From: Pseudoalteromonas sp. MM1
Lineage (GTDB): Bacteria > Pseudomonadota > Gammaproteobacteria > Enterobacterales > Alteromonadaceae
Assembly: GCF_030296835.1 (NCBI RefSeq)
Contig: NZ_AP027922.1
Location: 930,001 to 994,000, forward strand
DNA length: 64,000 nt
Reading direction: 5' to 3'
The notes under the pieces were generated by a model. It saw nothing but the letters and a program-made list of their open reading frames with translations. It did no database searches and was not told the origin of the DNA. Positions 1-64,000 of this stretch are shown piece by piece (position 1 is the stretch's first letter; each line of letters begins with the position of its first letter). The translations under genes and the position numbers were made by a program.

Positions 1-152
1 AATTCACTTTTTAAGCATAAATATATTAAGTATAGCCATGAAGATAATGCGACGATAATCAACAATTCATTAAGAAAAGTATTAGCTAGCATCTAAGCTA
101 GTGTAAGCGAACACCACCCCTATTTAGTAGTAAATTTATAATCGAGTAACAA

Positions 153-1163
153 ATGAATGTAGTGATTATTGGCGCAAGCGGTTATAGCGGCGCAGAATTA
201 GCAAGTTTAGTTGCTAAGCACCCTAATTTAACTTTATCAGGCTGTTATGTATCTGAGGGGAGTTTAGATAAACATAAATTGCTTAGCGATTTATACCCAG
301 AGCATAGCGGATTACTTGACCTGCCATTATTACCTTTAAGTGATGCTGCATTTGATGATATTAGCGCTAGCGCTGATTACATCTGTTTATGTACTGATCA
401 TAAAGTAAGTGTTGATTTAGCCCCGCAATTTTTAGCCATGGGTAAAAAAGTATTTGATTTATCTGGCGGCTACCGCCTTGCTAGCAACGACGATTACGTC
501 ACTTACTATGGCTTTGAGCACCAACACCCTGCGCTATTAAGTGAAGCGGCTTACGGGCTAGCTGAGTGGAATAGTGATGCTATAGCAAGTGCACAACTCG
601 TTGCTGTGGCAGGTTGTTATCCAACAGCCGCACTTAATGCGTTAAAGCCGCTGCAGCAGGCCGGATTGTTAAGTGATGAAAAAGTAATTATTAATGCGGT
701 TTCTGGTGTAACTGGTGCTGGGCGCAAAGCCAGCGTAGGTACTCACTTTTGTGAAGTATCGCTTGCCCCGTATGGTTTATTTAACCATCGCCATGGTCCA
801 GAAATTGAACAGCACTTGGGTCATAAGGTGTTATTTACACCGCACTTAGGTAATTTTCCGCGTGGGATTTTAGAAACTATCTATGTACAGCTTAAGCCAA
901 ACGTTACCAAGGAAAACGTTACTGATGCTTATAAAGTAATTGAAAACGAGCCATTGATTCGTTTGTTAGGCGATAAAATACCCTCTATTAAAGGTGTAGC
1001 TAAACAGCCGTACGTTGATATTGGTTGGCAGCAACAAGGCTCGCAGTTAATTGTTATGGCAGCCATAGATAATTTATTAAAAGGTGCGGCTGGACAGGCG
1101 TTGCAGTGTATTAATTTATCGATGAATTTAGAACACACCACTGGCTTAAAAGGAGCCTTTTAA
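153..1163 (+). CDS. argC: N-acetyl-gamma-glutamyl-phosphate reductase
   Basis: Third step of arginine biosynthesis: NADPH-dependent reduction of N-acetylglutamyl phosphate to the semialdehyde, in the cytosol. The N-terminal Rossmann motif GASGYSGAEL lies at residues 7-16 and the catalytic cysteine is Cys155 in VAGCYPTAA. The length of 336 aa is typical of the family. It is the first gene of argC-argB-argF-argG-argH(A). Its stop overlaps the argB start by one base (TAATG), which indicates translational coupling. There is only a weak GAG-type ribosome site before the ATG, and a TATAAT-like string lies very close to the start. Confidence 0.97.
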   Translation: MNVVIIGASGYSGAELASLVAKHPNLTLSGCYVSEGSLDKHKLLSDLYPEHSGLLDLPLLPLSDAAFDDISASADYICLCTDHKVSVDLAPQFLAMGKKVFDLSGGYRLASNDDYVTYYGFEHQHPALLSEAAYGLAEWNSDAIASAQLVAVAGCYPTAALNALKPLQQAGLLSDEKVIINAVSGVTGAGRKASVGTHFCEVSLAPYGLFNHRHGPEIEQHLGHKVLFTPHLGNFPRGILETIYVQLKPNVTKENVTDAYKVIENEPLIRLLGDKIPSIKGVAKQPYVDIGWQQQGSQLIVMAAIDNLLKGAAGQALQCINLSMNLEHTTGLKGAF

Positions 1164-1930
1164 TGAGCACTAAAACGTGGGTAATTAAATTAGGTGGTGC
1201 TGTACTTAATACTGATAACGCAGCAAAAGCGTTGTTTGATGTATTAAGCACAGATCAAAATAATCAGTTTGTAATAGTGCATGGTGGTGGCTCGTTAGTG
1301 GATACATGGCTACAACAAGCTGGATTTGCTAGTGCAAAACATCAAGGGTTGCGTATTAGCCCAAGTGAGCAAATGCCTTACATAGTGGGGGCGTTGGCTG
1401 GCTGTGCAAATAAGCAGCTGGTAAGCCAAGCTATTAATGCAGGGCATAAACCTGTTGGTTTAAGCCTTTATGAAGCCGGTGTTAGTGCTTCGCAAAAACT
1501 AAAAGCACTTGGTCAGGTAGGTAAATGCACAAGTCATGATGATTCAATAGTTAATGATTTACTTAAGCTTGGTCGCTTACCTATTGTGAGTTCAATCGGC
1601 TTTGATGAGCAAGGCAATTGGTACAACGTGAATGCCGATGAGGCTGCGGCAGCGATTGCGAGCAACTTAAACGCAGAACTTGTATTTATGACAGATGTTG
1701 AAGCGGTACTTGATGCAAATAAACTACCGCTACATCAACTTGACACAAAACACATTGATACTTTAATTGATGAAGGAGTAATTTTGGGCGGGATGGAGGT
1801 CAAAGTTAAGACCAGCCTACACGCTGCCCAACATTTACGACGAGGTGTGTATATTTCCAGTTGGCAAAAGCCAGAAAACTTAACTGCTTTGCTACAAGGC
1901 GAGCATGTCGGAACAAAGATTACACCATAG
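1163..1930 (+). CDS. argB: Acetylglutamate kinase
   Basis: Phosphorylates N-acetylglutamate with ATP, the second step of the arginine pathway. It belongs to the amino-acid kinase fold: the N-terminal KLGGAVL phosphate-binding loop, HGGGSLVD near residue 42 and GLRISP near residue 65 are all visible. At 255 aa it is the short enterobacterial type, without the N-terminal helix seen in arginine-sensitive hexameric kinases, so feedback probably acts elsewhere (family inference). It overlaps argC by one base and is followed by argF after 7 nt. Confidence 0.97.
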   Translation: MSTKTWVIKLGGAVLNTDNAAKALFDVLSTDQNNQFVIVHGGGSLVDTWLQQAGFASAKHQGLRISPSEQMPYIVGALAGCANKQLVSQAINAGHKPVGLSLYEAGVSASQKLKALGQVGKCTSHDDSIVNDLLKLGRLPIVSSIGFDEQGNWYNVNADEAAAAIASNLNAELVFMTDVEAVLDANKLPLHQLDTKHIDTLIDEGVILGGMEVKVKTSLHAAQHLRRGVYISSWQKPENLTALLQGEHVGTKITP

Positions 1931-1937
1931 GGTTACC

Positions 1938-2870
1938 ATGTTAGAGAATTTTTTAACGGGTCTAGAATTAGACCAACAAGGCGCACTTAATTTATTAAAG
2001 CTTGCGCGTGATTTAAAAGCAAATCCAGAGAAATACAGCCAAGTACTAGCAGGCAAGTCTGTTGTTACCTTATTTGAAAAGCAAAGCTTACGTACGCGTT
2101 TATCGTTTGATATTGGTATTAATCGTTTAGGTGGTCACGCTGTATATTTAGACCAGCAAAATGGCGCTATGGGCGCACGTGAATCGGTAAAAGACTTCGC
2201 GCTTAATATTTCTACATGGGCTGATGGTATTGTAGCGCGTGTAAACCAGCACAGTACGCTAACCACCTTAGGTGAGTACTCGAGTGTACCTGTAGTTAAT
2301 AGCTTGTGTGATTTATATCACCCATGCCAAGCGTTGGCAGACTTTTTAACGCTTCAAGAAGTACATGGCGATGTAAGCGAGCTTAAAGTCGCTTATTTAG
2401 GTGAAGGTAATAACGTTACCCATTCATTAATGCTATTAGCGGCAACACTAGGTACTGATTTTGTAGCTGTTACGCCAAAAGGCAGCTCGCCTGATTCGCA
2501 AATTCTTAAAAAGGCCGAGCAAATAGCGGCAATGAACGGTGCATCAGTTATGGTAAGTGATCGCGTAGAAGCGGCCGTAGGCGCAAACGTTGTATATGCA
2601 GATACGTGGGTGTCTATGGGCGATGATACGCCGCTTGAGCAAGTTAAAGAAAAATATATGCCATATCAGCTAAACCAAGCATTGCTAGAACAAACAGGTG
2701 CGACTACGGTATTACATTGCCAACCGGCACACCGTGAGTTTGAAATTACCTCAGAGGTAATGGATGGCCCAGCATCAAAAATTATTCAACAAGCAGAAAA
2801 TCGCATGCATGCGCAAAATGCTCTGCTAGTTACATTACTAAATCCAAATTTTGTTAAGGAACACCTATGA
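1938..2870 (+). CDS. argF: Ornithine carbamoyltransferase
   Basis: Transfers the carbamoyl group to ornithine to give citrulline. I chose the ATG at 1938 ([11 protein letters not shown]) rather than an in-frame codon at 1905, because 1905 lies inside argB and the shorter product of 310 aa fits the family. The carbamoyl-phosphate loop reads SLRTRLSF instead of the usual STRTR, and HPCQALAD is intact. The ornithine-side loop reads HCQPAHRE, where most enzymes have HCLP. The position between argB and argG supports ornithine as substrate. The last four bases overlap argG (ATGA). Confidence 0.93.
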
Positions 2871-4069
2871 GTTCAATTAAAAAAGTCGTTTTAGCCTATT
2901 CAGGTGGTCTTGATACTTCAGCTATCGTGCCATGGTTAAAAGAAAACTACGGTTGTGAGGTTATTGCCTTTGTTGCCGATGTAGGCCAAGGCGCTGAAGA
3001 GCTTGAAGGCGTTGAAGAAAAAGCCATCGCATCAGGCGCATCAGAGTGTTACGTAGTTGACTTAAAAGATGAAATGGTAAGTGACTACATTTACCCAACG
3101 CTTAAAACGGGTTCTATTTACGAAGGTACGTATTTATTAGGCACGTCAATGGCGCGTCCTATTATTGCTAAAGCGCAAGTTGAAATTGCACGTAAAGTAG
3201 GTGCTGATGCACTTTCGCATGGTTGTACTGGTAAAGGTAACGACCAAGTTCGTTTTGAGTCGTGCTTTGCAGCGCTTGCACCTGATTTAAAAGTAATTGC
3301 ACCGTGGCGTGAGTGGGACTTATCAAGCCGTGAATCATTATTAGATTACTTAGCTGAGCGTGATATTCCGTGTTCTGCTTCTGCAACAAAAATTTACAGC
3401 CGTGATGCTAACGCATGGCATATTTCGCACGAAGGTGGCGAGCTTGAAGATCCATGGTGTGAGCCTAGCGACCAAGTGTGGACGTGGACTAACTCACCAG
3501 AGCAGGCACCTGATAAATCAGAGCTAGTAACTCTAAAAGTTGTTGAAGGCGAAGTGGTTGCGGTAAATGGTGAAGAGCTTAAACCTTACGACTGTTTAGT
3601 TAAATTAAACGACATTGCTGCGCCACATGGTGTTGGCCGTGTAGATATTGTAGAAAACCGTTTAGTCGGCATGAAATCGCGCGGCTGTTACGAAACACCA
3701 GGCGGTACCGTGATTATGGCGGCACTGCAAGCTATTGATGAGCTAGTACTTGATAAGTCAAGCCGTAAATGGAAAGAAGTACTGGGCGGTGAGTTTTCGC
3801 ACTTAGTTTATGATGGTCGTTGGTTTACACCTCTTAAAGATTCTATTTTAGCCGGTGCAGAAGCGCTTTCTACACTAGCAACGGGTGAAGTTGTACTTAA
3901 GCTTTACAAAGGTCAAGTAACAGCCGTTCAGAAAAAATCACCTAATAGCTTATACAGCGAAGACTTTGCTACCTTTGGTGAAGACGACGTATATGACCAG
4001 TCACATGCTGAAGGCTTTATTCGTTTATTCTCGCTTTCGAGCAGAATTTCAGCAATGGCTAAAAAGTAA
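2867..4069 (+). CDS. argG: Argininosuccinate synthase
   Basis: ATP-dependent condensation of citrulline and aspartate. The N-terminal PP-loop is [15 protein letters not shown] at about residues 10-24, characteristic of N-type ATP pyrophosphatases, and 400 aa is the normal length. It overlaps argF by 4 nt. It is followed by a 51-nt spacer holding a GC-rich hairpin before argH(A), the only sizeable gap inside the operon. Confidence 0.97.
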
Positions 4070-4079
4070 ATTATTTATA

Positions 4080-4097
4080 GCCCCTTGCAAAAGGGGC
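4080..4097 (+). promoter_or_regulatory. Hairpin between argG and argH(A)
   Basis: GCCCCTT and AAGGGGC form a perfect 7-bp stem closed by a GCAA loop of the stable GNRA class. No T-run follows, so it does not look like a complete intrinsic terminator. It ends 23 nt before the argH(A) start and could be a processing or partial-attenuation element that sets the dose of ArgH(A) relative to ArgG. Confidence 0.55.
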
Positions 4098-4120
4098 ATT
4101 ACAGGGTTTGGAGAGATTTC

Positions 4121-5986
4121 ATGGCATTATGGGGCGGACGTTTTTCTACGGGTCCAGATGAGGCGTTTAAACAATTTAACGACTCACTTCCGTTCGATTA
4201 TCAGTTAGCAGAGCAAGACATTATTGGCTCTGTGGCATGGGCAGGTGCGCTTGAGCAAGTAAATGTACTTACAAGCGATGAGCACACAAAGTTAGTTGCA
4301 GCACTTAATGAACTGCTTGAAGAAGTAAAAGCAGATCCACAGGCTGTGGCAACCTCAGGTGCAGAAGACATTCACTCGCACGTAGAAGCTGCACTAATCG
4401 AAAAAGTAGGCGATTTAGCTAAAAAGCTACACACAGGCCGAAGCCGTAATGACCAAGTAGCCACCGACTTTAGATTATGGTGCCGCGATACTGCCGATCA
4501 TCTACTGGGTGCTATTGCTGCACTAAAAGCTGAGTTTGTGGCGTTAGCTGAGCGCGAACTGGGCACTATTTTGCCGGGTTACACTCACTTGCAACGTGCT
4601 CAACCGGTGTTATTTAGTCATTGGTGTATGGCCTACGTAGAAATGCTTGAACGTGATGAGAGCCGCCTACAAGATGCCAAAGCGCGTTTTAATTTTTGCC
4701 CTCTAGGCAGTGGTGCACTCGCTGGTACTGCATACCCAATTGATCGCCAATCGTTGGCGCAAGGCCTAGGCTTTACTGGCGCAACTAAAAACAGCCTTGA
4801 TGGCGTATCTGACCGTGATTTTGTAGTAGAGCTTTTAAGCTGTGCCTCTATTTCGATGATTCACTTATCACGTATGGCTGAAGATTTAATATTTTATAAC
4901 TCTGGTGAAGCCGGATTTATAGAACTTGCTGATAATGTTACCTCTGGCTCATCGTTAATGCCGCAGAAAAAGAACCCTGATGCGCTAGAGCTTATTCGTG
5001 GTAAAACTGGCCGTGTATTTGGCGCATTTAGTGCCATGATGATGACCTTAAAAGCACTTCCTCTTGCGTACAATAAAGATATGCAAGAAGACAAAGAAGG
5101 CCTTTTTGACGCTATGCCAACATGGCTTGCTTGTATTCACATGGCGCAAGCGTGTATTAAAGGCGTAAAAGTAAACGGCGATAAAACGCTTGCAGCGGCA
5201 AAAGGTGGCCATGCTAATGCAACTGAGCTTGCAGACTACTTAGTAGCTAAAGGTGTACCATTTAGGGAAGGTCACCACATTGTGGGTGTACTTGTGCAGC
5301 TTGCTATAAGCGAAGGTAAAACCCTTGAAGAGCTTTCGCTTGAGCAGTACAAGTCAGTTAATGACGTATTTGAAGATGACGTATATCCAGTACTTGAAAT
5401 AGATGCCTGTATTAAAGCGCGTCAAGCGCTTGGCGGTACCTCTATTGAGCAAGTGACTAAAGCAGTAAAAGAAGCCAAAAAAAAACAGCAAATAACGGTT
5501 CGTGATGCAAATTTAGATGATGTTGAAGATATTGCTCGGCTTATACAGCACTGGGCAACAGTAGGTGAAAACTTGCCGCGTGCAAAAAGTGACATGGTGC
5601 ATTCAATTAACGAATTTGCAGTAACAGAAATAGACGGCAAAGTGTCGGGCTGTGCATCGCTGTACATTTACGATACGGGGCTTGCTGAAATACGCTCTTT
5701 AGGCATAGATCCACAAAGTGCAGTAACGGGGCAAGGTAGGCAGCTTGTAGAGCACTTATTAGCAAAAGCCAAAAAATTGGCACTTAATCGCGTTATTGTA
5801 TTAACCCGCGTGCCAGATTTTTTTGAACAGCAACGTTTTACTTTTTGTAGCAAAGAATCGTTGCCAGAAAAAGTAATGAAAGATTGCGAGCTTTGTCTTC
5901 GTAAAGAAAACTGCGACGAAGTAGCAATGGAATATATTTTAAAGCCAAGTACACGTGCGGAGATCCCGTGTAAATACGTGGCTTAA
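4121..5986 (+). CDS. argH: Argininosuccinate lyase fused to N-acetylglutamate synthase domain
   Basis: A 621-aa fusion. Residues 1 to about 452 are argininosuccinate lyase (start MALWGGRF; signature [12 protein letters not shown] near residue 280). From about residue 458 a GNAT acetyltransferase follows ([10 protein letters not shown]; acetyl-CoA loop [12 protein letters not shown]), related to the ArgA acetyltransferase domain. Such argH(A) fusions are known from Moritella, Vibrio and other marine gammaproteobacteria and let one operon supply N-acetylglutamate. The ATG at 4121 is preceded by GGAGAG; a TTG at 4085 lies in the intergenic hairpin and is rejected. A run of nine A at the junction is discussed as a finding. 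Confidence 0.95.
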
Positions 5987-5997
5987 ATTCCCTGGAT

Positions 5998-6033
5998 ATA
6001 AAAAACGTACGGTTACCCCTGTACGTTTTTTTA
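5998..6033 (+). terminator. Terminator after argH(A)
   Basis: An inverted repeat, AAAAAACGTACGG with CCTGTACGTTTTTT, ends in a T-run directly after the argH(A) stop. It marks the end of the arginine operon and separates it from the accessory cluster downstream. Confidence 0.8.
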
Positions 6034-6274
6034 TGTGTATAATGCACTGGTCAGATGAGTTTGGCGTTAGTTAATATTAGGTTTTGTTTTAATAAATAGT
6101 AGTTGCTAGCATATATTTTTAATGTGTCAAAAAATATTGGCACACTGTTTGCTTTGTATAAGTCAGATAGCAAAATAGCTATCACTGCTTAAAACAGGTA
6201 ATGCAATTACCTACATGATGGTGTGATTAAAAGTTGCGCCAAATAATATTAAAACTTTTAAAAGGAACAATCAC

Positions 6275-6469
6275 ATGCAAGTTTCAGCTAATAGCCAATT
6301 ACAAATGCAAGCATACAATAAAACACAACAATTACAGCCTGCAACGGAACAAACTGCTAGCCCTAAAACCCTACAATCTGATACAGTAAGTTTCTCTCAA
6401 GAGGGTATAGCTGCAGCTGGTGCAGAATTACAGCGCGGTGGTGGTATGATACCTATAAGACCTAAGTGA
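6275..6469 (+). CDS. Unrecognised 64-residue peptide
   Basis: I do not recognise this gene. An AAAAGGAAC ribosome site precedes the ATG by a good distance. The product is hydrophilic and rich in Gln, Ala and Ser, with no signal peptide or membrane segment. The central part reads SDTVSFSQEGIAAAGAELQ, a pattern I associate with short conserved unknowns of marine gammaproteobacteria, and the end is RGGGMIPIRPK: a glycine triplet followed by a seven-residue tail with two prolines. It sits 16 nt upstream of six tandem membrane-protein paralogues on the same strand, so it is probably the first gene of that operon. A precursor peptide or an operon-specific partner is conceivable, but nothing proves it. 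Confidence 0.7.
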   Translation: MQVSANSQLQMQAYNKTQQLQPATEQTASPKTLQSDTVSFSQEGIAAAGAELQRGGGMIPIRPK

Positions 6470-6485
6470 TTAATTAAGGTTATAA

Positions 6486-7019
6486 ATGTTTTTAACTGAG
6501 TTTTTTGGCTTTTTTTCGCTTTCAGCATTTACAATGTGGGGGTTTTTAATGGCATTTTTTTTCAATGTCTTTGTTTACTCCCTAAACCTGAAAAGAGATA
6601 CAAACCTATTGCTCAGTTCGTTTGTAATGATGGTTTCTTATACTCTATCTGATTACTTCTTTACATGGCTGTCGATAAAAACTACTGTATATTTAGATTG
6701 GGCAATATACGATGTTCTAACTATATTAATTCTTTATGTGAGCCTAGCTTGTAAGAAAAAAGCTTCCTTTTCATTCATATACTTGATCGTAGGGCTATCA
6801 ATAAATTTAACTTTTTTTCTTTTGATGTATTTTGATTTATATGTACATCAAAACAAAGAAGAGTGGTTATTATGGGACATTTACGCAGTTTCAGTTAATA
6901 TTATAGACGTAATAATGATCGTTGCACTTATTGTTGATAGAGATATTCTCGGTCTTAATAAGGTAAAGAACAAAATCCTCAGCTACTCCAAGTTAAATGA
7001 TACCCACAAAGTAACTTAG
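6486..7019 (+). CDS. Tandem membrane-protein paralogue 1
   Basis: Unrecognised 177-aa integral membrane protein, first of six paralogues. About five hydrophobic helices are visible. Family landmarks are MWGFLMAFFFN in helix 1, YDVLTI in helix 3, GLSINLTFFLLMYFD in helix 4 and the IDVIMI segment in helix 5, followed by VDRDILGL. It lacks the SIN triplet after helix 1 and has WLLWDIY where the others have WWFW or WWYW, so it is one of the most divergent copies. A ribosome site (AAGG) lies before the ATG. The gap to the preceding peptide gene is 16 nt. Confidence 0.85.
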   Translation: MFLTEFFGFFSLSAFTMWGFLMAFFFNVFVYSLNLKRDTNLLLSSFVMMVSYTLSDYFFTWLSIKTTVYLDWAIYDVLTILILYVSLACKKKASFSFIYLIVGLSINLTFFLLMYFDLYVHQNKEEWLLWDIYAVSVNIIDVIMIVALIVDRDILGLNKVKNKILSYSKLNDTHKVT

Positions 7020-7024
7020 CTTAA

Positions 7025-7525
7025 ATGTACTTATCTGAAGCCCTAATGGATTATGTAGCGGCTTTCTCCCAATGGGGCTTTTTAATGGCCTTCCTCTATT
7101 GTTTAGTTTCTAGCATAAACAAAGAAAATAAATCTCCTGTTTATTTGTCTACGTTAATGCTTTGCTCATATATTTTCAGTAGCTATCTAAAACTGTTAGA
7201 TAACCTATATCTTAATTGGGCTTTATACGATTTTATTACGATTTTGGCGCTGTTCACATTACAATTTTTTAATGCTTTTAACCGTACTAAAGTTTTTCTG
7301 TTTCTCGTTCTGGCGTTAACAAGTAACGCTGTACTTACGATGATTCTATATTATGACATATACATTTTGTATACCTATGAACCATGGTGGTATTGGAGTG
7401 TTTACTCCATCGGAGTAAACGTAATTGATGTTTTAATGATGCTTTCATTAGTGATTAACCACCGAATGGTAAATCCCTCTCAACCCGTTATTTTAAATAG
7501 GGGGGAAAATGACAGTAAGTTATAA
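7025..7525 (+). CDS. Tandem membrane-protein paralogue 2
   Basis: Unrecognised 166-aa protein with five predicted helices. It has SQWGFLMAFLYCLVSSIN at the first helix, YDFITI in helix 3, EPWWYWSVY in the loop before helix 5 and IDVLMML within helix 5. The GLSxN motif of helix 4 is replaced by ALTSN. The start is 5 nt after paralogue 1. The end overlaps paralogue 3 by 17 nt, so the last codons carry the strong ribosome site of the next gene (a run of G). Confidence 0.85.
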   Translation: MYLSEALMDYVAAFSQWGFLMAFLYCLVSSINKENKSPVYLSTLMLCSYIFSSYLKLLDNLYLNWALYDFITILALFTLQFFNAFNRTKVFLFLVLALTSNAVLTMILYYDIYILYTYEPWWYWSVYSIGVNVIDVLMMLSLVINHRMVNPSQPVILNRGENDSKL

Positions 7526-8000
7526 TTACGCAATTTATCTTGGAGCAATTGTACAATGGGGTTTTTTGTTTGCATTTTTGCATGCATTAGCAAACTCGAT
7601 TAACAAGCCAGATAAAGAGCTTGTGTATATCTCACTTGTTATGTGCATTTGCTATTCGGGAAGCTTGTTCACTGATTATGGGCAAACTACTTATTTAGAT
7701 TTTATTTTATTAGATGGATGTACATTACTTGCACTTCTCTTTTTAAAGCGCTTCAAGTTTAAATCATGCCCTGTAGCGTATTGCTATGTAACGACTGGAT
7801 TATGCATTAATATTATTTTTAGTTTCTTAATGCACTTAGATATGACCTTATCAAAATATTATGAATATTGGTGGTTTTGGTCAGTATTTACGGTTGTGGT
7901 AGGGTGTGCAAATATTTGCATGATCATAGCGTGCTTTATAAATCGAGATTTTTTAGGTCTTGTTAATTTAAAAAGTCGGATCTTCAATAGAGTTTTGTAA
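7509..8000 (+). CDS. Tandem membrane-protein paralogue 3
   Basis: Unrecognised 163-aa member of the same family. Motifs: VQWGFLFAFLHALANSIN, LDGCTLLALLF, GLCINIIFSFLMHLD, YWWFWSVF and INRDFLGL. Helix 5 has CANICM where the others carry an Asp (VxDxxM), so this copy has lost one of the buried acidic residues. The start is set by a very strong upstream GGGGGG ribosome site inside the end of paralogue 2. It is followed by a 101-nt spacer, the only sizeable gap in the array. Confidence 0.85.
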   Translation: MTVSYNYAIYLGAIVQWGFLFAFLHALANSINKPDKELVYISLVMCICYSGSLFTDYGQTTYLDFILLDGCTLLALLFLKRFKFKSCPVAYCYVTTGLCINIIFSFLMHLDMTLSKYYEYWWFWSVFTVVVGCANICMIIACFINRDFLGLVNLKSRIFNRVL

Positions 8001-8101
8001 TTAATTAGAATTGTTAAAAAGTTTAATGTTAAGTCAGGTTGTGCAGTAAATGGTTGTTTTAATGAATTTCGAGAGCTTTATTCACCGAGCTTGCTTGTAA
8101 G

Positions 8102-8620
8102 ATGGGGTTTATTTCTTTTATCTCAGATATAAGCTTTGCACATACTTTAAGTATTATCATGCAATGGGGTTTTCTCATGGCATTTTTATACTCGTTAGTT
8201 TCGTCTATTAACTCACGCTTTAAGGCATTAGTTGTTCTTTCGCTTATAATGGCTGTTTCATATTTTCCAGGAATGTTCTTCAACTTTCAAACAGTTACTT
8301 ATTTTGATATTGCTTCATTAGATGCTATAACCCTTGTTATTTTGCTACTTGTGCAGAACCTATATATTAAAGAAAAAACAATTGCTTATGACTACCTTAT
8401 ATTTGGGCTTAGTATAAATATGTGTTTAGCTCTGGGTATGTATTTAGATCGTCATATTTTACAGAACTACACTCATTGGTGGTTTTATGATTTTTATGTG
8501 ACGGTAGTATTAGTATTAGATCTAAGCATGATTTTAGTGTTGTTTATCAATAGAGATTTCTTAAAAATTATTTTTTTCAAAAACCTTATTTGCTCGCTAT
8601 GTGCTAAGAAACCGCAATAG
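8102..8620 (+). CDS. Tandem membrane-protein paralogue 4
   Basis: Unrecognised 172-aa member of the family. Motifs: MQWGFLMAFLYSLVSSIN, LDAITLVILLL, GLSINMCLALGMYLD, HWWFYDFY, LDLSMI and INRDFLKI. The N-terminus is about ten residues longer than in the shortest copies. A 12-codon frame (8062-8100) ends one base before this ATG and could couple its translation. The stop TAG shares a base with the GTG start of paralogue 5. Confidence 0.83.
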   Translation: MGFISFISDISFAHTLSIIMQWGFLMAFLYSLVSSINSRFKALVVLSLIMAVSYFPGMFFNFQTVTYFDIASLDAITLVILLLVQNLYIKEKTIAYDYLIFGLSINMCLALGMYLDRHILQNYTHWWFYDFYVTVVLVLDLSMILVLFINRDFLKIIFFKNLICSLCAKKPQ

Positions 8621-9132
8621 TGAATAATGTTCTAATCCCTCCAGAAGTCTCAGTTTATATCGGTGTGTTAGTACAGTGGGGCTTTTTAATGGCCTTTTTA
8701 TATTCACTAACAACTAGCATTAACAATCCATCGAAAAAGGCTGTATGGCTATCTTTAGTTATGGCCATATCTTATTGCTTTAGTTTCTTTATAGATATTT
8801 ATGATATTACCTACATAGAGTTATTTTGCTATGACGTAGTCACGTTATTTTTTATTTTATGCCTACGATATTACCTACCTGAAAAGCGCATATCTGCTTA
8901 CTTATTATTTGGCTTGAGCATTAATTCGTTATTATTTTTAGCTATGCATATAGATGTGTTTGTACGTGGTAATTACGAACCGTGGTGGTTTTGGTCTTTT
9001 TATACGGTTGTTATTAATATGATGGATATCATTATGATTAGTATTTTTTTCGTAAAAAAGGATTTTTTAAGGTTTGTGTATGTTATGGATAAATTAACAG
9101 GCTTTATTATGAGGGCGAAGCAAGGTGGCTGA
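8620..9132 (+). CDS. Tandem membrane-protein paralogue 5
   Basis: Unrecognised 170-aa member with a GTG start overlapping the preceding stop by one base. Motifs: VQWGFLMAFLYSLTTSIN, YDVVTLFFIL, GLSINSLLFLAMHID, EPWWFWSFY, MDIIMI and VKKDFLRF. It is close to the consensus of the six. The end overlaps paralogue 6 by 8 nt. Confidence 0.85.
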   Translation: MNNVLIPPEVSVYIGVLVQWGFLMAFLYSLTTSINNPSKKAVWLSLVMAISYCFSFFIDIYDITYIELFCYDVVTLFFILCLRYYLPEKRISAYLLFGLSINSLLFLAMHIDVFVRGNYEPWWFWSFYTVVINMMDIIMISIFFVKKDFLRFVYVMDKLTGFIMRAKQGG

Positions 9133-9652
9133 TATCCTTTGGGAGCTTGTTGATTTAGGGTACAACGTAGCTGTTTTGTTTACGTGGTTTTTTCTTATTG
9201 CCTTTTTGTACAATTTATCGGCAAGTATTAATAAGGCAGATAAAAGCAGGGCACAGCTTTCATTTATTATGATGGCATCCTACACAGCTAGTTTGCTCAT
9301 GGACCCACTTGTTGCAACGCCACACTTAAATTATTTTTATTATGATGCTGTAACTCTCCTCGTTTTACTTTTGTGGCGTAATTTCACCAAGCAAACCATA
9401 CCTACGTCCTTTTATTATTTAATTATAGGACTAAGCTGTAATGCCTGCTTATTTTTAGGTATGCATTACGACATTGTTATACAGGGTACACTTTACTATT
9501 GGTGGTTTTGGACCGTATATACTTTTGGTATGTATTTTAGCGATTTCACAATGGCACTTGTGTTAATTATAAATAAAGATATTTTAGGCTTGATAAAGCT
9601 TAAACGCGCTTTGTTTAACCGCGGTGAATCACAAGCTATGGTTAGAAAGTAG
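9125..9652 (+). CDS. Tandem membrane-protein paralogue 6
   Basis: Unrecognised 175-aa final member of the array, with a GTG start inside the end of paralogue 5. Motifs: TWFFLIAFLYNLSASIN (QWGF has become TWFF), YDAVTLLVLLL, GLSCNACLFLGMHYD, YWWFWTVY, SDFTMAL and INKDILGL. It is followed by a short hairpin shared with the convergent coaD gene. Confidence 0.85.
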   Translation: MADILWELVDLGYNVAVLFTWFFLIAFLYNLSASINKADKSRAQLSFIMMASYTASLLMDPLVATPHLNYFYYDAVTLLVLLLWRNFTKQTIPTSFYYLIIGLSCNACLFLGMHYDIVIQGTLYYWWFWTVYTFGMYFSDFTMALVLIINKDILGLIKLKRALFNRGESQAMVRK

Positions 9653-9663
9653 TTTGGTAAATC

Positions 9664-9682
9664 AGCGCACCTAAAGTGCGCT
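9664..9682. terminator. Bidirectional hairpin between array and coaD
   Basis: AGCGCAC and GTGCGCT form a perfect 7-bp stem with a CTAAA loop between convergent genes. The T-tract is poor on both sides, so this is a weak or factor-assisted terminator. Confidence 0.5.
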
Positions 9683-9694
9683 TATTACGTTTAG

Positions 9695-10198
<504 letters not shown>

Positions 10199-10360
10199 CT
10201 ATTATTTTTTAAGTAGTCTATCAGTGTTTGTGGCACAAATCAGCTAAGCGTGTTTTTAAAATAGTAAATTATGATGGTATTTAAACCAACCTGATTTGTT
10301 TATACTGCAAGGCCGAGATTTTGTGTAATGTAGTTTATAAGTTAATTTGAGTCGTCGCAT

Positions 10361-11014
10361 ATGAATACCAAGGATAAAATAATACACACCAGTATTTCGT
10401 TATTTAATGAACATGGTGAACGTGCAATATCAACCAATCACATTGCATCACATTTAGGGATGAGCCCGGGTAACCTTTACTATCATTTTAAAAATAAAGA
10501 AGACATTATTCGGCATATTTTTGCGCTTTATAGTGAACACTTACATACTCACTTTAAACCTATTGAAGTAAACGATGATGCGTTTGATCATTTAACTGCT
10601 TATTTAGATTCTTTATTTGAGCTAATGTGGCGCTATCACTTTTTTTACGACAACTTAGGCGATATTCTCTCAAGAGACGAAAGTTTAAAAAAGGCCTATA
10701 TAGATTTTCAGGCAACGTTATTAGAGCAGGTTCGCCAAGTTATTTTAGGCCTGCGTGACAACGAAATGATTGCCATAGAAGAGCAAGATGCGCTTGAACT
10801 TGCCCATACGCTTAAACTAACCGTTAGTTTTTGGACTCCATATATTAAAGCGCGTAGGCTCAGTGGTAATTTAGCCGAGCAAGATATTTATCATGGTATT
10901 TTAAAAGTATTAGCGTTATTTAGGGCTTACAGCACCGAAAAAAGCATGCTTAAAATGAATCAGTTACGCGAAAAATACACCCAACTTGCAGAGCAAGCCC
11001 CAGCGCTTGCCTAA
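10361..11014 (+). CDS. TetR-family transcriptional regulator
   Basis: A 217-aa one-component repressor. The N-terminal helix-turn-helix is visible at about residues 20-48 (STNHIASHLGMSPGNLYYHFKNK), with the typical GNLYYHF recognition segment. The C-terminal ligand-binding half is helical with no diagnostic motif, so the ligand is unknown. The gene stands alone between coaD (divergent) and thiI. No efflux or metabolic target is directly adjacent. Confidence 0.9.
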   Translation: MNTKDKIIHTSISLFNEHGERAISTNHIASHLGMSPGNLYYHFKNKEDIIRHIFALYSEHLHTHFKPIEVNDDAFDHLTAYLDSLFELMWRYHFFYDNLGDILSRDESLKKAYIDFQATLLEQVRQVILGLRDNEMIAIEEQDALELAHTLKLTVSFWTPYIKARRLSGNLAEQDIYHGILKVLALFRAYSTEKSMLKMNQLREKYTQLAEQAPALA

Positions 11015-11050
11015 CTGCTGTTAGTTGGTTAGTTCCTAGACGCAAAAATT

Positions 11051-11061
11051 TTTGCTATAAT
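11051..11061 (+). promoter_or_regulatory. Extended -10 promoter of thiI
   Basis: TTTGCTATAAT carries a perfect TATAAT at 11056-11061 preceded by a TGC extension. It lies about 50 nt upstream of the thiI ATG, and I see no convincing -35 box. Confidence 0.6.
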
Positions 11062-11111
11062 CGCGCGCCCAATGCCTGGGAGCGCGAATTCCCGCAGTCT
11101 AAGAGTGAACT

Positions 11112-12569
11112 ATGCTTAAATTTATCGTCAAACTACATCCTGAAATTGCCATTAAAAGCCGTTCGGTACGTAAACGCTTTACTAAAGTGTTAGAAAATAA
11201 CATTAAAATTATGTTGCGCCGTGTTGACGAAAAAGTACAAGTAAGAAACAACTGGGATAATATTTCTGTTGTAACTAAGCTTGATGATGTACAAACACGC
11301 CTAAACTTTATTGATAGCCTGCAGCGCATTCCTGGCATTGTGCAATTTATTGAAGTGACCGAAACTGACTTCACTACGCTTGACGATATCTATAAAAAAG
11401 CCATAGACCTAGTAGGGCACACCATTGTTGGTAAAACGTTTTGTGTGCGCGCTAAGCGTATTGGTCAACATGACTTTACTTCTACCGATTTAGAGCGCTA
11501 CGTTGGCGGTGGTTTAAACCAGCATGTTGAAGGCGCGCGCGTTAAATTAAGTCGCCCAGAAGTCACTATTCGCTTAGAAGTAAAAGACGATAAAGCGTAC
11601 ATAGTCACGAAAACTCACCTTGGAATGGCGGGCTTTCCTCTGCCTACACAAGAAGACGTGCTTTCGCTAATGTCGGGTGGTTTTGACTCGGGTGTAGCAA
11701 GTTATCAGATGATCCGTAAAGGTGCTCGCACGCACTTTTTATTCTTTAACTTAGGGGGTGCAGCACACGAGATTGGTGTTAAACAAGCTAGCTACTATTT
11801 ATGGAAAAAATTTAGCTCTACCCATAAAGTTAAATTTATCACGGTTGATTTTGAACCCGTTGTTGCTGAGATTTTAGAAAACGTAGAAAACAGCCAAATG
11901 GGTGTTGTACTAAAACGTATGATGATGCGAGCTGGTAGCCAAGTTGCTGAAAAATTAAATATTCAAGCACTTGTAACCGGTGAGAGTATTGGCCAAGTTT
12001 CAAGCCAAACCTTAGCTAATTTAAGTGTGATTGACCGCGTAACAGAAACCCTTATTTTGCGCCCGCTTATTCAGCACGATAAGCAAGAAATTATTAATAT
12101 TGCCCGTAAAATCGGCACCGCAGAAATGGCCGAAACCATGCCTGAATACTGCGGCGTAATATCTAAAAAGCCAACGGTAAAAGCTAAAATTGACGTTATT
12201 AAAGCCGAAGAAGAAAAATTTGACTTTGATGTGCTCAATACCGTTGTTGAAAACGCGCGTATTATGGATGTGCGAGATATAGACGTAGAAGCAAAGCAAG
12301 AACTTAAAGAAGCTGAGTCGGTTGTTGATTTACCAGCGGGTGCAGTGGTTGTAGATATTCGCTCACCAGAGGAAGAAGATGCAGCGCCGCTTGAGATTGA
12401 CGGCATAGATGTAGTGCACTTACCGTTTTTCCGCTTAGCGACTAAGTTTGGTGACTTACCAAAAGATAAAGACTATTACCTGTATTGTGAAAGAGGGGTT
12501 ATGAGCCAGTTACAGGCACTTATTCTTCACGAAGCAGGCTTTACGGGTGTAAAAGTTTACCGCCCGTAA
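11112..12569 (+). CDS. thiI: tRNA 4-thiouridine synthase with rhodanese domain
   Basis: Sulfurates U8 of tRNA and supplies sulfur for the thiazole of thiamine. Order of domains: ferredoxin-like and THUMP region (residues 1-165), PP-loop ATPase with SGGFDS at 188-193, and a C-terminal rhodanese domain from about residue 390 whose active Cys is Cys459 in YCERGVMS. The MPEYCGV cysteine that pairs with it in the E. coli enzyme is present. The 485-aa length matches the long gammaproteobacterial form active in both pathways. Confidence 0.96.
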   Translation: MLKFIVKLHPEIAIKSRSVRKRFTKVLENNIKIMLRRVDEKVQVRNNWDNISVVTKLDDVQTRLNFIDSLQRIPGIVQFIEVTETDFTTLDDIYKKAIDLVGHTIVGKTFCVRAKRIGQHDFTSTDLERYVGGGLNQHVEGARVKLSRPEVTIRLEVKDDKAYIVTKTHLGMAGFPLPTQEDVLSLMSGGFDSGVASYQMIRKGARTHFLFFNLGGAAHEIGVKQASYYLWKKFSSTHKVKFITVDFEPVVAEILENVENSQMGVVLKRMMMRAGSQVAEKLNIQALVTGESIGQVSSQTLANLSVIDRVTETLILRPLIQHDKQEIINIARKIGTAEMAETMPEYCGVISKKPTVKAKIDVIKAEEEKFDFDVLNTVVENARIMDVRDIDVEAKQELKEAESVVDLPAGAVVVDIRSPEEEDAAPLEIDGIDVVHLPFFRLATKFGDLPKDKDYYLYCERGVMSQLQALILHEAGFTGVKVYRP

Positions 12570-12583
12570 TAAAGATTTATGAT

Positions 12584-12612
12584 AAAGCGTGGTTTATACC
12601 ACGCTTTTTTTT
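12584..12612. terminator. Shared terminator of thiI and the panE-like gene
   Basis: AAAGCGTGG and CCACGCTTT flank a TTTATA loop and are followed by eight T on the plus strand. The hairpin overlaps the last codons of the convergent minus-strand gene, so one structure ends both transcripts. Confidence 0.82.
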
Positions 12613-13496
12613 GCCTGAATTTTAGCAAGTAGGGCATCGTTTAGCGGTGTATTAATATTTAATCGCTTCCCTTGTTGGCTAATATAGCCACAAATGGCGT
12701 CTATTTCGGTTTGTCGGTTATGGGCAACGTCTTGATGCATTGAAGAGTAGTTTTCAGCGGTTAGCATCATTACGTTGTAGGCGTTGTTAAGCGCATCGGC
12801 CAGTTTAATATTAAGCTTTAAAGCATGGGCTACTTGGCATGCCTCAGTCAATAAGTTAAAAATAATGCTATTAAAATAAGGGGCACGTAACTGACCATTT
12901 TTAATATCATACAGTGCGCTTAATGGGTTAATGGCAATATTTACTAATAGTTTTTCAAACCGTAACTGCTCAATATTAGTACAGTAGCTTAGCTGCGGCA
13001 CGTTTTGCAATTGCTCACACATTGCTTGGCGATAACTGTGCGCGCATGGGTTGCAGGCACCTAATACGCTTTTACCTTCACCGGTGTGCTGTACTATAAA
13101 GTCGTTTGTTTTAAAGCCAGCCATGCTGGTTGTTAAAAAGTACAACGCTTGTTGTTTATCGAGTTGCTCATTGAGCGTTTCAACATTACCCATTCCGTTG
13201 TGCGATACAACAAGTACGCTACTTGGCGATAAAAAGGGTTTTACTTGAGTAAAGGCCGACTGCACCTGAAAAGCCTTTACGGCAAAAATAACAATATCAA
13301 ACGCGGACTGTTCATTAATTTGCTTAAGCGTAATAAATCGCGCATTTATTTTTTGCGAAGGCTGTTTTGCTTTGCAATAAAAACGTGTATTTGCAGTGGC
13401 TTTGCGTGTTAACACATGAACAGTGTGAGCTTTAGATAAAAAATGGCTTAGCAATAAACCAATAGCGCCGTCGCCAATAATAAGAATATTAGCCAT
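12594..13496 (-). CDS. panE: 2-Dehydropantoate 2-reductase family protein
   Basis: NADPH-dependent reductase of the ApbA/PanE family (ketopantoate to pantoate, for pantothenate and CoA). The N-terminal nucleotide-binding loop reads IIGDGAIGLLLSH (GxGxxG), and KLLVNIAINPLSAL is the usual catalytic-lysine segment near residue 190. The length is 300 aa. The start overlaps the VanZ-like gene by 8 nt, forming a two-gene minus-strand operon. The family includes enzymes with other 2-oxoacid substrates, so PanE identity is likely but not certain. Confidence 0.82.
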   Translation of the reverse strand: MANILIIGDGAIGLLLSHFLSKAHTVHVLTRKATANTRFYCKAKQPSQKINARFITLKQINEQSAFDIVIFAVKAFQVQSAFTQVKPFLSPSSVLVVSHNGMGNVETLNEQLDKQQALYFLTTSMAGFKTNDFIVQHTGEGKSVLGACNPCAHSYRQAMCEQLQNVPQLSYCTNIEQLRFEKLLVNIAINPLSALYDIKNGQLRAPYFNSIIFNLLTEACQVAHALKLNIKLADALNNAYNVMMLTAENYSSMHQDVAHNRQTEIDAICGYISQQGKRLNINTPLNDALLAKIQAKKSVV

Positions 13497-13842
13497 AAGG
13501 GTTCTTTTTTCGAGGAGTAAAAATGCTTCTTAGTAAAAAGTACATGGCCGCACCGGCAAAATCAGCAATAAAATCACCTAACGAGGCCTGCCTGTAGGGA
13601 AGCGCATCTTGCATTATTTCTATTGCTGCACCGTAGCCCGCAAGCAAGAGTACTTGCGTGTATAGCGGTAACTTAAAGGCCTTATCCATAATGATGGCGA
13701 GTATAAAAAAAATCCCAAAATGGGCAACTTTATCAACATGTGGAAATAAGTTCGTAACACCGCCTTTTATTTCTTTGGCAAATAAGAGGGTAAACACCAC
13801 AATACTAATCAAAAAAACTGCTTGGTAAACACGCCTTGTCAC
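13489..13842 (-). CDS. VanZ-like membrane protein
   Basis: A 117-aa protein with about four hydrophobic segments and the VanZ-family core: DKVAHFGIFFILAI around residues 38-51 and EIMQDALPYRQASLGDFIADFAGA near the third helix. The family is named after the teicoplanin-resistance protein VanZ, but most members have no known role. It is translationally coupled to the panE-like gene downstream by an 8-nt overlap. Confidence 0.8.
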   Translation of the reverse strand: MTRRVYQAVFLISIVVFTLLFAKEIKGGVTNLFPHVDKVAHFGIFFILAIIMDKAFKLPLYTQVLLLAGYGAAIEIMQDALPYRQASLGDFIADFAGAAMYFLLRSIFTPRKKNPYG

Positions 13843-13948
13843 GATAAATCCTAAAACCGCTTAAAAAAGAGGCTGCAGTATATCAAACTAAAATAGTATC
13901 GCACCTGAACAACGGGCAGAAAAATGTAAAGATTTATAATTTTAGCGT

Positions 13949-13954
13949 TATAAT
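13949..13954 (+). promoter_or_regulatory. -10 box of yajQ
   Basis: A TATAAT hexamer lies 39 nt upstream of the yajQ ATG, with a TGTAAA near 13925 as a possible -35. Confidence 0.45.
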
Positions 13955-13992
13955 CGGCGCATATATTTAGATTTAATAGTTAGGAGAACCCA

Positions 13993-14475
13993 ATGCCTTC
14001 ATTTGATATCGTATCAGAAGTAGAAATGAACGAAGCTAAAAATGCAGTAGATAACGCAAACCGCGAGCTAGAAACGCGCTTTGACTTTAGAGGGGTTGAC
14101 GCATCAATTGAGCTAAACGACAAAACAATTAAACTAAAAGCAGAAGCTGACTCACAAGTTATGCAATTGTTTGATATTTTAGCCGCTAAAATCTCTAAGC
14201 GTGGTATGGATGTAGCAAGCTTGGAGCTGCAAGACATTACTCGTGCTGGCAAAAATGTATTTCGTAATGTTGCACTTAAACAAGGCATTGAGAAAGATGT
14301 GGCTAAAAAAGTAGTTAAAGCCATTAAAGACTCAAAAGTAAAAGTACAAGCCGCTATTCAAGGTGAAGAAGTACGTGTAACCGGTAAAAAGCGCGATGAC
14401 TTACAAGCCGCTATGCAAGTGGTTCGCAACGCAGATTTGGGTCAGCCTTTTCAGTTTAAAAACTTTCGCGATTAA
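13993..14475 (+). CDS. yajQ: YajQ family nucleotide-binding protein
   Basis: A 160-aa DUF520 protein. The start [25 protein letters not shown] is highly characteristic and the C-terminal [15 protein letters not shown] is conserved. Members bind nucleotides; the Xanthomonas homologue is a cyclic-di-GMP effector, while the role in this group is unknown. A GGAG ribosome site precedes the ATG. Confidence 0.95.
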
Positions 14476-14509
14476 TTATTTATAGAACGGCTAGTTATAA
14501 ATAATACCT

Positions 14510-14555
14510 CTTCAACCTGCGCTTAATAATTTAAGCTCAGGTTGAGTTATTTTTA
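14510..14555 (+). terminator. Terminator after yajQ
   Basis: TCAACCTG-N-GCTTAA pairs with TTAAGC-N-CAGGTTGA (one internal mismatch) around a TAAT loop, followed by a T-rich stretch. Confidence 0.75.
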
Positions 14556-14649
14556 AGCGCTGTTAGCACTCTTAATAAAACAAATTATGTTTAATAATTA
14601 AGCTACTATACTTATACTCTTATTAAATATTTTTGCTTTAGGTGTATTA

Positions 14650-15441
14650 ATGAATCGCTACCAACTTTTAGTTTTTATTACTTTTGTATTTTTTAGTAGC
14701 TCAAGCACAAGTAAAGCAATAGATATAAATGTATTAGTAGAAGATGGTTACTTTCCTATAGTCATTAATGCTGAAAAACAGCAGGGCTTAGCCCCTGAAT
14801 TTATTAAAATATTAAACAATACCCAAAGTGAATATAACTTTATACTCAATTCATTACCTGTAAAAAGGTTGACCAAGTCAGTAGAGCAAAGCAGATTTGA
14901 TGTTTTATTTTTAATGGCGCAGCAATGGATCCCTTTATCAGCGCGAGAAAATATTACCCAAAGCAAATTTTATGTTATTACTAAAAATGAATTATATGCA
15001 CTTAAAGAAAACGCCAAAGATCAAACCTACTTTGATGACTTAAAACCATTAACTAAAGCTGGTGTACTTGGTTATTCTTATCACTTTGCAGGGTTTAATA
15101 CCGACGCGTATTACTTAAGCGAAGAGCATAATGTTAGCCTCACAGTTGATGAGTTTAATGTAGTAAAAATGCTGTTATTGCAGCGCTCAGATATCGGTGT
15201 TTTAAATAATATTGCTTATCAATATTTTAAAAATAAAAAAATATTCGATATGAGCCTGTTATATAAAAGCGAAAAACCAGACGCCGTGTTTGACACTCAC
15301 TTTTTAGTAAGCCCTAAGCAAAGCAAAATATCTGCATCTAAAATAGATTCAATTCTAAACTCAGCAGCTACAAAGCCCTATATTATAAAGTTACTAAATA
15401 AATACTCAGCACCATCTAGCTTTGATAATACACCAGAGTAA
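14650..15441 (+). CDS. Periplasmic solute-binding-like protein
   Basis: A 263-aa protein with a signal peptide (hydrophobic residues 6-20, cleavage near SSTSKA-ID). The mature part resembles the family-3 periplasmic binding fold: an N-terminal VLVEDGYFPIVI strand, GLAPEFIKIL and DVLFLMAQQW. No permease or kinase gene is adjacent, so it may be an orphan sensor or binding protein. The ligand cannot be read from the sequence. Confidence 0.75.
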   Translation: MNRYQLLVFITFVFFSSSSTSKAIDINVLVEDGYFPIVINAEKQQGLAPEFIKILNNTQSEYNFILNSLPVKRLTKSVEQSRFDVLFLMAQQWIPLSARENITQSKFYVITKNELYALKENAKDQTYFDDLKPLTKAGVLGYSYHFAGFNTDAYYLSEEHNVSLTVDEFNVVKMLLLQRSDIGVLNNIAYQYFKNKKIFDMSLLYKSEKPDAVFDTHFLVSPKQSKISASKIDSILNSAATKPYIIKLLNKYSAPSSFDNTPE

Positions 15442-15507
15442 TTAGGTTTTAGCTGTATAGACGTCCATTGACATTTGTAAACAAACTGCTCACAATAACA
15501 GCCTATT

Positions 15508-15681
15508 TTCAAGGTGCTTGCTGGTTGCTAAATACAGGGTTTAAAGTATTAAAACTGACAGCAAGATAATCGGGAAGTTGGTGCGCATTTATGATAAAAG
15601 CAATCCCAACACTGCCCCCGCAACGGTAAAGTATTAACACTTTTTTGAAGGTGCTTACTGAGTCCGGAGACCGGCCTTGAA
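15508..15681 (+). ncRNA. Cobalamin (adenosylcobalamin) riboswitch
   Basis: The canonical elements occur in order: closing stem TTCAAGG (15508) with CCTTGAA (15675), the central GGAAGTTGGTG paired with AATCCCAACACTG, the conserved GCCCCCGCAACGGTAAAG segment, and the B12 box GAGTCCGGAGACCGGCC at 15660-15676. It precedes the btuB start by about 50 nt, which predicts repression of the outer-membrane transporter when cobalamin is abundant. Confidence 0.95.
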
Positions 15682-15730
15682 GTAATCTTACTTACTTAAA
15701 TCTTTGCGGTGGGCAAAGGTAGGGACCATC

Positions 15731-17560
15731 ATGCTACATAAAACAACTCTTGGCGTTGCAATTTCTGCTGCGCTGTCATTTTCTGTGTCTGCTACAGATA
15801 ATTCAATCGAAAAAATTACCGTTACTGCTAATAAATTTGAGCAATCAATTAACGATGTTTTAGCCAGCGTTAATGTTATTGAGCGCGCTGAAATAGACGC
15901 AAGCAACGTACGTGACCTACCAACGCTGTTAAGCAAGCAAGTTGGTTTTCAAATTAATCCTAATGGTGGTTTTGGGCAAACAGCGGGTGTGTCATTACGT
16001 GGTACGGGGTCTGGCGATACATTAATTTTAATTGATGGTGTCCGTACGGGCTCGGCAACGCTAGGCCAAAAAGCACTTAATAATGTACCTTTAAACAGCA
16101 TTGAGCGTATCGAAATTATTAAAGGCTCACGTGCAGCAGTTTATGGCTCAGACGCACTTGCTGGTGTAATCAATATAATAACGCGTAATGCGAATAACTT
16201 GTCGCTTGATGCTACATTTGGATCAGATAATTATCAAAACTATCAAGTAGCGGGCTCTGTTAACTCAAAGGATGTGACAACATCGTTTAATGCAGGATAT
16301 GAAAAAACAGATGGTTTTGACGCATTACAAGGTGTGGCACCTGATGACGACGGTTATGAAAATAAAAACGTAGGCTTTAAAGTAAATTACAGTGATGAGC
16401 ACTACGGCGACTTTAAACTACTCGGTCAGTACAGCGAAGGTTACGCAGATTACGATAGTAGCTTTAGCCCTGCAACGAGCACGGTTGAAAGAGGGGACTT
16501 TAAAAACTATCAGTTATCTGCAGGCTGGAATAAACACTACACTAACCAATCTCATGCTATAAATGTTGCTTTTGCAACTGATGATTCACACGATACTTCA
16601 GCATTTGGCGAAAATGATTTTATAACTAAACGTGTGCAATTGGATTATAACGGTCAGTATAATTTATCAGAGGTACTTAATATTAGTGGCGGTGTTAACT
16701 GGTACAATGATGATGTAAGCCACAGCTCAACACAGTATGATGTACAAGAGCGTGATGTGTTAGCTGTATTTATTGGTGCATATTACAACTCTGAGAAAGT
16801 GTTAGCTAATTTAACTGTTCGCCAAGATGATGATGAGCAATTTGGTGACGAAACTACTTACACTGCGGCAGCCGGCTATCACTTATCTGAAGATGCAACC
16901 TTTAGAATAAGTCAAAGTACGGGTTTTAAAGCACCTACCTTTAACGATTTATATTTTCCAGCCTTTCCAGGTTTTCCACCTTCATCTAACCCTGATTTAG
17001 AGCCTGAAAAATCATTAAACCGAGAGATTGGATTAAATGTAGATTTTGATGTAGCAAGTGTTGATGTTGCTATTTTTAGAAACGATATTGAGGATAAAAT
17101 TTCTTTAGATACTAACTTTTTTCCAGTTAACGTAAGTGAAGCACGTTATGAGGGGATTGAGTTTAGCCTTTCACAGCAGTTTTTTGGTTTTGATAGCCAC
17201 TTTAATTTTGCATATTTAAGTGCCGAAAACCAAGAAACCGGCGATGAGCTACGCAATGTTGCTAAGCGCACTGTTAATTGGGAAATCGCAAAGCAGTTTG
17301 GTGATTTTGATGCTCGCATTGATATGCAATACCGTAGTGATCGCGAGGGGGCAGTAACACGCTTAGGGTCGTATACACTTTGGAACCTAGCGGGTAACTA
17401 TCATGTAAACGATAATATTGAGCTGTCGCTTCGTGTAGAGAACCTATTTGACAGAGATTACAATGTGGTTGACTCAAGAGCTGATTTTACAAGCGGTGAA
17501 GTGTATTACTACAACACCCCAGAGCGCCGCTTTTTTGCTGGTGCAAGCTATCAGTTTTAA
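15731..17560 (+). CDS. btuB: TonB-dependent vitamin B12 receptor
   Basis: Outer-membrane transporter for cobalamin. I chose the ATG at 15731 (AGGGA ribosome site just upstream), giving 609 aa with a signal peptide ending near SVSATD. A TonB box follows (EKITVTANKFEQ), then the plug domain (DTLILIDGVR; IERIEIIKGSRAAVYGSDALAGVINI) and a 22-strand barrel ending in a terminal Phe. The riboswitch upstream confirms the substrate class. No other cobalamin genes follow it here. Confidence 0.94.
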   Translation: MLHKTTLGVAISAALSFSVSATDNSIEKITVTANKFEQSINDVLASVNVIERAEIDASNVRDLPTLLSKQVGFQINPNGGFGQTAGVSLRGTGSGDTLILIDGVRTGSATLGQKALNNVPLNSIERIEIIKGSRAAVYGSDALAGVINIITRNANNLSLDATFGSDNYQNYQVAGSVNSKDVTTSFNAGYEKTDGFDALQGVAPDDDGYENKNVGFKVNYSDEHYGDFKLLGQYSEGYADYDSSFSPATSTVERGDFKNYQLSAGWNKHYTNQSHAINVAFATDDSHDTSAFGENDFITKRVQLDYNGQYNLSEVLNISGGVNWYNDDVSHSSTQYDVQERDVLAVFIGAYYNSEKVLANLTVRQDDDEQFGDETTYTAAAGYHLSEDATFRISQSTGFKAPTFNDLYFPAFPGFPPSSNPDLEPEKSLNREIGLNVDFDVASVDVAIFRNDIEDKISLDTNFFPVNVSEARYEGIEFSLSQQFFGFDSHFNFAYLSAENQETGDELRNVAKRTVNWEIAKQFGDFDARIDMQYRSDREGAVTRLGSYTLWNLAGNYHVNDNIELSLRVENLFDRDYNVVDSRADFTSGEVYYYNTPERRFFAGASYQF

Positions 17561-17578
17561 TCGCGTTTTTTAATGCAC

Positions 17579-17606
17579 AAAAGCCCGATTTATATCGGGC
17601 TTTTTA
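17579..17606 (+). terminator. Terminator after btuB
   Basis: AAGCCCGAT and ATCGGGCTT form a 9-bp stem with a TTAT loop followed by T residues, 18 nt beyond the btuB stop. Confidence 0.85.
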
Positions 17607-17642
17607 GTGTGTACTTAGAATTACTTTAATAACTAAAATGAG

Positions 17643-18179
17643 CTAATTAGATAAAAATTCTTTAAATACAGTTTCAAACTTGTGCAATTTAGGCGCAATT
17701 AAAATACTGCAGTAACCCTGCTGTGGGTTTTCGTTGTAGTAATCTTGATGATAATGCTCCGCTGGGTAATAGGTGGTAGCAGGGCTAACTTCTGTCACTA
17801 TTGGCTCGCTAACATGGTTTTGTAGCTGGGCTATCAACTCATTGGTTTGCTTTAATTGTGCATCGTTGTGGTAATAAACAACACTTCTATATTGCGTGCC
17901 AATATCGTTACCTTGGCGATTTAATTGCGTGGCATCGTGTAACGTAAAAAACATCCTAAGCAGTGTTTCAAAGCTTACTACAGTGTTGTCAAACTCCAGC
18001 TGAACAACCTCAGCATGGCCTGTTGTACCTGAGCAGACTGATTTATACGTAGGGTTATCGGTATTGCCGCCGGTGTAACCTGAGCTTACGTTTACTACAC
18101 CATTTACACGTCTAAATGCGGCGTCTATACACCAAAAACAGCCACCACCAAATGTTGCTAGTTGTGTTGATGTGCTCAT
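17643..18179 (-). CDS. msrA: Peptide methionine (S)-S-oxide reductase
   Basis: Repairs methionine-S-sulfoxide in oxidised proteins. The catalytic motif GGCFWCIDAAF is at residues 10-20, HAEVVQLEFD is in the middle and YHQDYYNENPQQGYC near the C-terminus supplies a candidate resolving cysteine. At 178 aa without a signal peptide it is the cytosolic form. Confidence 0.95.
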   Translation of the reverse strand: MSTSTQLATFGGGCFWCIDAAFRRVNGVVNVSSGYTGGNTDNPTYKSVCSGTTGHAEVVQLEFDNTVVSFETLLRMFFTLHDATQLNRQGNDIGTQYRSVVYYHNDAQLKQTNELIAQLQNHVSEPIVTEVSPATTYYPAEHYHQDYYNENPQQGYCSILIAPKLHKFETVFKEFLSN

Positions 18180-18229
18180 TACTTATTCCTAAATGTTTAT
18201 GGGATATAAAAGCGAGCATAAATTGAATA

Positions 18230-18252
18230 CGCCGTAACAGCAAGTTACGGCG
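18230..18252. terminator. Hairpin after the RND operon
   Basis: CGCCGTAAC and GTTACGGCG form a perfect 9-bp stem with a five-base loop, just beyond the minus-strand stop of the pump gene. The T-tract is poor, so termination efficiency is uncertain. Confidence 0.55.
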
Positions 18253-18266
18253 CAATATAAGCTCAG

Positions 18267-21200
18267 TTAAACTTCTTCGCTGTTTTTTAGCGGGTGGGAG
18301 TCGGCTTGTTTATTAAGCTTTTGCTGTAAAAACTCTGGTGATTGCGTGTTGCGTGCGAGGGCAAAATACGCAGCAGGCACAACATAGAGCGTTAGCAATG
18401 TTGATACAATAACGCCTGTAAATACCACCACACCAATCACCATACGGCTCTCTGCGCCTGGGCCTGATGCTAATACTAAAGGCACTGCGCTCATTACCGT
18501 AGTTAATGAGGTCATTATTATTGGGCGCAGGCGCTGAGTGGCAGCTTGCAAAATAGCCTCGCTAAATTCTACGCCTTTATCGCGCAGTTGGTTGGTAAAT
18601 TCAACGATTAAAATACCATTTTTAGCGCTTAAGCCTATCAGCATTACAATACCTATTTGGCTATAAATATTAAGCGTTAAGCCTGTTGCCCATAGACCAA
18701 ACATAGCACCCATTAGGCCAAGCGGTACTGTTAGCATAATGACAAACGGGTGCATAAAGCTTTCAAATTGCGCTGCTAATACTAAAAAGGTCACGGTAAG
18801 GGCAAGCACAAATACATAGGTCATGGCCGATGCACCTTCGTAAAATAATTGCGATTCACCTTTGTAGTCTACGGCGCCGTCTATGTCGTTTTCCTCAACG
18901 GCGACTTTGTTTAAAAAGTTAAGCGCTTGTTCAAGTGTATACCCATCTGCAAGATTAGCGCTTAGTGTGATGGCGCGCATCCGGTTATAACGGTTTAAGC
19001 GCGATGCTGTGGCTTCTTCTTTTAAGCTGATAAGGCTATCTAGTGGGACCAGCTCACCGCTGCGCGACTTAAGGTAAATATTTGAAATATCAGTAGGGTT
19101 TGTAAAGTCTTGTTTAGTACCTTTTAAAATAACATCGTATTCTTCGCCGCGGTCAATAAAAGTGGTTACACGGCGCTGGCCTAACATGGTTTCAAGCGTG
19201 GTGCCGACATCGGATACCGATACACCTAAATCGGCCGCTTTGTTTTTATCTATGCTGACTAAAAATTGTGGAAAGGTTTCTTTGTAGTCGTGATCGATTC
19301 TTACCAAGCCAGGGTTCTTTTCTGCACGCTCTATAATTCGGTCGCGCCAATCGGCAAGCTGTTCGTAATCGTTACCTTGCAGTACAAACTCAATAGGGCG
19401 AGAAGAGCCGCCACCGCCAATACCACGGCGCATAATAGCAAAAGCACGTACGTCTGTTACCTCGGTCATTTTAGCGCTTATTTCGTCCATTACTTCCCAA
19501 GTAGAACGCTTGCGTTTATCCCAATCGGCCATGCCAACAATGGCAACACCGCCACTGCCGCCCCAACCAGGAACACGCACTAAAACTCGGCTTAATTCGC
19601 CTGCTTCTGAGTAAGGGAGGAGGCGCTCTTCTATTTTTGCCATGTTAGCCGCGTTATTTTCATAACTTGCGCCTTCAGGGCCGCTCATCATAATAAAAAA
19701 GGTACCGCGGTCTTCTTTTGGCGTAAGCTCAGAGGGCACTTGTAAAAACAACGAGTAGCTAACAAAACCAGCAAGCACTAGGCTTATCATTAGGCCCCAT
19801 TTTTTAGTCATATTTGAGGTAAGCGATTGGCGGTAACTATTTTCAATTTTGCTAAAAACGCGGTCCATCCATTGGCTAAACTTACTTTCTTTTTCTGACG
19901 CTTTTAAAACTTTAGAACATAGCGCCGGCGAGAGCGTAAGGGCTGTAATACTAGAGAAAAACACCGCGGCACTTACAGCCATTGCAAACTCTGTAAATAA
20001 GGCACCAATGCGCCCATCCATAAATACTAAAGGCACAAACACCGAAATAAGCACAAGCGTTGTGGCTATTATTGCAAATCCCACTTCGCGGGCACCTCTA
20101 AAGGCGGCTAATAAAGGCGGCTCACCAAGCTCTATACGGCGGTGAATATTCTCAAGCATTACAATAGCGTCATCAACTACCAAACCGATTGCTAGTACTA
20201 GTGCAAGTAGAGTTAATAAGTTTATTGAATATCCCATGGCAAGTAAAAACATAAAGCTGCCTACAAGTGCTACGGGCACCGTAACGGCAGGGATAAGCGT
20301 AGCGCGAATATTGCCTAAAAAGATAAAAATGATTAACACCACTAATCCCATAGAAATGGCAAGTGTGCTGTATACCTCGCTGATTGACTCTTTTATAAAA
20401 ACAGAGGAGTCGTAGCTGTCTTGAATCGTGGTGCCTTCTGGCAAGTTACGTTTTATTTTTTCAAGCTCACTGCGGGCGTTGTCTACCACTGTTAAGGTGT
20501 TAGCTTTAGCTTGCTTTACTATGCCAAGGCCAATCATGTTACGGCCGTTACCACGGAATAGGCTTTCATCGTCGGCGGCTTCTAAATGTACATCGGCAAC
20601 TTCACCTAAGCGCACAAGGTAGCCGTCTTCACCGCGTTTAATAACCAAGTTTTGAAAATCACGTTGGTCTTTATAACTACGTGCTGTACGTACAGTAAAG
20701 TCGCGGTCGATGGATTCAATTTCACCTGCTGGTAGCTCTACGTTTTCGCTGCGTAGGGTGTTTTCTATATCGCTTGAAGTGATCCCACGAGCAGCCATGG
20801 CTTGGCGATTTAGCCAAATTTTCATGGCGTATTGGCGCTCACCACCAATACGTACATTTGAGACGCCATCTACAACGGCTAATCGGTCAACAATAAAGCG
20901 TTGTGCATAATCGCTCAATTGCAACGAGTTCATAGTTTCACTGTTTAGTACAAACCAAGCAATAGGGCTCTCGTCGCTGTTTGACTTAGATACCTCTGGC
21001 GGGCGAACTTGCTCTGGTAAGTTATCTAGTGCGCGAGCAACTCGCTCTCGTACATCGTTTGAGGCTGCGTCAATATCACGGCTAATATCAAACTCAATAA
21101 CAATATTAGAGCGTCCATTTCTACTTGAAGAATTAATACTTTTAATGCCTTCAATGCCCGATATCCGGTTTTCTAATATTTGCGTTATTTTTGTCTCGAC

Positions 21201-21374
21201 TATTTCTGCCGAAGCACCGGTGTAGTCAGTACTAATACTGACAATAGGCGTTTCAATATCTGGGTATTCTCTAAGTGGCAGCATTGAAAACGCTACCAAG
21301 CCAAATGTTAGCAGTAGTAAGTTTATTACTATGGCAAAAACAGGGCGTTTAACACTCGTATCTGTAATTTTCAC
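18267..21374 (-). CDS. RND-family efflux pump, inner-membrane subunit
   Basis: A 1035-aa protein of the HAE-1 type (AcrB/MexB relatives) that exports hydrophobic compounds with proton import. It starts with a membrane segment after SVKRPVFAIVINLLLL, and has two large periplasmic domains and twelve helices. The paired aspartates of helix 4 are present in LVVDDAIVMLEN near residue 405. The gene lies 3 nt after its membrane-fusion partner. No TolC-like outer-membrane gene is adjacent, so it presumably uses one encoded elsewhere. The substrate is unknown. Confidence 0.93.
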   Translation of the reverse strand: MKITDTSVKRPVFAIVINLLLLTFGLVAFSMLPLREYPDIETPIVSISTDYTGASAEIVETKITQILENRISGIEGIKSINSSSRNGRSNIVIEFDISRDIDAASNDVRERVARALDNLPEQVRPPEVSKSNSDESPIAWFVLNSETMNSLQLSDYAQRFIVDRLAVVDGVSNVRIGGERQYAMKIWLNRQAMAARGITSSDIENTLRSENVELPAGEIESIDRDFTVRTARSYKDQRDFQNLVIKRGEDGYLVRLGEVADVHLEAADDESLFRGNGRNMIGLGIVKQAKANTLTVVDNARSELEKIKRNLPEGTTIQDSYDSSVFIKESISEVYSTLAISMGLVVLIIFIFLGNIRATLIPAVTVPVALVGSFMFLLAMGYSINLLTLLALVLAIGLVVDDAIVMLENIHRRIELGEPPLLAAFRGAREVGFAIIATTLVLISVFVPLVFMDGRIGALFTEFAMAVSAAVFFSSITALTLSPALCSKVLKASEKESKFSQWMDRVFSKIENSYRQSLTSNMTKKWGLMISLVLAGFVSYSLFLQVPSELTPKEDRGTFFIMMSGPEGASYENNAANMAKIEERLLPYSEAGELSRVLVRVPGWGGSGGVAIVGMADWDKRKRSTWEVMDEISAKMTEVTDVRAFAIMRRGIGGGGSSRPIEFVLQGNDYEQLADWRDRIIERAEKNPGLVRIDHDYKETFPQFLVSIDKNKAADLGVSVSDVGTTLETMLGQRRVTTFIDRGEEYDVILKGTKQDFTNPTDISNIYLKSRSGELVPLDSLISLKEEATASRLNRYNRMRAITLSANLADGYTLEQALNFLNKVAVEENDIDGAVDYKGESQLFYEGASAMTYVFVLALTVTFLVLAAQFESFMHPFVIMLTVPLGLMGAMFGLWATGLTLNIYSQIGIVMLIGLSAKNGILIVEFTNQLRDKGVEFSEAILQAATQRLRPIIMTSLTTVMSAVPLVLASGPGAESRMVIGVVVFTGVIVSTLLTLYVVPAAYFALARNTQSPEFLQQKLNKQADSHPLKNSEEV

Positions 21375-21377
21375 CGA

Positions 21378-22439
21378 TTAACCCTCAACACTTACTTTGC
21401 TACCGGGGCGAATTTTAATAATGCCTTCGGTAATCACTTGCACACCATCGCTAAGGCCTTCATCAATCGCTACCCAGCCGTTATTTCTGCCAGCAACATG
21501 CACTTCTACCTTATTGGCAATGCCCTCTTTTACTTGGTATACGAAATGTTTATCTTGCAGTGGGATCACGGCTTTTTCTGGCACCATAAGCGCCTGATTA
21601 CTACTGAGCTCAAGGGCGGTATTTAAAAGCATTCCTGGGCGCAATAACCCCGATTTATTAGCAAAGCTTGCGGTTACTTCAACACTGCGAGTAATCGAGT
21701 CGATACGCGAACTAATATGGGTCACTTTGCCGGTAAATGTCCGCTCTGGGTAAGCATCGTTTTGGGTATGAACTTTCATACCTAACCTAAGTTGAGATAA
21801 ATATTTTTCAGGGACTTTAAAGTCAACTTTTATAATACTAATATCATCAAGCGTTGTAATAATTGTATCGCTACTTACATAAGCACCAACCGATATTTCT
21901 CGTTTGCCTAGCAAGCCAGAAAACGGCGCAGTAATTAGCATTTCATCAAGTTTGGTTTTAGCGCTTTCTAGTTGGGCTTGCGTGGCATCTACGCGAGAAA
22001 GTTGTTCTTCTAATAATGATTTAGCGGTAGATTGCGTGCGTGAAAGCTCAGTAAGCCGGCTTAATTGACGCTTTTCTTCTTTTATGTTGATGTTTAGCTC
22101 TTTTACAGCGTATTGCTCTTGTTGATTTTGCAGTTGCACAAGGCGTTGGCCTTTACTGACTAAGTCGCCATCTTTAAAATAAATATGGGTAACATAATCG
22201 CTTTGTGCGCTTTTTATATAAATGGCTTGGTTTGCGCGTGCACTGCCTATGGCTTCAATCATAACGGTGTTTTCTTGAGACGATACCGTATGAGCGATAA
22301 CCTGTGTGGCTGTATCATTTGAATTAGATTGTTCACCATGGCTAGATGGCAAATATAAGTACACACTTAAAATAACAAGAAGTGTAATTAAAAATGGAAA
22401 AAGGGCTTTACCTGACTGTTTTAGATACATCGTTTTCAT
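21378..22439 (-). CDS. RND efflux membrane-fusion protein
   Basis: A 353-aa periplasmic adaptor anchored by one N-terminal helix (FPFLITLLVILSVYLYLP). The order is lipoyl half (IYIKSAQSDYVTHIYFKDGDLVSKGQRL), a coiled-coil hairpin around residues 100-160, second lipoyl half (APFSGLLGKREISVGAYV) and beta-barrel. It is the first gene of the two-gene pump operon. No dedicated regulator gene is adjacent. Confidence 0.92.
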   Translation of the reverse strand: MKTMYLKQSGKALFPFLITLLVILSVYLYLPSSHGEQSNSNDTATQVIAHTVSSQENTVMIEAIGSARANQAIYIKSAQSDYVTHIYFKDGDLVSKGQRLVQLQNQQEQYAVKELNINIKEEKRQLSRLTELSRTQSTAKSLLEEQLSRVDATQAQLESAKTKLDEMLITAPFSGLLGKREISVGAYVSSDTIITTLDDISIIKVDFKVPEKYLSQLRLGMKVHTQNDAYPERTFTGKVTHISSRIDSITRSVEVTASFANKSGLLRPGMLLNTALELSSNQALMVPEKAVIPLQDKHFVYQVKEGIANKVEVHVAGRNNGWVAIDEGLSDGVQVITEGIIKIRPGSKVSVEG

Positions 22440-22676
22440 ACCTGAAAATAAATTGTAAGTATTGTACGAAATAAGACCGTGAAAAGGCGGTTATGTGTCT
22501 CATAAATTTGTGCGTTAGGCGTAAAAATAAATGAGACTAATTACTTGTTCCCATTTAACACTAAAATTATGATAAAACGATGAAGCAACCACCGCAGTGT
22601 AAAACCTGTTTAACAATGAGAAAAATAATACTTTGGGGTATTGTTATGTTTTTATTTTATATGGTTTTTTACCAAT

Positions 22677-23381
22677 ATGGGTAAGCCGAGTTCAATAATA
22701 AAATATAGAGCGCAAGGCTCGCGCAATGGCATTGAAGTGCTTACTGTAGGCAGCATAGGTTTAGCTTTTATTATGCTGTTTAATTTACTGCGCCCAGGTG
22801 AAATTAGCTTAATAGAAATTTTTTTAGTAAGTATGTGCATAGCGGCTATTTTTATTGGTTTTTTAAAAACACAAGAACCGTATTACAGTTTACTGCTTAG
22901 TGAGTCCTTACTTGTGTATCAGCATAAATATGGTCAGTGGCAGTTAGATGTTAGTAACCTACACCACAGCGGTATACCTAAGGTGGCTGACGGCCTTGAA
23001 CACCTTGAATTAAACGCAGTGGGTTTAAAACTCAATGATATGGACGAATTTTTAAGCGCAATGCACCCACGCATTGCCGGGAAATTACTGATAGAGCAGC
23101 GTAATTTATTTATGCAAGCTGTTCAAAAACATTGCAAAAATGGCAATTGCCCATCAGAATGGTTAATAGAAGATACACATTACATCTCCCCTGAAGGATT
23201 TAGCTATACTGGACTTATAGCTATGTTTGCTAACAGAGCCAAACACCTAGAGTTGTTAACGGGATATAACTTACTGTTACCCGCAAGTGTATTAGAGACA
23301 GACATTTGGTCGTTTAGTGCCGATTTAAACAAATGGAAACGCGCACCTGAACGGTTTATAGCATCGCAAGTTGGACACTAA
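22677..23381 (+). CDS. Conserved membrane-anchored protein, DUF2982-like
   Basis: Two hydrophobic segments near the N-terminus (about residues 22-40 and 47-64) are followed by a soluble domain rich in charged residues. I believe it is a DUF2982 protein, a family of unknown function in Alteromonadales and Vibrionales, on the basis of the IKYRAQGSRNGIEVL start and overall plan. I prefer the ATG at 22677 (MGKPSSIIKY, 234 aa) to a TTG at 22641 that would add an aberrant hydrophobic leader. Confidence 0.7.
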   Translation: MGKPSSIIKYRAQGSRNGIEVLTVGSIGLAFIMLFNLLRPGEISLIEIFLVSMCIAAIFIGFLKTQEPYYSLLLSESLLVYQHKYGQWQLDVSNLHHSGIPKVADGLEHLELNAVGLKLNDMDEFLSAMHPRIAGKLLIEQRNLFMQAVQKHCKNGNCPSEWLIEDTHYISPEGFSYTGLIAMFANRAKHLELLTGYNLLLPASVLETDIWSFSADLNKWKRAPERFIASQVGH

Positions 23382-23401
23382 ATGCGATAGTAGGAAAAAT
23401 A

Positions 23402-23734
23402 ATGAGCCAAGAAAGATCTTTTATAAAGAGTGGTCGTAATACCATTATCCATAAAGATAAAAAGCTTGATCTAGTCATTGTAAATGCAGAGCAGCACCCA
23501 CGCATAAAGGTAACTCAAAATGGTTTAGAGCCGTTTAAAGAAGAGTTACCTAAAAACCGGCGCGATGCTAAAGAGCGCTACCTTGAAATAATTAATGTAA
23601 GTAGTGCTGATATTTTTGGTGAAGAAAAACAGCTGTTATTTATCCAAGCGCTGGATGGGCGTGAATACAAAGTAGATTACTCTAAAGTAGGCACTAAGCT
23701 GTTTGTGCGTATTCATCAAGATACGTATATGTAA
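23402..23734 (+). CDS. Small conserved hypothetical protein
   Basis: A 110-aa soluble, basic and charged protein that I do not recognise. There is no signal peptide. The pattern of alternating hydrophobic residues (KYLEIINVSSADIF, LLFIQALDGREYKVDYSKV) suggests a mostly beta fold. It follows the DUF2982-like gene by 20 nt with a recognisable AGGAAAA ribosome site, so the two are probably cotranscribed. An inverted-repeat element starts two bases after its stop. Confidence 0.7.
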   Translation: MSQERSFIKSGRNTIIHKDKKLDLVIVNAEQHPRIKVTQNGLEPFKEELPKNRRDAKERYLEIINVSSADIFGEEKQLLFIQALDGREYKVDYSKVGTKLFVRIHQDTYM

Positions 23735-23735
23735 G

Positions 23736-23940
23736 ACCAATCTGCAATAATACTTAATCATTTTGCGAGGCTAAACGTGTCGCTACCTGCGTTAAAAAGT
23801 TCTTAGTTACGACTGCATGGATGCAGAAGGTAGAGCAATGCAGGAGCAATTGCCAAGAACAACTAAATAGCGAATTTTTTACCAAGTTCTCAACACGTTT
23901 TTCCAGCCTCAAAATAGATCACTTAATTATGCGGATTGGT
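23736..23940. mobile_element. MITE-like inverted-repeat element, 205 bp
   Basis: The left end ACCAATCTGCAATAATACTT and the reverse complement of the right end, ACCAATCCGCATAATTAAGT, are imperfect terminal inverted repeats. The similarity extends inward through TTTTGCGAGGCT versus TTTTGAGGCT and an AACGTGT block in both arms. No open frame of note lies inside and no clear target duplication is seen. This looks like a non-autonomous repeat family of Pseudoalteromonas-type genomes. Confidence 0.75.
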
Positions 23941-24011
23941 ATAACTCTAAATGGCATCTTTATTGCTAGTAATTACACTATAGTAATTATTTGACATTAT
24001 AGGTGCGTTTT

Positions 24012-25667
24012 ATGAAGGCGTTTGCTTTTACTCCCCTTATATCTTGCTTTTTATTGGCTGCCTGTGGCGGTGGAGGCGGTGGTAGTGATGACTCTGCGGT
24101 TGAAACCACGGTTAATGCCGGAATCGACCTACAAGTTGTAGAGAAAACAGAGTTTACAATCACCGCGCAAGGCTCACCAGCCGATGGCACTTTTACTTGG
24201 CAGCGCGTTAGTGGCCCATCTGTGGACGGCTTTCCGCTTGAAGGTGCAGAGCAAACAATTACTGCGCCCGATGTAAAAGCCGATAGTGAACTTGTACTAT
24301 CAGTAAGCTATCAAACAGATAGCGGTAGCTTAGTTAGTGACACCGTGAGCATATTCATTACCTCAAGCAATCAGTTACCGCTTGCTGTTGTTAGTCAAAC
24401 AGCTCCAGAAACACTGCCTTCAACCTATAATGACACCGTAACGTTAAGCGCTGAAGAGTCGAGCGATCCTGACGAAAATGGCCAAATTAATAGCTATCAG
24501 TGGCAATTAATTTCAGGCCCTGATCTAGATATAACCGACTTTGACAATTCAACGGTAAGTTTTAGCCACCCGCTGTTGGAATCAAATACTAATTTAATAT
24601 GGCAATTAAGCGTTACTGACGACGAGGGCGGCGAGGCAAGTACTGAATACAGTATGACACTCAATAAAACCGATGAGCTAGTTGTAGCCAATGCAGGGGA
24701 TGACCAAAACGTAGAAGAATTTGAGGAAGTGACCTTAGATGCAAGTGAAAGTGACACCCTAACAGATACGTTTTCGTGTAGCTGGCAACAATTAACAGGC
24801 AATGCCGAAACGCTGGCAAATGCTAGCCAATGTACCACGACATTTTTTGCCTCCGACGTTGATTTAGATACGACTTTGAGCTTTGAGGTCACAGTTACCG
24901 ATTCTAAAGGACGCACTGACATCGATACCGTATTTATTGACGTATCGCCAAAAGCTCTTGGATTAATTAACGATAGTGGATTAGGTGAGTGTTTTAACAA
25001 TACGCAGCGTATCAATTGCCAAAGTAGTGATTTTCCGGGGCAAGATGCAGAGCTTGGTCGAGACAGCTTTGCTAACCAGCTAGATAAAGCAGGTCAAGGT
25101 AACCTTGCGTTTGACTACACTAAGCTAAACCAGTTTGCCGATGAAGTCGCTGATGATAGTGACAATTTTACTTGTATACGCGACAACGTAACAGGGCTTG
25201 TATGGGAGGTTAAAAGTGTAGAATCAGGCACGCTCCCTAATACCACCTTACGCGATGGCCAAAATCATTACTTTTGGGATTTAGGTACGACCACCTTTAC
25301 CGATACAAGCACCGCTAATACCACCTGCCCAGATGATACAAGCTGTGGTGTGCAAACTTATATAAATGAAGTGAACGACTTAGATTTCTGCGGCGGTACC
25401 AATTGGCGCTTACCAACTTACACTGAGCTGTTGAGCTTAATTGATTATGGCAAGCAGGGCGAAAACGTATTAATTGATGAAGCGTTTTTTCCTAATATGC
25501 CAGAAGCAGGCGCTATAGATGATGTGAATTTACCTTACTGGACATCGCAAACTGCAGCCGATGGTACCAGCTTATCGCAAGCGTACATTATAGATATGAG
25601 CAACGGGAATGACTTAGCCTACCCGAAAGAAAAATACGCGTATGTACGTTTAGTCAGAAGCCGATAG
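24012..25667 (+). CDS. Lipoprotein with Ig/PKD-like repeats and DUF1566 domain
   Basis: A 551-aa surface or periplasmic lipoprotein. The ATG at 24012 gives a short signal with lipobox LLAAC followed by a polyglycine linker (CGGGGGGSDD). Three Ig/PKD-like repeats follow (residues about 30-290), each with TFTWQRVSGP, SYQWQLISGP or SCSWQQLTG at the core strand. The C-terminal 220 residues are a DUF1566 (Lcl-type) domain: GLVWEVKS, NWRLPTYTELLSLID, PYWTSQTA and YVRLVRSR. Such domains occur in exported adhesin-like proteins; the binding target is unknown. The next gene, 9 nt on, encodes a second DUF1566 protein. Confidence 0.85.
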   Translation: MKAFAFTPLISCFLLAACGGGGGGSDDSAVETTVNAGIDLQVVEKTEFTITAQGSPADGTFTWQRVSGPSVDGFPLEGAEQTITAPDVKADSELVLSVSYQTDSGSLVSDTVSIFITSSNQLPLAVVSQTAPETLPSTYNDTVTLSAEESSDPDENGQINSYQWQLISGPDLDITDFDNSTVSFSHPLLESNTNLIWQLSVTDDEGGEASTEYSMTLNKTDELVVANAGDDQNVEEFEEVTLDASESDTLTDTFSCSWQQLTGNAETLANASQCTTTFFASDVDLDTTLSFEVTVTDSKGRTDIDTVFIDVSPKALGLINDSGLGECFNNTQRINCQSSDFPGQDAELGRDSFANQLDKAGQGNLAFDYTKLNQFADEVADDSDNFTCIRDNVTGLVWEVKSVESGTLPNTTLRDGQNHYFWDLGTTTFTDTSTANTTCPDDTSCGVQTYINEVNDLDFCGGTNWRLPTYTELLSLIDYGKQGENVLIDEAFFPNMPEAGAIDDVNLPYWTSQTAADGTSLSQAYIIDMSNGNDLAYPKEKYAYVRLVRSR

Positions 25668-25676
25668 GAGAGAACC

Positions 25677-26195
25677 ATGAAAACACGCTTACTATTTTCA
25701 ATGGCTGTATTTAGCGCCAGCTTTCAGCTAGCCGCGGCGCAAACGTGTTACGACGGAGCGGATACTACAACGCCAACCACTCGCTTTACCCTTAATGACG
25801 ATGGCACCGTGTTAGATACTGAAACTGGCCTAATGTGGCAACGTTGTAGCTACGGACAAGTTTACGATAGCGACACTGAAACTTGTACAGGTTCTACGCC
25901 ATCACTTAATTGGCAAGAAGCGCTGAGAGGCGCAGAAAACGACACTACCGCTGACTACGATGATTGGCAAGTGCCTAATATTAAAGAACTTGCCAGTATT
26001 TTAGAACACAGCTGCACCGAGCCAAGCATTAACGAAGAAGTGTTTTTAGGTACAAGATTGCAAAACTACTGGAGTAACACCTCTGGCGTAAGCACGATGA
26101 GCTCAGCATGGGTTTACCAATTTGATAGCGGACTCAATAGTTTACATGCTAAAACTAGTGACGTGTATTTACGTTTAGTGCGTTACGAAAACTAG
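25677..26195 (+). CDS. Secreted DUF1566 protein
   Basis: A 172-aa exported protein with signal peptide (MKTRLLFSMAVFSASFQLAAAQ), then a single DUF1566 domain: TGLMWQRCSYGQ, WQVPNIKELASILEH, NYWSNTSG, AWVYQFDSG and VYLRLVRYEN. Several cysteines suggest disulfides. It lies 9 nt downstream of the lipoprotein with the same domain, so the two form an operon and may be partners. Its TAG stop is formed by the TA target dinucleotide plus the first G of an adjacent MITE. Confidence 0.85.
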   Translation: MKTRLLFSMAVFSASFQLAAAQTCYDGADTTTPTTRFTLNDDGTVLDTETGLMWQRCSYGQVYDSDTETCTGSTPSLNWQEALRGAENDTTADYDDWQVPNIKELASILEHSCTEPSINEEVFLGTRLQNYWSNTSGVSTMSSAWVYQFDSGLNSLHAKTSDVYLRLVRYEN

Positions 26196-26553
26196 GGCCT
26201 GTTGACCTTTCAGGGTTATAATTTGTTCAATCTAAGGGCTATTTAATCGCGGCGTGAGGTTTGTAACCTAGTGGGCTCGATAACTGCTCCTGCGTTATTC
26301 TAATGACTTACATCCATGTAAGAATAAGTAAAAACCGAGTAAAACTTCCGCGTCCTGCTCACGCCCCTTACCTACATCCATGTAGGCAACAAAGAGGAAA
26401 TTGCCCTTAGGCAGAACCCTTTGGGCAGCGCCTGTTTGGCATTTATACGTCGTTATCGCCTATTTATGGGGAACAACCACACTACATAGGCTCTGCCTTG
26501 CCTAAATACCAAATAGGCTGCTGCAAATTCAACCTCGAAAGGTCAACAAGCCC
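26195..26553. mobile_element. MITE-like element, 359 bp, with TA target duplication
   Basis: Terminal inverted repeats GGGCCTGTTGACCTTTC (left) and GGGCTTGTTGACCTTTC (reverse complement of right) differ at one base. A TA dinucleotide flanks each end (26193-26194 and 26554-26555), the footprint expected for Tc1/mariner or IS630-type mobilisation. Inside are two palindromes, CTTACATCCATGTAAG and CCTACATCCATGTAGG, sharing the same core. There is no coding capacity, so it depends on a transposase elsewhere. Confidence 0.82.
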
Positions 26554-26590
26554 TAAGTAAATAAAATAGCCAAGCATTTAGCTTTAATAC

Positions 26591-26622
26591 AAAAGCGCCG
26601 CTAAATTTAGCGGCGCTTTTTT
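26591..26622 (+). terminator. Terminator displaced from the DUF1566 operon
   Basis: AAAAGCGCCGCTAAA and TTTAGCGGCGCTTTTTT make a long GC-rich stem with a T-run. It was presumably the original terminator of the DUF1566 operon, now pushed about 360 bp away by the MITE. Confidence 0.85.
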
Positions 26623-26730
26623 GTTTTACATAAATTTACGTTATTTCAATAATAAAGCGTATACAACGTTGTTACTTTGTCGTTTTTTTTGCCATTATAG
26701 GCCGAGTTTTAATGACGAAGGAACATTGCG

Positions 26731-27648
26731 GTGTATTTAAGCTACTTTGGCTTGAGCGAAAAGCCATTTTCGATCTCGCCCAACCCCCATTATTTATTTT
26801 TAAGCGAACGCCATAAAGAGGCACTTGCCCACTTAACCTATGGTTTAGGCGAAGATGGCGGGTTTGTATTGCTCACTGGCGAAGTGGGAACAGGCAAAAC
26901 CACGATTACCCGTAGCATGTTAGAGCAATTGCCACAAAACACACAAGTTGCGATGATCCATAACCCAGCTTTGTCGGAACTTGAGCTTTTGGCCAGTATT
27001 TGCGATGAGCTAAATATTACTTACGATGCCACAAACGCCACCCTTAAAAGTTTAACCGACATAATTAAGCAGCACCTAGAGGCTAATAATAAAGCGGGCG
27101 GGCACACTATTTTAATTATTGATGAAGCGCAGCTCCTTGCCCCCGATGTGCTTGAGCAATTGCGACTGCTAACCAACATAGAAACTGATCATAAAAAGCT
27201 ATTACAAATTGTATTAGTGGGTCAACCAGAGCTTCAGGCATTATTAAAACGTACTGAGCTTAGGCAGTTAGCACAGCGAATTACAGCACGGTATCATTTA
27301 TTACCGCTCACCCAAGGGCAAACGGTTGCGTATATAAAGCATCGTTTACATATTGCGGGGTGTGATAAAGGCGTGTTTTCGCTCGATGCTATGCAAGCTG
27401 TGCATCAGTTAACTGGCGGCATTCCACGTTTAATGAATTTAGTGTGTGAGCGCGCGTTAGTTGGGGCTTTTTCTAAGCAGCAGCTTATTGTAGATAGTGA
27501 TATTATAAAACAATCTGCGCAAGAATCCTTGCCCATGGACTTTGTGGCTACGCAGACTAATGCGCCTAAATCCACAGGCCGTATTTATTATTACTTAGCA
27601 TTTGCTGCTTTATTTGCAGTGGGTGTGGGTATGTCGTTTATTATATAG
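26731..27648 (+). CDS. gspA: GspA/ExeA-type AAA ATPase
   Basis: A 305-aa ATPase of the ExeA/MshM group. The start MYLSYFGLSEKPFSISPNP is diagnostic; Walker A GEVGTGKTT is at residues 50-58 and Walker B ILIIDEAQ near residue 134. One C-terminal membrane helix ends the protein. In Aeromonas, ExeA pairs with ExeB to insert the type II secretin through peptidoglycan. The peptidoglycan-binding domain that follows the helix in ExeA is absent here, making it MshM-like in size. The GspB-like gene 11 nt downstream supports the GspA role. The start codon is GTG. Confidence 0.85.
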   Translation: MYLSYFGLSEKPFSISPNPHYLFLSERHKEALAHLTYGLGEDGGFVLLTGEVGTGKTTITRSMLEQLPQNTQVAMIHNPALSELELLASICDELNITYDATNATLKSLTDIIKQHLEANNKAGGHTILIIDEAQLLAPDVLEQLRLLTNIETDHKKLLQIVLVGQPELQALLKRTELRQLAQRITARYHLLPLTQGQTVAYIKHRLHIAGCDKGVFSLDAMQAVHQLTGGIPRLMNLVCERALVGAFSKQQLIVDSDIIKQSAQESLPMDFVATQTNAPKSTGRIYYYLAFAALFAVGVGMSFII

Positions 27649-27659
27649 TTAGGTAATTT

Positions 27660-28739
27660 ATGTCTTATTTATTAGATGCATTAAAGCAATCTCAACAAGC
27701 AGATATGAGCGCCGAGCAATATGATTTGCAGTCAGCGCAGTTAAAACAGCAACAAGCACTTACGCGCTATAAAAAAATAGTATGGTTACTAGGAGGCTCC
27801 ATTGCTGCATTCATTACTATAGCTGGTGGCTTTACGGCGGGTAAGTGGTTGCAAAGCAGTACATTATTAAAAGCAAACCAACCGGTTGGCATTGTTAGCA
27901 CTGATAGTAAAAAACAAAAACAAGCAGTAACAGATGAGCCAATAACAGCAAAAAATAATGCTGAAAAGCCTGTAACCTCCAGCGCTACAGAGACTGAAAA
28001 AAATAGTAATAAAGCTACAATTGAAGGGCAATGGGTATATGTGCAAACACCAACAGGTGTACAAAAAATGTTGCTTACTCCACAAGGGCAGTATATTCCT
28101 ATTAATGATAACCCGACGCAGCAACAAGGTTACAATGTGCAAACCCCAATAAATGCTAATGGGTACAATCAAAATACGCTTAATCAGCCAGTTTATAATG
28201 CACAATTACCTAACACGCAAAGTTATAATCCACTTGCTTATAACGCACATGGCCAAAACGCACAATTTATGCAGCCGCAAATGCAAAATACAAGCTCAGC
28301 AGGCTTAGATATGAGCAAGTATAAAGTGCTCGGAAAACCCCTTGGTGCTGAAAGCTCAACAAGTCCTCAATCGACTCAAAGCGACCCTGAGCTTGACGCT
28401 GTACCGAGCAAGTTAAAAGATGCCTTTGCGCAGGCGATAAAAGACTCGGAGCAAGAGCAAGATTACGAAGTAACGCAGGCATCACGCAGCTCCTCCCGAG
28501 TCGAACCGGTTGAATTATTACCGGATGGTTTACAAGCCATGCTGCCAAGCATTAAATACCAAGCACACATATACTCTTCAAGTGCGGATAAGCGCTGGAT
28601 AAAGCTCAATGGTAGAGAGTTGCATGAAGGAGAAAGTATAGGAGCACTAAAAGTTCGCGAAATTACCCCAGAGCAAAGTGTACTTGATTTTGATGGTTAT
28701 GAGTTTAGTCTAAAAGCACTTCAAGACTGGCCACAGTAA
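27660..28739 (+). CDS. gspB: GspB/ExeB-like secretin assembly protein
   Basis: A 359-aa inner-membrane protein. The N-terminus MSYLLDALKQSQQ is typical of the family, with one membrane helix at about residues 40-60. A long periplasmic linker rich in Asn, Gln and Tyr follows, with repeated YN units (residues 150-205). The C-terminal GspB domain (about 290-355) reads LPSIKYQAHIYSS, RWIKLNGRELHEGESI and VLDFDGYEFSLKALQDW. It probably works with the upstream ATPase in placing a secretin. No type II secretion structural genes lie in this window. Confidence 0.85.
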   Translation: MSYLLDALKQSQQADMSAEQYDLQSAQLKQQQALTRYKKIVWLLGGSIAAFITIAGGFTAGKWLQSSTLLKANQPVGIVSTDSKKQKQAVTDEPITAKNNAEKPVTSSATETEKNSNKATIEGQWVYVQTPTGVQKMLLTPQGQYIPINDNPTQQQGYNVQTPINANGYNQNTLNQPVYNAQLPNTQSYNPLAYNAHGQNAQFMQPQMQNTSSAGLDMSKYKVLGKPLGAESSTSPQSTQSDPELDAVPSKLKDAFAQAIKDSEQEQDYEVTQASRSSSRVEPVELLPDGLQAMLPSIKYQAHIYSSSADKRWIKLNGRELHEGESIGALKVREITPEQSVLDFDGYEFSLKALQDWPQ

Positions 28740-28751
28740 TATCGTTATATT

Positions 28752-28777
28752 AAAAAGCCGCAGTGAAGCGGCTTTTA
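28752..28777. terminator. Shared terminator of gspB and the HD-GYP gene
   Basis: AAAAGCCGC and GCGGCTTTT with an AGTGAA loop lie between convergent genes and touch the stop of the minus-strand gene, so it can act in both directions. Confidence 0.82.
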
Positions 28778-29971
28778 TTAAGGTAAAATCGAATTTTTAT
28801 AAAATCTTTCTAAATCAATATTATAATCCTTCGGCTTTACAGTTGACTCGAGTACATCGGCTGTTTTTTTATTGGCCAAGTCAATATCTTGTACTTCGGT
28901 ATAACGGCTATGCTTTGCACTGTAAAATGTTTTTACCACAGGTTTTAAAGGAGTGGTTGGGTTGCTTTGGGTTACTAGGCCAACTTTTTGACTTGAAAGC
29001 TTAACAAGAGTACCTACAGGATGAATGCCAATACATTGAATAAACTTAGTGAGTAGCTCACCATCAAAGCTATCAGGGCAGCCATCTTTTAAAATTTTAA
29101 ACGCTTTAATAGGCTCCATGCCTGCTTTGTAAACGCGTTCTGCCGTAAGTGCATCATATACATCAACAATTGACGCCATGCGCACGTATTGGCTTATCTC
29201 ATCGCCTTTTTTGGCAAATGGGTAGCCTTTGCCATCTAAGCGCTCATGGTGAAGGCCAGCAATATCTACAGCAATACCTGTTAACCCAGCTTCTTCCAAA
29301 ATTTGCTTAGAATAAAGAGCATGGTTTTGCATAATTTTGAATTCCTCATCACTAAAGCGGCCCGGTTTATTGAGCACTTCGTCAGGAATTTTAATTTTTC
29401 CTATGTCATGTAACAAAGCACCCGTAGTGAGCTCTACAATAATGTCGCGCTCTATGCCTAAGTGTTTTGCAAAAATACCCATTAAAATAGAGACATTTAT
29501 AGAGTGCTCAAGTAAGTAAGCATCTTTTTGGCGCATTTGCGTTAAGCAGGCTAGGGCATCTTGGTTTCTAAAAATAGAGTCCATAAAGCCACTAGCAAGC
29601 TCTTTAAAAGGTGCTATGTCTATATCTCTACCCGCTTTAATATCGCCAAAAGCTTTTTGCTGAAGTGTTTTAGCTTCATCGTAGAGCTTTTTAGCTTTGC
29701 CCATTTCTTGTTCGCTACTATGAACTTTAAGCCAAGGGTCGCGCTTTTTAACCTCAGCCTTAGGGGCCGGTGCCTGAGTGTCGGGCTCGGGGGTCGTTAA
29801 GGTTTTATCTGGATCTATTTCTATTTCTAAAATGCCCGCTTTTATGAGCTTATCAATACCCGCCTGAGTTTTAACCCAGCCTTGGTTTTTAATTTTAATA
29901 CGGCCCGTTTGCTTTGTAACATTTTGTACAAACATGCCAGGCTGTAACTGTGAAATAGAGATAACTTTCAA
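28778..29971 (-). CDS. HD-GYP domain protein, probable cyclic-di-GMP phosphodiesterase
   Basis: A 397-aa cytosolic protein. The N-terminal about 130 residues match the DUF3391 module (MKVISISQLQPGMFVQNV), and the HD-GYP domain covers about residues 140-320. All key motifs are present: ALLHDIGKIKIPDEVLNKPGRF, HHERLDGKGYP and SIVDVYDALTAERVYK. The full metal-ligand set predicts an active phosphodiesterase. It is a single-gene unit with its own promoter. Confidence 0.92.
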   Translation of the reverse strand: MKVISISQLQPGMFVQNVTKQTGRIKIKNQGWVKTQAGIDKLIKAGILEIEIDPDKTLTTPEPDTQAPAPKAEVKKRDPWLKVHSSEQEMGKAKKLYDEAKTLQQKAFGDIKAGRDIDIAPFKELASGFMDSIFRNQDALACLTQMRQKDAYLLEHSINVSILMGIFAKHLGIERDIIVELTTGALLHDIGKIKIPDEVLNKPGRFSDEEFKIMQNHALYSKQILEEAGLTGIAVDIAGLHHERLDGKGYPFAKKGDEISQYVRMASIVDVYDALTAERVYKAGMEPIKAFKILKDGCPDSFDGELLTKFIQCIGIHPVGTLVKLSSQKVGLVTQSNPTTPLKPVVKTFYSAKHSRYTEVQDIDLANKKTADVLESTVKPKDYNIDLERFYKNSILP

Positions 29972-30027
29972 TTTTTCGCTTCTGTAATGGGCCTTTCATC
30001 AATTAGTATTATTATACGCGGGAGCAT

Positions 30028-30058
30028 AAAAAAAAAGGCACTTTTAAGTGCCTTTTTT
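30028..30058 (-). terminator. Terminator after putA
   Basis: Nine A, then GGCACTT, a short loop, AAGTGCC and six T. On the minus strand it follows the putA stop by about 30 nt. Confidence 0.85.
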
Positions 30059-30086
30059 CATTTTTAGTTAATTAGTATTAGATGGT

Positions 30087-33000
30087 CTATTCGTCATCTT
30101 CTACTAAGGTCATCAGTGAGGTATTACCGCCAGATGCGGTTGTATCTATACTGATCGTTTTTTCAGTAATTAAGCGCTTAATTAACGTATCGTAATACTC
30201 TGAACTAATTACTGGCAAAATAGCGCCTTTACGCTGTGCAAGTTGTTGGCTGAAGTAACCTAAACGAGACGAACGTGCAGCAACCACAGCACCCGCTAAG
30301 TGAGGGTGAGCCAAAATAGCTTGTAGCTGATTAGGCTTTGCAACCTGGAACACGCCCTCTGCAACGCCTGTAGCAATAAACTTATCTTTAAAAGCTACTG
30401 CTTCATCATAAAATAGCTCTGATGCTACTGTGATTACTGTATTACCTGCAGCAAGCGCGGTAATAATTGAAAGCGCCCAAAAGTTGAATGATGTGCTTTT
30501 ATCTGCATAACACACTACACAACCACGCGCTTCAAGGTGCAAGGTATTCGATTCACCAGTAGGCCCAGGCAAAGTAGTAAACTTACGCATGTGTTTTTCT
30601 AAGCGGTTAAGTTGTGCACGCGCCTCTGAAAGCGTTAATGCTAAATCATCTGCTAGGTCATCAATAATTTCGACCGTTGCCACTTTAGCAAGTAACTGAC
30701 GAACAGCCGACACACGGTCATTTAACGGTGTGGCACGCCAAATTTTCTCATCACGCATTGAGTTAGCCATTAGCTTTTTAACTTGCTCGTTTGCACCGCT
30801 GTAATGGTGTAAATCAAGCTCATCAGGCGTTAAGTTAGTCATTTGCACGTTATCAGGAGATGCTTTTTCTTTTACTAAACGCTGCAGGTAGTTAGGTCCA
30901 CCGGCTTTAGGGCCAGTACCCGATAAACCACGGCCACCAAATGGTTGCACACCTACAATGGCACCAATCATGTTACGGTTTACGTATACATTGCCCGCAC
31001 GCGACATTTTAGCTAGGTACTCACAACGCTCTTCAATACGTGAATGAATACCCATTGTTAAGCCGTAACCTGTGTTGTTTATTTGGTCAATTACATTGTC
31101 TATATCATTCGCTTTAAAACGAACAATGTGTACACATGGGCCAAATACTTCACGTTTGAGTACTGATAAATCTTTTATTTCGTATAAACGAGGCGCAAAG
31201 AAGTAGGCTCCGTTTTGCGTGTTATCAGGGATCTTACACTCGTAATGAAGTGTTGCATTACCTTTTAAGTATTCAACATGATCATTTAGCGTTTTAAGGG
31301 CTTTTTCGTCAATTACAGGGCCAACGTCGGTAGAAAGTAATGACGGGTCGCCAATATGCAGCTCTGCCAGTGCACCTTTAAGCATGTCAATAATGCCATC
31401 GGCTACGTCTTCTTGAATAAACAACACGCGTAGTGCAGAACAGCGCTGACCGGCACTTTGGAAACCAGAACTTATTACATCATCAACAACTTGCTCTGGT
31501 AGCGCTGTTGAATCAACAATCATACAGTTTTGGCCACCAGTTTCTGCAATTAACGGTACTTGAATATCGTTACGCGCAGCGAGAGTTTGTGAAATAAGTG
31601 TGCCAGTCTCTGTTGAGCCTGTGAACATTACAGCTTGAATGCGCTCATCTGGTACAATTGTTTTACCGACCTCAGAACCACGGGCAATAACTGGCTGTAC
31701 CACGTGTTCAGGTAAGCCAACCGAAAGCATTAACTCAATAGCACGAAGTGCAATTAAGCTTGTTTGTTCTGCAGGTTTTGCAATAACCGTATTACCAGTC
31801 ACAATGGCAGCTGCAACTTGGCCTAAGAAAATAGCAAGTGGGAAGTTCCACGGACTAATACATAAAATTACACCGCGTGCTTCAAAACGCTCATCGCTTG
31901 CAAGTTCTTCTGCGCGTGCAGCGTAGTAACGACAAAAATCAACGGCTTCACGTACTTCGTCAATACCGTCTTGGGCAATTTTACCGGCTTCTTTAATACA
32001 TATAGCTACGAGCTCGTCGTGGTGACGTTCTAAAATATCTGCCACACGGCGTAACAAATTAGCACGCTCTTTTACAGATGTTTGCGACCATGACTCAAAT
32101 GCCGCTTCTGCATTGGCCAAAATATCTTTCATCTCATCGCTAGATTGTAATTTAACGTGGCCAATAATTTCGTTGTGATTAGCTGGATTTTTAACAGCTA
32201 ATGCGCCTTGTGGTACTTGGCTTTGGTCAATTAAATGCTCATTAAACCAGCTTTCAAGATTCGTTTTGAATGGCGTAATTGCATTAATATCAGTTAAGTC
32301 CATGCCTTTAGAGTTAGCACGTTCGTCGCCGTATAAGTCAATTGGCATTTTTATTTGCGTATTGTACTTATTACGTAAACCTTGCAGTGTTTCTACAGGG
32401 TCTGGAAGAAGTGACTCAACAGGTTTAGTGGTATCTACAATGGCGTTTACAAACGATGAGTTTGCGCCATTTTCAAGTAAACGACGAACTAGGTAGGCAA
32501 GTAGGTCTTCGTGCTGGCCAACAGGTGCATAAACACGGCATTGAATTTTTTCTTCAGTTACGATTTGATCAAATAAAGATTCGCCCATACCGTGTAAACG
32601 CTGAAATTCAAATCCAGTGTTATCGCCTTTAGCAACTTCTAAAATAGTGGCCGCAGTGTAAGCGTTATGTGTTGCAAATTGCGGATACAGTACATCGCGC
32701 GCTTCTAACATTCTTATTGCACAGGCTTTGTAAGATACATCGGTCGTTGCTTTACGGGTAAACACTGGGTAGTGCTCTAAACCATCTTGTTGTGTGGTTT
32801 TGATTTCTGTATCCCAGTAGGCACCTTTTACAAGGCGAACCATCATTTTACGGCCTACGCGAGTAGCAAGTTCAGTTACCCATTCAATAACAAAAATAGC
32901 GCGCTTTTGGTATGCTTGTACGGCTAAACCAAAACCTTGCCAGTTACCTAAATCTTCATCGCTAAATACCGCTTCAATTACATCTAACGAAATATCTAAG

Positions 33001-33896
33001 CGGTCAGCTTCTTCGGCATCAACCGTAAAGCCAATGTCGTACTTTTTAGCAGCCAGTGCGAGTTCTTTTAATTTAGGTACAATTTCGGCCATTACACGGT
33101 CTTTATGTGTAAACTCATAACGTGGATGAATAGCTGAAAGTTTAACTGAAATACCTGGGCTTTTAACTGGGCCACGGCCATTTGCCGCTTTACCAATAGC
33201 ATGGATTGCGTTCATGTAGCTATCGAAGTAACGCTTAGCATCTTTCATGGTGCGCGCGCCTTCGCCTAGCATGTCGTATGAGTAAACGTAGCCTTTTTGC
33301 TCTTTTTCAGCTGCGCGTTCAATGGCTTCGTCAATGGTGCGACCCATAACGAACTGCTTACCCATAATTTTCATGGCAAAGTTTACAGATTTGCGAATAA
33401 CAGGTTCGCCTAAACGACCAATGGTCTTTTTAAGCATACCAAATTGCTGTTCTTTAGTTTTATCTGTGTAGTTAACCATTTTACCGGTTACTAATAAGCC
33501 CCATGAAGAAGCATTTACGAATAAAGAATCACTGCTTCCTAAATGAGAACTCCAATCACCTTTAGCAAGTTTGTCTCGAATTAACGTATCTTGCGTGGCT
33601 TTGTCTGGTACACGAAGTAAGGCTTCGGCCAAACACATTAACACTACACCTTCTTCACTTGAGAGTGAAAATTCATTTAAAAGTGCGTCTACACCGCTTT
33701 GACCGTCTTGATCTTTTCGAATGTTTAAAACAATCTGGCGAGCTCTTTCCCATGCACGGCTTCGTGCTTTAACACCCACTTCTGCAAGTGGTAAAATATG
33801 ATCAATAACAGCATTTTCATCAATGCGGTAAAAATCACGAATTTTCTGTCTTGTAGGACAGGTTGTTGTCAAATCGCCATTGAATAACATAAGCAA
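30087..33896 (-). CDS. putA: Bifunctional proline dehydrogenase / P5C dehydrogenase
   Basis: Oxidises proline to glutamate in two steps. Order: helical arm (1-115), FAD-dependent PRODH barrel (about 150-500; KLSAIHPRYE, RLVKGAYWDTEIK, YAPVGQHEDLLAYLVRRLLENGANSSFV), P5C dehydrogenase (about 560-1060; SPWNFPLAIF, catalytic Cys in SAGQRCSALR) and a C-terminal ALDH-like domain of about 200 residues. At 1269 aa it is a type-B PutA without the N-terminal ribbon-helix-helix of E. coli, so it cannot repress itself; the divergent Lrp-type gene probably regulates it. The ATG at 33896 has an AAGG site; a second ATG two codons on is possible. Confidence 0.96.
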   Translation of the reverse strand: MLMLFNGDLTTTCPTRQKIRDFYRIDENAVIDHILPLAEVGVKARSRAWERARQIVLNIRKDQDGQSGVDALLNEFSLSSEEGVVLMCLAEALLRVPDKATQDTLIRDKLAKGDWSSHLGSSDSLFVNASSWGLLVTGKMVNYTDKTKEQQFGMLKKTIGRLGEPVIRKSVNFAMKIMGKQFVMGRTIDEAIERAAEKEQKGYVYSYDMLGEGARTMKDAKRYFDSYMNAIHAIGKAANGRGPVKSPGISVKLSAIHPRYEFTHKDRVMAEIVPKLKELALAAKKYDIGFTVDAEEADRLDISLDVIEAVFSDEDLGNWQGFGLAVQAYQKRAIFVIEWVTELATRVGRKMMVRLVKGAYWDTEIKTTQQDGLEHYPVFTRKATTDVSYKACAIRMLEARDVLYPQFATHNAYTAATILEVAKGDNTGFEFQRLHGMGESLFDQIVTEEKIQCRVYAPVGQHEDLLAYLVRRLLENGANSSFVNAIVDTTKPVESLLPDPVETLQGLRNKYNTQIKMPIDLYGDERANSKGMDLTDINAITPFKTNLESWFNEHLIDQSQVPQGALAVKNPANHNEIIGHVKLQSSDEMKDILANAEAAFESWSQTSVKERANLLRRVADILERHHDELVAICIKEAGKIAQDGIDEVREAVDFCRYYAARAEELASDERFEARGVILCISPWNFPLAIFLGQVAAAIVTGNTVIAKPAEQTSLIALRAIELMLSVGLPEHVVQPVIARGSEVGKTIVPDERIQAVMFTGSTETGTLISQTLAARNDIQVPLIAETGGQNCMIVDSTALPEQVVDDVISSGFQSAGQRCSALRVLFIQEDVADGIIDMLKGALAELHIGDPSLLSTDVGPVIDEKALKTLNDHVEYLKGNATLHYECKIPDNTQNGAYFFAPRLYEIKDLSVLKREVFGPCVHIVRFKANDIDNVIDQINNTGYGLTMGIHSRIEERCEYLAKMSRAGNVYVNRNMIGAIVGVQPFGGRGLSGTGPKAGGPNYLQRLVKEKASPDNVQMTNLTPDELDLHHYSGANEQVKKLMANSMRDEKIWRATPLNDRVSAVRQLLAKVATVEIIDDLADDLALTLSEARAQLNRLEKHMRKFTTLPGPTGESNTLHLEARGCVVCYADKSTSFNFWALSIITALAAGNTVITVASELFYDEAVAFKDKFIATGVAEGVFQVAKPNQLQAILAHPHLAGAVVAARSSRLGYFSQQLAQRKGAILPVISSEYYDTLIKRLITEKTISIDTTASGGNTSLMTLVEDDE

Positions 33897-34016
33897 CCCT
33901 TAGGAATGTTAATATGTAAATAGTAGAGCAAATATTTGCGCTTGTGCTTAAGAGCTAAAGCAACTTTGCTACCAATAAATTACCAGTGATGTAATGCGTG
34001 CATTCTAATTAAATTT

Positions 34017-34031
34017 CAGCAGAATATGCTG
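34017..34031. promoter_or_regulatory. Lrp-type operator between putA and its regulator
   Basis: CAGCAGAATATGCTG matches the Lrp consensus YAGHAWATTWTDCTR at 13 of 15 positions and is flanked by AAATTT repeats that extend the dyad. It lies in the divergent promoter region, about 120 nt from the putA start and 66 nt from the regulator start. Confidence 0.6.
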
Positions 34032-34096
34032 GTTAAATTTCGCGAATTACGATAATTTACAGGGCATAATTTCAACTTATCCGTATAAAATTCTGT

Positions 34097-34579
34097 ATGA
34101 CAAGTCCAAATAGATTACGCCTGCTTGATCGTATTGATTTAGCAATTTTAGACGTTCTTCAAAAGAACGGCAGAATTTCCAATGTTAACCTAGCAAAACA
34201 GGTTAATTTAAGTCCTAGCCCATGCCTTGACCGTGTAAAACGTTTAGAGCAAGAAGGCTATATAGAAGGGTACTTTGCAAAGCTTAGCGAACAAAAGCTG
34301 AATCAGAGCTTAGTAGCACATGTGCAAGTGTCTTTAGTAACTTCTAACACGGCCGTTTTTAAAGTATTTAAAGAGCATATACTTAAAATTGAGCAAGTTG
34401 TAGAGTGCGATATGGTAGCAGGAGGGTACGATTACCTGCTAAAAATTAGGGTCTCGAATATGGATGAGTACCGACAGGTGCTAGGTGATTTGGTCGACAT
34501 TCCGGGAGTAGGTACTCACCACACTTACATGGTAATAGAAAAAATTAAGCAGGACCCTGGTTTACGCTTAGATGTTTAA
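34097..34579 (+). CDS. Lrp/AsnC-family regulator, probable PutR
   Basis: A 160-aa Lrp-type regulator. The N-terminal HTH (LDRIDLAILDVLQKNGRISNVNLAKQVNLSPSPCLDRVKRLEQEG) is followed by an AsnC ligand-binding domain (about residues 70-150; MVAGGYDYLLKIRVSNMDEY). It is divergent from putA, the arrangement of PutR regulators that activate proline catabolism in response to proline. Function is inferred from position and family. Confidence 0.88.
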   Translation: MTSPNRLRLLDRIDLAILDVLQKNGRISNVNLAKQVNLSPSPCLDRVKRLEQEGYIEGYFAKLSEQKLNQSLVAHVQVSLVTSNTAVFKVFKEHILKIEQVVECDMVAGGYDYLLKIRVSNMDEYRQVLGDLVDIPGVGTHHTYMVIEKIKQDPGLRLDV

Positions 34580-34616
34580 AAACCAAACACTGATGACAAT
34601 GCATTACACACACATT

Positions 34617-34643
34617 AAAAAAGCACCTAAGGGTGCTTTTTTA
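34617..34643 (+). terminator. Terminator after the Lrp-family gene
   Basis: AAAAAAGCACC and GGTGCTTTTTT with a TAAG loop, about 40 nt after the stop. Confidence 0.85.
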
Positions 34644-34692
34644 ATGTTTAGCCGGCGGCTAGTAAACTTATGTTAACCAAAGTTTAGGTTAA

Positions 34693-35298
34693 TTATGCCC
34701 ATCCTTCGTAGCGCTTACGGCGCGAAAGTACCACGGTAAGTATAATACCTAAAAATAAGCCTATAAAAGCAATAGCGCCACCATATGTAAGTAGTTGGCG
34801 TTTTTCTTTTGCAGTGGCTGCTTGTTTTTGAGCACGTTCTTGCTCAAGTGTTGTTTGCAGCTCAGTAATTTGCTGATTAAGCAATTTGTTTTGATTAGTT
34901 AAGCTTTGATTTTGCTCTTGTAGCTGTGGCATCTCAACTTGTGCTTGGCGCAGTTTATTTTGCACTGTGCTCATTTCGTTACTAAGCGTTTGATATTGCT
35001 GATGAAGCCCTGGTGTTTGCGATATAAATTTAGACTCAACCCAACCTTCACGGTCTTTATCGTCTTTTATTTTTATAAAGCCGTTTTCTTCAGTTGATAG
35101 CACGGTCAATTTAGTGCCCGCATCTACAGAGCCAAGTAAGCGGTAGTTTTTACCTGCGCCTGAGCGCATAAAGGTATATAGATTGTCGATTATATAAGCT
35201 GAATTTGCATCTGATGAATTGGTTGTTTGAGCTTCTTGTGCTTGGCTTATAAACGAGGTGGCTGTTAAAAGTAGCCCTAGTAAACAGTGTTTTAGCAT
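34693..35298 (-). CDS. ygiM: YgiM-like SH3-domain membrane protein
   Basis: A 201-aa protein with signal peptide (residues 1-20), a bacterial SH3 domain at about 32-95 (YTFMRSGAGKNYRLLGSVDAGTKL; GWVESKFIS), a coiled-coil rich in Gln, Leu and Glu (about 100-165), then one membrane helix and a basic tail (SRRKRYEGWA). This is the TIGR04211 plan. Its divergent neighbour is a CYTH-CHAD triphosphatase, the same pairing as ygiM-ygiF in E. coli. Confidence 0.88.
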   Translation of the reverse strand: MLKHCLLGLLLTATSFISQAQEAQTTNSSDANSAYIIDNLYTFMRSGAGKNYRLLGSVDAGTKLTVLSTEENGFIKIKDDKDREGWVESKFISQTPGLHQQYQTLSNEMSTVQNKLRQAQVEMPQLQEQNQSLTNQNKLLNQQITELQTTLEQERAQKQAATAKEKRQLLTYGGAIAFIGLFLGIILTVVLSRRKRYEGWA

Positions 35299-35513
35299 TT
35301 ATCTACCTTGTTAGTCTATCCGTGTCCGTTGTGGTTGTGATTGAGATTTTCACATAAGTAGTCAGATAGTATGGATTAAACGCATTAATAGCAAGGTTGA
35401 TATTGTAACCCGATGCAGGCATTGCTCAGCCAAAAAGGTTAAAAAATTTGCAAAATGAGGTGGCTTTGTTTATTTTGAGCACTTATTTATTTTAAAGGTA
35501 ATCCTCAACCCTA

Positions 35514-37034
35514 ATGGATACTGAGATAGAACTGAAGTTTTTGGTATCAGATGCCGTTGTTCCACTGATCCCCTCGCTAATCACACAATTTGCTAAAACG
35601 GTTATTAATAAACCTTCACTTAGTTTGCAAAATGCCTATTACGATACCCCAAGTAGAGAGCTAAGAGCCCTTGATATAGGTTTCAGAACCCGCTGTGCCG
35701 ACAGCAAATGCGAACAAACAATAAAGCTAGCTGGCGAAGTTGTTGGCGGGCTTCACCAACGCCCCGAATACAACTTACCGATTGAATCAAATCGCCCTGA
35801 TTTATTAGCATTTAATAGGGCTATTTGGCCTCATTGTATGCAAGTAAATGCTATTAGCGACAATTTATATCCTATTTTTAGCACTAACTTTATTCGTCGT
35901 ACTTGGTTAATTGAAACACCAAATGGCGCAAAAATTGAAGTAGTGTTAGATAAAGGCGAAATAGCAGCATCAGGTAAGGTTGATATTATAAGCGAGCTCG
36001 AAATAGAGCTTGTTGAGGGCAACAGAGACGAGCTATTTGCTTTGGCAGATAAACTTGTTAGCCAAAACTGTATTCGCTTAGGGCTTTATTCAAAAGCAGC
36101 TAGAGGCTACCGACTAGCCGATGAAACACCGCTAAAACCAAGTAAGTCTATTGGGTTTGTAAAATTAAAAAAACAAGCAACTCAAGAGCAAGCTCTGATT
36201 GAGGCCATGAATTTTGGTATTCGTTTTGTGCAAAAGCATGAGCAGTGCTACTTTGACAAACCGAGTTTAAAAACGCTCAAACGCGTGACTGACGGCATTA
36301 GTTTAATTAGACATAATTTTTGGTTGTTTGACGATATTGTAAGTAAAGATAGCACTGAACAATTAAGAACTGAATTAAAGTGGCTTTTAAGTGAATTAGC
36401 TTGGGTTGAAAATGCCATTCAGTTAAAAACTTATACATCTAAACGCCATGCTTTTTATAAAAAAATAAATGCAGCGCCTGCATTAGCGCAAGTTATTAAC
36501 GATTTAAAAGAGCTTCAGCCCAGCATTGATGATATTAATGCGCTATTTCAAAGTGCACGCTACAACCGCTTATTGCTTTCGCTAACTACTTGGTTGGTAG
36601 ATAAACAATGGCGTAAGTTTTGGGGGCAAACTCAACTACAAGCCGCAGAGCAGCCAGTGGCTAAAATTGCTAAACGTTTATTTAATAAAGATTGGCAAAA
36701 TTTAGATAAGTTACTTCCGAAGGAACAAACGCTTACAGCAAAAGACTATTTAGGCTTACGCACACAGCTAGAAAACAGCTTGTTAAGTGGTAATTGTTTA
36801 GGGTCATTGTTTGACAAAGAAGAGCGCTTAGAATTTAGACTACCCTGGTTGGATATTTCACATGGTATGTACGAGCTCAGCACGCTGGAATATTTAAAGC
36901 AGCTTTGCTGTGGGCAAGAAGACGAGCAATTGGCTAAAATTCAACAGTGGCTAGATCAAAAGTCAGATTACCTAGTTAGTGCAATGGAGCAAAGTCGTTT
37001 AGCGTCTTTTGATATAGAGCCTTACTGGCAGTAA
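35514..37034 (+). CDS. ygiF: CYTH-CHAD protein, inorganic triphosphatase
   Basis: A 506-aa protein. The CYTH motif ExExK is EIELK at residues 4-8, and the tunnel-fold strands run to about residue 205. The second half is a helical CHAD domain (about 220-500) rich in basic residues and histidines, thought to bind polyphosphate. E. coli YgiF with this plan hydrolyses inorganic triphosphate. Neighbourhood with ygiM supports the assignment. Confidence 0.88.
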   Translation: MDTEIELKFLVSDAVVPLIPSLITQFAKTVINKPSLSLQNAYYDTPSRELRALDIGFRTRCADSKCEQTIKLAGEVVGGLHQRPEYNLPIESNRPDLLAFNRAIWPHCMQVNAISDNLYPIFSTNFIRRTWLIETPNGAKIEVVLDKGEIAASGKVDIISELEIELVEGNRDELFALADKLVSQNCIRLGLYSKAARGYRLADETPLKPSKSIGFVKLKKQATQEQALIEAMNFGIRFVQKHEQCYFDKPSLKTLKRVTDGISLIRHNFWLFDDIVSKDSTEQLRTELKWLLSELAWVENAIQLKTYTSKRHAFYKKINAAPALAQVINDLKELQPSIDDINALFQSARYNRLLLSLTTWLVDKQWRKFWGQTQLQAAEQPVAKIAKRLFNKDWQNLDKLLPKEQTLTAKDYLGLRTQLENSLLSGNCLGSLFDKEERLEFRLPWLDISHGMYELSTLEYLKQLCCGQEDEQLAKIQQWLDQKSDYLVSAMEQSRLASFDIEPYWQ

Positions 37035-37187
37035 TATATTTAAGCAGGTGTTGGAGTATTGGCACCTGCTTTAACCTTTCTAAATCTTCTTGATTTAATA
37101 ACCTCTTAATTTTTACGTAATAAAAATGGTGCGTTAGTCACTCGTTAACTATGCTTATAGTCATAAATCTACAATGGTAAGACTAGA

Positions 37188-37997
37188 ATGAAGTGTAGTG
37201 TTGTTTTGCTTTTTTTATTCAATAGTTTGGGTGTATATGCCCAAACCTTTACTTTTGGTGTAGTTCCGCAATATGAGCCTCAAAAGCTCACTGCAATATG
37301 GCAGCCCTTTCTAAATAAAGTAACCGAAAAAACAGGCGTGCAACTAAAGCTTGTGACAGTGGAATCAATTCCGGTTTTTGAGCAAGGTTTTGCGCATGGC
37401 GACTACGATTTTGCTTATATGAACCCATGGCATAGTGTTATTGCTTACGAGAAGCAAGGCTATTTACCTATAGTGAAAGATGCTGCGCGTCATTTACAAG
37501 GTGTATTAGTGGTTAATAAAAGCAGTAGTATTGAGTCAGTTAAGCAGCTTGAAGGCGCCGAAATTGCTTTTCCTGCGCCTAATGCATTAGGGGCTTCTTT
37601 ATTGATGCGGGCCGAACTTGCCCTGTTGTATGGCTTAACAATAAAGCCTGTGTATGTACAAACACACTCATCTGTTTATTTGAACGTGGCACTTAACGCA
37701 ACGTCTGCCGGTGGCGGGGTGATGGGCACATTAAAGCAACAGCCTCAAAATTTGCAGCAAAAGCTGAAAGTTATTTACAAAACACGTAAGGTTAGCCGCC
37801 ACCCTATTGTGGTTCACCCGAGGGTAAATAATCATCTACAAGCACAAGTTCAACAAGCAATTATAGAAATAGGGAGCGACCCTAAGCAAAAACATCTATT
37901 AGCGGGAATTCCTATAATTACCCCAAGCAAAGCAAGCATTGACGATTATAAACAATTAACGCAATGGGGCTTACGCTCGTTTTATGTTGAAAATTAA
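37188..37997 (+). CDS. PhnD-like periplasmic binding protein
   Basis: A 269-aa protein with a signal peptide (cleavage near VYAQT). It resembles the phosphate/phosphite/phosphonate-binding PhnD family: TFGVVPQYEPQKLTAIWQPFL, DYDFAYMNPWHSVIAYEKQGYLP and LEGAEIAFPAPNALGASLLMRAEL. There is no ABC permease or ATPase nearby. Instead the end overlaps the start of a hybrid histidine kinase by 14 nt, so the protein most likely acts as ligand receptor for that kinase. Confidence 0.85.
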   Translation: MKCSVVLLFLFNSLGVYAQTFTFGVVPQYEPQKLTAIWQPFLNKVTEKTGVQLKLVTVESIPVFEQGFAHGDYDFAYMNPWHSVIAYEKQGYLPIVKDAARHLQGVLVVNKSSSIESVKQLEGAEIAFPAPNALGASLLMRAELALLYGLTIKPVYVQTHSSVYLNVALNATSAGGGVMGTLKQQPQNLQQKLKVIYKTRKVSRHPIVVHPRVNNHLQAQVQQAIIEIGSDPKQKHLLAGIPIITPSKASIDDYKQLTQWGLRSFYVEN

Positions 37998-40230
37998 CTG
38001 GTGGCACAGCCTAAGGGGTCAAAGCTTTATTGCAGTAATGGCATTTGGCTTTTTATTAATATGCTTATTTATTTTTTACGCTTTGCCAGAGCAAGCTAAG
38101 TGGGTAAGCAATGACCTTTCAAGCGCAGCGCAGCGCTCTTTAAAGCAACTATCTACATCAATAAAAACCCCGTTGTTAACTCGCCAATATGCACAGCTGT
38201 ATGAGCAAATAGATGCGCAACTTAATACAAACCCTAATTGGAAAGCAATTAGGGTAGTTGATCCAACGACAAGTAATCAATTATATCCTTTAGATGAGTG
38301 GCAGCTGTTAGCTCAGCAGGGTAATGTTACGTTGAGCGAGCGCATTATTTTTTTAGATAAGCCTTTGGCTGAAATAACGCTAGTCGTTAATTTTAAGGAC
38401 GAAATAAGCGAAGCAGCAAAGCTACATTACACGTTAATTTATATTCAGTTTTTTATACTTGTGGTGTTTTTTATTGGCTTAGCTTGGTTGGTCGATTACA
38501 GAGTTACTAGCCCTTTAAGGGCGCTCGAAATGGCCTTTTCTAAACTGGCTAAAGGGAACTTTGATTGCCATGTTAGCGTACAGCAAAAAAATGAGATTGG
38601 CAGTGTTATAAATGCATTTAATAAAATGGCCAGCGAAGTTGCAGCTAACCATCAAAAAGTGAACGCACTGAGAATTCAAGCCGAGTCGGCCAGTAAGGCT
38701 AAGTCTGACTTTATGGCGAGTATGAGCCATGAGCTTAGAACGCCGTTAAATGCCATTTTAGGTTTAGCACAGCTTTATCAATATGATAGTAAAGCAACCG
38801 AGGTACACAAAGATAATGCCCAGAGTATTTACCAAGCTGGGGAGCATTTACTTTTATTAATAAACGACGTGTTAGATTTAACTGCGATTGAGTCGGGGAA
38901 TATGCAGTTTAATTTTGAATATGCACCCGTCAAAGACATGCTGCAGCATAGTATTGAAATGGTAAGCGAACTTGCCAGAGTTGAGCTTGTTACTATTAAT
39001 ACTCATAATATTGACTCGCTTGAGGGTGTTTACTTATATGTTGATAAGCGTCGTTTTAAACAGGTACTGCTTAATTTACTTTCCAACGCAATAAAATATA
39101 ACAAAGTGAGAGGGAAAATAGATATACGCTGCGAAATTGCTGATTCCAGCCGTTGTAATATTAATATTGAAGATACAGGGTGCGGTTTTTCAGAGGATGA
39201 CATTTTAAGGCTTTTTAAACCCTTTGATAGGCTAGGTGCAGAGACCAGCAAAACACATGGTACGGGCATAGGGTTAGTTATTACTAAAGAGCTTGTAGAG
39301 AGAATGCAAGGGCAGCTGCAAGTAAATAGTCAAATAAATAGAGGCGCGTGTTTTACTATTAGTTTTAATAGCTTTGAACAAAGCGCTTTAACAACAATAC
39401 AAAATGATAAGCCGTTAAGCCACCCCAACAATGATCCTAGAGACCTCGCCACAGGCAAACTGCCGGTATTAAATGTGCTGGTGGCAGAAGATCAACTTAC
39501 CAATCAGCAGGTTTTAAAGCAGCAACTGACTATGCTTGGCATTAACTCAACATTTGCAAATAATGGCGAGCAGGCGTGGCAAATGCTCCAAGATAAGAGC
39601 TTTGATATGCTACTTACCGATATTCAAATGCCGTTGTTAAATGGCCTTGAATTAGCAAAAAAAATACGAAAAAGTACACAGTTTAATGAGCTAATAATTA
39701 TTGCCGTAACAGCCAATATAATGGAAAAAAACATAAAAGATTGTTATAGCGCAGGGATGAATGGTTTTTTAACTAAACCAATAGAGCTTGAGAGCTTAAA
39801 AGCACTGTTGATGAAGCACTCGCAAGGCATTGTTACTTCGTATACACAGCCGCTACCAACCACCGAGCAAGTAAGCTCTAAGTACAGCCAATTAGATATG
39901 CCTTTATTATACTCTATGTTAGGAAAAGATGAACATGTTCATTGTTTAGTCTTTCAAGCGTTTTTACAGAGCGCTTATGAGCAAGTTAAGCTAATTGAAG
40001 CGTATACACATAGTTTAAATTACGCCGATTTATCTTTTCAGGCTCATGGTTTAAAGTCATCGGCTAAGTCGGTTGCAGCGTTAAAGTTAAGTGACATTTG
40101 CCAACAAATAGAAAGCTTAGCAGCACAAAATAAGGTAGATGACAGCTTATTATTTGCTCTACAAACGGGGTTTAATGAGGTGGTTACACAGTTAAAAGTT
40201 TACTGTAATAAACATGAGGCATCTTCTTAA
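37984..40230 (+). CDS. Hybrid sensor histidine kinase with REC and HPt domains
   Basis: A 748-aa inner-membrane protein. Helix 1 is near residues 13-30, followed by a small periplasmic domain, helix 2 near 150-172 and a HAMP region (about 175-225). HisKA has the phospho-accepting His249 in SMSHELRTPLNAIL; HATPase shows NLLSNAIKYNK, DTGCGFS and GTGIGLVITKEL. The receiver Asp is Asp546 in LLTDIQMPLLNG, and the C-terminal HPt carries His688 in QAHGLKSSAKS. The phosphorelay ends without an attached output domain. The overlap with the PhnD-like gene indicates joint expression. Confidence 0.92.
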   Translation: MLKINWWHSLRGQSFIAVMAFGFLLICLFIFYALPEQAKWVSNDLSSAAQRSLKQLSTSIKTPLLTRQYAQLYEQIDAQLNTNPNWKAIRVVDPTTSNQLYPLDEWQLLAQQGNVTLSERIIFLDKPLAEITLVVNFKDEISEAAKLHYTLIYIQFFILVVFFIGLAWLVDYRVTSPLRALEMAFSKLAKGNFDCHVSVQQKNEIGSVINAFNKMASEVAANHQKVNALRIQAESASKAKSDFMASMSHELRTPLNAILGLAQLYQYDSKATEVHKDNAQSIYQAGEHLLLLINDVLDLTAIESGNMQFNFEYAPVKDMLQHSIEMVSELARVELVTINTHNIDSLEGVYLYVDKRRFKQVLLNLLSNAIKYNKVRGKIDIRCEIADSSRCNINIEDTGCGFSEDDILRLFKPFDRLGAETSKTHGTGIGLVITKELVERMQGQLQVNSQINRGACFTISFNSFEQSALTTIQNDKPLSHPNNDPRDLATGKLPVLNVLVAEDQLTNQQVLKQQLTMLGINSTFANNGEQAWQMLQDKSFDMLLTDIQMPLLNGLELAKKIRKSTQFNELIIIAVTANIMEKNIKDCYSAGMNGFLTKPIELESLKALLMKHSQGIVTSYTQPLPTTEQVSSKYSQLDMPLLYSMLGKDEHVHCLVFQAFLQSAYEQVKLIEAYTHSLNYADLSFQAHGLKSSAKSVAALKLSDICQQIESLAAQNKVDDSLLFALQTGFNEVVTQLKVYCNKHEASS

Positions 40231-40254
40231 TGCCTCATGTAATCGGGCTTTTAA

Positions 40255-41772
40255 TTAGTATTTAGCGGCCTGTCCTTTAGCGGGTAAAGAACTTAAAATA
40301 AAGTCGCGTAAGTCGTTATTAGAAAGTTTAAGATCTTCATGTCGCAGGTACATCATATGGCCGCTGCGATACCCTTTAAAGCTTAACCTATCTTTCATTT
40401 TTCCACTTGGGTCAAGCTGCCATAACGTGTATTTAGCATCAAAGTAATTGGTTGCGCCATCGTAGTAGCCAGCTTGAATCATCACGTTTAAATACGGGTT
40501 TTGTGCCATCGCTAAACGTAAGTTTTCGCCGGTATTATTTTTACTGCGATCCCACGGGTGAACATTGCCAAATAAGTTATATTTAACATCTGTTTTATAG
40601 TTGAGCTCTTCACGCAGGTAATAGTTAATCGCGGGTGTAAACGAATGCAGCCAAGAGGTAAGCTCAGCCCAGTAATCAGGGGATTCGCCAGCATCGCGTT
40701 TATCAATACCTAAATAGCGCGAATCTAGTCGTCCGACAGTTTGTCCGCGCTCACGTAAAAGTTCTTTCCAAAAAAATCGAGTGGGAATGTCTAAGTTGTT
40801 TTGAGCTACAAACTGCTCTGAAAGGCCGGCATATTCTGCCATTTTCTTTATTATTTGGCGTTTTTTATCTGCATCGATAAAACCACCTTTAGCGAGGGCA
40901 GGAATAAGCTCATTAATGGTAAATTGCTCTACTTCGGGTAAAAGTTCATTGAGATCTTTTTCTTGTAAGCTTTTACTCAGTGCTTTGTGATACCACGCAG
41001 TTGCAGCAAAATAAGGCAAGCGGTTAGCCGCTTTTATAGGGCCGTCCCGTTTTATGCCAATATCCGTGGGCGATACTAAAACCACTCCATTAATGTACAT
41101 CCACTGACTGTTTTGTAGTTCATGGGCAAGGCCAGATACACGAGTAGTACCGTAGCTTTCTCCAATTAAAAACTTAGGTGAGCGCCAGCGCTCGTTTCTA
41201 TTAACAAAGGTATTTAGCCATTCAGCTAAGTATTTTATATCGGCATTTACACCAAAAAAGTGCTTTTTTTGTTGCTCTTTCGAAAGCATCTCACCTTTGG
41301 CGTTTTCTATTACGCGCGAATAACCTGTATTCACGGGGTTAACATAAACAATATCAGCTACATCTAATACTGAGTAGGGGTTGTTTTTTACGCCATAAGG
41401 CTGAATGGGGTAGCCTTCGTCATCAATTTTTAATACGCGTGGACCAGTATAGGCTAAGTGCATCCAAACAGAAGCCGAACCTGGACCGCCATTAAACGAT
41501 ATCAACAGCGGGCGAGCTGCACTGTTATCAACTTTATCTCGTGTGTAATAGGTATATTGTAATGTGGCAATGGCATCGCCATTATCATTCCACACCGGCT
41601 GAGTGCCTGTTTTAACTGTGTAACTAAAGCGTTCACCATTAATTTTTGCTTTATGCTTAGTGACTACGTGGCTATCAATGTCTATTTTTCGTTGGTTTTC
41701 TGCTGTTGCAGCACTGCTAAGCAATACGATGGCAAGCGCTAAGGTGTAACGAGTTAATTGGGCAATCTTCAT
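40255..41772 (-). CDS. S10-family serine carboxypeptidase-like protein
   Basis: A 505-aa exported peptidase with signal peptide (cleavage near ATAEN). The S10 landmarks are FNGGPGSASVWMHLAYTGPR (oxyanion region), the nucleophile in IGESYGTTR, a candidate Asp in QAGYYDGATNYFDA, and the catalytic His in YRSGHMMYL. It probably degrades peptides in the periplasm or outside the cell, in keeping with a marine heterotroph. It stands alone. Confidence 0.88.
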   Translation of the reverse strand: MKIAQLTRYTLALAIVLLSSAATAENQRKIDIDSHVVTKHKAKINGERFSYTVKTGTQPVWNDNGDAIATLQYTYYTRDKVDNSAARPLLISFNGGPGSASVWMHLAYTGPRVLKIDDEGYPIQPYGVKNNPYSVLDVADIVYVNPVNTGYSRVIENAKGEMLSKEQQKKHFFGVNADIKYLAEWLNTFVNRNERWRSPKFLIGESYGTTRVSGLAHELQNSQWMYINGVVLVSPTDIGIKRDGPIKAANRLPYFAATAWYHKALSKSLQEKDLNELLPEVEQFTINELIPALAKGGFIDADKKRQIIKKMAEYAGLSEQFVAQNNLDIPTRFFWKELLRERGQTVGRLDSRYLGIDKRDAGESPDYWAELTSWLHSFTPAINYYLREELNYKTDVKYNLFGNVHPWDRSKNNTGENLRLAMAQNPYLNVMIQAGYYDGATNYFDAKYTLWQLDPSGKMKDRLSFKGYRSGHMMYLRHEDLKLSNNDLRDFILSSLPAKGQAAKY

Positions 41773-42108
41773 TGTCGTTCCTTATTTTTGTTTAGATGCT
41801 ATTTAAAATAAAAAATACAAAAATAACAAAAGTATTGAGATTAATGGTCGATAATACTGGTTAAGTCTAAACTTATAACAGCATGTTTGTTTATTTAGAG
41901 TTAATTTATCCTAGCGTGTTTAGCTTAGTTAAAAAATCAAGTATATTTAGCTGGCTTTGTATTTGAATTAAATACAAGACTTGCGCCTACATTAATGGAC
42001 CTAGCCAGCTCAATGGCTACATAAACAGTGCTTTATTGGATGTTTTTCATAACTTGTCGCTTAAGTGCAAGTTTTAGTACGTAAAATAACAAGATTAAAG
42101 AGAAGTTT
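41773..42108. other. Structured intergenic region upstream of the GGDEF gene
   Basis: 336 nt without a gene between divergent units. AGCTGGCT (41949-41956) pairs perfectly with AGCCAGCT (42003-42010), enclosing a perfect hairpin, TTGTATTT/AAATACAA (41957-41977). The right arm can alternatively form TAGCCA/TGGCTA (42002-42019). A further AACTTG/CAAGTT dyad lies at 42051-42073. The rest is AT-rich. It matches no riboswitch class I know. Confidence 0.55.
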
Positions 42109-43329
42109 ATGCAAAGAGTTTTAGTGGTTGAAGACAGCAAAGTAGTGCAGCAGGTGCTACGCCACTTATCGGCTCAGTATTTAGATGTTGCTGTCGATTT
42201 CGCATGGTCATTAAATGAATGCCAAGACTATATTGAAAAACATAAATACTCGTTGGCGTTAGTTGATTTAACCCTGCCTGATGCGCCTAATGGTGAGGTT
42301 GCAAAATTCACGCTTTCACATGCCATTCCTACGGTGGTGCTTACCTCTAAAATTGATGAGTATAAGCGCCAGCAAATGCTAGAACTCGGAGTTATTGACT
42401 ACGTAATAAAAGACAACCGCGACTCATACCATTACGCTATAAAGTTAGTGGCTCAACTGCTGCGAAATCAAGGCTGTAAGGCGTTGGTTGCAGATGATTC
42501 GGTGTTAAGCCGCTCTTTAATGAAACAAATGCTAGAAAAGCAATTATTTGATGTAACTGATGCTCAAGATGGTCAGCAAGCTCTCGAAATAATAAAAAAT
42601 AATCCTAATATTAAATTGCTGATGACCGATTATGCGATGCCATTAATGGATGGCTTTGAATTGGTTAAAGCGGTGCGTAATTTTAGAGGGCGCGATGATT
42701 TGGCCATCATTGGGCTTTCGGGGGCGGGTAAACACGGATTATCGGCTCGTTTTATTAAGTACGGTGCCAACGACTTTTTAACAAAGCCATTTATGAATGA
42801 AGAGTTTCATTGTCGTGTTATGCAAACAATGGAGCAGTTGTCATTGATTGCGGATATTAAAGAAAGTGCTTACAGAGATTATTTAACGGGAATGTATAAC
42901 CGCCGTTATTTTTACCAATATGCAGAGCAACTATTAAAAAAACAACAGCAAAACACGCTTGCATTACTCGATATAGACTTTTTTAAAAACATTAATGACA
43001 CCCTAGGCCACGAAGCGGGCGATCAGGCACTAAAGCAGGTGGCCACGTTAATTAAAACGACGTTTTCTAAGTTTACTGTTGCGCGGGTGGGCGGCGAAGA
43101 ATTTGCCATTATATTAGATGATATAGACACGGCGCGTGGGCGAGAGTACTTAGAAGGCTTTAGAAAAAAACTCGCTAAACATGAATTTTTAATCGATGAA
43201 AAACCGTTTTCTATTACCATTAGTATTGGTGTTGCTGATTTTCAAAACACTGATTTAACACAGGCTATGCGCATCGCTGATGCTGCTCTTTATGAAGCCA
43301 AAAATAATGGCCGAAACTGTGTTGTGTAA
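42109..43329 (+). CDS. Tandem-receiver diguanylate cyclase (REC-REC-GGDEF)
   Basis: A 406-aa cytosolic response regulator. REC1 (1-120) has its Asp in LALVDLTLPD; REC2 (about 122-245) in LLMTDYAMPLMDG. The GGDEF domain (about 255-405) has DYLTGMYNRRYF, LLDIDFFKNINDTLGHEAGD and the active-site motif GGEEF, so it should make cyclic di-GMP. The RxxD inhibitory site expected just before GGEEF is absent. It could be a target of the hybrid kinase encoded 2 kb upstream, but that is only positional. AAAGAGAAG is the ribosome site. Confidence 0.92.
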   Translation: MQRVLVVEDSKVVQQVLRHLSAQYLDVAVDFAWSLNECQDYIEKHKYSLALVDLTLPDAPNGEVAKFTLSHAIPTVVLTSKIDEYKRQQMLELGVIDYVIKDNRDSYHYAIKLVAQLLRNQGCKALVADDSVLSRSLMKQMLEKQLFDVTDAQDGQQALEIIKNNPNIKLLMTDYAMPLMDGFELVKAVRNFRGRDDLAIIGLSGAGKHGLSARFIKYGANDFLTKPFMNEEFHCRVMQTMEQLSLIADIKESAYRDYLTGMYNRRYFYQYAEQLLKKQQQNTLALLDIDFFKNINDTLGHEAGDQALKQVATLIKTTFSKFTVARVGGEEFAIILDDIDTARGREYLEGFRKKLAKHEFLIDEKPFSITISIGVADFQNTDLTQAMRIADAALYEAKNNGRNCVV

Positions 43330-43402
43330 ATATGAAAAATAACACTAATTACAAGCTAGTAGGGCGTCACTTTTGGTGATGCACCAATGTAGCTAAGTTG
43401 TT

Positions 43403-43436
43403 AAAAAAGCGCACCTTGATGGTGCGTTTTTTTTGT
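43403..43436 (+). terminator. Terminator after the REC-REC-GGDEF gene
   Basis: GCGCACC and GGTGCG around a TTGAT loop with eight T. Confidence 0.85.
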
Positions 43437-43488
43437 TTTAAATTTACTATTCATGCTTATCTTATTGATATTAAGTGTTTTTTAATAG

Positions 43489-43504
43489 TGGCACAAAGGT
43501 TGGA
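43489..43504 (+). promoter_or_regulatory. Sigma-54 promoter of glnK-amtB
   Basis: TGGCAC-N5-TTGGA fits the -24/-12 consensus (TGGCAC-N5-TTGCA) with one mismatch in the -12 element. It lies about 47 nt upstream of glnK, the expected arrangement for nitrogen-regulated expression through NtrC. Confidence 0.7.
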
Positions 43505-43550
43505 TTATGTAAGCCAACAGGATAACAATAAAGCGTCCGAGGGGGCCACT

Positions 43551-43889
43551 ATGAAAATGATTAGTGCAATCATAAAACCATTTAAATTAGATGATGTGCG
43601 TGAAGCGCTCGCTGATTTAGGTATTGAAGGGATGACCGTAGTTGATGTGAAAGGTTTTGGACGTCAACGAGGCCATACAGAGCTGTATCGTGGAGCAGAG
43701 TATCAGGTAGATTTTATTCCTAAGATCAAACTTGAAATTGCTACTCGTACCGAAAACTGCCAACGCGTAGTTGAAGCAATTACCAAAATTGCATCAACAG
43801 GCAAAATTGGTGACGGTAAAATTTTCGTGTACGACTTAGATCAAATTGTGCGTATCCGTACGGGCGAACTTGATGAAGAAGCAATTTAA
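43551..43889 (+). CDS. glnK: Nitrogen regulatory protein P-II
   Basis: A 112-aa trimeric signal protein that senses 2-oxoglutarate and ATP/ADP and plugs the AmtB channel when nitrogen is sufficient. The start MKMISAIIKPFKLDDVREAL fits, and the uridylylated Tyr51 lies in the T-loop RGAEYQVDF. The ATG at 43551 is required by the family length; in-frame upstream codons lie across the terminator and sigma-54 site. Being immediately before amtB marks it as GlnK rather than GlnB. Confidence 0.94.
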   Translation: MKMISAIIKPFKLDDVREALADLGIEGMTVVDVKGFGRQRGHTELYRGAEYQVDFIPKIKLEIATRTENCQRVVEAITKIASTGKIGDGKIFVYDLDQIVRIRTGELDEEAI

Positions 43890-43901
43890 GGGGGCTGATT
43901 A

Positions 43902-45131
43902 ATGGAAAATACAATTGTAGAACTCAAATTTTCACTCGATACCTTTTATTTTTTGGTGTCGGGTATATTAGTAATGTGGATGGCAGCCGGTTTTGCCATG
44001 TTAGAAGCGGGTTTAGTTCGCTCTAAAAACACCACTGAAATTTTAACTAAAAACGTGGCGCTGTACTCTATCGCATGTACCATGTTTTTATTAGTTGGCT
44101 ACAACATCATGTACGTAGACAACGCTGAAGGCGGCATTATCCCTTCAATTGGCGCATTAATCGGCACACAAGCGGCCGATGCTGACCACTCTTTAGAATC
44201 AGACTTTTTCTTCCAAGTAGTATTTGTTGCAACGGCGATGTCGATTGTATCGGGTGCGGTTGCTGAACGTATGAAGTTATTTGCTTTCTTAGCATTTGCA
44301 GTTGTTTTAACTGGCTTTATTTACCCAATGGAAGGTTACTGGACTTGGGGCGGCGGTTTCTTATCAGAAATGGGCTTTGTAGATTTTGCAGGCTCTGCCA
44401 TTGTTCACGGTGCGGGTGCCGCAGCTGCTTTAGCAGGTGTAATTTTACTTGGCGCTCGTAAAGGTAAATACGGTAAAAACGGTGAAATTTACCCAATTCC
44501 AGGTTCTAACTTACCACTTGCTACACTAGGTACGTTTATTTTATGGATGGGTTGGTTTGGTTTTAACGGTGGTTCGCAATTACTGCTTTCAGACAAAGAA
44601 AATGCAACAGCTGTAGGTCAAATTTTACTTAATACCAATGCCGCTGCGGCAATGGGTGCAATTGCTGCACTGTTTGTATGTAAAGTGTTATGGGGTAAAG
44701 CTGATTTAACTATGGTACTAAACGGCGCATTAGCAGGTTTAGTGGTTATTACTGCAGACCCACTTTCACCATCTCCATTAATGGCGTGTTTACTAGGTAT
44801 TTTAGGTGGCTCACTGGTTGTATTTAGCATTGTTGCTCTTGATAAAGCGAAGATTGATGACCCCGTTGGTGCTATCTCAGTTCACGGTGTATGTGGCGCG
44901 CTAGGTATTATGTTAGTGCCTGTATCTAACGGCGATGCAAACTTTGTAACACAGTTTATTGGTTTAGTGACTATTTTAGCCTTTGTTTTTGTAGTTTCAT
45001 TCATCGTATGGGCTATTTTGAAACAAACTATGGGTATTCGCGTAACCGAAGAAGAAGAGTTAAGCGGTATGGATCAACACGATTGTGGTGTTGATGCTTA
45101 TCCTGAGTTTGTATCTGTTCGCAGTAACTAA
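43902..45131 (+). CDS. amtB: Ammonium transporter
   Basis: A 409-aa, roughly eleven-helix channel for ammonium. Conserved segments: AGFAMLEAGLVRSKNT near residue 30, DFAGSAIVHGAGAAAALAG with the first pore His, WMGWFGFNGGSQ, and SVHGVCGALGIM with the second pore His. The gap after glnK is 12 nt, so it shares the sigma-54-type promoter. Confidence 0.95.
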   Translation: MENTIVELKFSLDTFYFLVSGILVMWMAAGFAMLEAGLVRSKNTTEILTKNVALYSIACTMFLLVGYNIMYVDNAEGGIIPSIGALIGTQAADADHSLESDFFFQVVFVATAMSIVSGAVAERMKLFAFLAFAVVLTGFIYPMEGYWTWGGGFLSEMGFVDFAGSAIVHGAGAAAALAGVILLGARKGKYGKNGEIYPIPGSNLPLATLGTFILWMGWFGFNGGSQLLLSDKENATAVGQILLNTNAAAAMGAIAALFVCKVLWGKADLTMVLNGALAGLVVITADPLSPSPLMACLLGILGGSLVVFSIVALDKAKIDDPVGAISVHGVCGALGIMLVPVSNGDANFVTQFIGLVTILAFVFVVSFIVWAILKQTMGIRVTEEEELSGMDQHDCGVDAYPEFVSVRSN

Positions 45132-45162
45132 TATTAAATAGATTGATCATTGTGTTCACAAA

Positions 45163-45188
45163 GCCCTACCTAGGTAGGGTTTTTTTCG
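45163..45188 (+). terminator. Terminator after amtB
   Basis: CCCTACC and GGTAGGG separated by TA, followed by seven T. Confidence 0.85.
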
Positions 45189-45279
45189 TTTCAGGGGGGG
45201 TTAACTTTTCAGGTGTTAGGCTATAACCAATATGCTAAGCTCACACTCGTGAATAAACCTTGGAATAAATTACACTTAA

Positions 45280-47622
45280 ATGGCTGATAACAAAAAAACA
45301 CCCAGTAGTAAAACCACTTCTAAGCGTGCATCTAAAGCAACTAGCTCGCCACGCAAAGCCAAATCAAAAGCGACTAAAAAAGCGTCAAGCACTGTTGTTA
45401 AACGCTCATTTATGAGAAAAACATGGTCTATATTTTGGAAATTGAGCTTAGCTGTTTTTATTGCGATGGCCATGTATCTTATTTATTTAGATTCAAAAAC
45501 AACACGTATATTTGAAGGCAATAAATGGCAGTTGCCAGCTCAAGTATACGCACGCTCAATGGAATTTTACCCAGGGCAGTTTTTATCAAGCCAAGAGGTA
45601 GTATGGGAGCTTGAACGTTTAAATTACTCATCGGTAAATCGTTTGAGCCGCACTGGTCAATATGTTAAAACCGCAAACAGTATTAAAATTTACCGCCGCG
45701 ATTTTGAATTTTACGATGGCTTAGAGCAAGCACATGTTATTGAGCTTCGCTTTGCAGGGCAAAAAGTAGCCACAATTAAAGATAAATTTGGCAGACGTTT
45801 AAATAGTGCGCGTTTAGAGCCTGTGCAAATAGCCCGTATCGGGAATGATTCAAAGCAGGATAGAGAATTTGTTCCGCTTGATAAGTTTCCGCCTATGTTA
45901 AAAGACACGTTATTAGTGGTTGAGGACAGGGATTTTTATCAGCATCATGGTGTGTCGGTTTTTTCTATTTTGCGTGCGCTTTATTCAAATATTAAAGCTG
46001 GGCGTACCGTACAAGGTGGCAGCACCTTAACGCAGCAGCTTGCAAAAAATATATACCTAACGCGTGAGCGTTCTTTAGTGCGCAAAATAAATGAGGCATT
46101 TATTGCGCTTATTTTAGATTACCGTTATTCAAAAGATCAGATTTTAGAAGCCTATTTGAATGAGGTTTATTTAGGTCAATCTTATAACCAAGGCGTGCAT
46201 GGCATGGGCTTGGCCTCAGAGTTTTATTTTTCAAAGCCTGTTGATGAGCTGGAATATGACCAAATAGCGCTGCTGGTGGCAATGGTTAAGGGGCCTTCGT
46301 ATTACAATCCTCGTCGTTATAAAGAACGCACTATGGAGCGTCGCGATTTAGTACTGCGCTTAATGGTTGAAAACAAGCTACTGACTACAAAAGAATACCG
46401 TGCATCACTTAAACGGCCAATTGATATAGCGCCCATGAAAGCAAGTTTACAAAAGTCATACCCTGGCTTTTTAGAACTGGTAAATCGTGAGCTTAAGCAG
46501 TTATTACCTGATCAAAAAACACTAGATGCCGGCGTGCGTGTATTTACTTACTTTGATTTGCAAAAACAGGCTGCGATGGAAGAGTCCATTCAAAAAAGTT
46601 TACCGTATCTAGAAAAACGCCCTAACACCGATAAACTCGAAGCAGCCATGATCTCAGTTAATATAGAAAAAGGCGGAGTTTCGGCTTTAGTGTCTGGGCG
46701 CGATGTTCGCTACTCAGGTTTTAACCGAGTGCTCGATACTAAACGAAATATTGGCTCTTTAGTTAAACCCGCGGTGTACTTAACAGCTCTGCAGTTACCA
46801 CATTATAACTTAGCCACATTACTTGATGACTCTCCTGTGCAAGTAACAAACGAGCAAGGTAAAGTGTGGCAGCCTGAGAACTTTGATCACCAATACCGAG
46901 GCGCATTGCCACTTTATAAAGCCTTTAGTAATAGTATTAATATTCCTGCGGTAAATTTAGGCCTAGATGTCGGTGTTGATAAAGTAGCAAATACGCTCAA
47001 AGGATTAGGAGCAAAAGGTAATATAGATGAATACCCCTCGCTGCTACTTGGTGCTGTAGAAATGTCGAGCTTTGAGGTTGCCCAACTTTATACCACTATT
47101 GCAGCAGATGGCGAGTATAGAGAGCTTACCTCTGTATCTGCGCTAACAGACTCGGTAGGTAATGTATTGTATAAGCATAAAGTTAAGTCTGAGCCGCGCT
47201 TTGCAAAAGACGCTGTATATATGACTAAATACGCCATGAAGCGAGTTACAAAAGACGGCACCGCTAAGCGTCTAAATTTGCACTTTCCATCAATTCAGCT
47301 TGCCGGTAAAACAGGCACTAGTAATGATTTACGTGATAGCTGGTTTGCAGGGTTTGATCAAAACACAGTGACCGTTGCATGGCTTGGTAGAGACGATAAT
47401 AGAAGCACTGGTTTAACAGGGAGTGTGGGCGCGTTAGAAGCTTATATTCGTTACTTAAAACCGCTCAACCCAGAAGCAATAGCAGATACACGCCCACCAT
47501 CAATAAGATGGGCATTTGTAAATGAGCAAACAGGCTTACAAGCACCGCCTGGATGCGGCAAAGTCATTCAGTTACCACTAAGAGCCAGTGAGTTTGAACC
47601 TAGGCCGCAGTGTATACGCTAG
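45280..47622 (+). CDS. mrcB: Penicillin-binding protein 1b
   Basis: A 780-aa bifunctional peptidoglycan synthase. A very basic cytosolic tail (residues 1-45, rich in Lys, Ser and Thr) precedes one membrane helix (about 48-68) and a UB2H-type region. The glycosyltransferase has VVEDRDFYQHHGVS and GGSTLTQQLAKNIYL. The transpeptidase has the SxxK serine in GSLVKPAVY, SNSIN and KTGTSND. Typical of PBP1b, which works with the LpoB-type activator in Gammaproteobacteria. Confidence 0.95.
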   Translation: MADNKKTPSSKTTSKRASKATSSPRKAKSKATKKASSTVVKRSFMRKTWSIFWKLSLAVFIAMAMYLIYLDSKTTRIFEGNKWQLPAQVYARSMEFYPGQFLSSQEVVWELERLNYSSVNRLSRTGQYVKTANSIKIYRRDFEFYDGLEQAHVIELRFAGQKVATIKDKFGRRLNSARLEPVQIARIGNDSKQDREFVPLDKFPPMLKDTLLVVEDRDFYQHHGVSVFSILRALYSNIKAGRTVQGGSTLTQQLAKNIYLTRERSLVRKINEAFIALILDYRYSKDQILEAYLNEVYLGQSYNQGVHGMGLASEFYFSKPVDELEYDQIALLVAMVKGPSYYNPRRYKERTMERRDLVLRLMVENKLLTTKEYRASLKRPIDIAPMKASLQKSYPGFLELVNRELKQLLPDQKTLDAGVRVFTYFDLQKQAAMEESIQKSLPYLEKRPNTDKLEAAMISVNIEKGGVSALVSGRDVRYSGFNRVLDTKRNIGSLVKPAVYLTALQLPHYNLATLLDDSPVQVTNEQGKVWQPENFDHQYRGALPLYKAFSNSINIPAVNLGLDVGVDKVANTLKGLGAKGNIDEYPSLLLGAVEMSSFEVAQLYTTIAADGEYRELTSVSALTDSVGNVLYKHKVKSEPRFAKDAVYMTKYAMKRVTKDGTAKRLNLHFPSIQLAGKTGTSNDLRDSWFAGFDQNTVTVAWLGRDDNRSTGLTGSVGALEAYIRYLKPLNPEAIADTRPPSIRWAFVNEQTGLQAPPGCGKVIQLPLRASEFEPRPQCIR

Positions 47623-47684
47623 TTTTTTAAAGCTACAAAAATAACAAAGCCGCTCTACGGCGGCTCTGTTTTATGAAGCTTAAT

Positions 47685-49526
47685 CTAAGCTTTAAAAAAC
47701 TGCATCGATTTTGTTAGGTCATCGGACAAACGACTAAGTTGCTGTGCATCTTGCAAAGTTGACTGTGCCGATTGCAGGGTATGATCTCCTAAATTATTCA
47801 CTTCTTGTGAATCACTTAATGCTTGAGTAGTAGCACTGGATTGCTCCTTTACCCGCAGCGCTATCTCTTCTCCTTGATGTTTTATATCACCCATACTGTA
47901 TTGTGCACTTTGTAAAATTTCATTTGTTTGAGTGGCGGCTTTTACCGACTGCTCCATTTTTTCAACGCTAGAGCGCATTTTTTGTTGTGTATCGTCAGAG
48001 GCTTGTTGAAGCGAATGGATGATTTGATGGATTTCTTGGGTTTGTGTTTGCGTACGTTGAGCTAGGGTCCTTACCTCATCGGCAACTACGGCAAAACCGC
48101 GACCATGTTCGCCCGCGCGCGCTGCTTCAATGGCGGCATTAAGTGCAAGTAAATTAGTTTGATCGGCTATTTCGCTAATACCTTTACTTACCTTGCTAAT
48201 TTCTTGGCTGTCTAGGGCTAAGCGATTTAGTGCTTGTTGGCTTTCGGTAAATTCAACTTGAAGGTCTTGCATATATTTGGCAAGCTCCATGGTGTTGTTA
48301 GAGCCTTGTTTTACATGCTGCGCTGCATCTTGCGCGGTTAACATAGCTTGATTAGCTGACTCTTCTACACTTAGCGCACTTTGCTCCATATTACTTAGTG
48401 CATCATGAATAGCGTTTACGCGAGTTTGTTGCTTTTCAACATCTTGGCTAGTTTGGCTACTCGCCTGAGAAAGTGACTTGGTAGCATCACATAGCTCTAA
48501 TGTGCTTGCTTTTACATTAAGTAATAAATGTGAAATAGCGCGCAGTAAAGCGTTGTAGCGAGTGGCAATAATACCCATTTCATCATTCGTGATTGAATTA
48601 ATCGAGGCATTTAAATCGCCGTTTGCTGCTCTATCGGCTGCATTAGCAAAGCGCGTAATGCTATCAACTACTGCAAAGTAAAAACCAACCATTAAGTAAA
48701 ATGCAAATAGTAAACTAAGCACTGATGCAACTAATACTAGGTTTCTGGTCCACTGTTGCGTATTTAATTTACTTTCAATTAGCGTTTCAAGTGTTGGAAT
48801 ACTTTTGTTCACAAGCTGGCTGATACTGTCGTGCACTTGATTTGTAAGCTTAGTGAATTCATCTTGAGAAAGTTCAATATCATCAGGCTCAAGTAGCTTT
48901 TTATCAATTGCTGATTTAAAAGCCTCTACAGCGGTATGTAAATTTGTAAGAGGAGGGGTGAGTGTTTTATTAACAGAGGCATCAGCATTAGTTGCTATGC
49001 TGAGTATTTTATCCAGTTGTAGCAGGTATAAAGGCAACGACTTACTTAAATTAGATAACGCTATAAATGTATCAGGGGTAAAACGATTGTTTGTTAATAC
49101 CGTGTCAGCGCTTTGCGCTGTCGCATTTATTTGCATTATTAATGCGGGGATTGGGGTGACTAAAGAGCGGTTAACATAAGCACTAGCAAGCTCACTATCT
49201 AACGCTAAATTAGATTGTATTGAAACAAGCTCAAGCACTTCATTTGCTTGTCCATCTTTTACCTCAAACCCAAGTGAACGAGCAATTTTGATATTTTTAT
49301 TAGGCTCACCTTGCATCTGATTTGTGAGTATAGCTCTGTAGCCTTTTAGCCCTTGTTGCTGCATTTGTGAGACATTAATGCTGTTGCTCAAAAGTGAGAC
49401 CAAAAAAAACAAACTTAATGCGAGTGGTAATAATAAAATACCAAAAACCAAGCTTATTTTTGTTTTATATTTTAAGTTTGCCATAAGTTTTATAGCTGGG
49501 GCAGCAAGGTGTCTCAGTCCTGACAT
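47685..49526 (-). CDS. Methyl-accepting chemotaxis protein
   Basis: A 613-aa transducer. Helix 1 is around residues 25-50, a periplasmic sensor domain of about 215 residues follows (helical, unassigned), helix 2 is about 268-294, then HAMP ([21 protein letters not shown]) and the signalling hairpin with the highly conserved tip [35 protein letters not shown]. Ligand unknown. It is transcribed alone. Confidence 0.92.
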
Positions 49527-49612
49527 AGGGATCCCTTATAGTTAAATGATTGGGTAAGGTCATATAGACCGCTATAAGTTTAATTATCATTCAATTATAA
49601 GCGTTTACAAAT

Positions 49613-49637
49613 AAAAAAAGCCCTTTTGGGCTTTTTT
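49613..49637 (-). terminator. Terminator after hemL
   Basis: AAAAAAAGCCC and GGGCTTTTTT around TTTT. On the minus strand it lies about 65 nt beyond the hemL stop. Confidence 0.82.
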
Positions 49638-49699
49638 CAATCTTTAGTCTTGATAACACACGTTATAAACAAACTATTAACGTGGGTTATTTGAACCAT

Positions 49700-50980
49700 T
49701 TATAGCTTTGCAAAAGCGCGTTCAGCAGCTTCTATTGTAGCTTTAACTTCTTGCTCTGTGTGCGCAGCACACACAAAGCCCGCTTCAAATGCAGAAGGTG
49801 CTAGATATACGCCTTCTTCAAGCATTAAGTGGAAAAAGCGTTTAAAGCGTTCTAAATCACATTCAGTGGCTTGCTGGTAAGTTGTCACTTTTTCAGCATC
49901 AGTGAAGAAAAAACCATACATACCGCCAGCGTAGTTAGTGGTTAAAGGAATGCCTGCTTTTTTAGCGCCTGCTTCAAAACCTTCACAAATTGCTTTAGAA
50001 ATTGCTTCTAACTTATCGTGCAAGCCTGGCTCGCTCAATAGCTCAAGCGATTTTAAACCCGCAGCCATTGCAATAGGGTTCCCAGAAAGCGTACCCGCTT
50101 GATAAACCGGGCCTACCGGCGCAATGTAATCCATTATTTCGGTTTTGCCGCCAAAGGCACCAACAGGCATGCCGCCACCAATAACTTTACCTAAACAGGT
50201 TAAGTCAGGTTTTATGTTGTAATATGCTTGTGCGCCACCTAATGCAACACGAAAGCCGGTCATTACTTCGTCAAAAATAAGCACCGATTTGTACTCATCA
50301 CATACTGCACGCAAGCCTTCTAAAAAGCCTTCGACAGGTGGAATACAGTTCATGTTACCCGCGACTGGCTCTACGATAATACAAGCAATATCGTCTGCGT
50401 ATTTTTCAAAAACAGCTTTTACTTCATCAAGGTTATTAAACGATACGGTAAGCGTGTGCTTTGCAAAATCTTCAGGAATACCTGGTGAATTTGGCACACC
50501 CATGGTTAATGCCCCAGAGCCCGCTTTTACTAATAACGAGTCGGCATGGCCGTGGTAACAACCTTCAAACTTAAGGATTTTATCACGTCCTGTATAGCCT
50601 CGAGCTAGACGAATAGCACTCATAGTGGCTTCTGTACCCGAGCTTACCATACGTACTTTTTCGATTGATGGAACAAGCTCTTTTACTTTTTCAGCCATTA
50701 AAATTTCAGCTTCGGTAGGGGCGCCATAGCTTAAACCGTTTTCTACTGCTTCGTGAACGGCTTGTTTTATAGCTGGGTGGTTATGGCCCATGATCATTGG
50801 ACCCCACGAACCTACATAATCGATATAACGGTTACCATCAGCATCAAAAGTAAATGCACCTTCGGCTTTAGTGATAAATAGTGGCGTACCACCTACACCG
50901 TTAAATGCACGTACAGGTGAATTTACACCACCTGGAATTGAAGTTTGTGCACGATTAAATAAGTCTTGGCTAATTGTCAT
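49700..50980 (-). CDS. hemL: Glutamate-1-semialdehyde 2,1-aminomutase
   Basis: Last step of the C5 route to 5-aminolevulinate (tetrapyrroles). It is a 426-aa PLP enzyme: [17 protein letters not shown] start, [29 protein letters not shown] and the PLP lysine in [15 protein letters not shown]. It lies 35 nt downstream of pyrB on the same strand, with hemJ, another tetrapyrrole gene, just beyond. Confidence 0.96.
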
Positions 50981-51015
50981 GAAAAATCCTATAAGTTGTC
51001 GCTTGGTAAAAGTGT

Positions 51016-52032
51016 TTAGCTGTCGCGTTTGCGGCTAAACCAAGGTACGTCTACTTCATATTGCTCGACTTTGTTTTCTACGCCGAGGGTTAAAGCAAAC
51101 AGTGCCATACGAATTAATACGCCGTTTTGTACTTGGCGGAATATAGCTAAATTGTCGTTACTGTTTAAGTCGTTATCAAGCTCATTAGCTTCCAAACGGC
51201 TATCACGTGGCAACGGGTGCATAAGCACTGAATTTGGCTTACAGTGCGCGTTATAAATTGATTGGCTAATTCTAAAGCCGCCACGGTATTTATTAGCTTC
51301 TTCTTGTGAAGGGAAGCGCTCTTCTTGGATACGTGTTTGATACACAATATCCGCTGCTAAGTTCCCTTCCATTTTGTTCACTAATTCTATTTTATGACCT
51401 GCATTTTCTACCGCATCTAAAATACTGGTTGGCATTTGCAGGCCATCGGGCGCTACCATCGAAAATTTTACGTTTTTGTAATGGCACAATAATTTAGAGA
51501 GTGAATGTACTGTGCGGCCATATTTTAAATCGCCAACTAGGGCTATATGCATGCCATCAATATTTTGATCAAATCGGTTTAGTTCACGCTCAATGGTTAG
51601 TAAGTCAAGTAATGCTTGAGTCGGGTGCTCGTTTGGGCCATCGCCACCGTTAATTACAGGGACTGAACACCCTTCAGAAAATTCGCTTACTGAGCCTGCA
51701 TCTGGGTGGCGCATAGCAACGGCATCTGCGTATGCTGAAATAACACGGGCTGTATCGTAAAGCGACTCCCCTTTAGCAAGGGCTGAGCTTTGCATGCCGG
51801 TTGTTTCGCGCACGCCACCGCCCAGCAAATTAAAGGCAGTACCAAAGCTTACACGCGTACGCGTGCTCGGTTCAAAAAACAAATTAGCTAAAATAGCGCC
51901 TTCTAGCACGGTTGTTTGCTTTTGTTTTTTAGCATAAGGCTCCATTTTTTTTGCCACTGCAAAAATACGCTCAATGCAGTCTCTGTCGAGTTGATTTACC
52001 GACAATATATGTTCACCTTGGAAACTTAACAT
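51016..52032 (-). CDS. pyrB: Aspartate carbamoyltransferase
   Basis: Commits aspartate and carbamoyl phosphate to pyrimidines. The start at 52032 ([17 protein letters not shown]) has an AGGA ribosome site; the upstream TTG gives only six unlikely residues. [15 protein letters not shown] is the carbamoyl-phosphate loop; [18 protein letters not shown] and [10 protein letters not shown] are the aspartate-side motifs. The length is 338 aa. No pyrI regulatory-chain gene follows, so control by nucleotides may differ from E. coli unless one lies elsewhere. Confidence 0.95.
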
Positions 52033-52118
52033 GGGGTTATTCCTAATCAATCAAAGGGGCGCGATAATCCATAAAATGGGGCACGCAATCGCGCGTGTTA
52101 TAGCAAGTATTGTAAATT

Positions 52119-52142
52119 GCAGCGCAGTTTAACATGCGCTGC
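52119..52142 (-). terminator. Hairpin after hemJ
   Basis: GCAGCGCA and TGCGCTGC form a perfect 8-bp stem a few bases beyond the hemJ stop. The T-tract is poor. It could also act in the pyrB upstream region. Confidence 0.5.
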
Positions 52143-52147
52143 AAAGC

Positions 52148-52582
52148 TTATAAATTAGGTTTTATTACCGCAAGCGCAACAATAATTAGCAGAGCAATAA
52201 CCGGGAGCTCATTAAAAATGCGATAAAAGCGGTCCGTTTTGGTATTTCTGTCGTGTTTAAAATCGCTTAGTAATTTAAAGCAGTAGCCGTGGTACAGATA
52301 TAAAATAATAACCAGTACCAGTTTGTAGTGCAGCCACATGCTGTATCTAAACCAATCACGGCCATACTCTACAATAGTGAGTACACCAAAAACGGCGGTT
52401 AAAATAGCAAACGGCGTTACAAAAAAGAGTAGTCGGCGCTCCATTACTTTAAGCATGGAGTTACAGGCTTTTTCTTCGCTCATCGCGTGGTATACAAATA
52501 ACCGAGGTAAATAAAAAATACCGGCAAACCATGCAATCATAAAAAAAATGTGCAGTGTTTTATAAATTAGTAAAGCGCTCAT
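52148..52582 (-). CDS. hemJ: Protoporphyrinogen oxidase HemJ
   Basis: A 144-aa membrane protein with four helices. The conserved His in KTLHIFFMIAWFAGIFYLPRLFVYHA and the WLHYKLVLVIILYLYHGYC segment match HemJ, which oxidises protoporphyrinogen IX in bacteria without HemG or HemY. The ClC gene ends 7 nt upstream on the same strand. Confidence 0.9.
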   Translation of the reverse strand: MSALLIYKTLHIFFMIAWFAGIFYLPRLFVYHAMSEEKACNSMLKVMERRLLFFVTPFAILTAVFGVLTIVEYGRDWFRYSMWLHYKLVLVIILYLYHGYCFKLLSDFKHDRNTKTDRFYRIFNELPVIALLIIVALAVIKPNL

Positions 52583-52589
52583 AAGAATC

Positions 52590-54272
52590 CTAAAGTAGGC
52601 TGTTACGAATAGTTAAAATATTATTTATTTGATCCCAGCGTAACAACCCCATTATTTGCTGGTCATCGAGTAAATTGTATACATACAGGGCACCGCTGCG
52701 TTTATCTTTTAAAATATCAAAGGCATCGGCTAAGGTCGATTGGCTGCTAATACCCTGCAAACTAATGTAGTTTATATTAATGGTTTCGCCCGACATCAGG
52801 GTAAGGTCATACTCTGCTAGGCGATAGCCGTTTTCTTCATCAAAAACGATTAAAGGGGTTTGGCTGTCCATGGCATCTAGGGTGTTTTTTATTTGCTCTT
52901 TATCGTCGGAATAAAGCAGCTTAAAGTCTTCATCCATATCATCCATTATGCCCACTTTTTGTAGCGCCTCTGTTGCGGGCGATACATGATAGGGTAGCCC
53001 TTGAAAATCGAGTTGTTGCAAAAATATAGAGCGATTACCAAATACTTGCAGCGCCGTTACATAAGCAGTTGTGATCACTAACATGGCCGGTACTATTATC
53101 TCTGGTGAGGATGTAAGTTCCATAACGGTTGTTAATGCTGCTAACGGTGCATGTAATGTAGCAGCGAGTAAACCGGCCATTCCCAATACACCGTATGTGC
53201 CTGCAATGTCAGCACCTGGGCTTATAAACTGGGCAAAAAAGGCCATTAAAGTACCTGTTAATACACCAAGCCCAATAACGGGGCCTATTAAGCCGCCCGG
53301 TATTCCTAGGCCAATGGCAAACAGGGTTGCCAACAGTTTGGCTATTAAAATAGTAGTAAGTAGCTGCGCATTTTCAGGCGATTCAACCGCAATAGTAATC
53401 GCACTCATACCTGAGCCCATAGCTTGGGGCACTGCATAGGCAATAATACTCGCAATACAACCTGCAATGAGTAAACGAGGAAACATGCTTAGAGGTTTAA
53501 ATGTTTTTATGATCAGCATTAAGTTTTGATTAAAGCTATAGGCAATTGCGCCTAAAGCCATGCCGCATAAAATTAAATATGGGTAATGCCAACCACTTAA
53601 TGGTGTAATGCTAATAAGTGCAAGCTCTGAGCCTTCACCAAACACGAATTGGGTCGCTAATGCACCAGTTAATGCGGCAAGCATAATTGGTACAAAAATA
53701 TGCACTTTGTACTCACGTAGCACCACTTCCATTACAAAAATAACCGCAGCAAGTGGGGTATTAAACGAGGCCGCAATACCTGCAGCCACACCACAGCCAC
53801 TTAATGTGCGCATGGCGTTGTGCGGTAAATGGAGTTTATCGGCTAATATACTTGCGCCGGTTGCTCCCATATGAACAGACGGCCCTTCTCGCCCAACTGA
53901 AAAACCACTAATTAATGCCAGTGCGCCACCCACAAATTGATTTACTGTGTTGTAAAGCGGCATTTGCCCGTAGTGGCGTTTAATGCGGTGAATAACAAAA
54001 GGAATACCTAGACGATAGTGCTTAAAGCCAGTAAATGCAGCAAATGTAGCAATCAGTAGCGCAGCAATTAACGGCATTAAAACCCGTTCAAGGGTGGGAA
54101 GAGTAGTAAAATTATCGGGAGTGTCTAAAAATAAGCTTTGAAAAAACAGAATCGTTAAGCGAAATAAAATAATAAAAAATGCAGCAATTAAACCAGCACT
54201 TACGCCTAATAAGCATAATTGCACAGAGGTTTTTGGTTTTGCTAATCGACGCCTGAGTTGCTCAAGCCACAT
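52590..54272 (-). CDS. ClC-family chloride channel or transporter with CBS domains
   Basis: A 560-aa membrane protein. The ATG at 54272 (MWLEQLRRRL) has a GGAG site; in-frame codons further upstream are rejected. Selectivity-filter motifs are present: GSGMSAI, GREGPSVHMGA with the gating glutamate, and GLGIPGGLIGPVIG. About residues 430-560 form a pair of CBS modules likely to sense nucleotides. It probably exchanges chloride (or another anion) for protons. It is the first gene before hemJ. Confidence 0.9.
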   Translation of the reverse strand: MWLEQLRRRLAKPKTSVQLCLLGVSAGLIAAFFIILFRLTILFFQSLFLDTPDNFTTLPTLERVLMPLIAALLIATFAAFTGFKHYRLGIPFVIHRIKRHYGQMPLYNTVNQFVGGALALISGFSVGREGPSVHMGATGASILADKLHLPHNAMRTLSGCGVAAGIAASFNTPLAAVIFVMEVVLREYKVHIFVPIMLAALTGALATQFVFGEGSELALISITPLSGWHYPYLILCGMALGAIAYSFNQNLMLIIKTFKPLSMFPRLLIAGCIASIIAYAVPQAMGSGMSAITIAVESPENAQLLTTILIAKLLATLFAIGLGIPGGLIGPVIGLGVLTGTLMAFFAQFISPGADIAGTYGVLGMAGLLAATLHAPLAALTTVMELTSSPEIIVPAMLVITTAYVTALQVFGNRSIFLQQLDFQGLPYHVSPATEALQKVGIMDDMDEDFKLLYSDDKEQIKNTLDAMDSQTPLIVFDEENGYRLAEYDLTLMSGETININYISLQGISSQSTLADAFDILKDKRSGALYVYNLLDDQQIMGLLRWDQINNILTIRNSLL

Positions 54273-54519
54273 GCTGTATTCTCCGCCACATTTTTTCAGC
54301 GAGCAGTTTAACAAAAGTGTGCAGGTAAGTCCTTGTGATTTTGCAATTTTAAATAAGTATATTAACAAATATTACAGCAATCGCTAAAAACACATTTTGC
54401 TATCGTATCGGCTAAAGTAATGGTTAAAGTCAAAGATGGCTTAAGAGATGTTTGACTATACTTGATTAAAACACTCGGGTATTAGATAATCACGCCATTG
54501 CGATATTGAGGGTTTTAAA

Positions 54520-54858
54520 ATGTCTGAAGAATTACCAATAAAGTTCAGCGATGCTGCTGCTGTTCGTGTTAAACAGTTAATCGACGAAGAAGAAAATCCA
54601 GATTTAAAACTGCGTGTTTACGTAACAGGTGGTGGTTGTTCTGGTTTTCAATATGGTTTTACTTTTGATGAAAAAGCAAATCCTGGCGATTTAGAAATAG
54701 TTAAAAATGGTGTAACGCTGGTTATTGATCCAATGAGTATTCAGTACTTAGTTGATGGCGAAGTGGATTACACAGAAGGGTTAGAAGGCGCACGCTTTTT
54801 TGTATCTAATCCTAATGCAACGACTACCTGTGGGTGTGGTGCAAGTTTTAGCGTTTAA
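54520..54858 (+). CDS. erpA: Iron-sulfur cluster insertion protein ErpA
   Basis: A 112-aa A-type carrier that delivers Fe-S clusters to apo-enzymes, including those of isoprenoid synthesis. The three cluster-binding cysteines are Cys40 ([11 protein letters not shown]), Cys104 and Cys106 ([11 protein letters not shown]). The start [14 protein letters not shown] fits ErpA better than IscA. Confidence 0.95.
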
Positions 54859-54878
54859 GCAATTTACGCTTAGCTATT

Positions 54879-54903
54879 AAAGCCGCGTTAGCGGCTTTTT
54901 TAA
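54879..54903. terminator. Terminator after erpA
   Basis: AAAGCCGC and GCGGCTTTTTT with a GTTA loop, between erpA and a convergent small gene. Confidence 0.82.
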
Positions 54904-54906
54904 TGC

Positions 54907-55095
54907 CTAAAATTCAGTTGGGCTATACTCGGTGAGTTGCATTATAAGTACAAAAAAACCGAGTACAAAAGCAGAGAAGGCAAGTATATATAAAAAGCCT
55001 TTTTTACCTTGTTTAATCGGTACTCCGTAGTGGCGTAAAAACAAAAACCATAAAAAGCATAGTAAAATAGGCAACAAAAATAAGACTCTAAACAT
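54907..55095 (-). CDS. Small two-helix membrane protein
   Basis: A 62-aa protein with two hydrophobic helices (residues 2-19 and 34-54) separated by a basic loop (RHYGVPIKQGKKG). I do not recognise the family. A strong AGAGGA ribosome site sits 7 nt before the ATG and the gene is followed by the erpA terminator, which together support it as real. Confidence 0.6.
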   Translation of the reverse strand: MFRVLFLLPILLCFLWFLFLRHYGVPIKQGKKGFLYILAFSAFVLGFFVLIMQLTEYSPTEF

Positions 55096-55594
55096 ACTTC
55101 CTCTTTAGTCCCTTAGTTAGGGAAAAACGTTATTTATGGGAACTTTTTTACCCTTACTGTTGTTTAAACATCAACACAGCAAGGTTATTCGCACGTTAAT
55201 TTGTAACAAAGTGCTTTTATCTTACAATTAATTTTTTAGGAAAAAACTTAATATTTCTGGTACGTTAACTTAAATATTCAGCATAAGTAAAGGTTAGTGG
55301 TTGGGTAAATTTATGCAAACTATGTAATTAATTATTTAACCGAACTGTTAATAGTATATAATGTATCCAAGAGTGAGACGGGCAAAATTTCACTCTTAAT
55401 AAAAATAAACCTATATCCTATTTTTGCGGGTTAGCACTGAATAGATTGGTAGGTTGGATAAGTAGCAATACCTTTGCTTATTTAAGCAATAGCTTGCTAT
55501 TGAATATTGTAGTGGGTATCTGCTTATATGCCTCCAATCATTGTGTGACTACTGCTTTGACGGGTATGTCATATCATCTAGTAGGAGATGTAAA
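55096..55594. other. Long intergenic region with promoter and 5' hairpin
   Basis: About 500 AT-rich bases. TATAAT at 55357-55362 with TTTAAC upstream is a plausible promoter. A perfect dyad AAGAGTGA/TCACTCTT (55369-55397) begins at the expected transcription start. A second hairpin, TTGCTT/AAGCAA, is at 55474-55489, overlapping CAATAGC/GCTATTG. The region forms a leader of about 225 nt for the XRE gene, or may hold a small RNA. Confidence 0.5.
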
Positions 55595-55834
55595 ATGATG
55601 GGCAAAACTGTTTCTTCAGAAGAAAACGAAAAGCTAACTAAATGGCTTAAAACAAAACGCCATGAAAAGGGTCATACAATGCGTAGCCTGGCACAAGTGC
55701 TAGGAACACCTCATTCATTTATCGGTAAGATTGAAAATCAAGAACGCCGCTTAGATGTTATTGAGTTTGTACGTTACTGTAATGCACTTGAAGTTGATCC
55801 GCATGAAGCGCTAGGCTTAATTAAAGCGGATTAA
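55595..55834 (+). CDS. Small XRE-family DNA-binding protein
   Basis: A 79-residue protein made almost only of a helix-turn-helix domain (LKTKRHEKGHTMRSLAQVLGTPHSFIGKIENQERRLDVIEFVRYCNAL). The ATG at 55595 with a TAGGAG site is preferred to an in-frame upstream codon that adds an unlikely Cys-rich leader. There is no toxin partner next to it, so it is more likely a stand-alone regulator than an antitoxin. Targets unknown. Confidence 0.85.
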   Translation: MMGKTVSSEENEKLTKWLKTKRHEKGHTMRSLAQVLGTPHSFIGKIENQERRLDVIEFVRYCNALEVDPHEALGLIKAD

Positions 55835-55905
55835 TATTGTTTTGCTTAGGGTGTTATAAGGGGCACTTGAACGGCCTAAGCAAATCACGTTAATGCAGGG
55901 ATGCA

Positions 55906-57285
55906 TTACATATTTTTATGGTAATTTTGCTCAAGCTGATACAGCTTATGCCTAATCAAATATAAAAACACCAGCGAAGGTATTACCATTAATGCCGTTA
56001 ACACAAAAAATAATGCCCAATTCCCCATTAGCCAATCATCAATAACCACACCACTGTAGCTCGAAAGCAAGGTTCGTCCTAAATTGCCAAGCGAAGCCAG
56101 TAATGCATAATGTGTTGCACTAAATGCCCGGTCGCATAACATCGATATAAACGCCACCATAGCCACTAACGACCAAGCCTGAGTAAAGCCATCAATTACA
56201 ATAGCAAAAGCGTACAAGCCTAAATTAGGGCCAACCAGCGCAATAGCCGAAAAGGCTAAATTAGACCCCGCCATTGCCACACCACTTATAAATAACCCTT
56301 TTACAATGCCGTACTTTTGATTAAACAAGCTGCCCACAAAGGTAAAAGCAATGGTGAGTACTGCCGTGCCTACTTTTGAAAAAGTGGCTATATCGCTATT
56401 GCTAAAGCCTATTTCTTTATAAAAAACAATCGACATGCGCCCCAAAAAAGCTTCGCCTATTTTAAATAAGAAAATAAATGCTAATAAGGCAAGGGCTGTT
56501 TTAACCCCATTTTTAGCAAAAAAGGTTTTAAAGGGATCAACCACTGTAACGCCAAGCCAAGCAATCACTTTAGTAAAGGGCGTTTGTTTAATGCTGGCCA
56601 GTTTTTCAAGGTATACGCGCTCGAGCTCTGCGTGAACAGCTTCTCGGTTTGATTTAGGCTCTTTGGCAAATAACACGCCGCTCATTAGTATCAACATAAC
56701 AGCGGCTAAAAAGTAATACACTTGTGGCCAATCTAATGAGGGTATATCGGCCATGTAAAAAGGAATGGCACCCAGTAATGCATAACCTGTCCACCAACCC
56801 GATGTGGCCATAGCAGCAGCTGCAGTGGCTTTGTGAGATTCGTTTTCGCTTAACGTGTCTATTCTAAAAGCATCAATGGCTATGTCTTGAGTGGCAGACG
56901 CCACTGCGATCAGTAAACACAGGCCCGCGGCAATCGCTAAGTTTGCTTTTAAATCAAGGCCCGCTAAAAGCAAGGTGCCAATAAACATAAAGCTTTGGCA
57001 AAATAAAATCCAGCTACGGCGTTGCCCAAACCACTTATACAATAAGGGCAGTTTGGTTCTATCAATAAGTGGCGACCACATAAAGTTAATGCTGTATGCG
57101 CCAAATACAATACCAAATAAGCCAATCATACTGCGGCTTAGGCCTTCATCTTTAAGCCAAGCCGACATCACTGAGCCAATCAGTACCCATGGAAAACCAC
57201 TGCTCATACCAAATATAAAAATATTGATTAAACGTTTATCTTTAAAATACGAAAAATATTCGCTTACAGAGAGGGTTTTGCTCAT
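55906..57285 (-). CDS. ampG: AmpG family muropeptide permease
   Basis: A 459-aa MFS transporter with twelve or more helices that imports anhydromuropeptides for cell-wall recycling and beta-lactamase signalling. GMSSGFPWVLIGSVMSAWLKDEGLSRSMIGLFG at residues 25-57 is characteristic. It is the last gene of rlmG-yajG-PPIase-ampG, 46 nt after the isomerase gene; the ampG-yajG link is also seen in E. coli. Confidence 0.9.
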   Translation of the reverse strand: MSKTLSVSEYFSYFKDKRLINIFIFGMSSGFPWVLIGSVMSAWLKDEGLSRSMIGLFGIVFGAYSINFMWSPLIDRTKLPLLYKWFGQRRSWILFCQSFMFIGTLLLAGLDLKANLAIAAGLCLLIAVASATQDIAIDAFRIDTLSENESHKATAAAAMATSGWWTGYALLGAIPFYMADIPSLDWPQVYYFLAAVMLILMSGVLFAKEPKSNREAVHAELERVYLEKLASIKQTPFTKVIAWLGVTVVDPFKTFFAKNGVKTALALLAFIFLFKIGEAFLGRMSIVFYKEIGFSNSDIATFSKVGTAVLTIAFTFVGSLFNQKYGIVKGLFISGVAMAGSNLAFSAIALVGPNLGLYAFAIVIDGFTQAWSLVAMVAFISMLCDRAFSATHYALLASLGNLGRTLLSSYSGVVIDDWLMGNWALFFVLTALMVIPSLVFLYLIRHKLYQLEQNYHKNM

Positions 57286-57331
57286 AGGGCCTTCATTGGC
57301 GTTGGGTGCAACTTAGTTGCACCTCAGTGAT

Positions 57332-57949
57332 TTATAATGGTGTTTGCTCAAGTACTTTAATATTTAAAATAACAACGGGCGTTTTTGGTACAAAGTCGTA
57401 ACCAATTTTTTCATTAAAGCCGGTTTCTACGGCCATAATTTTATCTAGCGTATCGTAACCATCCATTACATTACCAAATACGGCAAAGCCCCAATCTCTA
57501 CCTGGGTTTAAATGATCGTTATCATCCATATTGAAAAAGAACTGACGAGTGCCCGAATGCGGTTCGCGGTCTTGATATGCCATAGCAATGCTGTACATAT
57601 CATTTTTTAAACCGTTGCCACTTTCGTTAAATATAGGGTCGTTTTCGTGAAGCCCGTCAAGGTCTTTATCGTATCCACCACCTTGTATTACAAAATCTCG
57701 GTCGTTTTCAACATCACGTTCAACACGGTGGAATATACTGCCTTGGTAACTTTTATCCATTACGTAAGTTAAAAAGTTATTTACCGTAATGGGGGCTTTA
57801 GAGCGGTCTAGCTCAACCACAATACTACCCAATGACGTGACTATTTCTACACGTGGAAAAATATTGTCTTTTTGTACAAAACGGCCTTCTTGCGCCGCAA
57901 AGGTGCTTACACTAAATAGGAGGCTTAAGCAGATTAAAAATTGTTTCAT
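57332..57949 (-). CDS. Exported cyclophilin-type peptidyl-prolyl isomerase
   Basis: A 205-aa protein with a signal peptide (cleavage near TFAAQ) and a cyclophilin domain: GSIVVELDRSKAPITVNNFLTYV, IFHRV, FVIQGGGYDKD, SGTRQFFFNMDDN and FAVFGNVMDGYDTLDKI. A periplasmic folding helper of the PpiA type. It is 2 nt from yajG in the same operon. Confidence 0.9.
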   Translation of the reverse strand: MKQFLICLSLLFSVSTFAAQEGRFVQKDNIFPRVEIVTSLGSIVVELDRSKAPITVNNFLTYVMDKSYQGSIFHRVERDVENDRDFVIQGGGYDKDLDGLHENDPIFNESGNGLKNDMYSIAMAYQDREPHSGTRQFFFNMDDNDHLNPGRDWGFAVFGNVMDGYDTLDKIMAVETGFNEKIGYDFVPKTPVVILNIKVLEQTPL

Positions 57950-57951
57950 TG

Positions 57952-58512
57952 TTAACCTTCTAAAAATTCAATTAATTCTGGGTCCGATACAATGCGGGTA
58001 ATAATTTGTTCCGTCAACTTATTGAGTTGACCTTCAATTTTTGCGCGATCATGGCTTAGCGGCCCTTCTAAATTAGCGCTGCCACGGTACACTTTACTAA
58101 AATTGCTGGTAGAGCGAATAACTCGTACGCCTAGCTCGATGTTTGCCTCGCTGGTGTGGCTCATTAGCTTTTCAGTCACTTGTGCTTGCAAGGCATGAAT
58201 GTCTAGTTCAAAGCGGGTTGTCGCAAGGTTAGAAATACTGGCGCCGTTACGGTTAAGCGCGCTATCTAAAACACTTTTAACTGAGGTCACAATATCACGG
58301 CTTGCAAAGGTTTTGGTTTTGTCCGACTCAACAAGCTTTAGAGTTGCGCTATCACCGCGTAAGTCAATCACGCTGGTACTCAAGCTGGCTGAAATAACAC
58401 TAATTTGGCCGTTTTTATAAACTGGGTTTAATATTACCTGATTTGGCTGATTGCTACAGGCGCTAAACACCAACATTGAGCAACAGGCTAAGATAAATTT
58501 AGTTAATTTCAT
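57952..58512 (-). CDS. yajG: YajG family lipoprotein
   Basis: A 186-aa lipoprotein. The ATG at 58512 gives MKLTKFILACCSMLVFSACSNQ with lipobox FSAC; in-frame codons upstream lie inside rlmG. The body NPVYKNGQISVISASLSTSVIDLRGD agrees with the YajG/Lipoprotein_16 family of unknown function. It starts one base after the rlmG stop and precedes the PPIase and ampG. Confidence 0.87.
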   Translation of the reverse strand: MKLTKFILACCSMLVFSACSNQPNQVILNPVYKNGQISVISASLSTSVIDLRGDSATLKLVESDKTKTFASRDIVTSVKSVLDSALNRNGASISNLATTRFELDIHALQAQVTEKLMSHTSEANIELGVRVIRSTSNFSKVYRGSANLEGPLSHDRAKIEGQLNKLTEQIITRIVSDPELIEFLEG

Positions 58513-58513
58513 T

Positions 58514-59656
58514 TTATAGCATCCCACTATTTTTAGTTGCACTGAGCACTACAAACTTTTTGTTTGAACCTAATAGCTTACAGTTACCAAACATACGATT
58601 TAATTTATCGTGATAATCTAAATGCCGATTACCAATAATTCGCAGCTCGCCACCTTCTTTTAATGTATCTTTAGCTTGTTTAAACATTTGCCACGCAATG
58701 TGGTCGGTAACGGCTTGGGCTTGGTGAAATGGAGGGTTACATAACACCATATCTACACTGTCTCTTGCAAAGCCGGTTAAGCAATCATTTTCTATAAATT
58801 GGCAATCATCAAACTTATTTGCTTGGTTAAGCTCAACATTTAAACGTGCAGATTCGACCGCCATGTACGACTCATCAACAAAGGTTACCGATGCATTTGG
58901 ACATCGTGATAGCGCCATTAAACCCACTACGCCATTACCACAACCTAAGTCAATAATGCTTTTTGCTTTAGGCGTTTGCGGCAAGTAATTAAAAAAGAAC
59001 CGTGCACCTATATCTAACGAATCGCGCGAAAAAACATTGGCATGGTTCGTTATATTAAAGTCAGTGCCTTCAAGCTGCCAAGTTACCGGGAAATTCGCCG
59101 CCTTATATCCGCCTTTTGCTGTACTTAATATTAAACGCGACTTTTTAACAGCTAAACTGGTTTTGGTTTCGCCAATAAATTGCTCAAACGCTTTTATAGT
59201 TGAGTTATGAATTTCTTTGGTTTTACCTGCGGCAATCACCGGTGTGCCAGGGGCAAGTACTTCACTCAACTCGCTTAATTGAAACTGTAAAAAGCCTACG
59301 TTACGCGGTATTTTTATGAGTACTAAATCAACCTCTTCAGGCAGCGCAGATAAGCTATCTAATTGTGTAAATTGGGCTGTTGGTAGTTTATTTTCTTTTA
59401 AATTATAGGCTGCAGCTTGGTGGCTAATATAAGAATCGTTAACTGAACAAACCGTTAATTCACTAAAATAACAGGCAAGGGCACCAAAGGCGTCGTTTAA
59501 AATGAGTAATGAGCGACAATCAGGATGATGTTCGTTAACATAATTGATAAGGTACTCATCGGCCGAATCCCACGCTTGTAAACTGCGGTTTTTTTGATCC
59601 AAAGGGAAACGTTCAAGAGTAAATGTTTTATCGCCTAGCAGGGCTTGCGTCGTCAT
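58514..59656 (-). CDS. rlmG: 23S rRNA (guanine-1835-N2) methyltransferase
   Basis: A 380-aa enzyme with two tandem methyltransferase-like halves. The catalytic C-terminal half has SAM motif SIIDLGCGNGVVGLMAL near residue 235 and VLCNPPFHQ near 310, typical of N2-guanine methyltransferases. The N-terminal half is degenerate, as in RlmG and RsmC; the lineage and length favour RlmG. It is the first gene of the four-gene minus-strand operon. Confidence 0.87.
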   Translation of the reverse strand: MTTQALLGDKTFTLERFPLDQKNRSLQAWDSADEYLINYVNEHHPDCRSLLILNDAFGALACYFSELTVCSVNDSYISHQAAAYNLKENKLPTAQFTQLDSLSALPEEVDLVLIKIPRNVGFLQFQLSELSEVLAPGTPVIAAGKTKEIHNSTIKAFEQFIGETKTSLAVKKSRLILSTAKGGYKAANFPVTWQLEGTDFNITNHANVFSRDSLDIGARFFFNYLPQTPKAKSIIDLGCGNGVVGLMALSRCPNASVTFVDESYMAVESARLNVELNQANKFDDCQFIENDCLTGFARDSVDMVLCNPPFHQAQAVTDHIAWQMFKQAKDTLKEGGELRIIGNRHLDYHDKLNRMFGNCKLLGSNKKFVVLSATKNSGML

Positions 59657-59698
59657 AATGGTTTGTTGATCAGTAATCTAATGTAGGTAAATTCTAAC

Positions 59699-60310
59699 AT
59701 GCAACGGCAAAACGCCAACCCCCAACAGTTACCAAACGGCTTTTCTTATCAAAGTAAGGCACTTAGTGCGCAAAAAAGCCTCGATTTGTTTTATTATTTG
59801 CAAAAAAACCTTAACTGGCAGCAGCCTAATGTCACCGTGTATGGCAGAACTGGACCCATACCACGTTTGCAATGTTTTATGAGCGACCTAAATATTGAAT
59901 ATGGCTACTCACACAGTAAACAAGTAGTTGAGCCGTGGGATGATGTACTTTTAGCGATGCGAAAACGTTTAGAGCGACATTTAAACAAGCCGCTTAATTC
60001 GTTATTAGTTAATTATTACCGTGATGGTAACGATACGATGGGTTGGCACAGTGATGATGAAATAGAACTCGGCTCAGAGCCTACTATTGTGTGCATATCG
60101 CTTGGCGCTGAGCGCGTACTCAAATTAAAGCAAAAAGCTACAAACAAAGTCACCGACTTAAAATTACAAAGCGGCAGTTGCTTAGTAATGAGTGGCTATA
60201 GTCAGCGCGACTACCAGCACGCAATTCCCAAACAAACAACGCTTGCGCACCCGCGAATAAGTTTAACGTACCGCTTTATTGAGCACATTAAACAAAAGCA
60301 ATTTAGTTAG
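59699..60310 (+). CDS. AlkB-like 2-oxoglutarate/Fe(II) dioxygenase
   Basis: A 203-aa enzyme of the AlkB family, likely to repair alkylated bases. The iron ligands are the HxD in GWHSDDE and the distal His in DYQHAIPK; the 2-oxoglutarate arginine is in ISLTYRF. NYYRDGNDTMGWHSD is the usual signature of ALKBH2/3-like members. It is divergent from rlmG with about 40 nt between. Confidence 0.88.
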   Translation: MQRQNANPQQLPNGFSYQSKALSAQKSLDLFYYLQKNLNWQQPNVTVYGRTGPIPRLQCFMSDLNIEYGYSHSKQVVEPWDDVLLAMRKRLERHLNKPLNSLLVNYYRDGNDTMGWHSDDEIELGSEPTIVCISLGAERVLKLKQKATNKVTDLKLQSGSCLVMSGYSQRDYQHAIPKQTTLAHPRISLTYRFIEHIKQKQFS

Positions 60311-60365
60311 TGAAATTAACTTGTTATAGTAGCTGCACAAATCAGTGATTAAATATGGTGTTTTA

Positions 60366-60677
60366 ATGTCAATGCAACAACAAATTCAAGACAAGCTTAG
60401 TAGCGCGATTGCCTGTAAGCATTTAAACGTAATTAACGAAAGCCATATGCACAGCGCCGGTACTGAGTCGCATTTTAAAGTAGTTGTGGTAAGCGAAGAA
60501 TTTGCTGGTAAACGATTACTACAGCGCCATCGCCAAATTAACGAAGTATTAAAAGATGAGCTAGCAAATCATATACATGCATTAGCTATTCATACTTACA
60601 CGCCTGATGAATTTACAGAACAAAACGGCGAAGCGCCTGACTCTCCAAATTGTATGGGCGGCTCAAAGCTAAATTAA
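60366..60677 (+). CDS. bolA: BolA family protein
   Basis: A 103-aa protein. The start at 60366 (MSMQQQIQDKLSSAI) is chosen over a farther in-frame codon. The BolA fold signature is visible: HLNVINESHMHSAGTESHFKVVVVSEEFAGKRLLQRHRQINEVL, including the metal-binding His region. BolA acts with monothiol glutaredoxins in Fe-S trafficking and as a stress regulator. In E. coli bolA adjoins yajG-ampG; here rlmG and the AlkB-like gene lie between. Confidence 0.92.
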   Translation: MSMQQQIQDKLSSAIACKHLNVINESHMHSAGTESHFKVVVVSEEFAGKRLLQRHRQINEVLKDELANHIHALAIHTYTPDEFTEQNGEAPDSPNCMGGSKLN

Positions 60678-60725
60678 CCATTAATGTAGGTTAATCAATA
60701 TAAATAGGGGGATTTGGTCAGGTTT

Positions 60726-60742
60726 AACTGATCAGATCAGTG
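60726..60742. promoter_or_regulatory. FadR-like operator upstream of fabV
   Basis: AACTGATCAGATCAGTG contains a perfect 15-base dyad (ACTGATC-A-GATCAGT) and matches the FadR consensus AACTGGTCNGACCAGTT at all but three positions. It lies about 60 nt upstream of the fabV ATG. The E. coli fabA site also carries CTGATC. Confidence 0.55.
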
Positions 60743-60802
60743 TTTTTAGTATTAGCCTTTAAACTAGCGCTAATTTTTATTGTAAAAGATATAGGATGAT
60801 CA

Positions 60803-61996
60803 ATGGTCATTAAGCCTAAAATTCGTGGATTTATTTGTACTAACGCACACCCAGTAGGCTGTGCTGCACATGTTCAAGAGCAAATTAACTATGTAAAACA
60901 ACAAGGCGAGCTAAAAGATGCGCCTAAAAATGTATTAGTAATTGGTGCTTCAACAGGCTACGGCTTGGCTTCTCGTATTACGGCGGCATTTGGCGGTGGG
61001 GCTAAAACGCTAGGTATTTTCTTTGAAAAAGAAGGTACAGAGCGTAAAACAGGTTCTGCTGGTTGGTACAATACAGCAGCATTTCAAGACGCTGCAGATG
61101 AAGCAGGGCTTTGGTCAAAAAATATTAATGGCGATGCGTTTTCTAACGAAATTAAGCAAAAAGCAATCGAGACAATTAAAGCAGATTTAGGCAAAGTAGA
61201 CTGTATTATTTACAGCTTAGCATCGCCTCGTCGTACTGATCCAAATACAGGTGAGGTGTATTCATCTACACTTAAACCTATTGGCAATGCTGTAACCACA
61301 AAAAATTTAAATACGTCAAAGCGTGAAATTGACGAAGTAACCGTAGAAGCTGCAAGCCAAGATGATATCGACAACACCATTAAAGTGATGGGTGGTGAAG
61401 ATTGGGAAATGTGGATTGATGCTTTAAAAGAAGCCGATGTACTAGCCGATAACTTTAAAACCACGGCTTATACTTATATTGGTAAAGAGTTAACGTGGCC
61501 AATCTACGGGCACGCAACAATAGGTAAAGCAAAAGAAGATTTAGACCGCGCAACGGCTGCAATTAAAGAATCGACAAAAGATTTAAATGGCCAAGCTTAT
61601 GTTTCGTCACTTAACGCTGTAGTTACGCAAGCAAGTTCTGCTATTCCTATTATGCCATTATATATCTCTGCTTTATTTAAAGTAATGAAAGCCGATGGCA
61701 CATACGAAGGCACCATTGAGCAAATTCATGCTTTATTTAGCGAAAACCTTTACGGCGAAACACCGCGTTTTGACGAAGGCGGCCACTTATTCCAAAACTA
61801 CAAAGAACTAGAAGACGATGTACAAGCGCGTGTTCAAGCAGTATGGGATAAGGTCGATACGAGCTCAATTGATGAGCTAACCGATTATGCAGGCTACCAT
61901 AACGAATTTTTACGTTTATTTGGTTTTGGCATTGACGCTGTTGACTATGAGCAAGATGTAGATGCAGTGAAGCCAATTGCAAACATGATTGACTAA
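60803..61996 (+). CDS. fabV: Enoyl-[acyl-carrier-protein] reductase FabV
   Basis: A 397-aa trans-2-enoyl reductase of the FabV/TER type that completes each fatty-acid elongation cycle; family members resist triclosan. The start MVIKPKIRGFICTNAHPVGC, the NADH-binding LVIGASTGYGLASRI near residue 48 and the long-spaced Tyr-Lys pair in TAYTYIGKELTWPIYGHATIGKAK match the family. The FadR-like site upstream suggests acyl-CoA-responsive control. Confidence 0.95.
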   Translation: MVIKPKIRGFICTNAHPVGCAAHVQEQINYVKQQGELKDAPKNVLVIGASTGYGLASRITAAFGGGAKTLGIFFEKEGTERKTGSAGWYNTAAFQDAADEAGLWSKNINGDAFSNEIKQKAIETIKADLGKVDCIIYSLASPRRTDPNTGEVYSSTLKPIGNAVTTKNLNTSKREIDEVTVEAASQDDIDNTIKVMGGEDWEMWIDALKEADVLADNFKTTAYTYIGKELTWPIYGHATIGKAKEDLDRATAAIKESTKDLNGQAYVSSLNAVVTQASSAIPIMPLYISALFKVMKADGTYEGTIEQIHALFSENLYGETPRFDEGGHLFQNYKELEDDVQARVQAVWDKVDTSSIDELTDYAGYHNEFLRLFGFGIDAVDYEQDVDAVKPIANMID

Positions 61997-63694
<1,698 letters not shown>

Positions 63695-63697
63695 GAG

Positions 63698-64000
63698 ATG
63701 GGTTTAAAGAAATTTTTAGAAGACATTGAGCCGCATTTTGAACCAGGTGGTAAACACGAAAAATGGTACGCCCTGTATGAAGCAGCCGCGACTATTTTTT
63801 ACACGCCAGGTTATGTAAATAAAGGCGCAACTCACGTTCGCGATAATATCGACCTAAAACGCATGATGATTTTAGTGTGGATGGCGACGTTCCCAGCTAT
63901 GTTTTTTGGTATGTTCAACATCGGTCATCAGGCCGCAGGTGCTTTAGCGCAAGGTTTTGAACTAGCAAACTCTTGGCAGGTTGGCTTGTTCCAGTTATTT
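63698..64000 (+). CDS. nqrB: Na+-translocating NADH:quinone reductase subunit B (partial)
   Basis: The first 101 codons only; the window ends inside the gene. [38 protein letters not shown] is the typical NqrB N-terminus, then the first membrane helix ([21 protein letters not shown]). NqrB carries a covalent FMN and sodium-path residues further on, which cannot be checked here. A GGAAGG ribosome site lies within the end of nqrA. Confidence 0.95.

Follow-up and report, generated by a model that had tools for sequence, protein, structure and literature searches.

In the pherotypes of the streptococcal ComC/ComD system, the multi-helix membrane partner changes along with the peptide, and in AgrD/AgrB a peptide is likewise encoded beside a multi-helix membrane protein with which it covaries. 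Repeated peptide units within one precursor are known from pheromone precursors. To our knowledge, there is hardly any example in the marine Gram-negative genus Pseudoalteromonas of a short, unmodified peptide signal that has a membrane partner dedicated to it. The membrane domain of ComD has six segments, and HPK10 sensors usually have five to eight (PMC4873836). RRNPP/arbitrium systems consist of two adjacent genes, a propeptide and its cognate receptor, and are also found on phages (PMC10075063). Regarding filamentous phages, two of ten hypothetical inovirus proteins tested conferred superinfection exclusion (PMC6813254), and PfsE achieves superinfection exclusion via PilC binding (PMC8764522).

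Here we present the analysis of a locus of Pseudoalteromonas sp. MM1 within a window of 64,000 nt (the whole stretch of DNA that was analyzed, to which all coordinates refer). An initial annotation described it as a 64-aa peptide gene followed by six diverged genes for five-helix membrane proteins (5TM proteins), and this description was confirmed by the open reading frames (ORFs) and by an alignment with 17 columns invariant across the six copies. The peptide is probably an exported self-recognition peptide with a cognate 5TM membrane partner. Because its tail is swapped together with the adjoining membrane gene and the pair is found on phage-like elements, the locus looks like an undescribed self-recognition system. 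It is thus a testable candidate for peptide-based self-recognition in an abundant marine Gram-negative genus, and carriage of the pair on phage-like elements would tie host strain identity to phage biology.

Layout of the locus and the 5TM family

The peptide precursor gene (6275..6469, 64 aa) is followed by copy 1 (6486..7019, 177 aa), copy 2 (7025..7525, 166 aa), copy 3 (7509..8000, 163 aa), copy 4 (8102..8620, 172 aa), copy 5 (8620..9132, 170 aa, GTG start) and copy 6 (9125..9652, 175 aa, GTG start), all on the forward strand and delimited by ORFs and, for the copies, by alignment. According to the ORF coordinates, copies 2-3, 4-5 and 5-6 overlap by 17, 1 and 8 nt, whereas gaps of 16, 5 and 101 nt separate the precursor gene from copy 1, copy 1 from copy 2 and copy 3 from copy 4. 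The initial annotation had reported overlaps throughout except for the 101-nt gap, which holds for that gap and the three overlapping junctions but not for the two short gaps. The packing suggests that the array and the peptide gene form one operon. The module is flanked by argH on its 5' side (4121..5986, forward strand; the upstream neighbor in 18 of 18 named loci), with the ATG at 4121 chosen as the start within a listed ORF of 4085-5986, and by coaD on its 3' side (9695..10195, reverse strand; present in 17 of 18 named loci, the contig of the exception, L040, stopping inside the array). Both flanks lie outside the module. The argH product has a GNAT-like C-terminal extension, as judged by eye. 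A terminator-like hairpin 3' of the array (9664..9682, forward strand) is a candidate from a consensus scan, with no evidence of function attached to it. Positions 5900-6600 of the window yielded no Rfam match.

Copies 2-6 share 30-36% identity with copy 1, and the initial view of the array as old or diversifying fits the data. The shared motifs are present in the six copies as initially described, and the one loss of an acidic residue, in copy 3, concerns D141, which is N there. Since a profile of the six copies matched each of them at E≤2.5e-59 in a whole-genome search, and the sole other match at E≤1 (E 0.02) is interrupted by stops, the array represents more than chance. AlphaFold2 on 55 homologues predicted a five-helix bundle with a C-terminal helix (pLDDT 91.1), and charge bias points to an N-out/C-in topology. 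The invariant residues of the 55-member alignment are Y52, D76 and W127, with neither Cys nor His among its invariant or nearly invariant columns. Conserved polar residues within helices or at their edge are D76 (D or E in 20/20 rows of a wide set of sequences), N107, D117 and D141, of which D117 and D141 are not retained in the 5TM copies of phage elements. Copy 1 forms a positional class of its own (19/19). None of 65 non-first copies had a first copy as its nearest relative (<90% identity), so that a model of the later copies as displaced first-copy immunities was left unsupported.

Searches of Pfam, NCBIfam, PADLOC and PHROGs gave no match above the curated cut-off and none consistent across the 55 members, the best stray matches (E 6e-4 to 2e-3) occurring in one or two of them. 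Neither a kinase nor an output domain was found in the Pfam scan of the 55 members, no PDB sequence matched the 5TM proteins, and no solved fold matched the predicted structure at E≤0.001. The lack of Pfam, NCBIfam and PDB-sequence matches agrees with the earlier statement that no named system has this layout. Among structure models in BFVD, phage proteins of 135-178 aa were matched with Foldseek probabilities reaching 1.00 but in no case at E≤0.001, and are taken as a lead only; the phage phiCbK protein named by BFVD was not found in the 50 kb searched of the 215.7-kb record.

Precursor structure and distribution of the module

The precursor consists of a leader and a short tail, often headed by RGGG. 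In the window the leader comprises residues 1-53 (6275..6433, forward strand), of which residues 1-44 are conserved in a 13-sequence alignment and of the MQ type, and the variable tail RGGGMIPIRPK (6434..6466, forward strand) is the putative mature peptide. R54 is invariant across the 13 aligned precursor types and variation begins after it, a pattern consistent with cleavage before R54. In other precursors the tail is repeated, with nine units of RGGGIIKT (L061), three of RGGGVIIT (L056), two of RQGGVIIT (L057) and, in the precursor of phage KB12-38, two of RGGGDVIVSPRPK. Double-glycine-type (GG) leaders, the end of which immediately precedes the tail, occur in other genomes and in phage-like elements. 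A leader end of GG, GA, GS or AG fits 34 of 34 precursors listed as GG type (a list that excludes G034, L142, L143 and L145 and that, like the pattern, was drawn up after the precursors had been seen), and in 32 of the 34 the tail opens with R immediately after the leader end. Tails are mostly hydrophilic in both leader classes: MQ and other non-GG tails, which are cut at R by construction, measure 8-15 aa with a median GRAVY of -0.76 (37 distinct tails), and GG-type tails measure 11-30 aa with a median of -1.00 (30 distinct tails). MQ-type leaders contain no recognized export signal, and a double-glycine end is not obvious in the window's own leader. A weak FlgM match of one leader (E 0.028, under the cut-off) was left out of account.

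C39 exporters were counted in 54 same-genus genomes (G000-G053). Strong matches (E≤1e-20, a threshold of our own) were found in 18 of 18 GG-leader genomes versus 6 of 31 MQ-leader genomes (p 1e-8). The five genomes set aside, i.e., G033, G036 and G044 (no 5TM), G041 (element copy only) and G034 (unclear leader), all have a strong match; because these include all three module-less genomes searched (G033, G036 and G044), the exporter follows lineage. No exporter gene was found next to the module, either in the window or in the gaps of a subset of the relatives.

An intact small peptide gene lies directly 5' of the first 5TM copy in 80 of 82 same-genus genomes examined there, and the number of 5TM copies varies from 1 to 9 matches per genome, some broken. 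Copy number and the leading position of the peptide gene had been proposed as checks by the initial annotation, and the outcome that would have refuted it was therefore not observed. Six genomes lack 5TM, and in all of them peptide and 5TM genes alike are missing from the argH-coaD locus; all six keep the TetR-like gene that lies beyond coaD in the window. A 5TM gene without an intact peptide gene occurs in G011 (peptide degraded) and G078 (none found), and G072 has an orphan 5TM gene in addition to a paired one. Single-copy modules are common. As judged from these sequences, the core unit is not a six-gene array but the peptide gene with one 5TM gene, a pair that stands by itself in many genomes as well as in phage-like elements. 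The leader/tail structure, tail repeats, double-glycine-type leaders, cassette exchange and phage copies had not been part of the initial annotation.

The pair is also present in integrase-bearing phage-like elements of these bacteria and in a tailed phage, in unrelated surroundings. Some carrier elements resemble filamentous prophages. Outside the genus, profile A1 matched 0 of 58 other-genus genomes. Profile A3 gave strays only, in four other-genus genomes among 394 of the order (E 0.0014-0.0074) and in four others among 369 of the class (E 0.0019-0.0094), searches in which no more than 8-9 candidates were scored for each genome, and profile A5 gave two partial extra-genus matches among 295 genomes of the order (E 3.4e-4 and 0.0042), each covering <65 residues of a long frame. 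Tblastn of plasmids and phages with single 5TM proteins returned no credible match, and none was found in viral contigs searched with A1, the peptide alignment and the tailed-phage 5TM protein.

Exchange of the tail and copy 1

The window was compared with locus L051, the ArgH of which is 100% identical over 620 residues (argH 98.0% at the nucleotide level). Leader residues 1-44 are 97.7% identical in nucleotides, level with the flanks, whereas the tail is 63.9% identical and copy 1, beyond its first 90 nt, 61.5%. Identity thus falls from 98% to about 62% within the peptide gene, close to where leader and tail meet, and remains low across copy 1. Over 37 loci, tail and copy 1 covary given ArgH and leader (partial Mantel r 0.42, p 0.0002), and the value holds with copy 2 controlled in addition (0.42, p 0.0005, n=34). 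In contrast, the correlation of the tail with copy 2, 0.20 before control, vanishes once copy 1 is controlled (r 0.013, p 0.39), and ArgH does not covary with copy 1. The 37 loci were drawn from 66 gathered, leaving out GG-type and repeat or odd precursors, L107 (short copy 1) and L028 and L052, which do carry the peptide but whose tails were missed by the pattern; in the copy 2 analysis of 34 loci, those ending inside copy 2 were given the copy 2 of a sister whose copy 1 is the same. Near-duplicate strains were retained in the counts, and named loci may partly repeat other genomes of the sample. Among 36 pairs of strains that hardly differ in ArgH but have different tails, copy 2 is almost as diverged (median identity 0.56) as copy 1 (0.52); where two strains have like tails, they also tend to be closer kin (median ArgH 0.96). 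At the level of sequence pattern, tail and copy 1 are swapped from strain to strain as a single specificity cassette, and pairs of strains that differ in cassette but hardly in their flanks offer natural material for specificity testing.

Interpretation and comparison with known systems

In the proposed mechanism, the product of the small gene is probably exported, the leader would direct this export, and the short tail would act as the peptide proper. By tail covariation and by its positional class, copy 1 is the likely cognate partner; it would be an inner-membrane protein of five helices whose binding side, as charge bias suggests, faces the periplasm, and would recognize the tail. Copies 2-6 would be older positional paralogues. 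Counting against a peptide-partner pair are the single peptide facing up to nine 5TM matches, the lack of a kinase or regulator within the module, the 5TM genes without intact peptide (G011 and G078) and the orphan of G072, and the MQ leaders without recognized export signal, 25 of 31 such genomes also lacking a strong C39 match. As to the outcome, we lean tentatively, at somewhat less than even confidence, towards signal and receptor over toxin and immunity because the tails are short, mostly hydrophilic and repeatable within one precursor.

A bacteriocin-like peptide with its immunity protein, the extra 5TM copies guarding against the peptides of other strains, is a serious competitor, if a doubtful one. 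It would explain why 5TM genes persist without an intact peptide (G011, G078 and the orphan L147) and why the peptide is absent from the locus in all six 5TM-less genomes, both in small numbers, as well as the single peptide against 1-9 5TM matches, some broken, the 5TM proteins without output domain and the carriage of the pair by phages; GG-type leaders and C39 exporters, present in part of the genus, also occur in class II microcins. Known class II microcins, however, are unlike such short, mostly hydrophilic tails (8-15 aa non-GG, 11-30 aa GG), and the absence of any non-first copy nearest to a first copy (0/65, <90% identity) argues against a simple hoard of foreign immunities. Among the roles initially proposed, a peptide-responsive membrane or immunity module fits these data, whereas a multi-subunit channel received no positive evidence. 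A channel or transporter formed by 5TM proteins, with the peptide as small regulatory subunit or ligand, is highly improbable: several paralogues could build a hetero-oligomer and conserved polar residues lie in or at the edge of the helices (D76, N107, D117 and D141), but single-copy modules are common, D117 and D141 are lost in phage-element copies, and no solved fold matches at E≤0.001.

Since tail and copy 1 are adjacent, block recombination alone could yield part of their covariation, and linkage may be part of its explanation; the nearly equal divergence of copies 1 and 2 in the 36 strain pairs and the closer kinship of strains with like tails likewise count against the paired reading. 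That the peptide gene merely shares a recombining block with functionally unconnected membrane proteins is improbable, even though it lies 16 nt from copy 1 in the window, copies 1 and 2 correlate given ArgH (0.448), tail and copy 2 do so before copy 1 is controlled (0.20), and partial correlations persist between leader and copy 1 (0.21) and between tail and ArgH (0.16). The identity break falls inside the peptide gene, the pair moves jointly in phage-like elements and phage amid unrelated surroundings, and, unless the tail has a function, its repeats and its position straight after GG are difficult to account for. Co-occurrence and covariation would also be expected of an enzyme and the substrate that it processes, and the lack of a strong C39 match in 25 of 31 MQ-leader genomes points the same way; yet a 5TM exporter or maturation protease, AgrB-for-AgrD style, is quite improbable given that no Cys or His is invariant or nearly so beside Y52, D76 and W127, that GG-leader genomes hold both 5TM and C39 exporter, and that variation sits in the tail, not the leader. 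A wider extension of the signaling reading, which we regard as unlikely in full, is a kinase-less peptide communication of Gram-negative bacteria, with RGGG peptides, interchangeable leaders, 5TM readers, pherotype swaps, carriage by filamentous and tailed phages, and sensing or jamming between prophage and host. No paper on an RGGG peptide in Pseudoalteromonas was found in the literature searched (subscription papers and preprints lay outside its scope), and nothing resembling the peptide-5TM pair was noticed in the available portions of the literature on Pseudoalteromonas and double-glycine.

Compared with the accessory modules of inoviruses, the pair is likewise a small module in apparent filamentous prophages, a likeness of setting, but its chromosomal copies lie between argH and coaD. 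Unlike AgrB, the 5TM family has no invariant Cys/His protease residues. With RRNPP/arbitrium it shares the two adjacent genes, also on phages; in place of a cytosolic helix-repeat receptor, it has a partner predicted to span the membrane with five helices, and the host is Gram-negative. Class II microcins and other GG bacteriocins resemble it in the GG/GA/GS leaders and C39 exporters found in part of the genus (the exporters also in genomes lacking the module) and in the small membrane partner gene adjoining the peptide gene, but no exporter adjoins the window's module, no killing is known, and the tails here are shorter and mostly hydrophilic by comparison. With ComC/ComD of streptococci the locus has in common a precursor in which a conserved leader precedes a short, variable mature peptide, a double-glycine leader (here in part of the family only, and not obvious in the window), a multi-helix membrane protein (five predicted helices, pLDDT 91.1) and the covariation of peptide and partner, of which linkage may be part. 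It differs from ComC/ComD in a 5TM protein without kinase domain and a module without response regulator (the neighbors in the window being argH and coaD), and in its several 5TM paralogues, its Gram-negative host and its phage copies.

The argH-coaD array and its distribution

In the window, the interval between argH and coaD is occupied by a 64-aa peptide gene (6275-6469, + strand) followed by six genes (6486-9652, + strand; copies 1-6) of a family of five-helix membrane proteins, here called 5TM. Identity to copy 1 is 30-36% for copies 2-6, and 17 columns are invariant across all six. No curated cut-off match was obtained for any of the six, no PADLOC or PHROGs family was common to more than two of 55 5TM members, and no solved-structure sequence matched the 5TM profile. 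The predicted structure (AlphaFold2, 55 homologues, pLDDT 91.1) consists of five long helices and a further helix at the C-terminus. Mean counts of K+R are 2.27 in loop 1-2, 2.15 in loop 3-4 and 5.80 in the C-tail, against 0.13, 0.29 and 0.60 for the N-terminus and remaining loops; this charge bias predicts an N-out/C-in topology. Y52, D76 and W127 are invariant in 55/55 members. In a broader set extended to phage copies, position 76 is D or E in 20/20 rows, and D117 and D141 are lost in the phage-copy rows (one exception at D117). We infer that the periplasmic half of the protein is lined or bordered by D76, N107 and W127. Three 5TM proteins (L066, L068 and L075, from genomes G066, G002 and G016) have an unusual C-terminal end (...MLQA or ...ILQA) after a long basic tail.

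The six-copy profile was matched (E<=0.001) in the window's own genome, in 82 of 88 other genomes of the genus and in 0/58 genomes of other genera, with 1-9 matches per genome and broken copies in some arrays. Wider profile searches of order and class genomes, scoring at most 8-9 candidates per genome, gave no credible member outside the genus, and the 18 named relatives with the family are all Pseudoalteromonas. At these loci (8-12.5 kb), argG and argH lie upstream in 18/18 and coaD downstream in 17/18. A convergent gene, Wzi-like by eye, separates the module from coaD at L071:2054-3409 and in L046, L049, L053, L076, L083, L061, L066 and L058; it is absent from the window.

A 5TM match of any kind occurs in 83 genomes; the first copy was inspected in 82 of them, and an intact peptide ORF lies directly 5' of it in 80; the exceptions are G011 (degraded ORF) and G078 (none found). 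The sole match of the remaining genome, G041, sits in a phage-like element, with a peptide gene present. In all six same-genus genomes without 5TM, the argH-coaD locus holds neither gene; coaD follows argH there with one convergent gene in between, which looks Wzi-like by eye. An extra orphan 5TM gene in G072 (L147:5974-6492, E 1e-57) has no peptide gene in front and transposase-like ORFs (by eye) nearby.

Leader types, phage-borne pairs and exporters

Residues 1-44 of the precursor are conserved and the tail is variable (13 aligned types), with R54 invariant in 13/13. Some precursors repeat a tail unit: RGGGIIKT nine times with short spacers (L061), RGGGVIIT three times (L056), RQGGVIIT twice (L057) and RGGGDVIVSPRPK twice (tailed phage KB12-38). 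Precursors of a second genome group and of phage-like elements resemble the double-glycine type (GG type; the window's leader is termed MQ type). From a list and leader pattern drawn up after inspection of the precursors, 34/34 GG-type precursors fit a hydrophobic pattern ending GG, GA, GS or AG, and in 32/34 the tail begins with R directly after the leader. Tails of MQ and other non-GG precursors have a median length of 13 aa and a median net charge of +2. One precursor adjoining a 5TM gene (L145) starts with a Sec-like signal (by eye). Thus at least two leader kinds, and perhaps three, would deliver one kind of tail beside a single family of membrane proteins.

A divergent peptide/5TM pair adjoins an integrase gene in G034, G017, G064 and G041. 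The G034 element (L142) has Pfam matches to phage integrase (PF00589, PF24624) and, at E 2e-71, to a GPA-type replication gene (PF05840), with a CI-repressor match below cut-off (E 0.0015); the other three elements were judged relatives by eye. The order integrase, peptide, 5TM recurs in 6/6 IMG/VR contigs, three of which (L157, L158, L162) have the pairs already described for G034, G017 and G041. In L159 and L160, small coat-like proteins (by eye) suggest filamentous phages. In 5/6 contigs 5TM is followed by a third gene, about 90 aa long. In phage-like elements it overlaps the 5TM end (L142:6462-6746, L143:6393-6674, L144:6462-6731, L146:5711-5983) and encodes one N-terminal hydrophobic helix and an acidic remainder (by eye); it was not seen in the window's array. 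In KB12-38 (MF098558.1), peptide gene ASV43966.1 is directly followed by a distant relative of 5TM, a 208-aa ORF without a listed CDS (L136:8257-8880; 25.3 bits, E 5e-8 within the 16-kb locus). One phage-element 5TM protein was modelled, from an alignment including chromosomal members, and its model again shows five long helices (pLDDT 84.3).

A strong match to a C39 exporter (E<=1e-20, a cut-off fixed after viewing the list) was found in 18/18 GG-leader versus 6/31 MQ-leader genomes searched, own genome included (Fisher p 1e-8). It was also found in 3/3 searched genomes without the module; the exporter therefore follows lineage, and the association is weak evidence for cause. The C39 exporter of the window's genome (G000:C1, about 166,000) is adjoined by a 50-aa Gly-rich GG-leader peptide ORF (L151:5523-5675). 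Another C39-exporter locus (L153, G047:C1:2160490-2180000, about 6585-16166) is a large double-glycine peptide cluster, with some 20 small ORFs in a row fitting the GG/GA leader pattern, eight of which nearly repeat MKTLTQ.DIQAVNGAGS... or MKQLTQ....

Exchange of the tail and first copy

The window and the Pseudoalteromonas sp. P1-25 locus (L051) do not differ at any of the 400 residues of ArgG or the 620 of ArgH. Nucleotide identity is 97.6% in argG, 98.0% in argH, 96.9% in the spacer and 97.7% in leader residues 1-44, versus 63.9% in the tail region (residue 45 on), 82.2% over the opening 90 nt of copy 1 and 61.5% in its remainder; the break thus falls within the peptide gene.

With ArgH and leader controlled for, tail and copy 1 distances are correlated over 37 loci (partial Mantel 0.42, p 0.0002), and ArgH and copy 1 are not (-0.05, p 0.82); weaker ties remain between leader and copy 1 (0.21, p 0.0002) and between tail and ArgH (0.16, p 0.0004). 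With copy 2 included (34 loci), the tail-copy 1 value given ArgH and leader is 0.46, and 0.42 with copy 2 also held; that for tail and copy 2, again given ArgH and leader, is 0.20, falling to 0.013 (p 0.39) when copy 1 is controlled for as well. Among strain pairs with ArgH >=97% and tails <70% identical (36 pairs), the leader has a median identity of 0.98, copy 1 of 0.52 and copy 2, which therefore also turns over, of 0.56. Where tails are >=80% alike (30 pairs), the medians are 0.76 for copy 1, 0.63 for copy 2 and 0.96 for ArgH, so that like-tail pairs are also closer relatives. Neighbouring genes share recombination blocks, and linkage probably explains part of the covariation. That linkage is not the whole explanation is suggested by the sharpness of the break, by the mobile pairs and by the disappearance of the copy 2 signal with copy 1 controlled for.

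For 84 copies from 19 arrays (nearest relative taken below 90% identity), the nearest relative of a first copy is another first copy in 19/19 cases, and that of a later copy is a first copy in 0/65. These counts indicate that the array consists of old positional classes rather than a store of displaced first copies.

Interpretation and comparison with known systems

The most economical account is a putative exported peptide paired with its own cognate protein in the membrane. By our own estimates, a signal and its receptor are a substantial possibility, somewhat short of probable: most tails are small and hydrophilic, and some precursors carry repeated tails. A toxin and its immunity protein are slightly less probable, and would accord with the lack of an output domain, with carriage by phages and with the presence, at this locus, of a few 5TM genes without peptide and never of a peptide without 5TM.

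ComCDE, microcins, RRNPP and AgrBD work in ways similar to the proposed peptide/5TM pair, but the module lacks a defining feature of each. A kinase domain with neighbouring response regulator, which defines ComCDE, is absent (Pfam scan of the 55 members; window neighbours argH and coaD); exporter genes, a defining feature of microcin clusters, are not found beside it in the window or in the gaps of the listed relatives; and the conserved His/Cys protease residues of the AgrBD membrane protein have no counterpart among the invariant or nearly invariant columns of the 55-member 5TM alignment. RRNPP systems have a cytosolic helix-repeat receptor, whereas the partner here is a predicted five-helix membrane protein.
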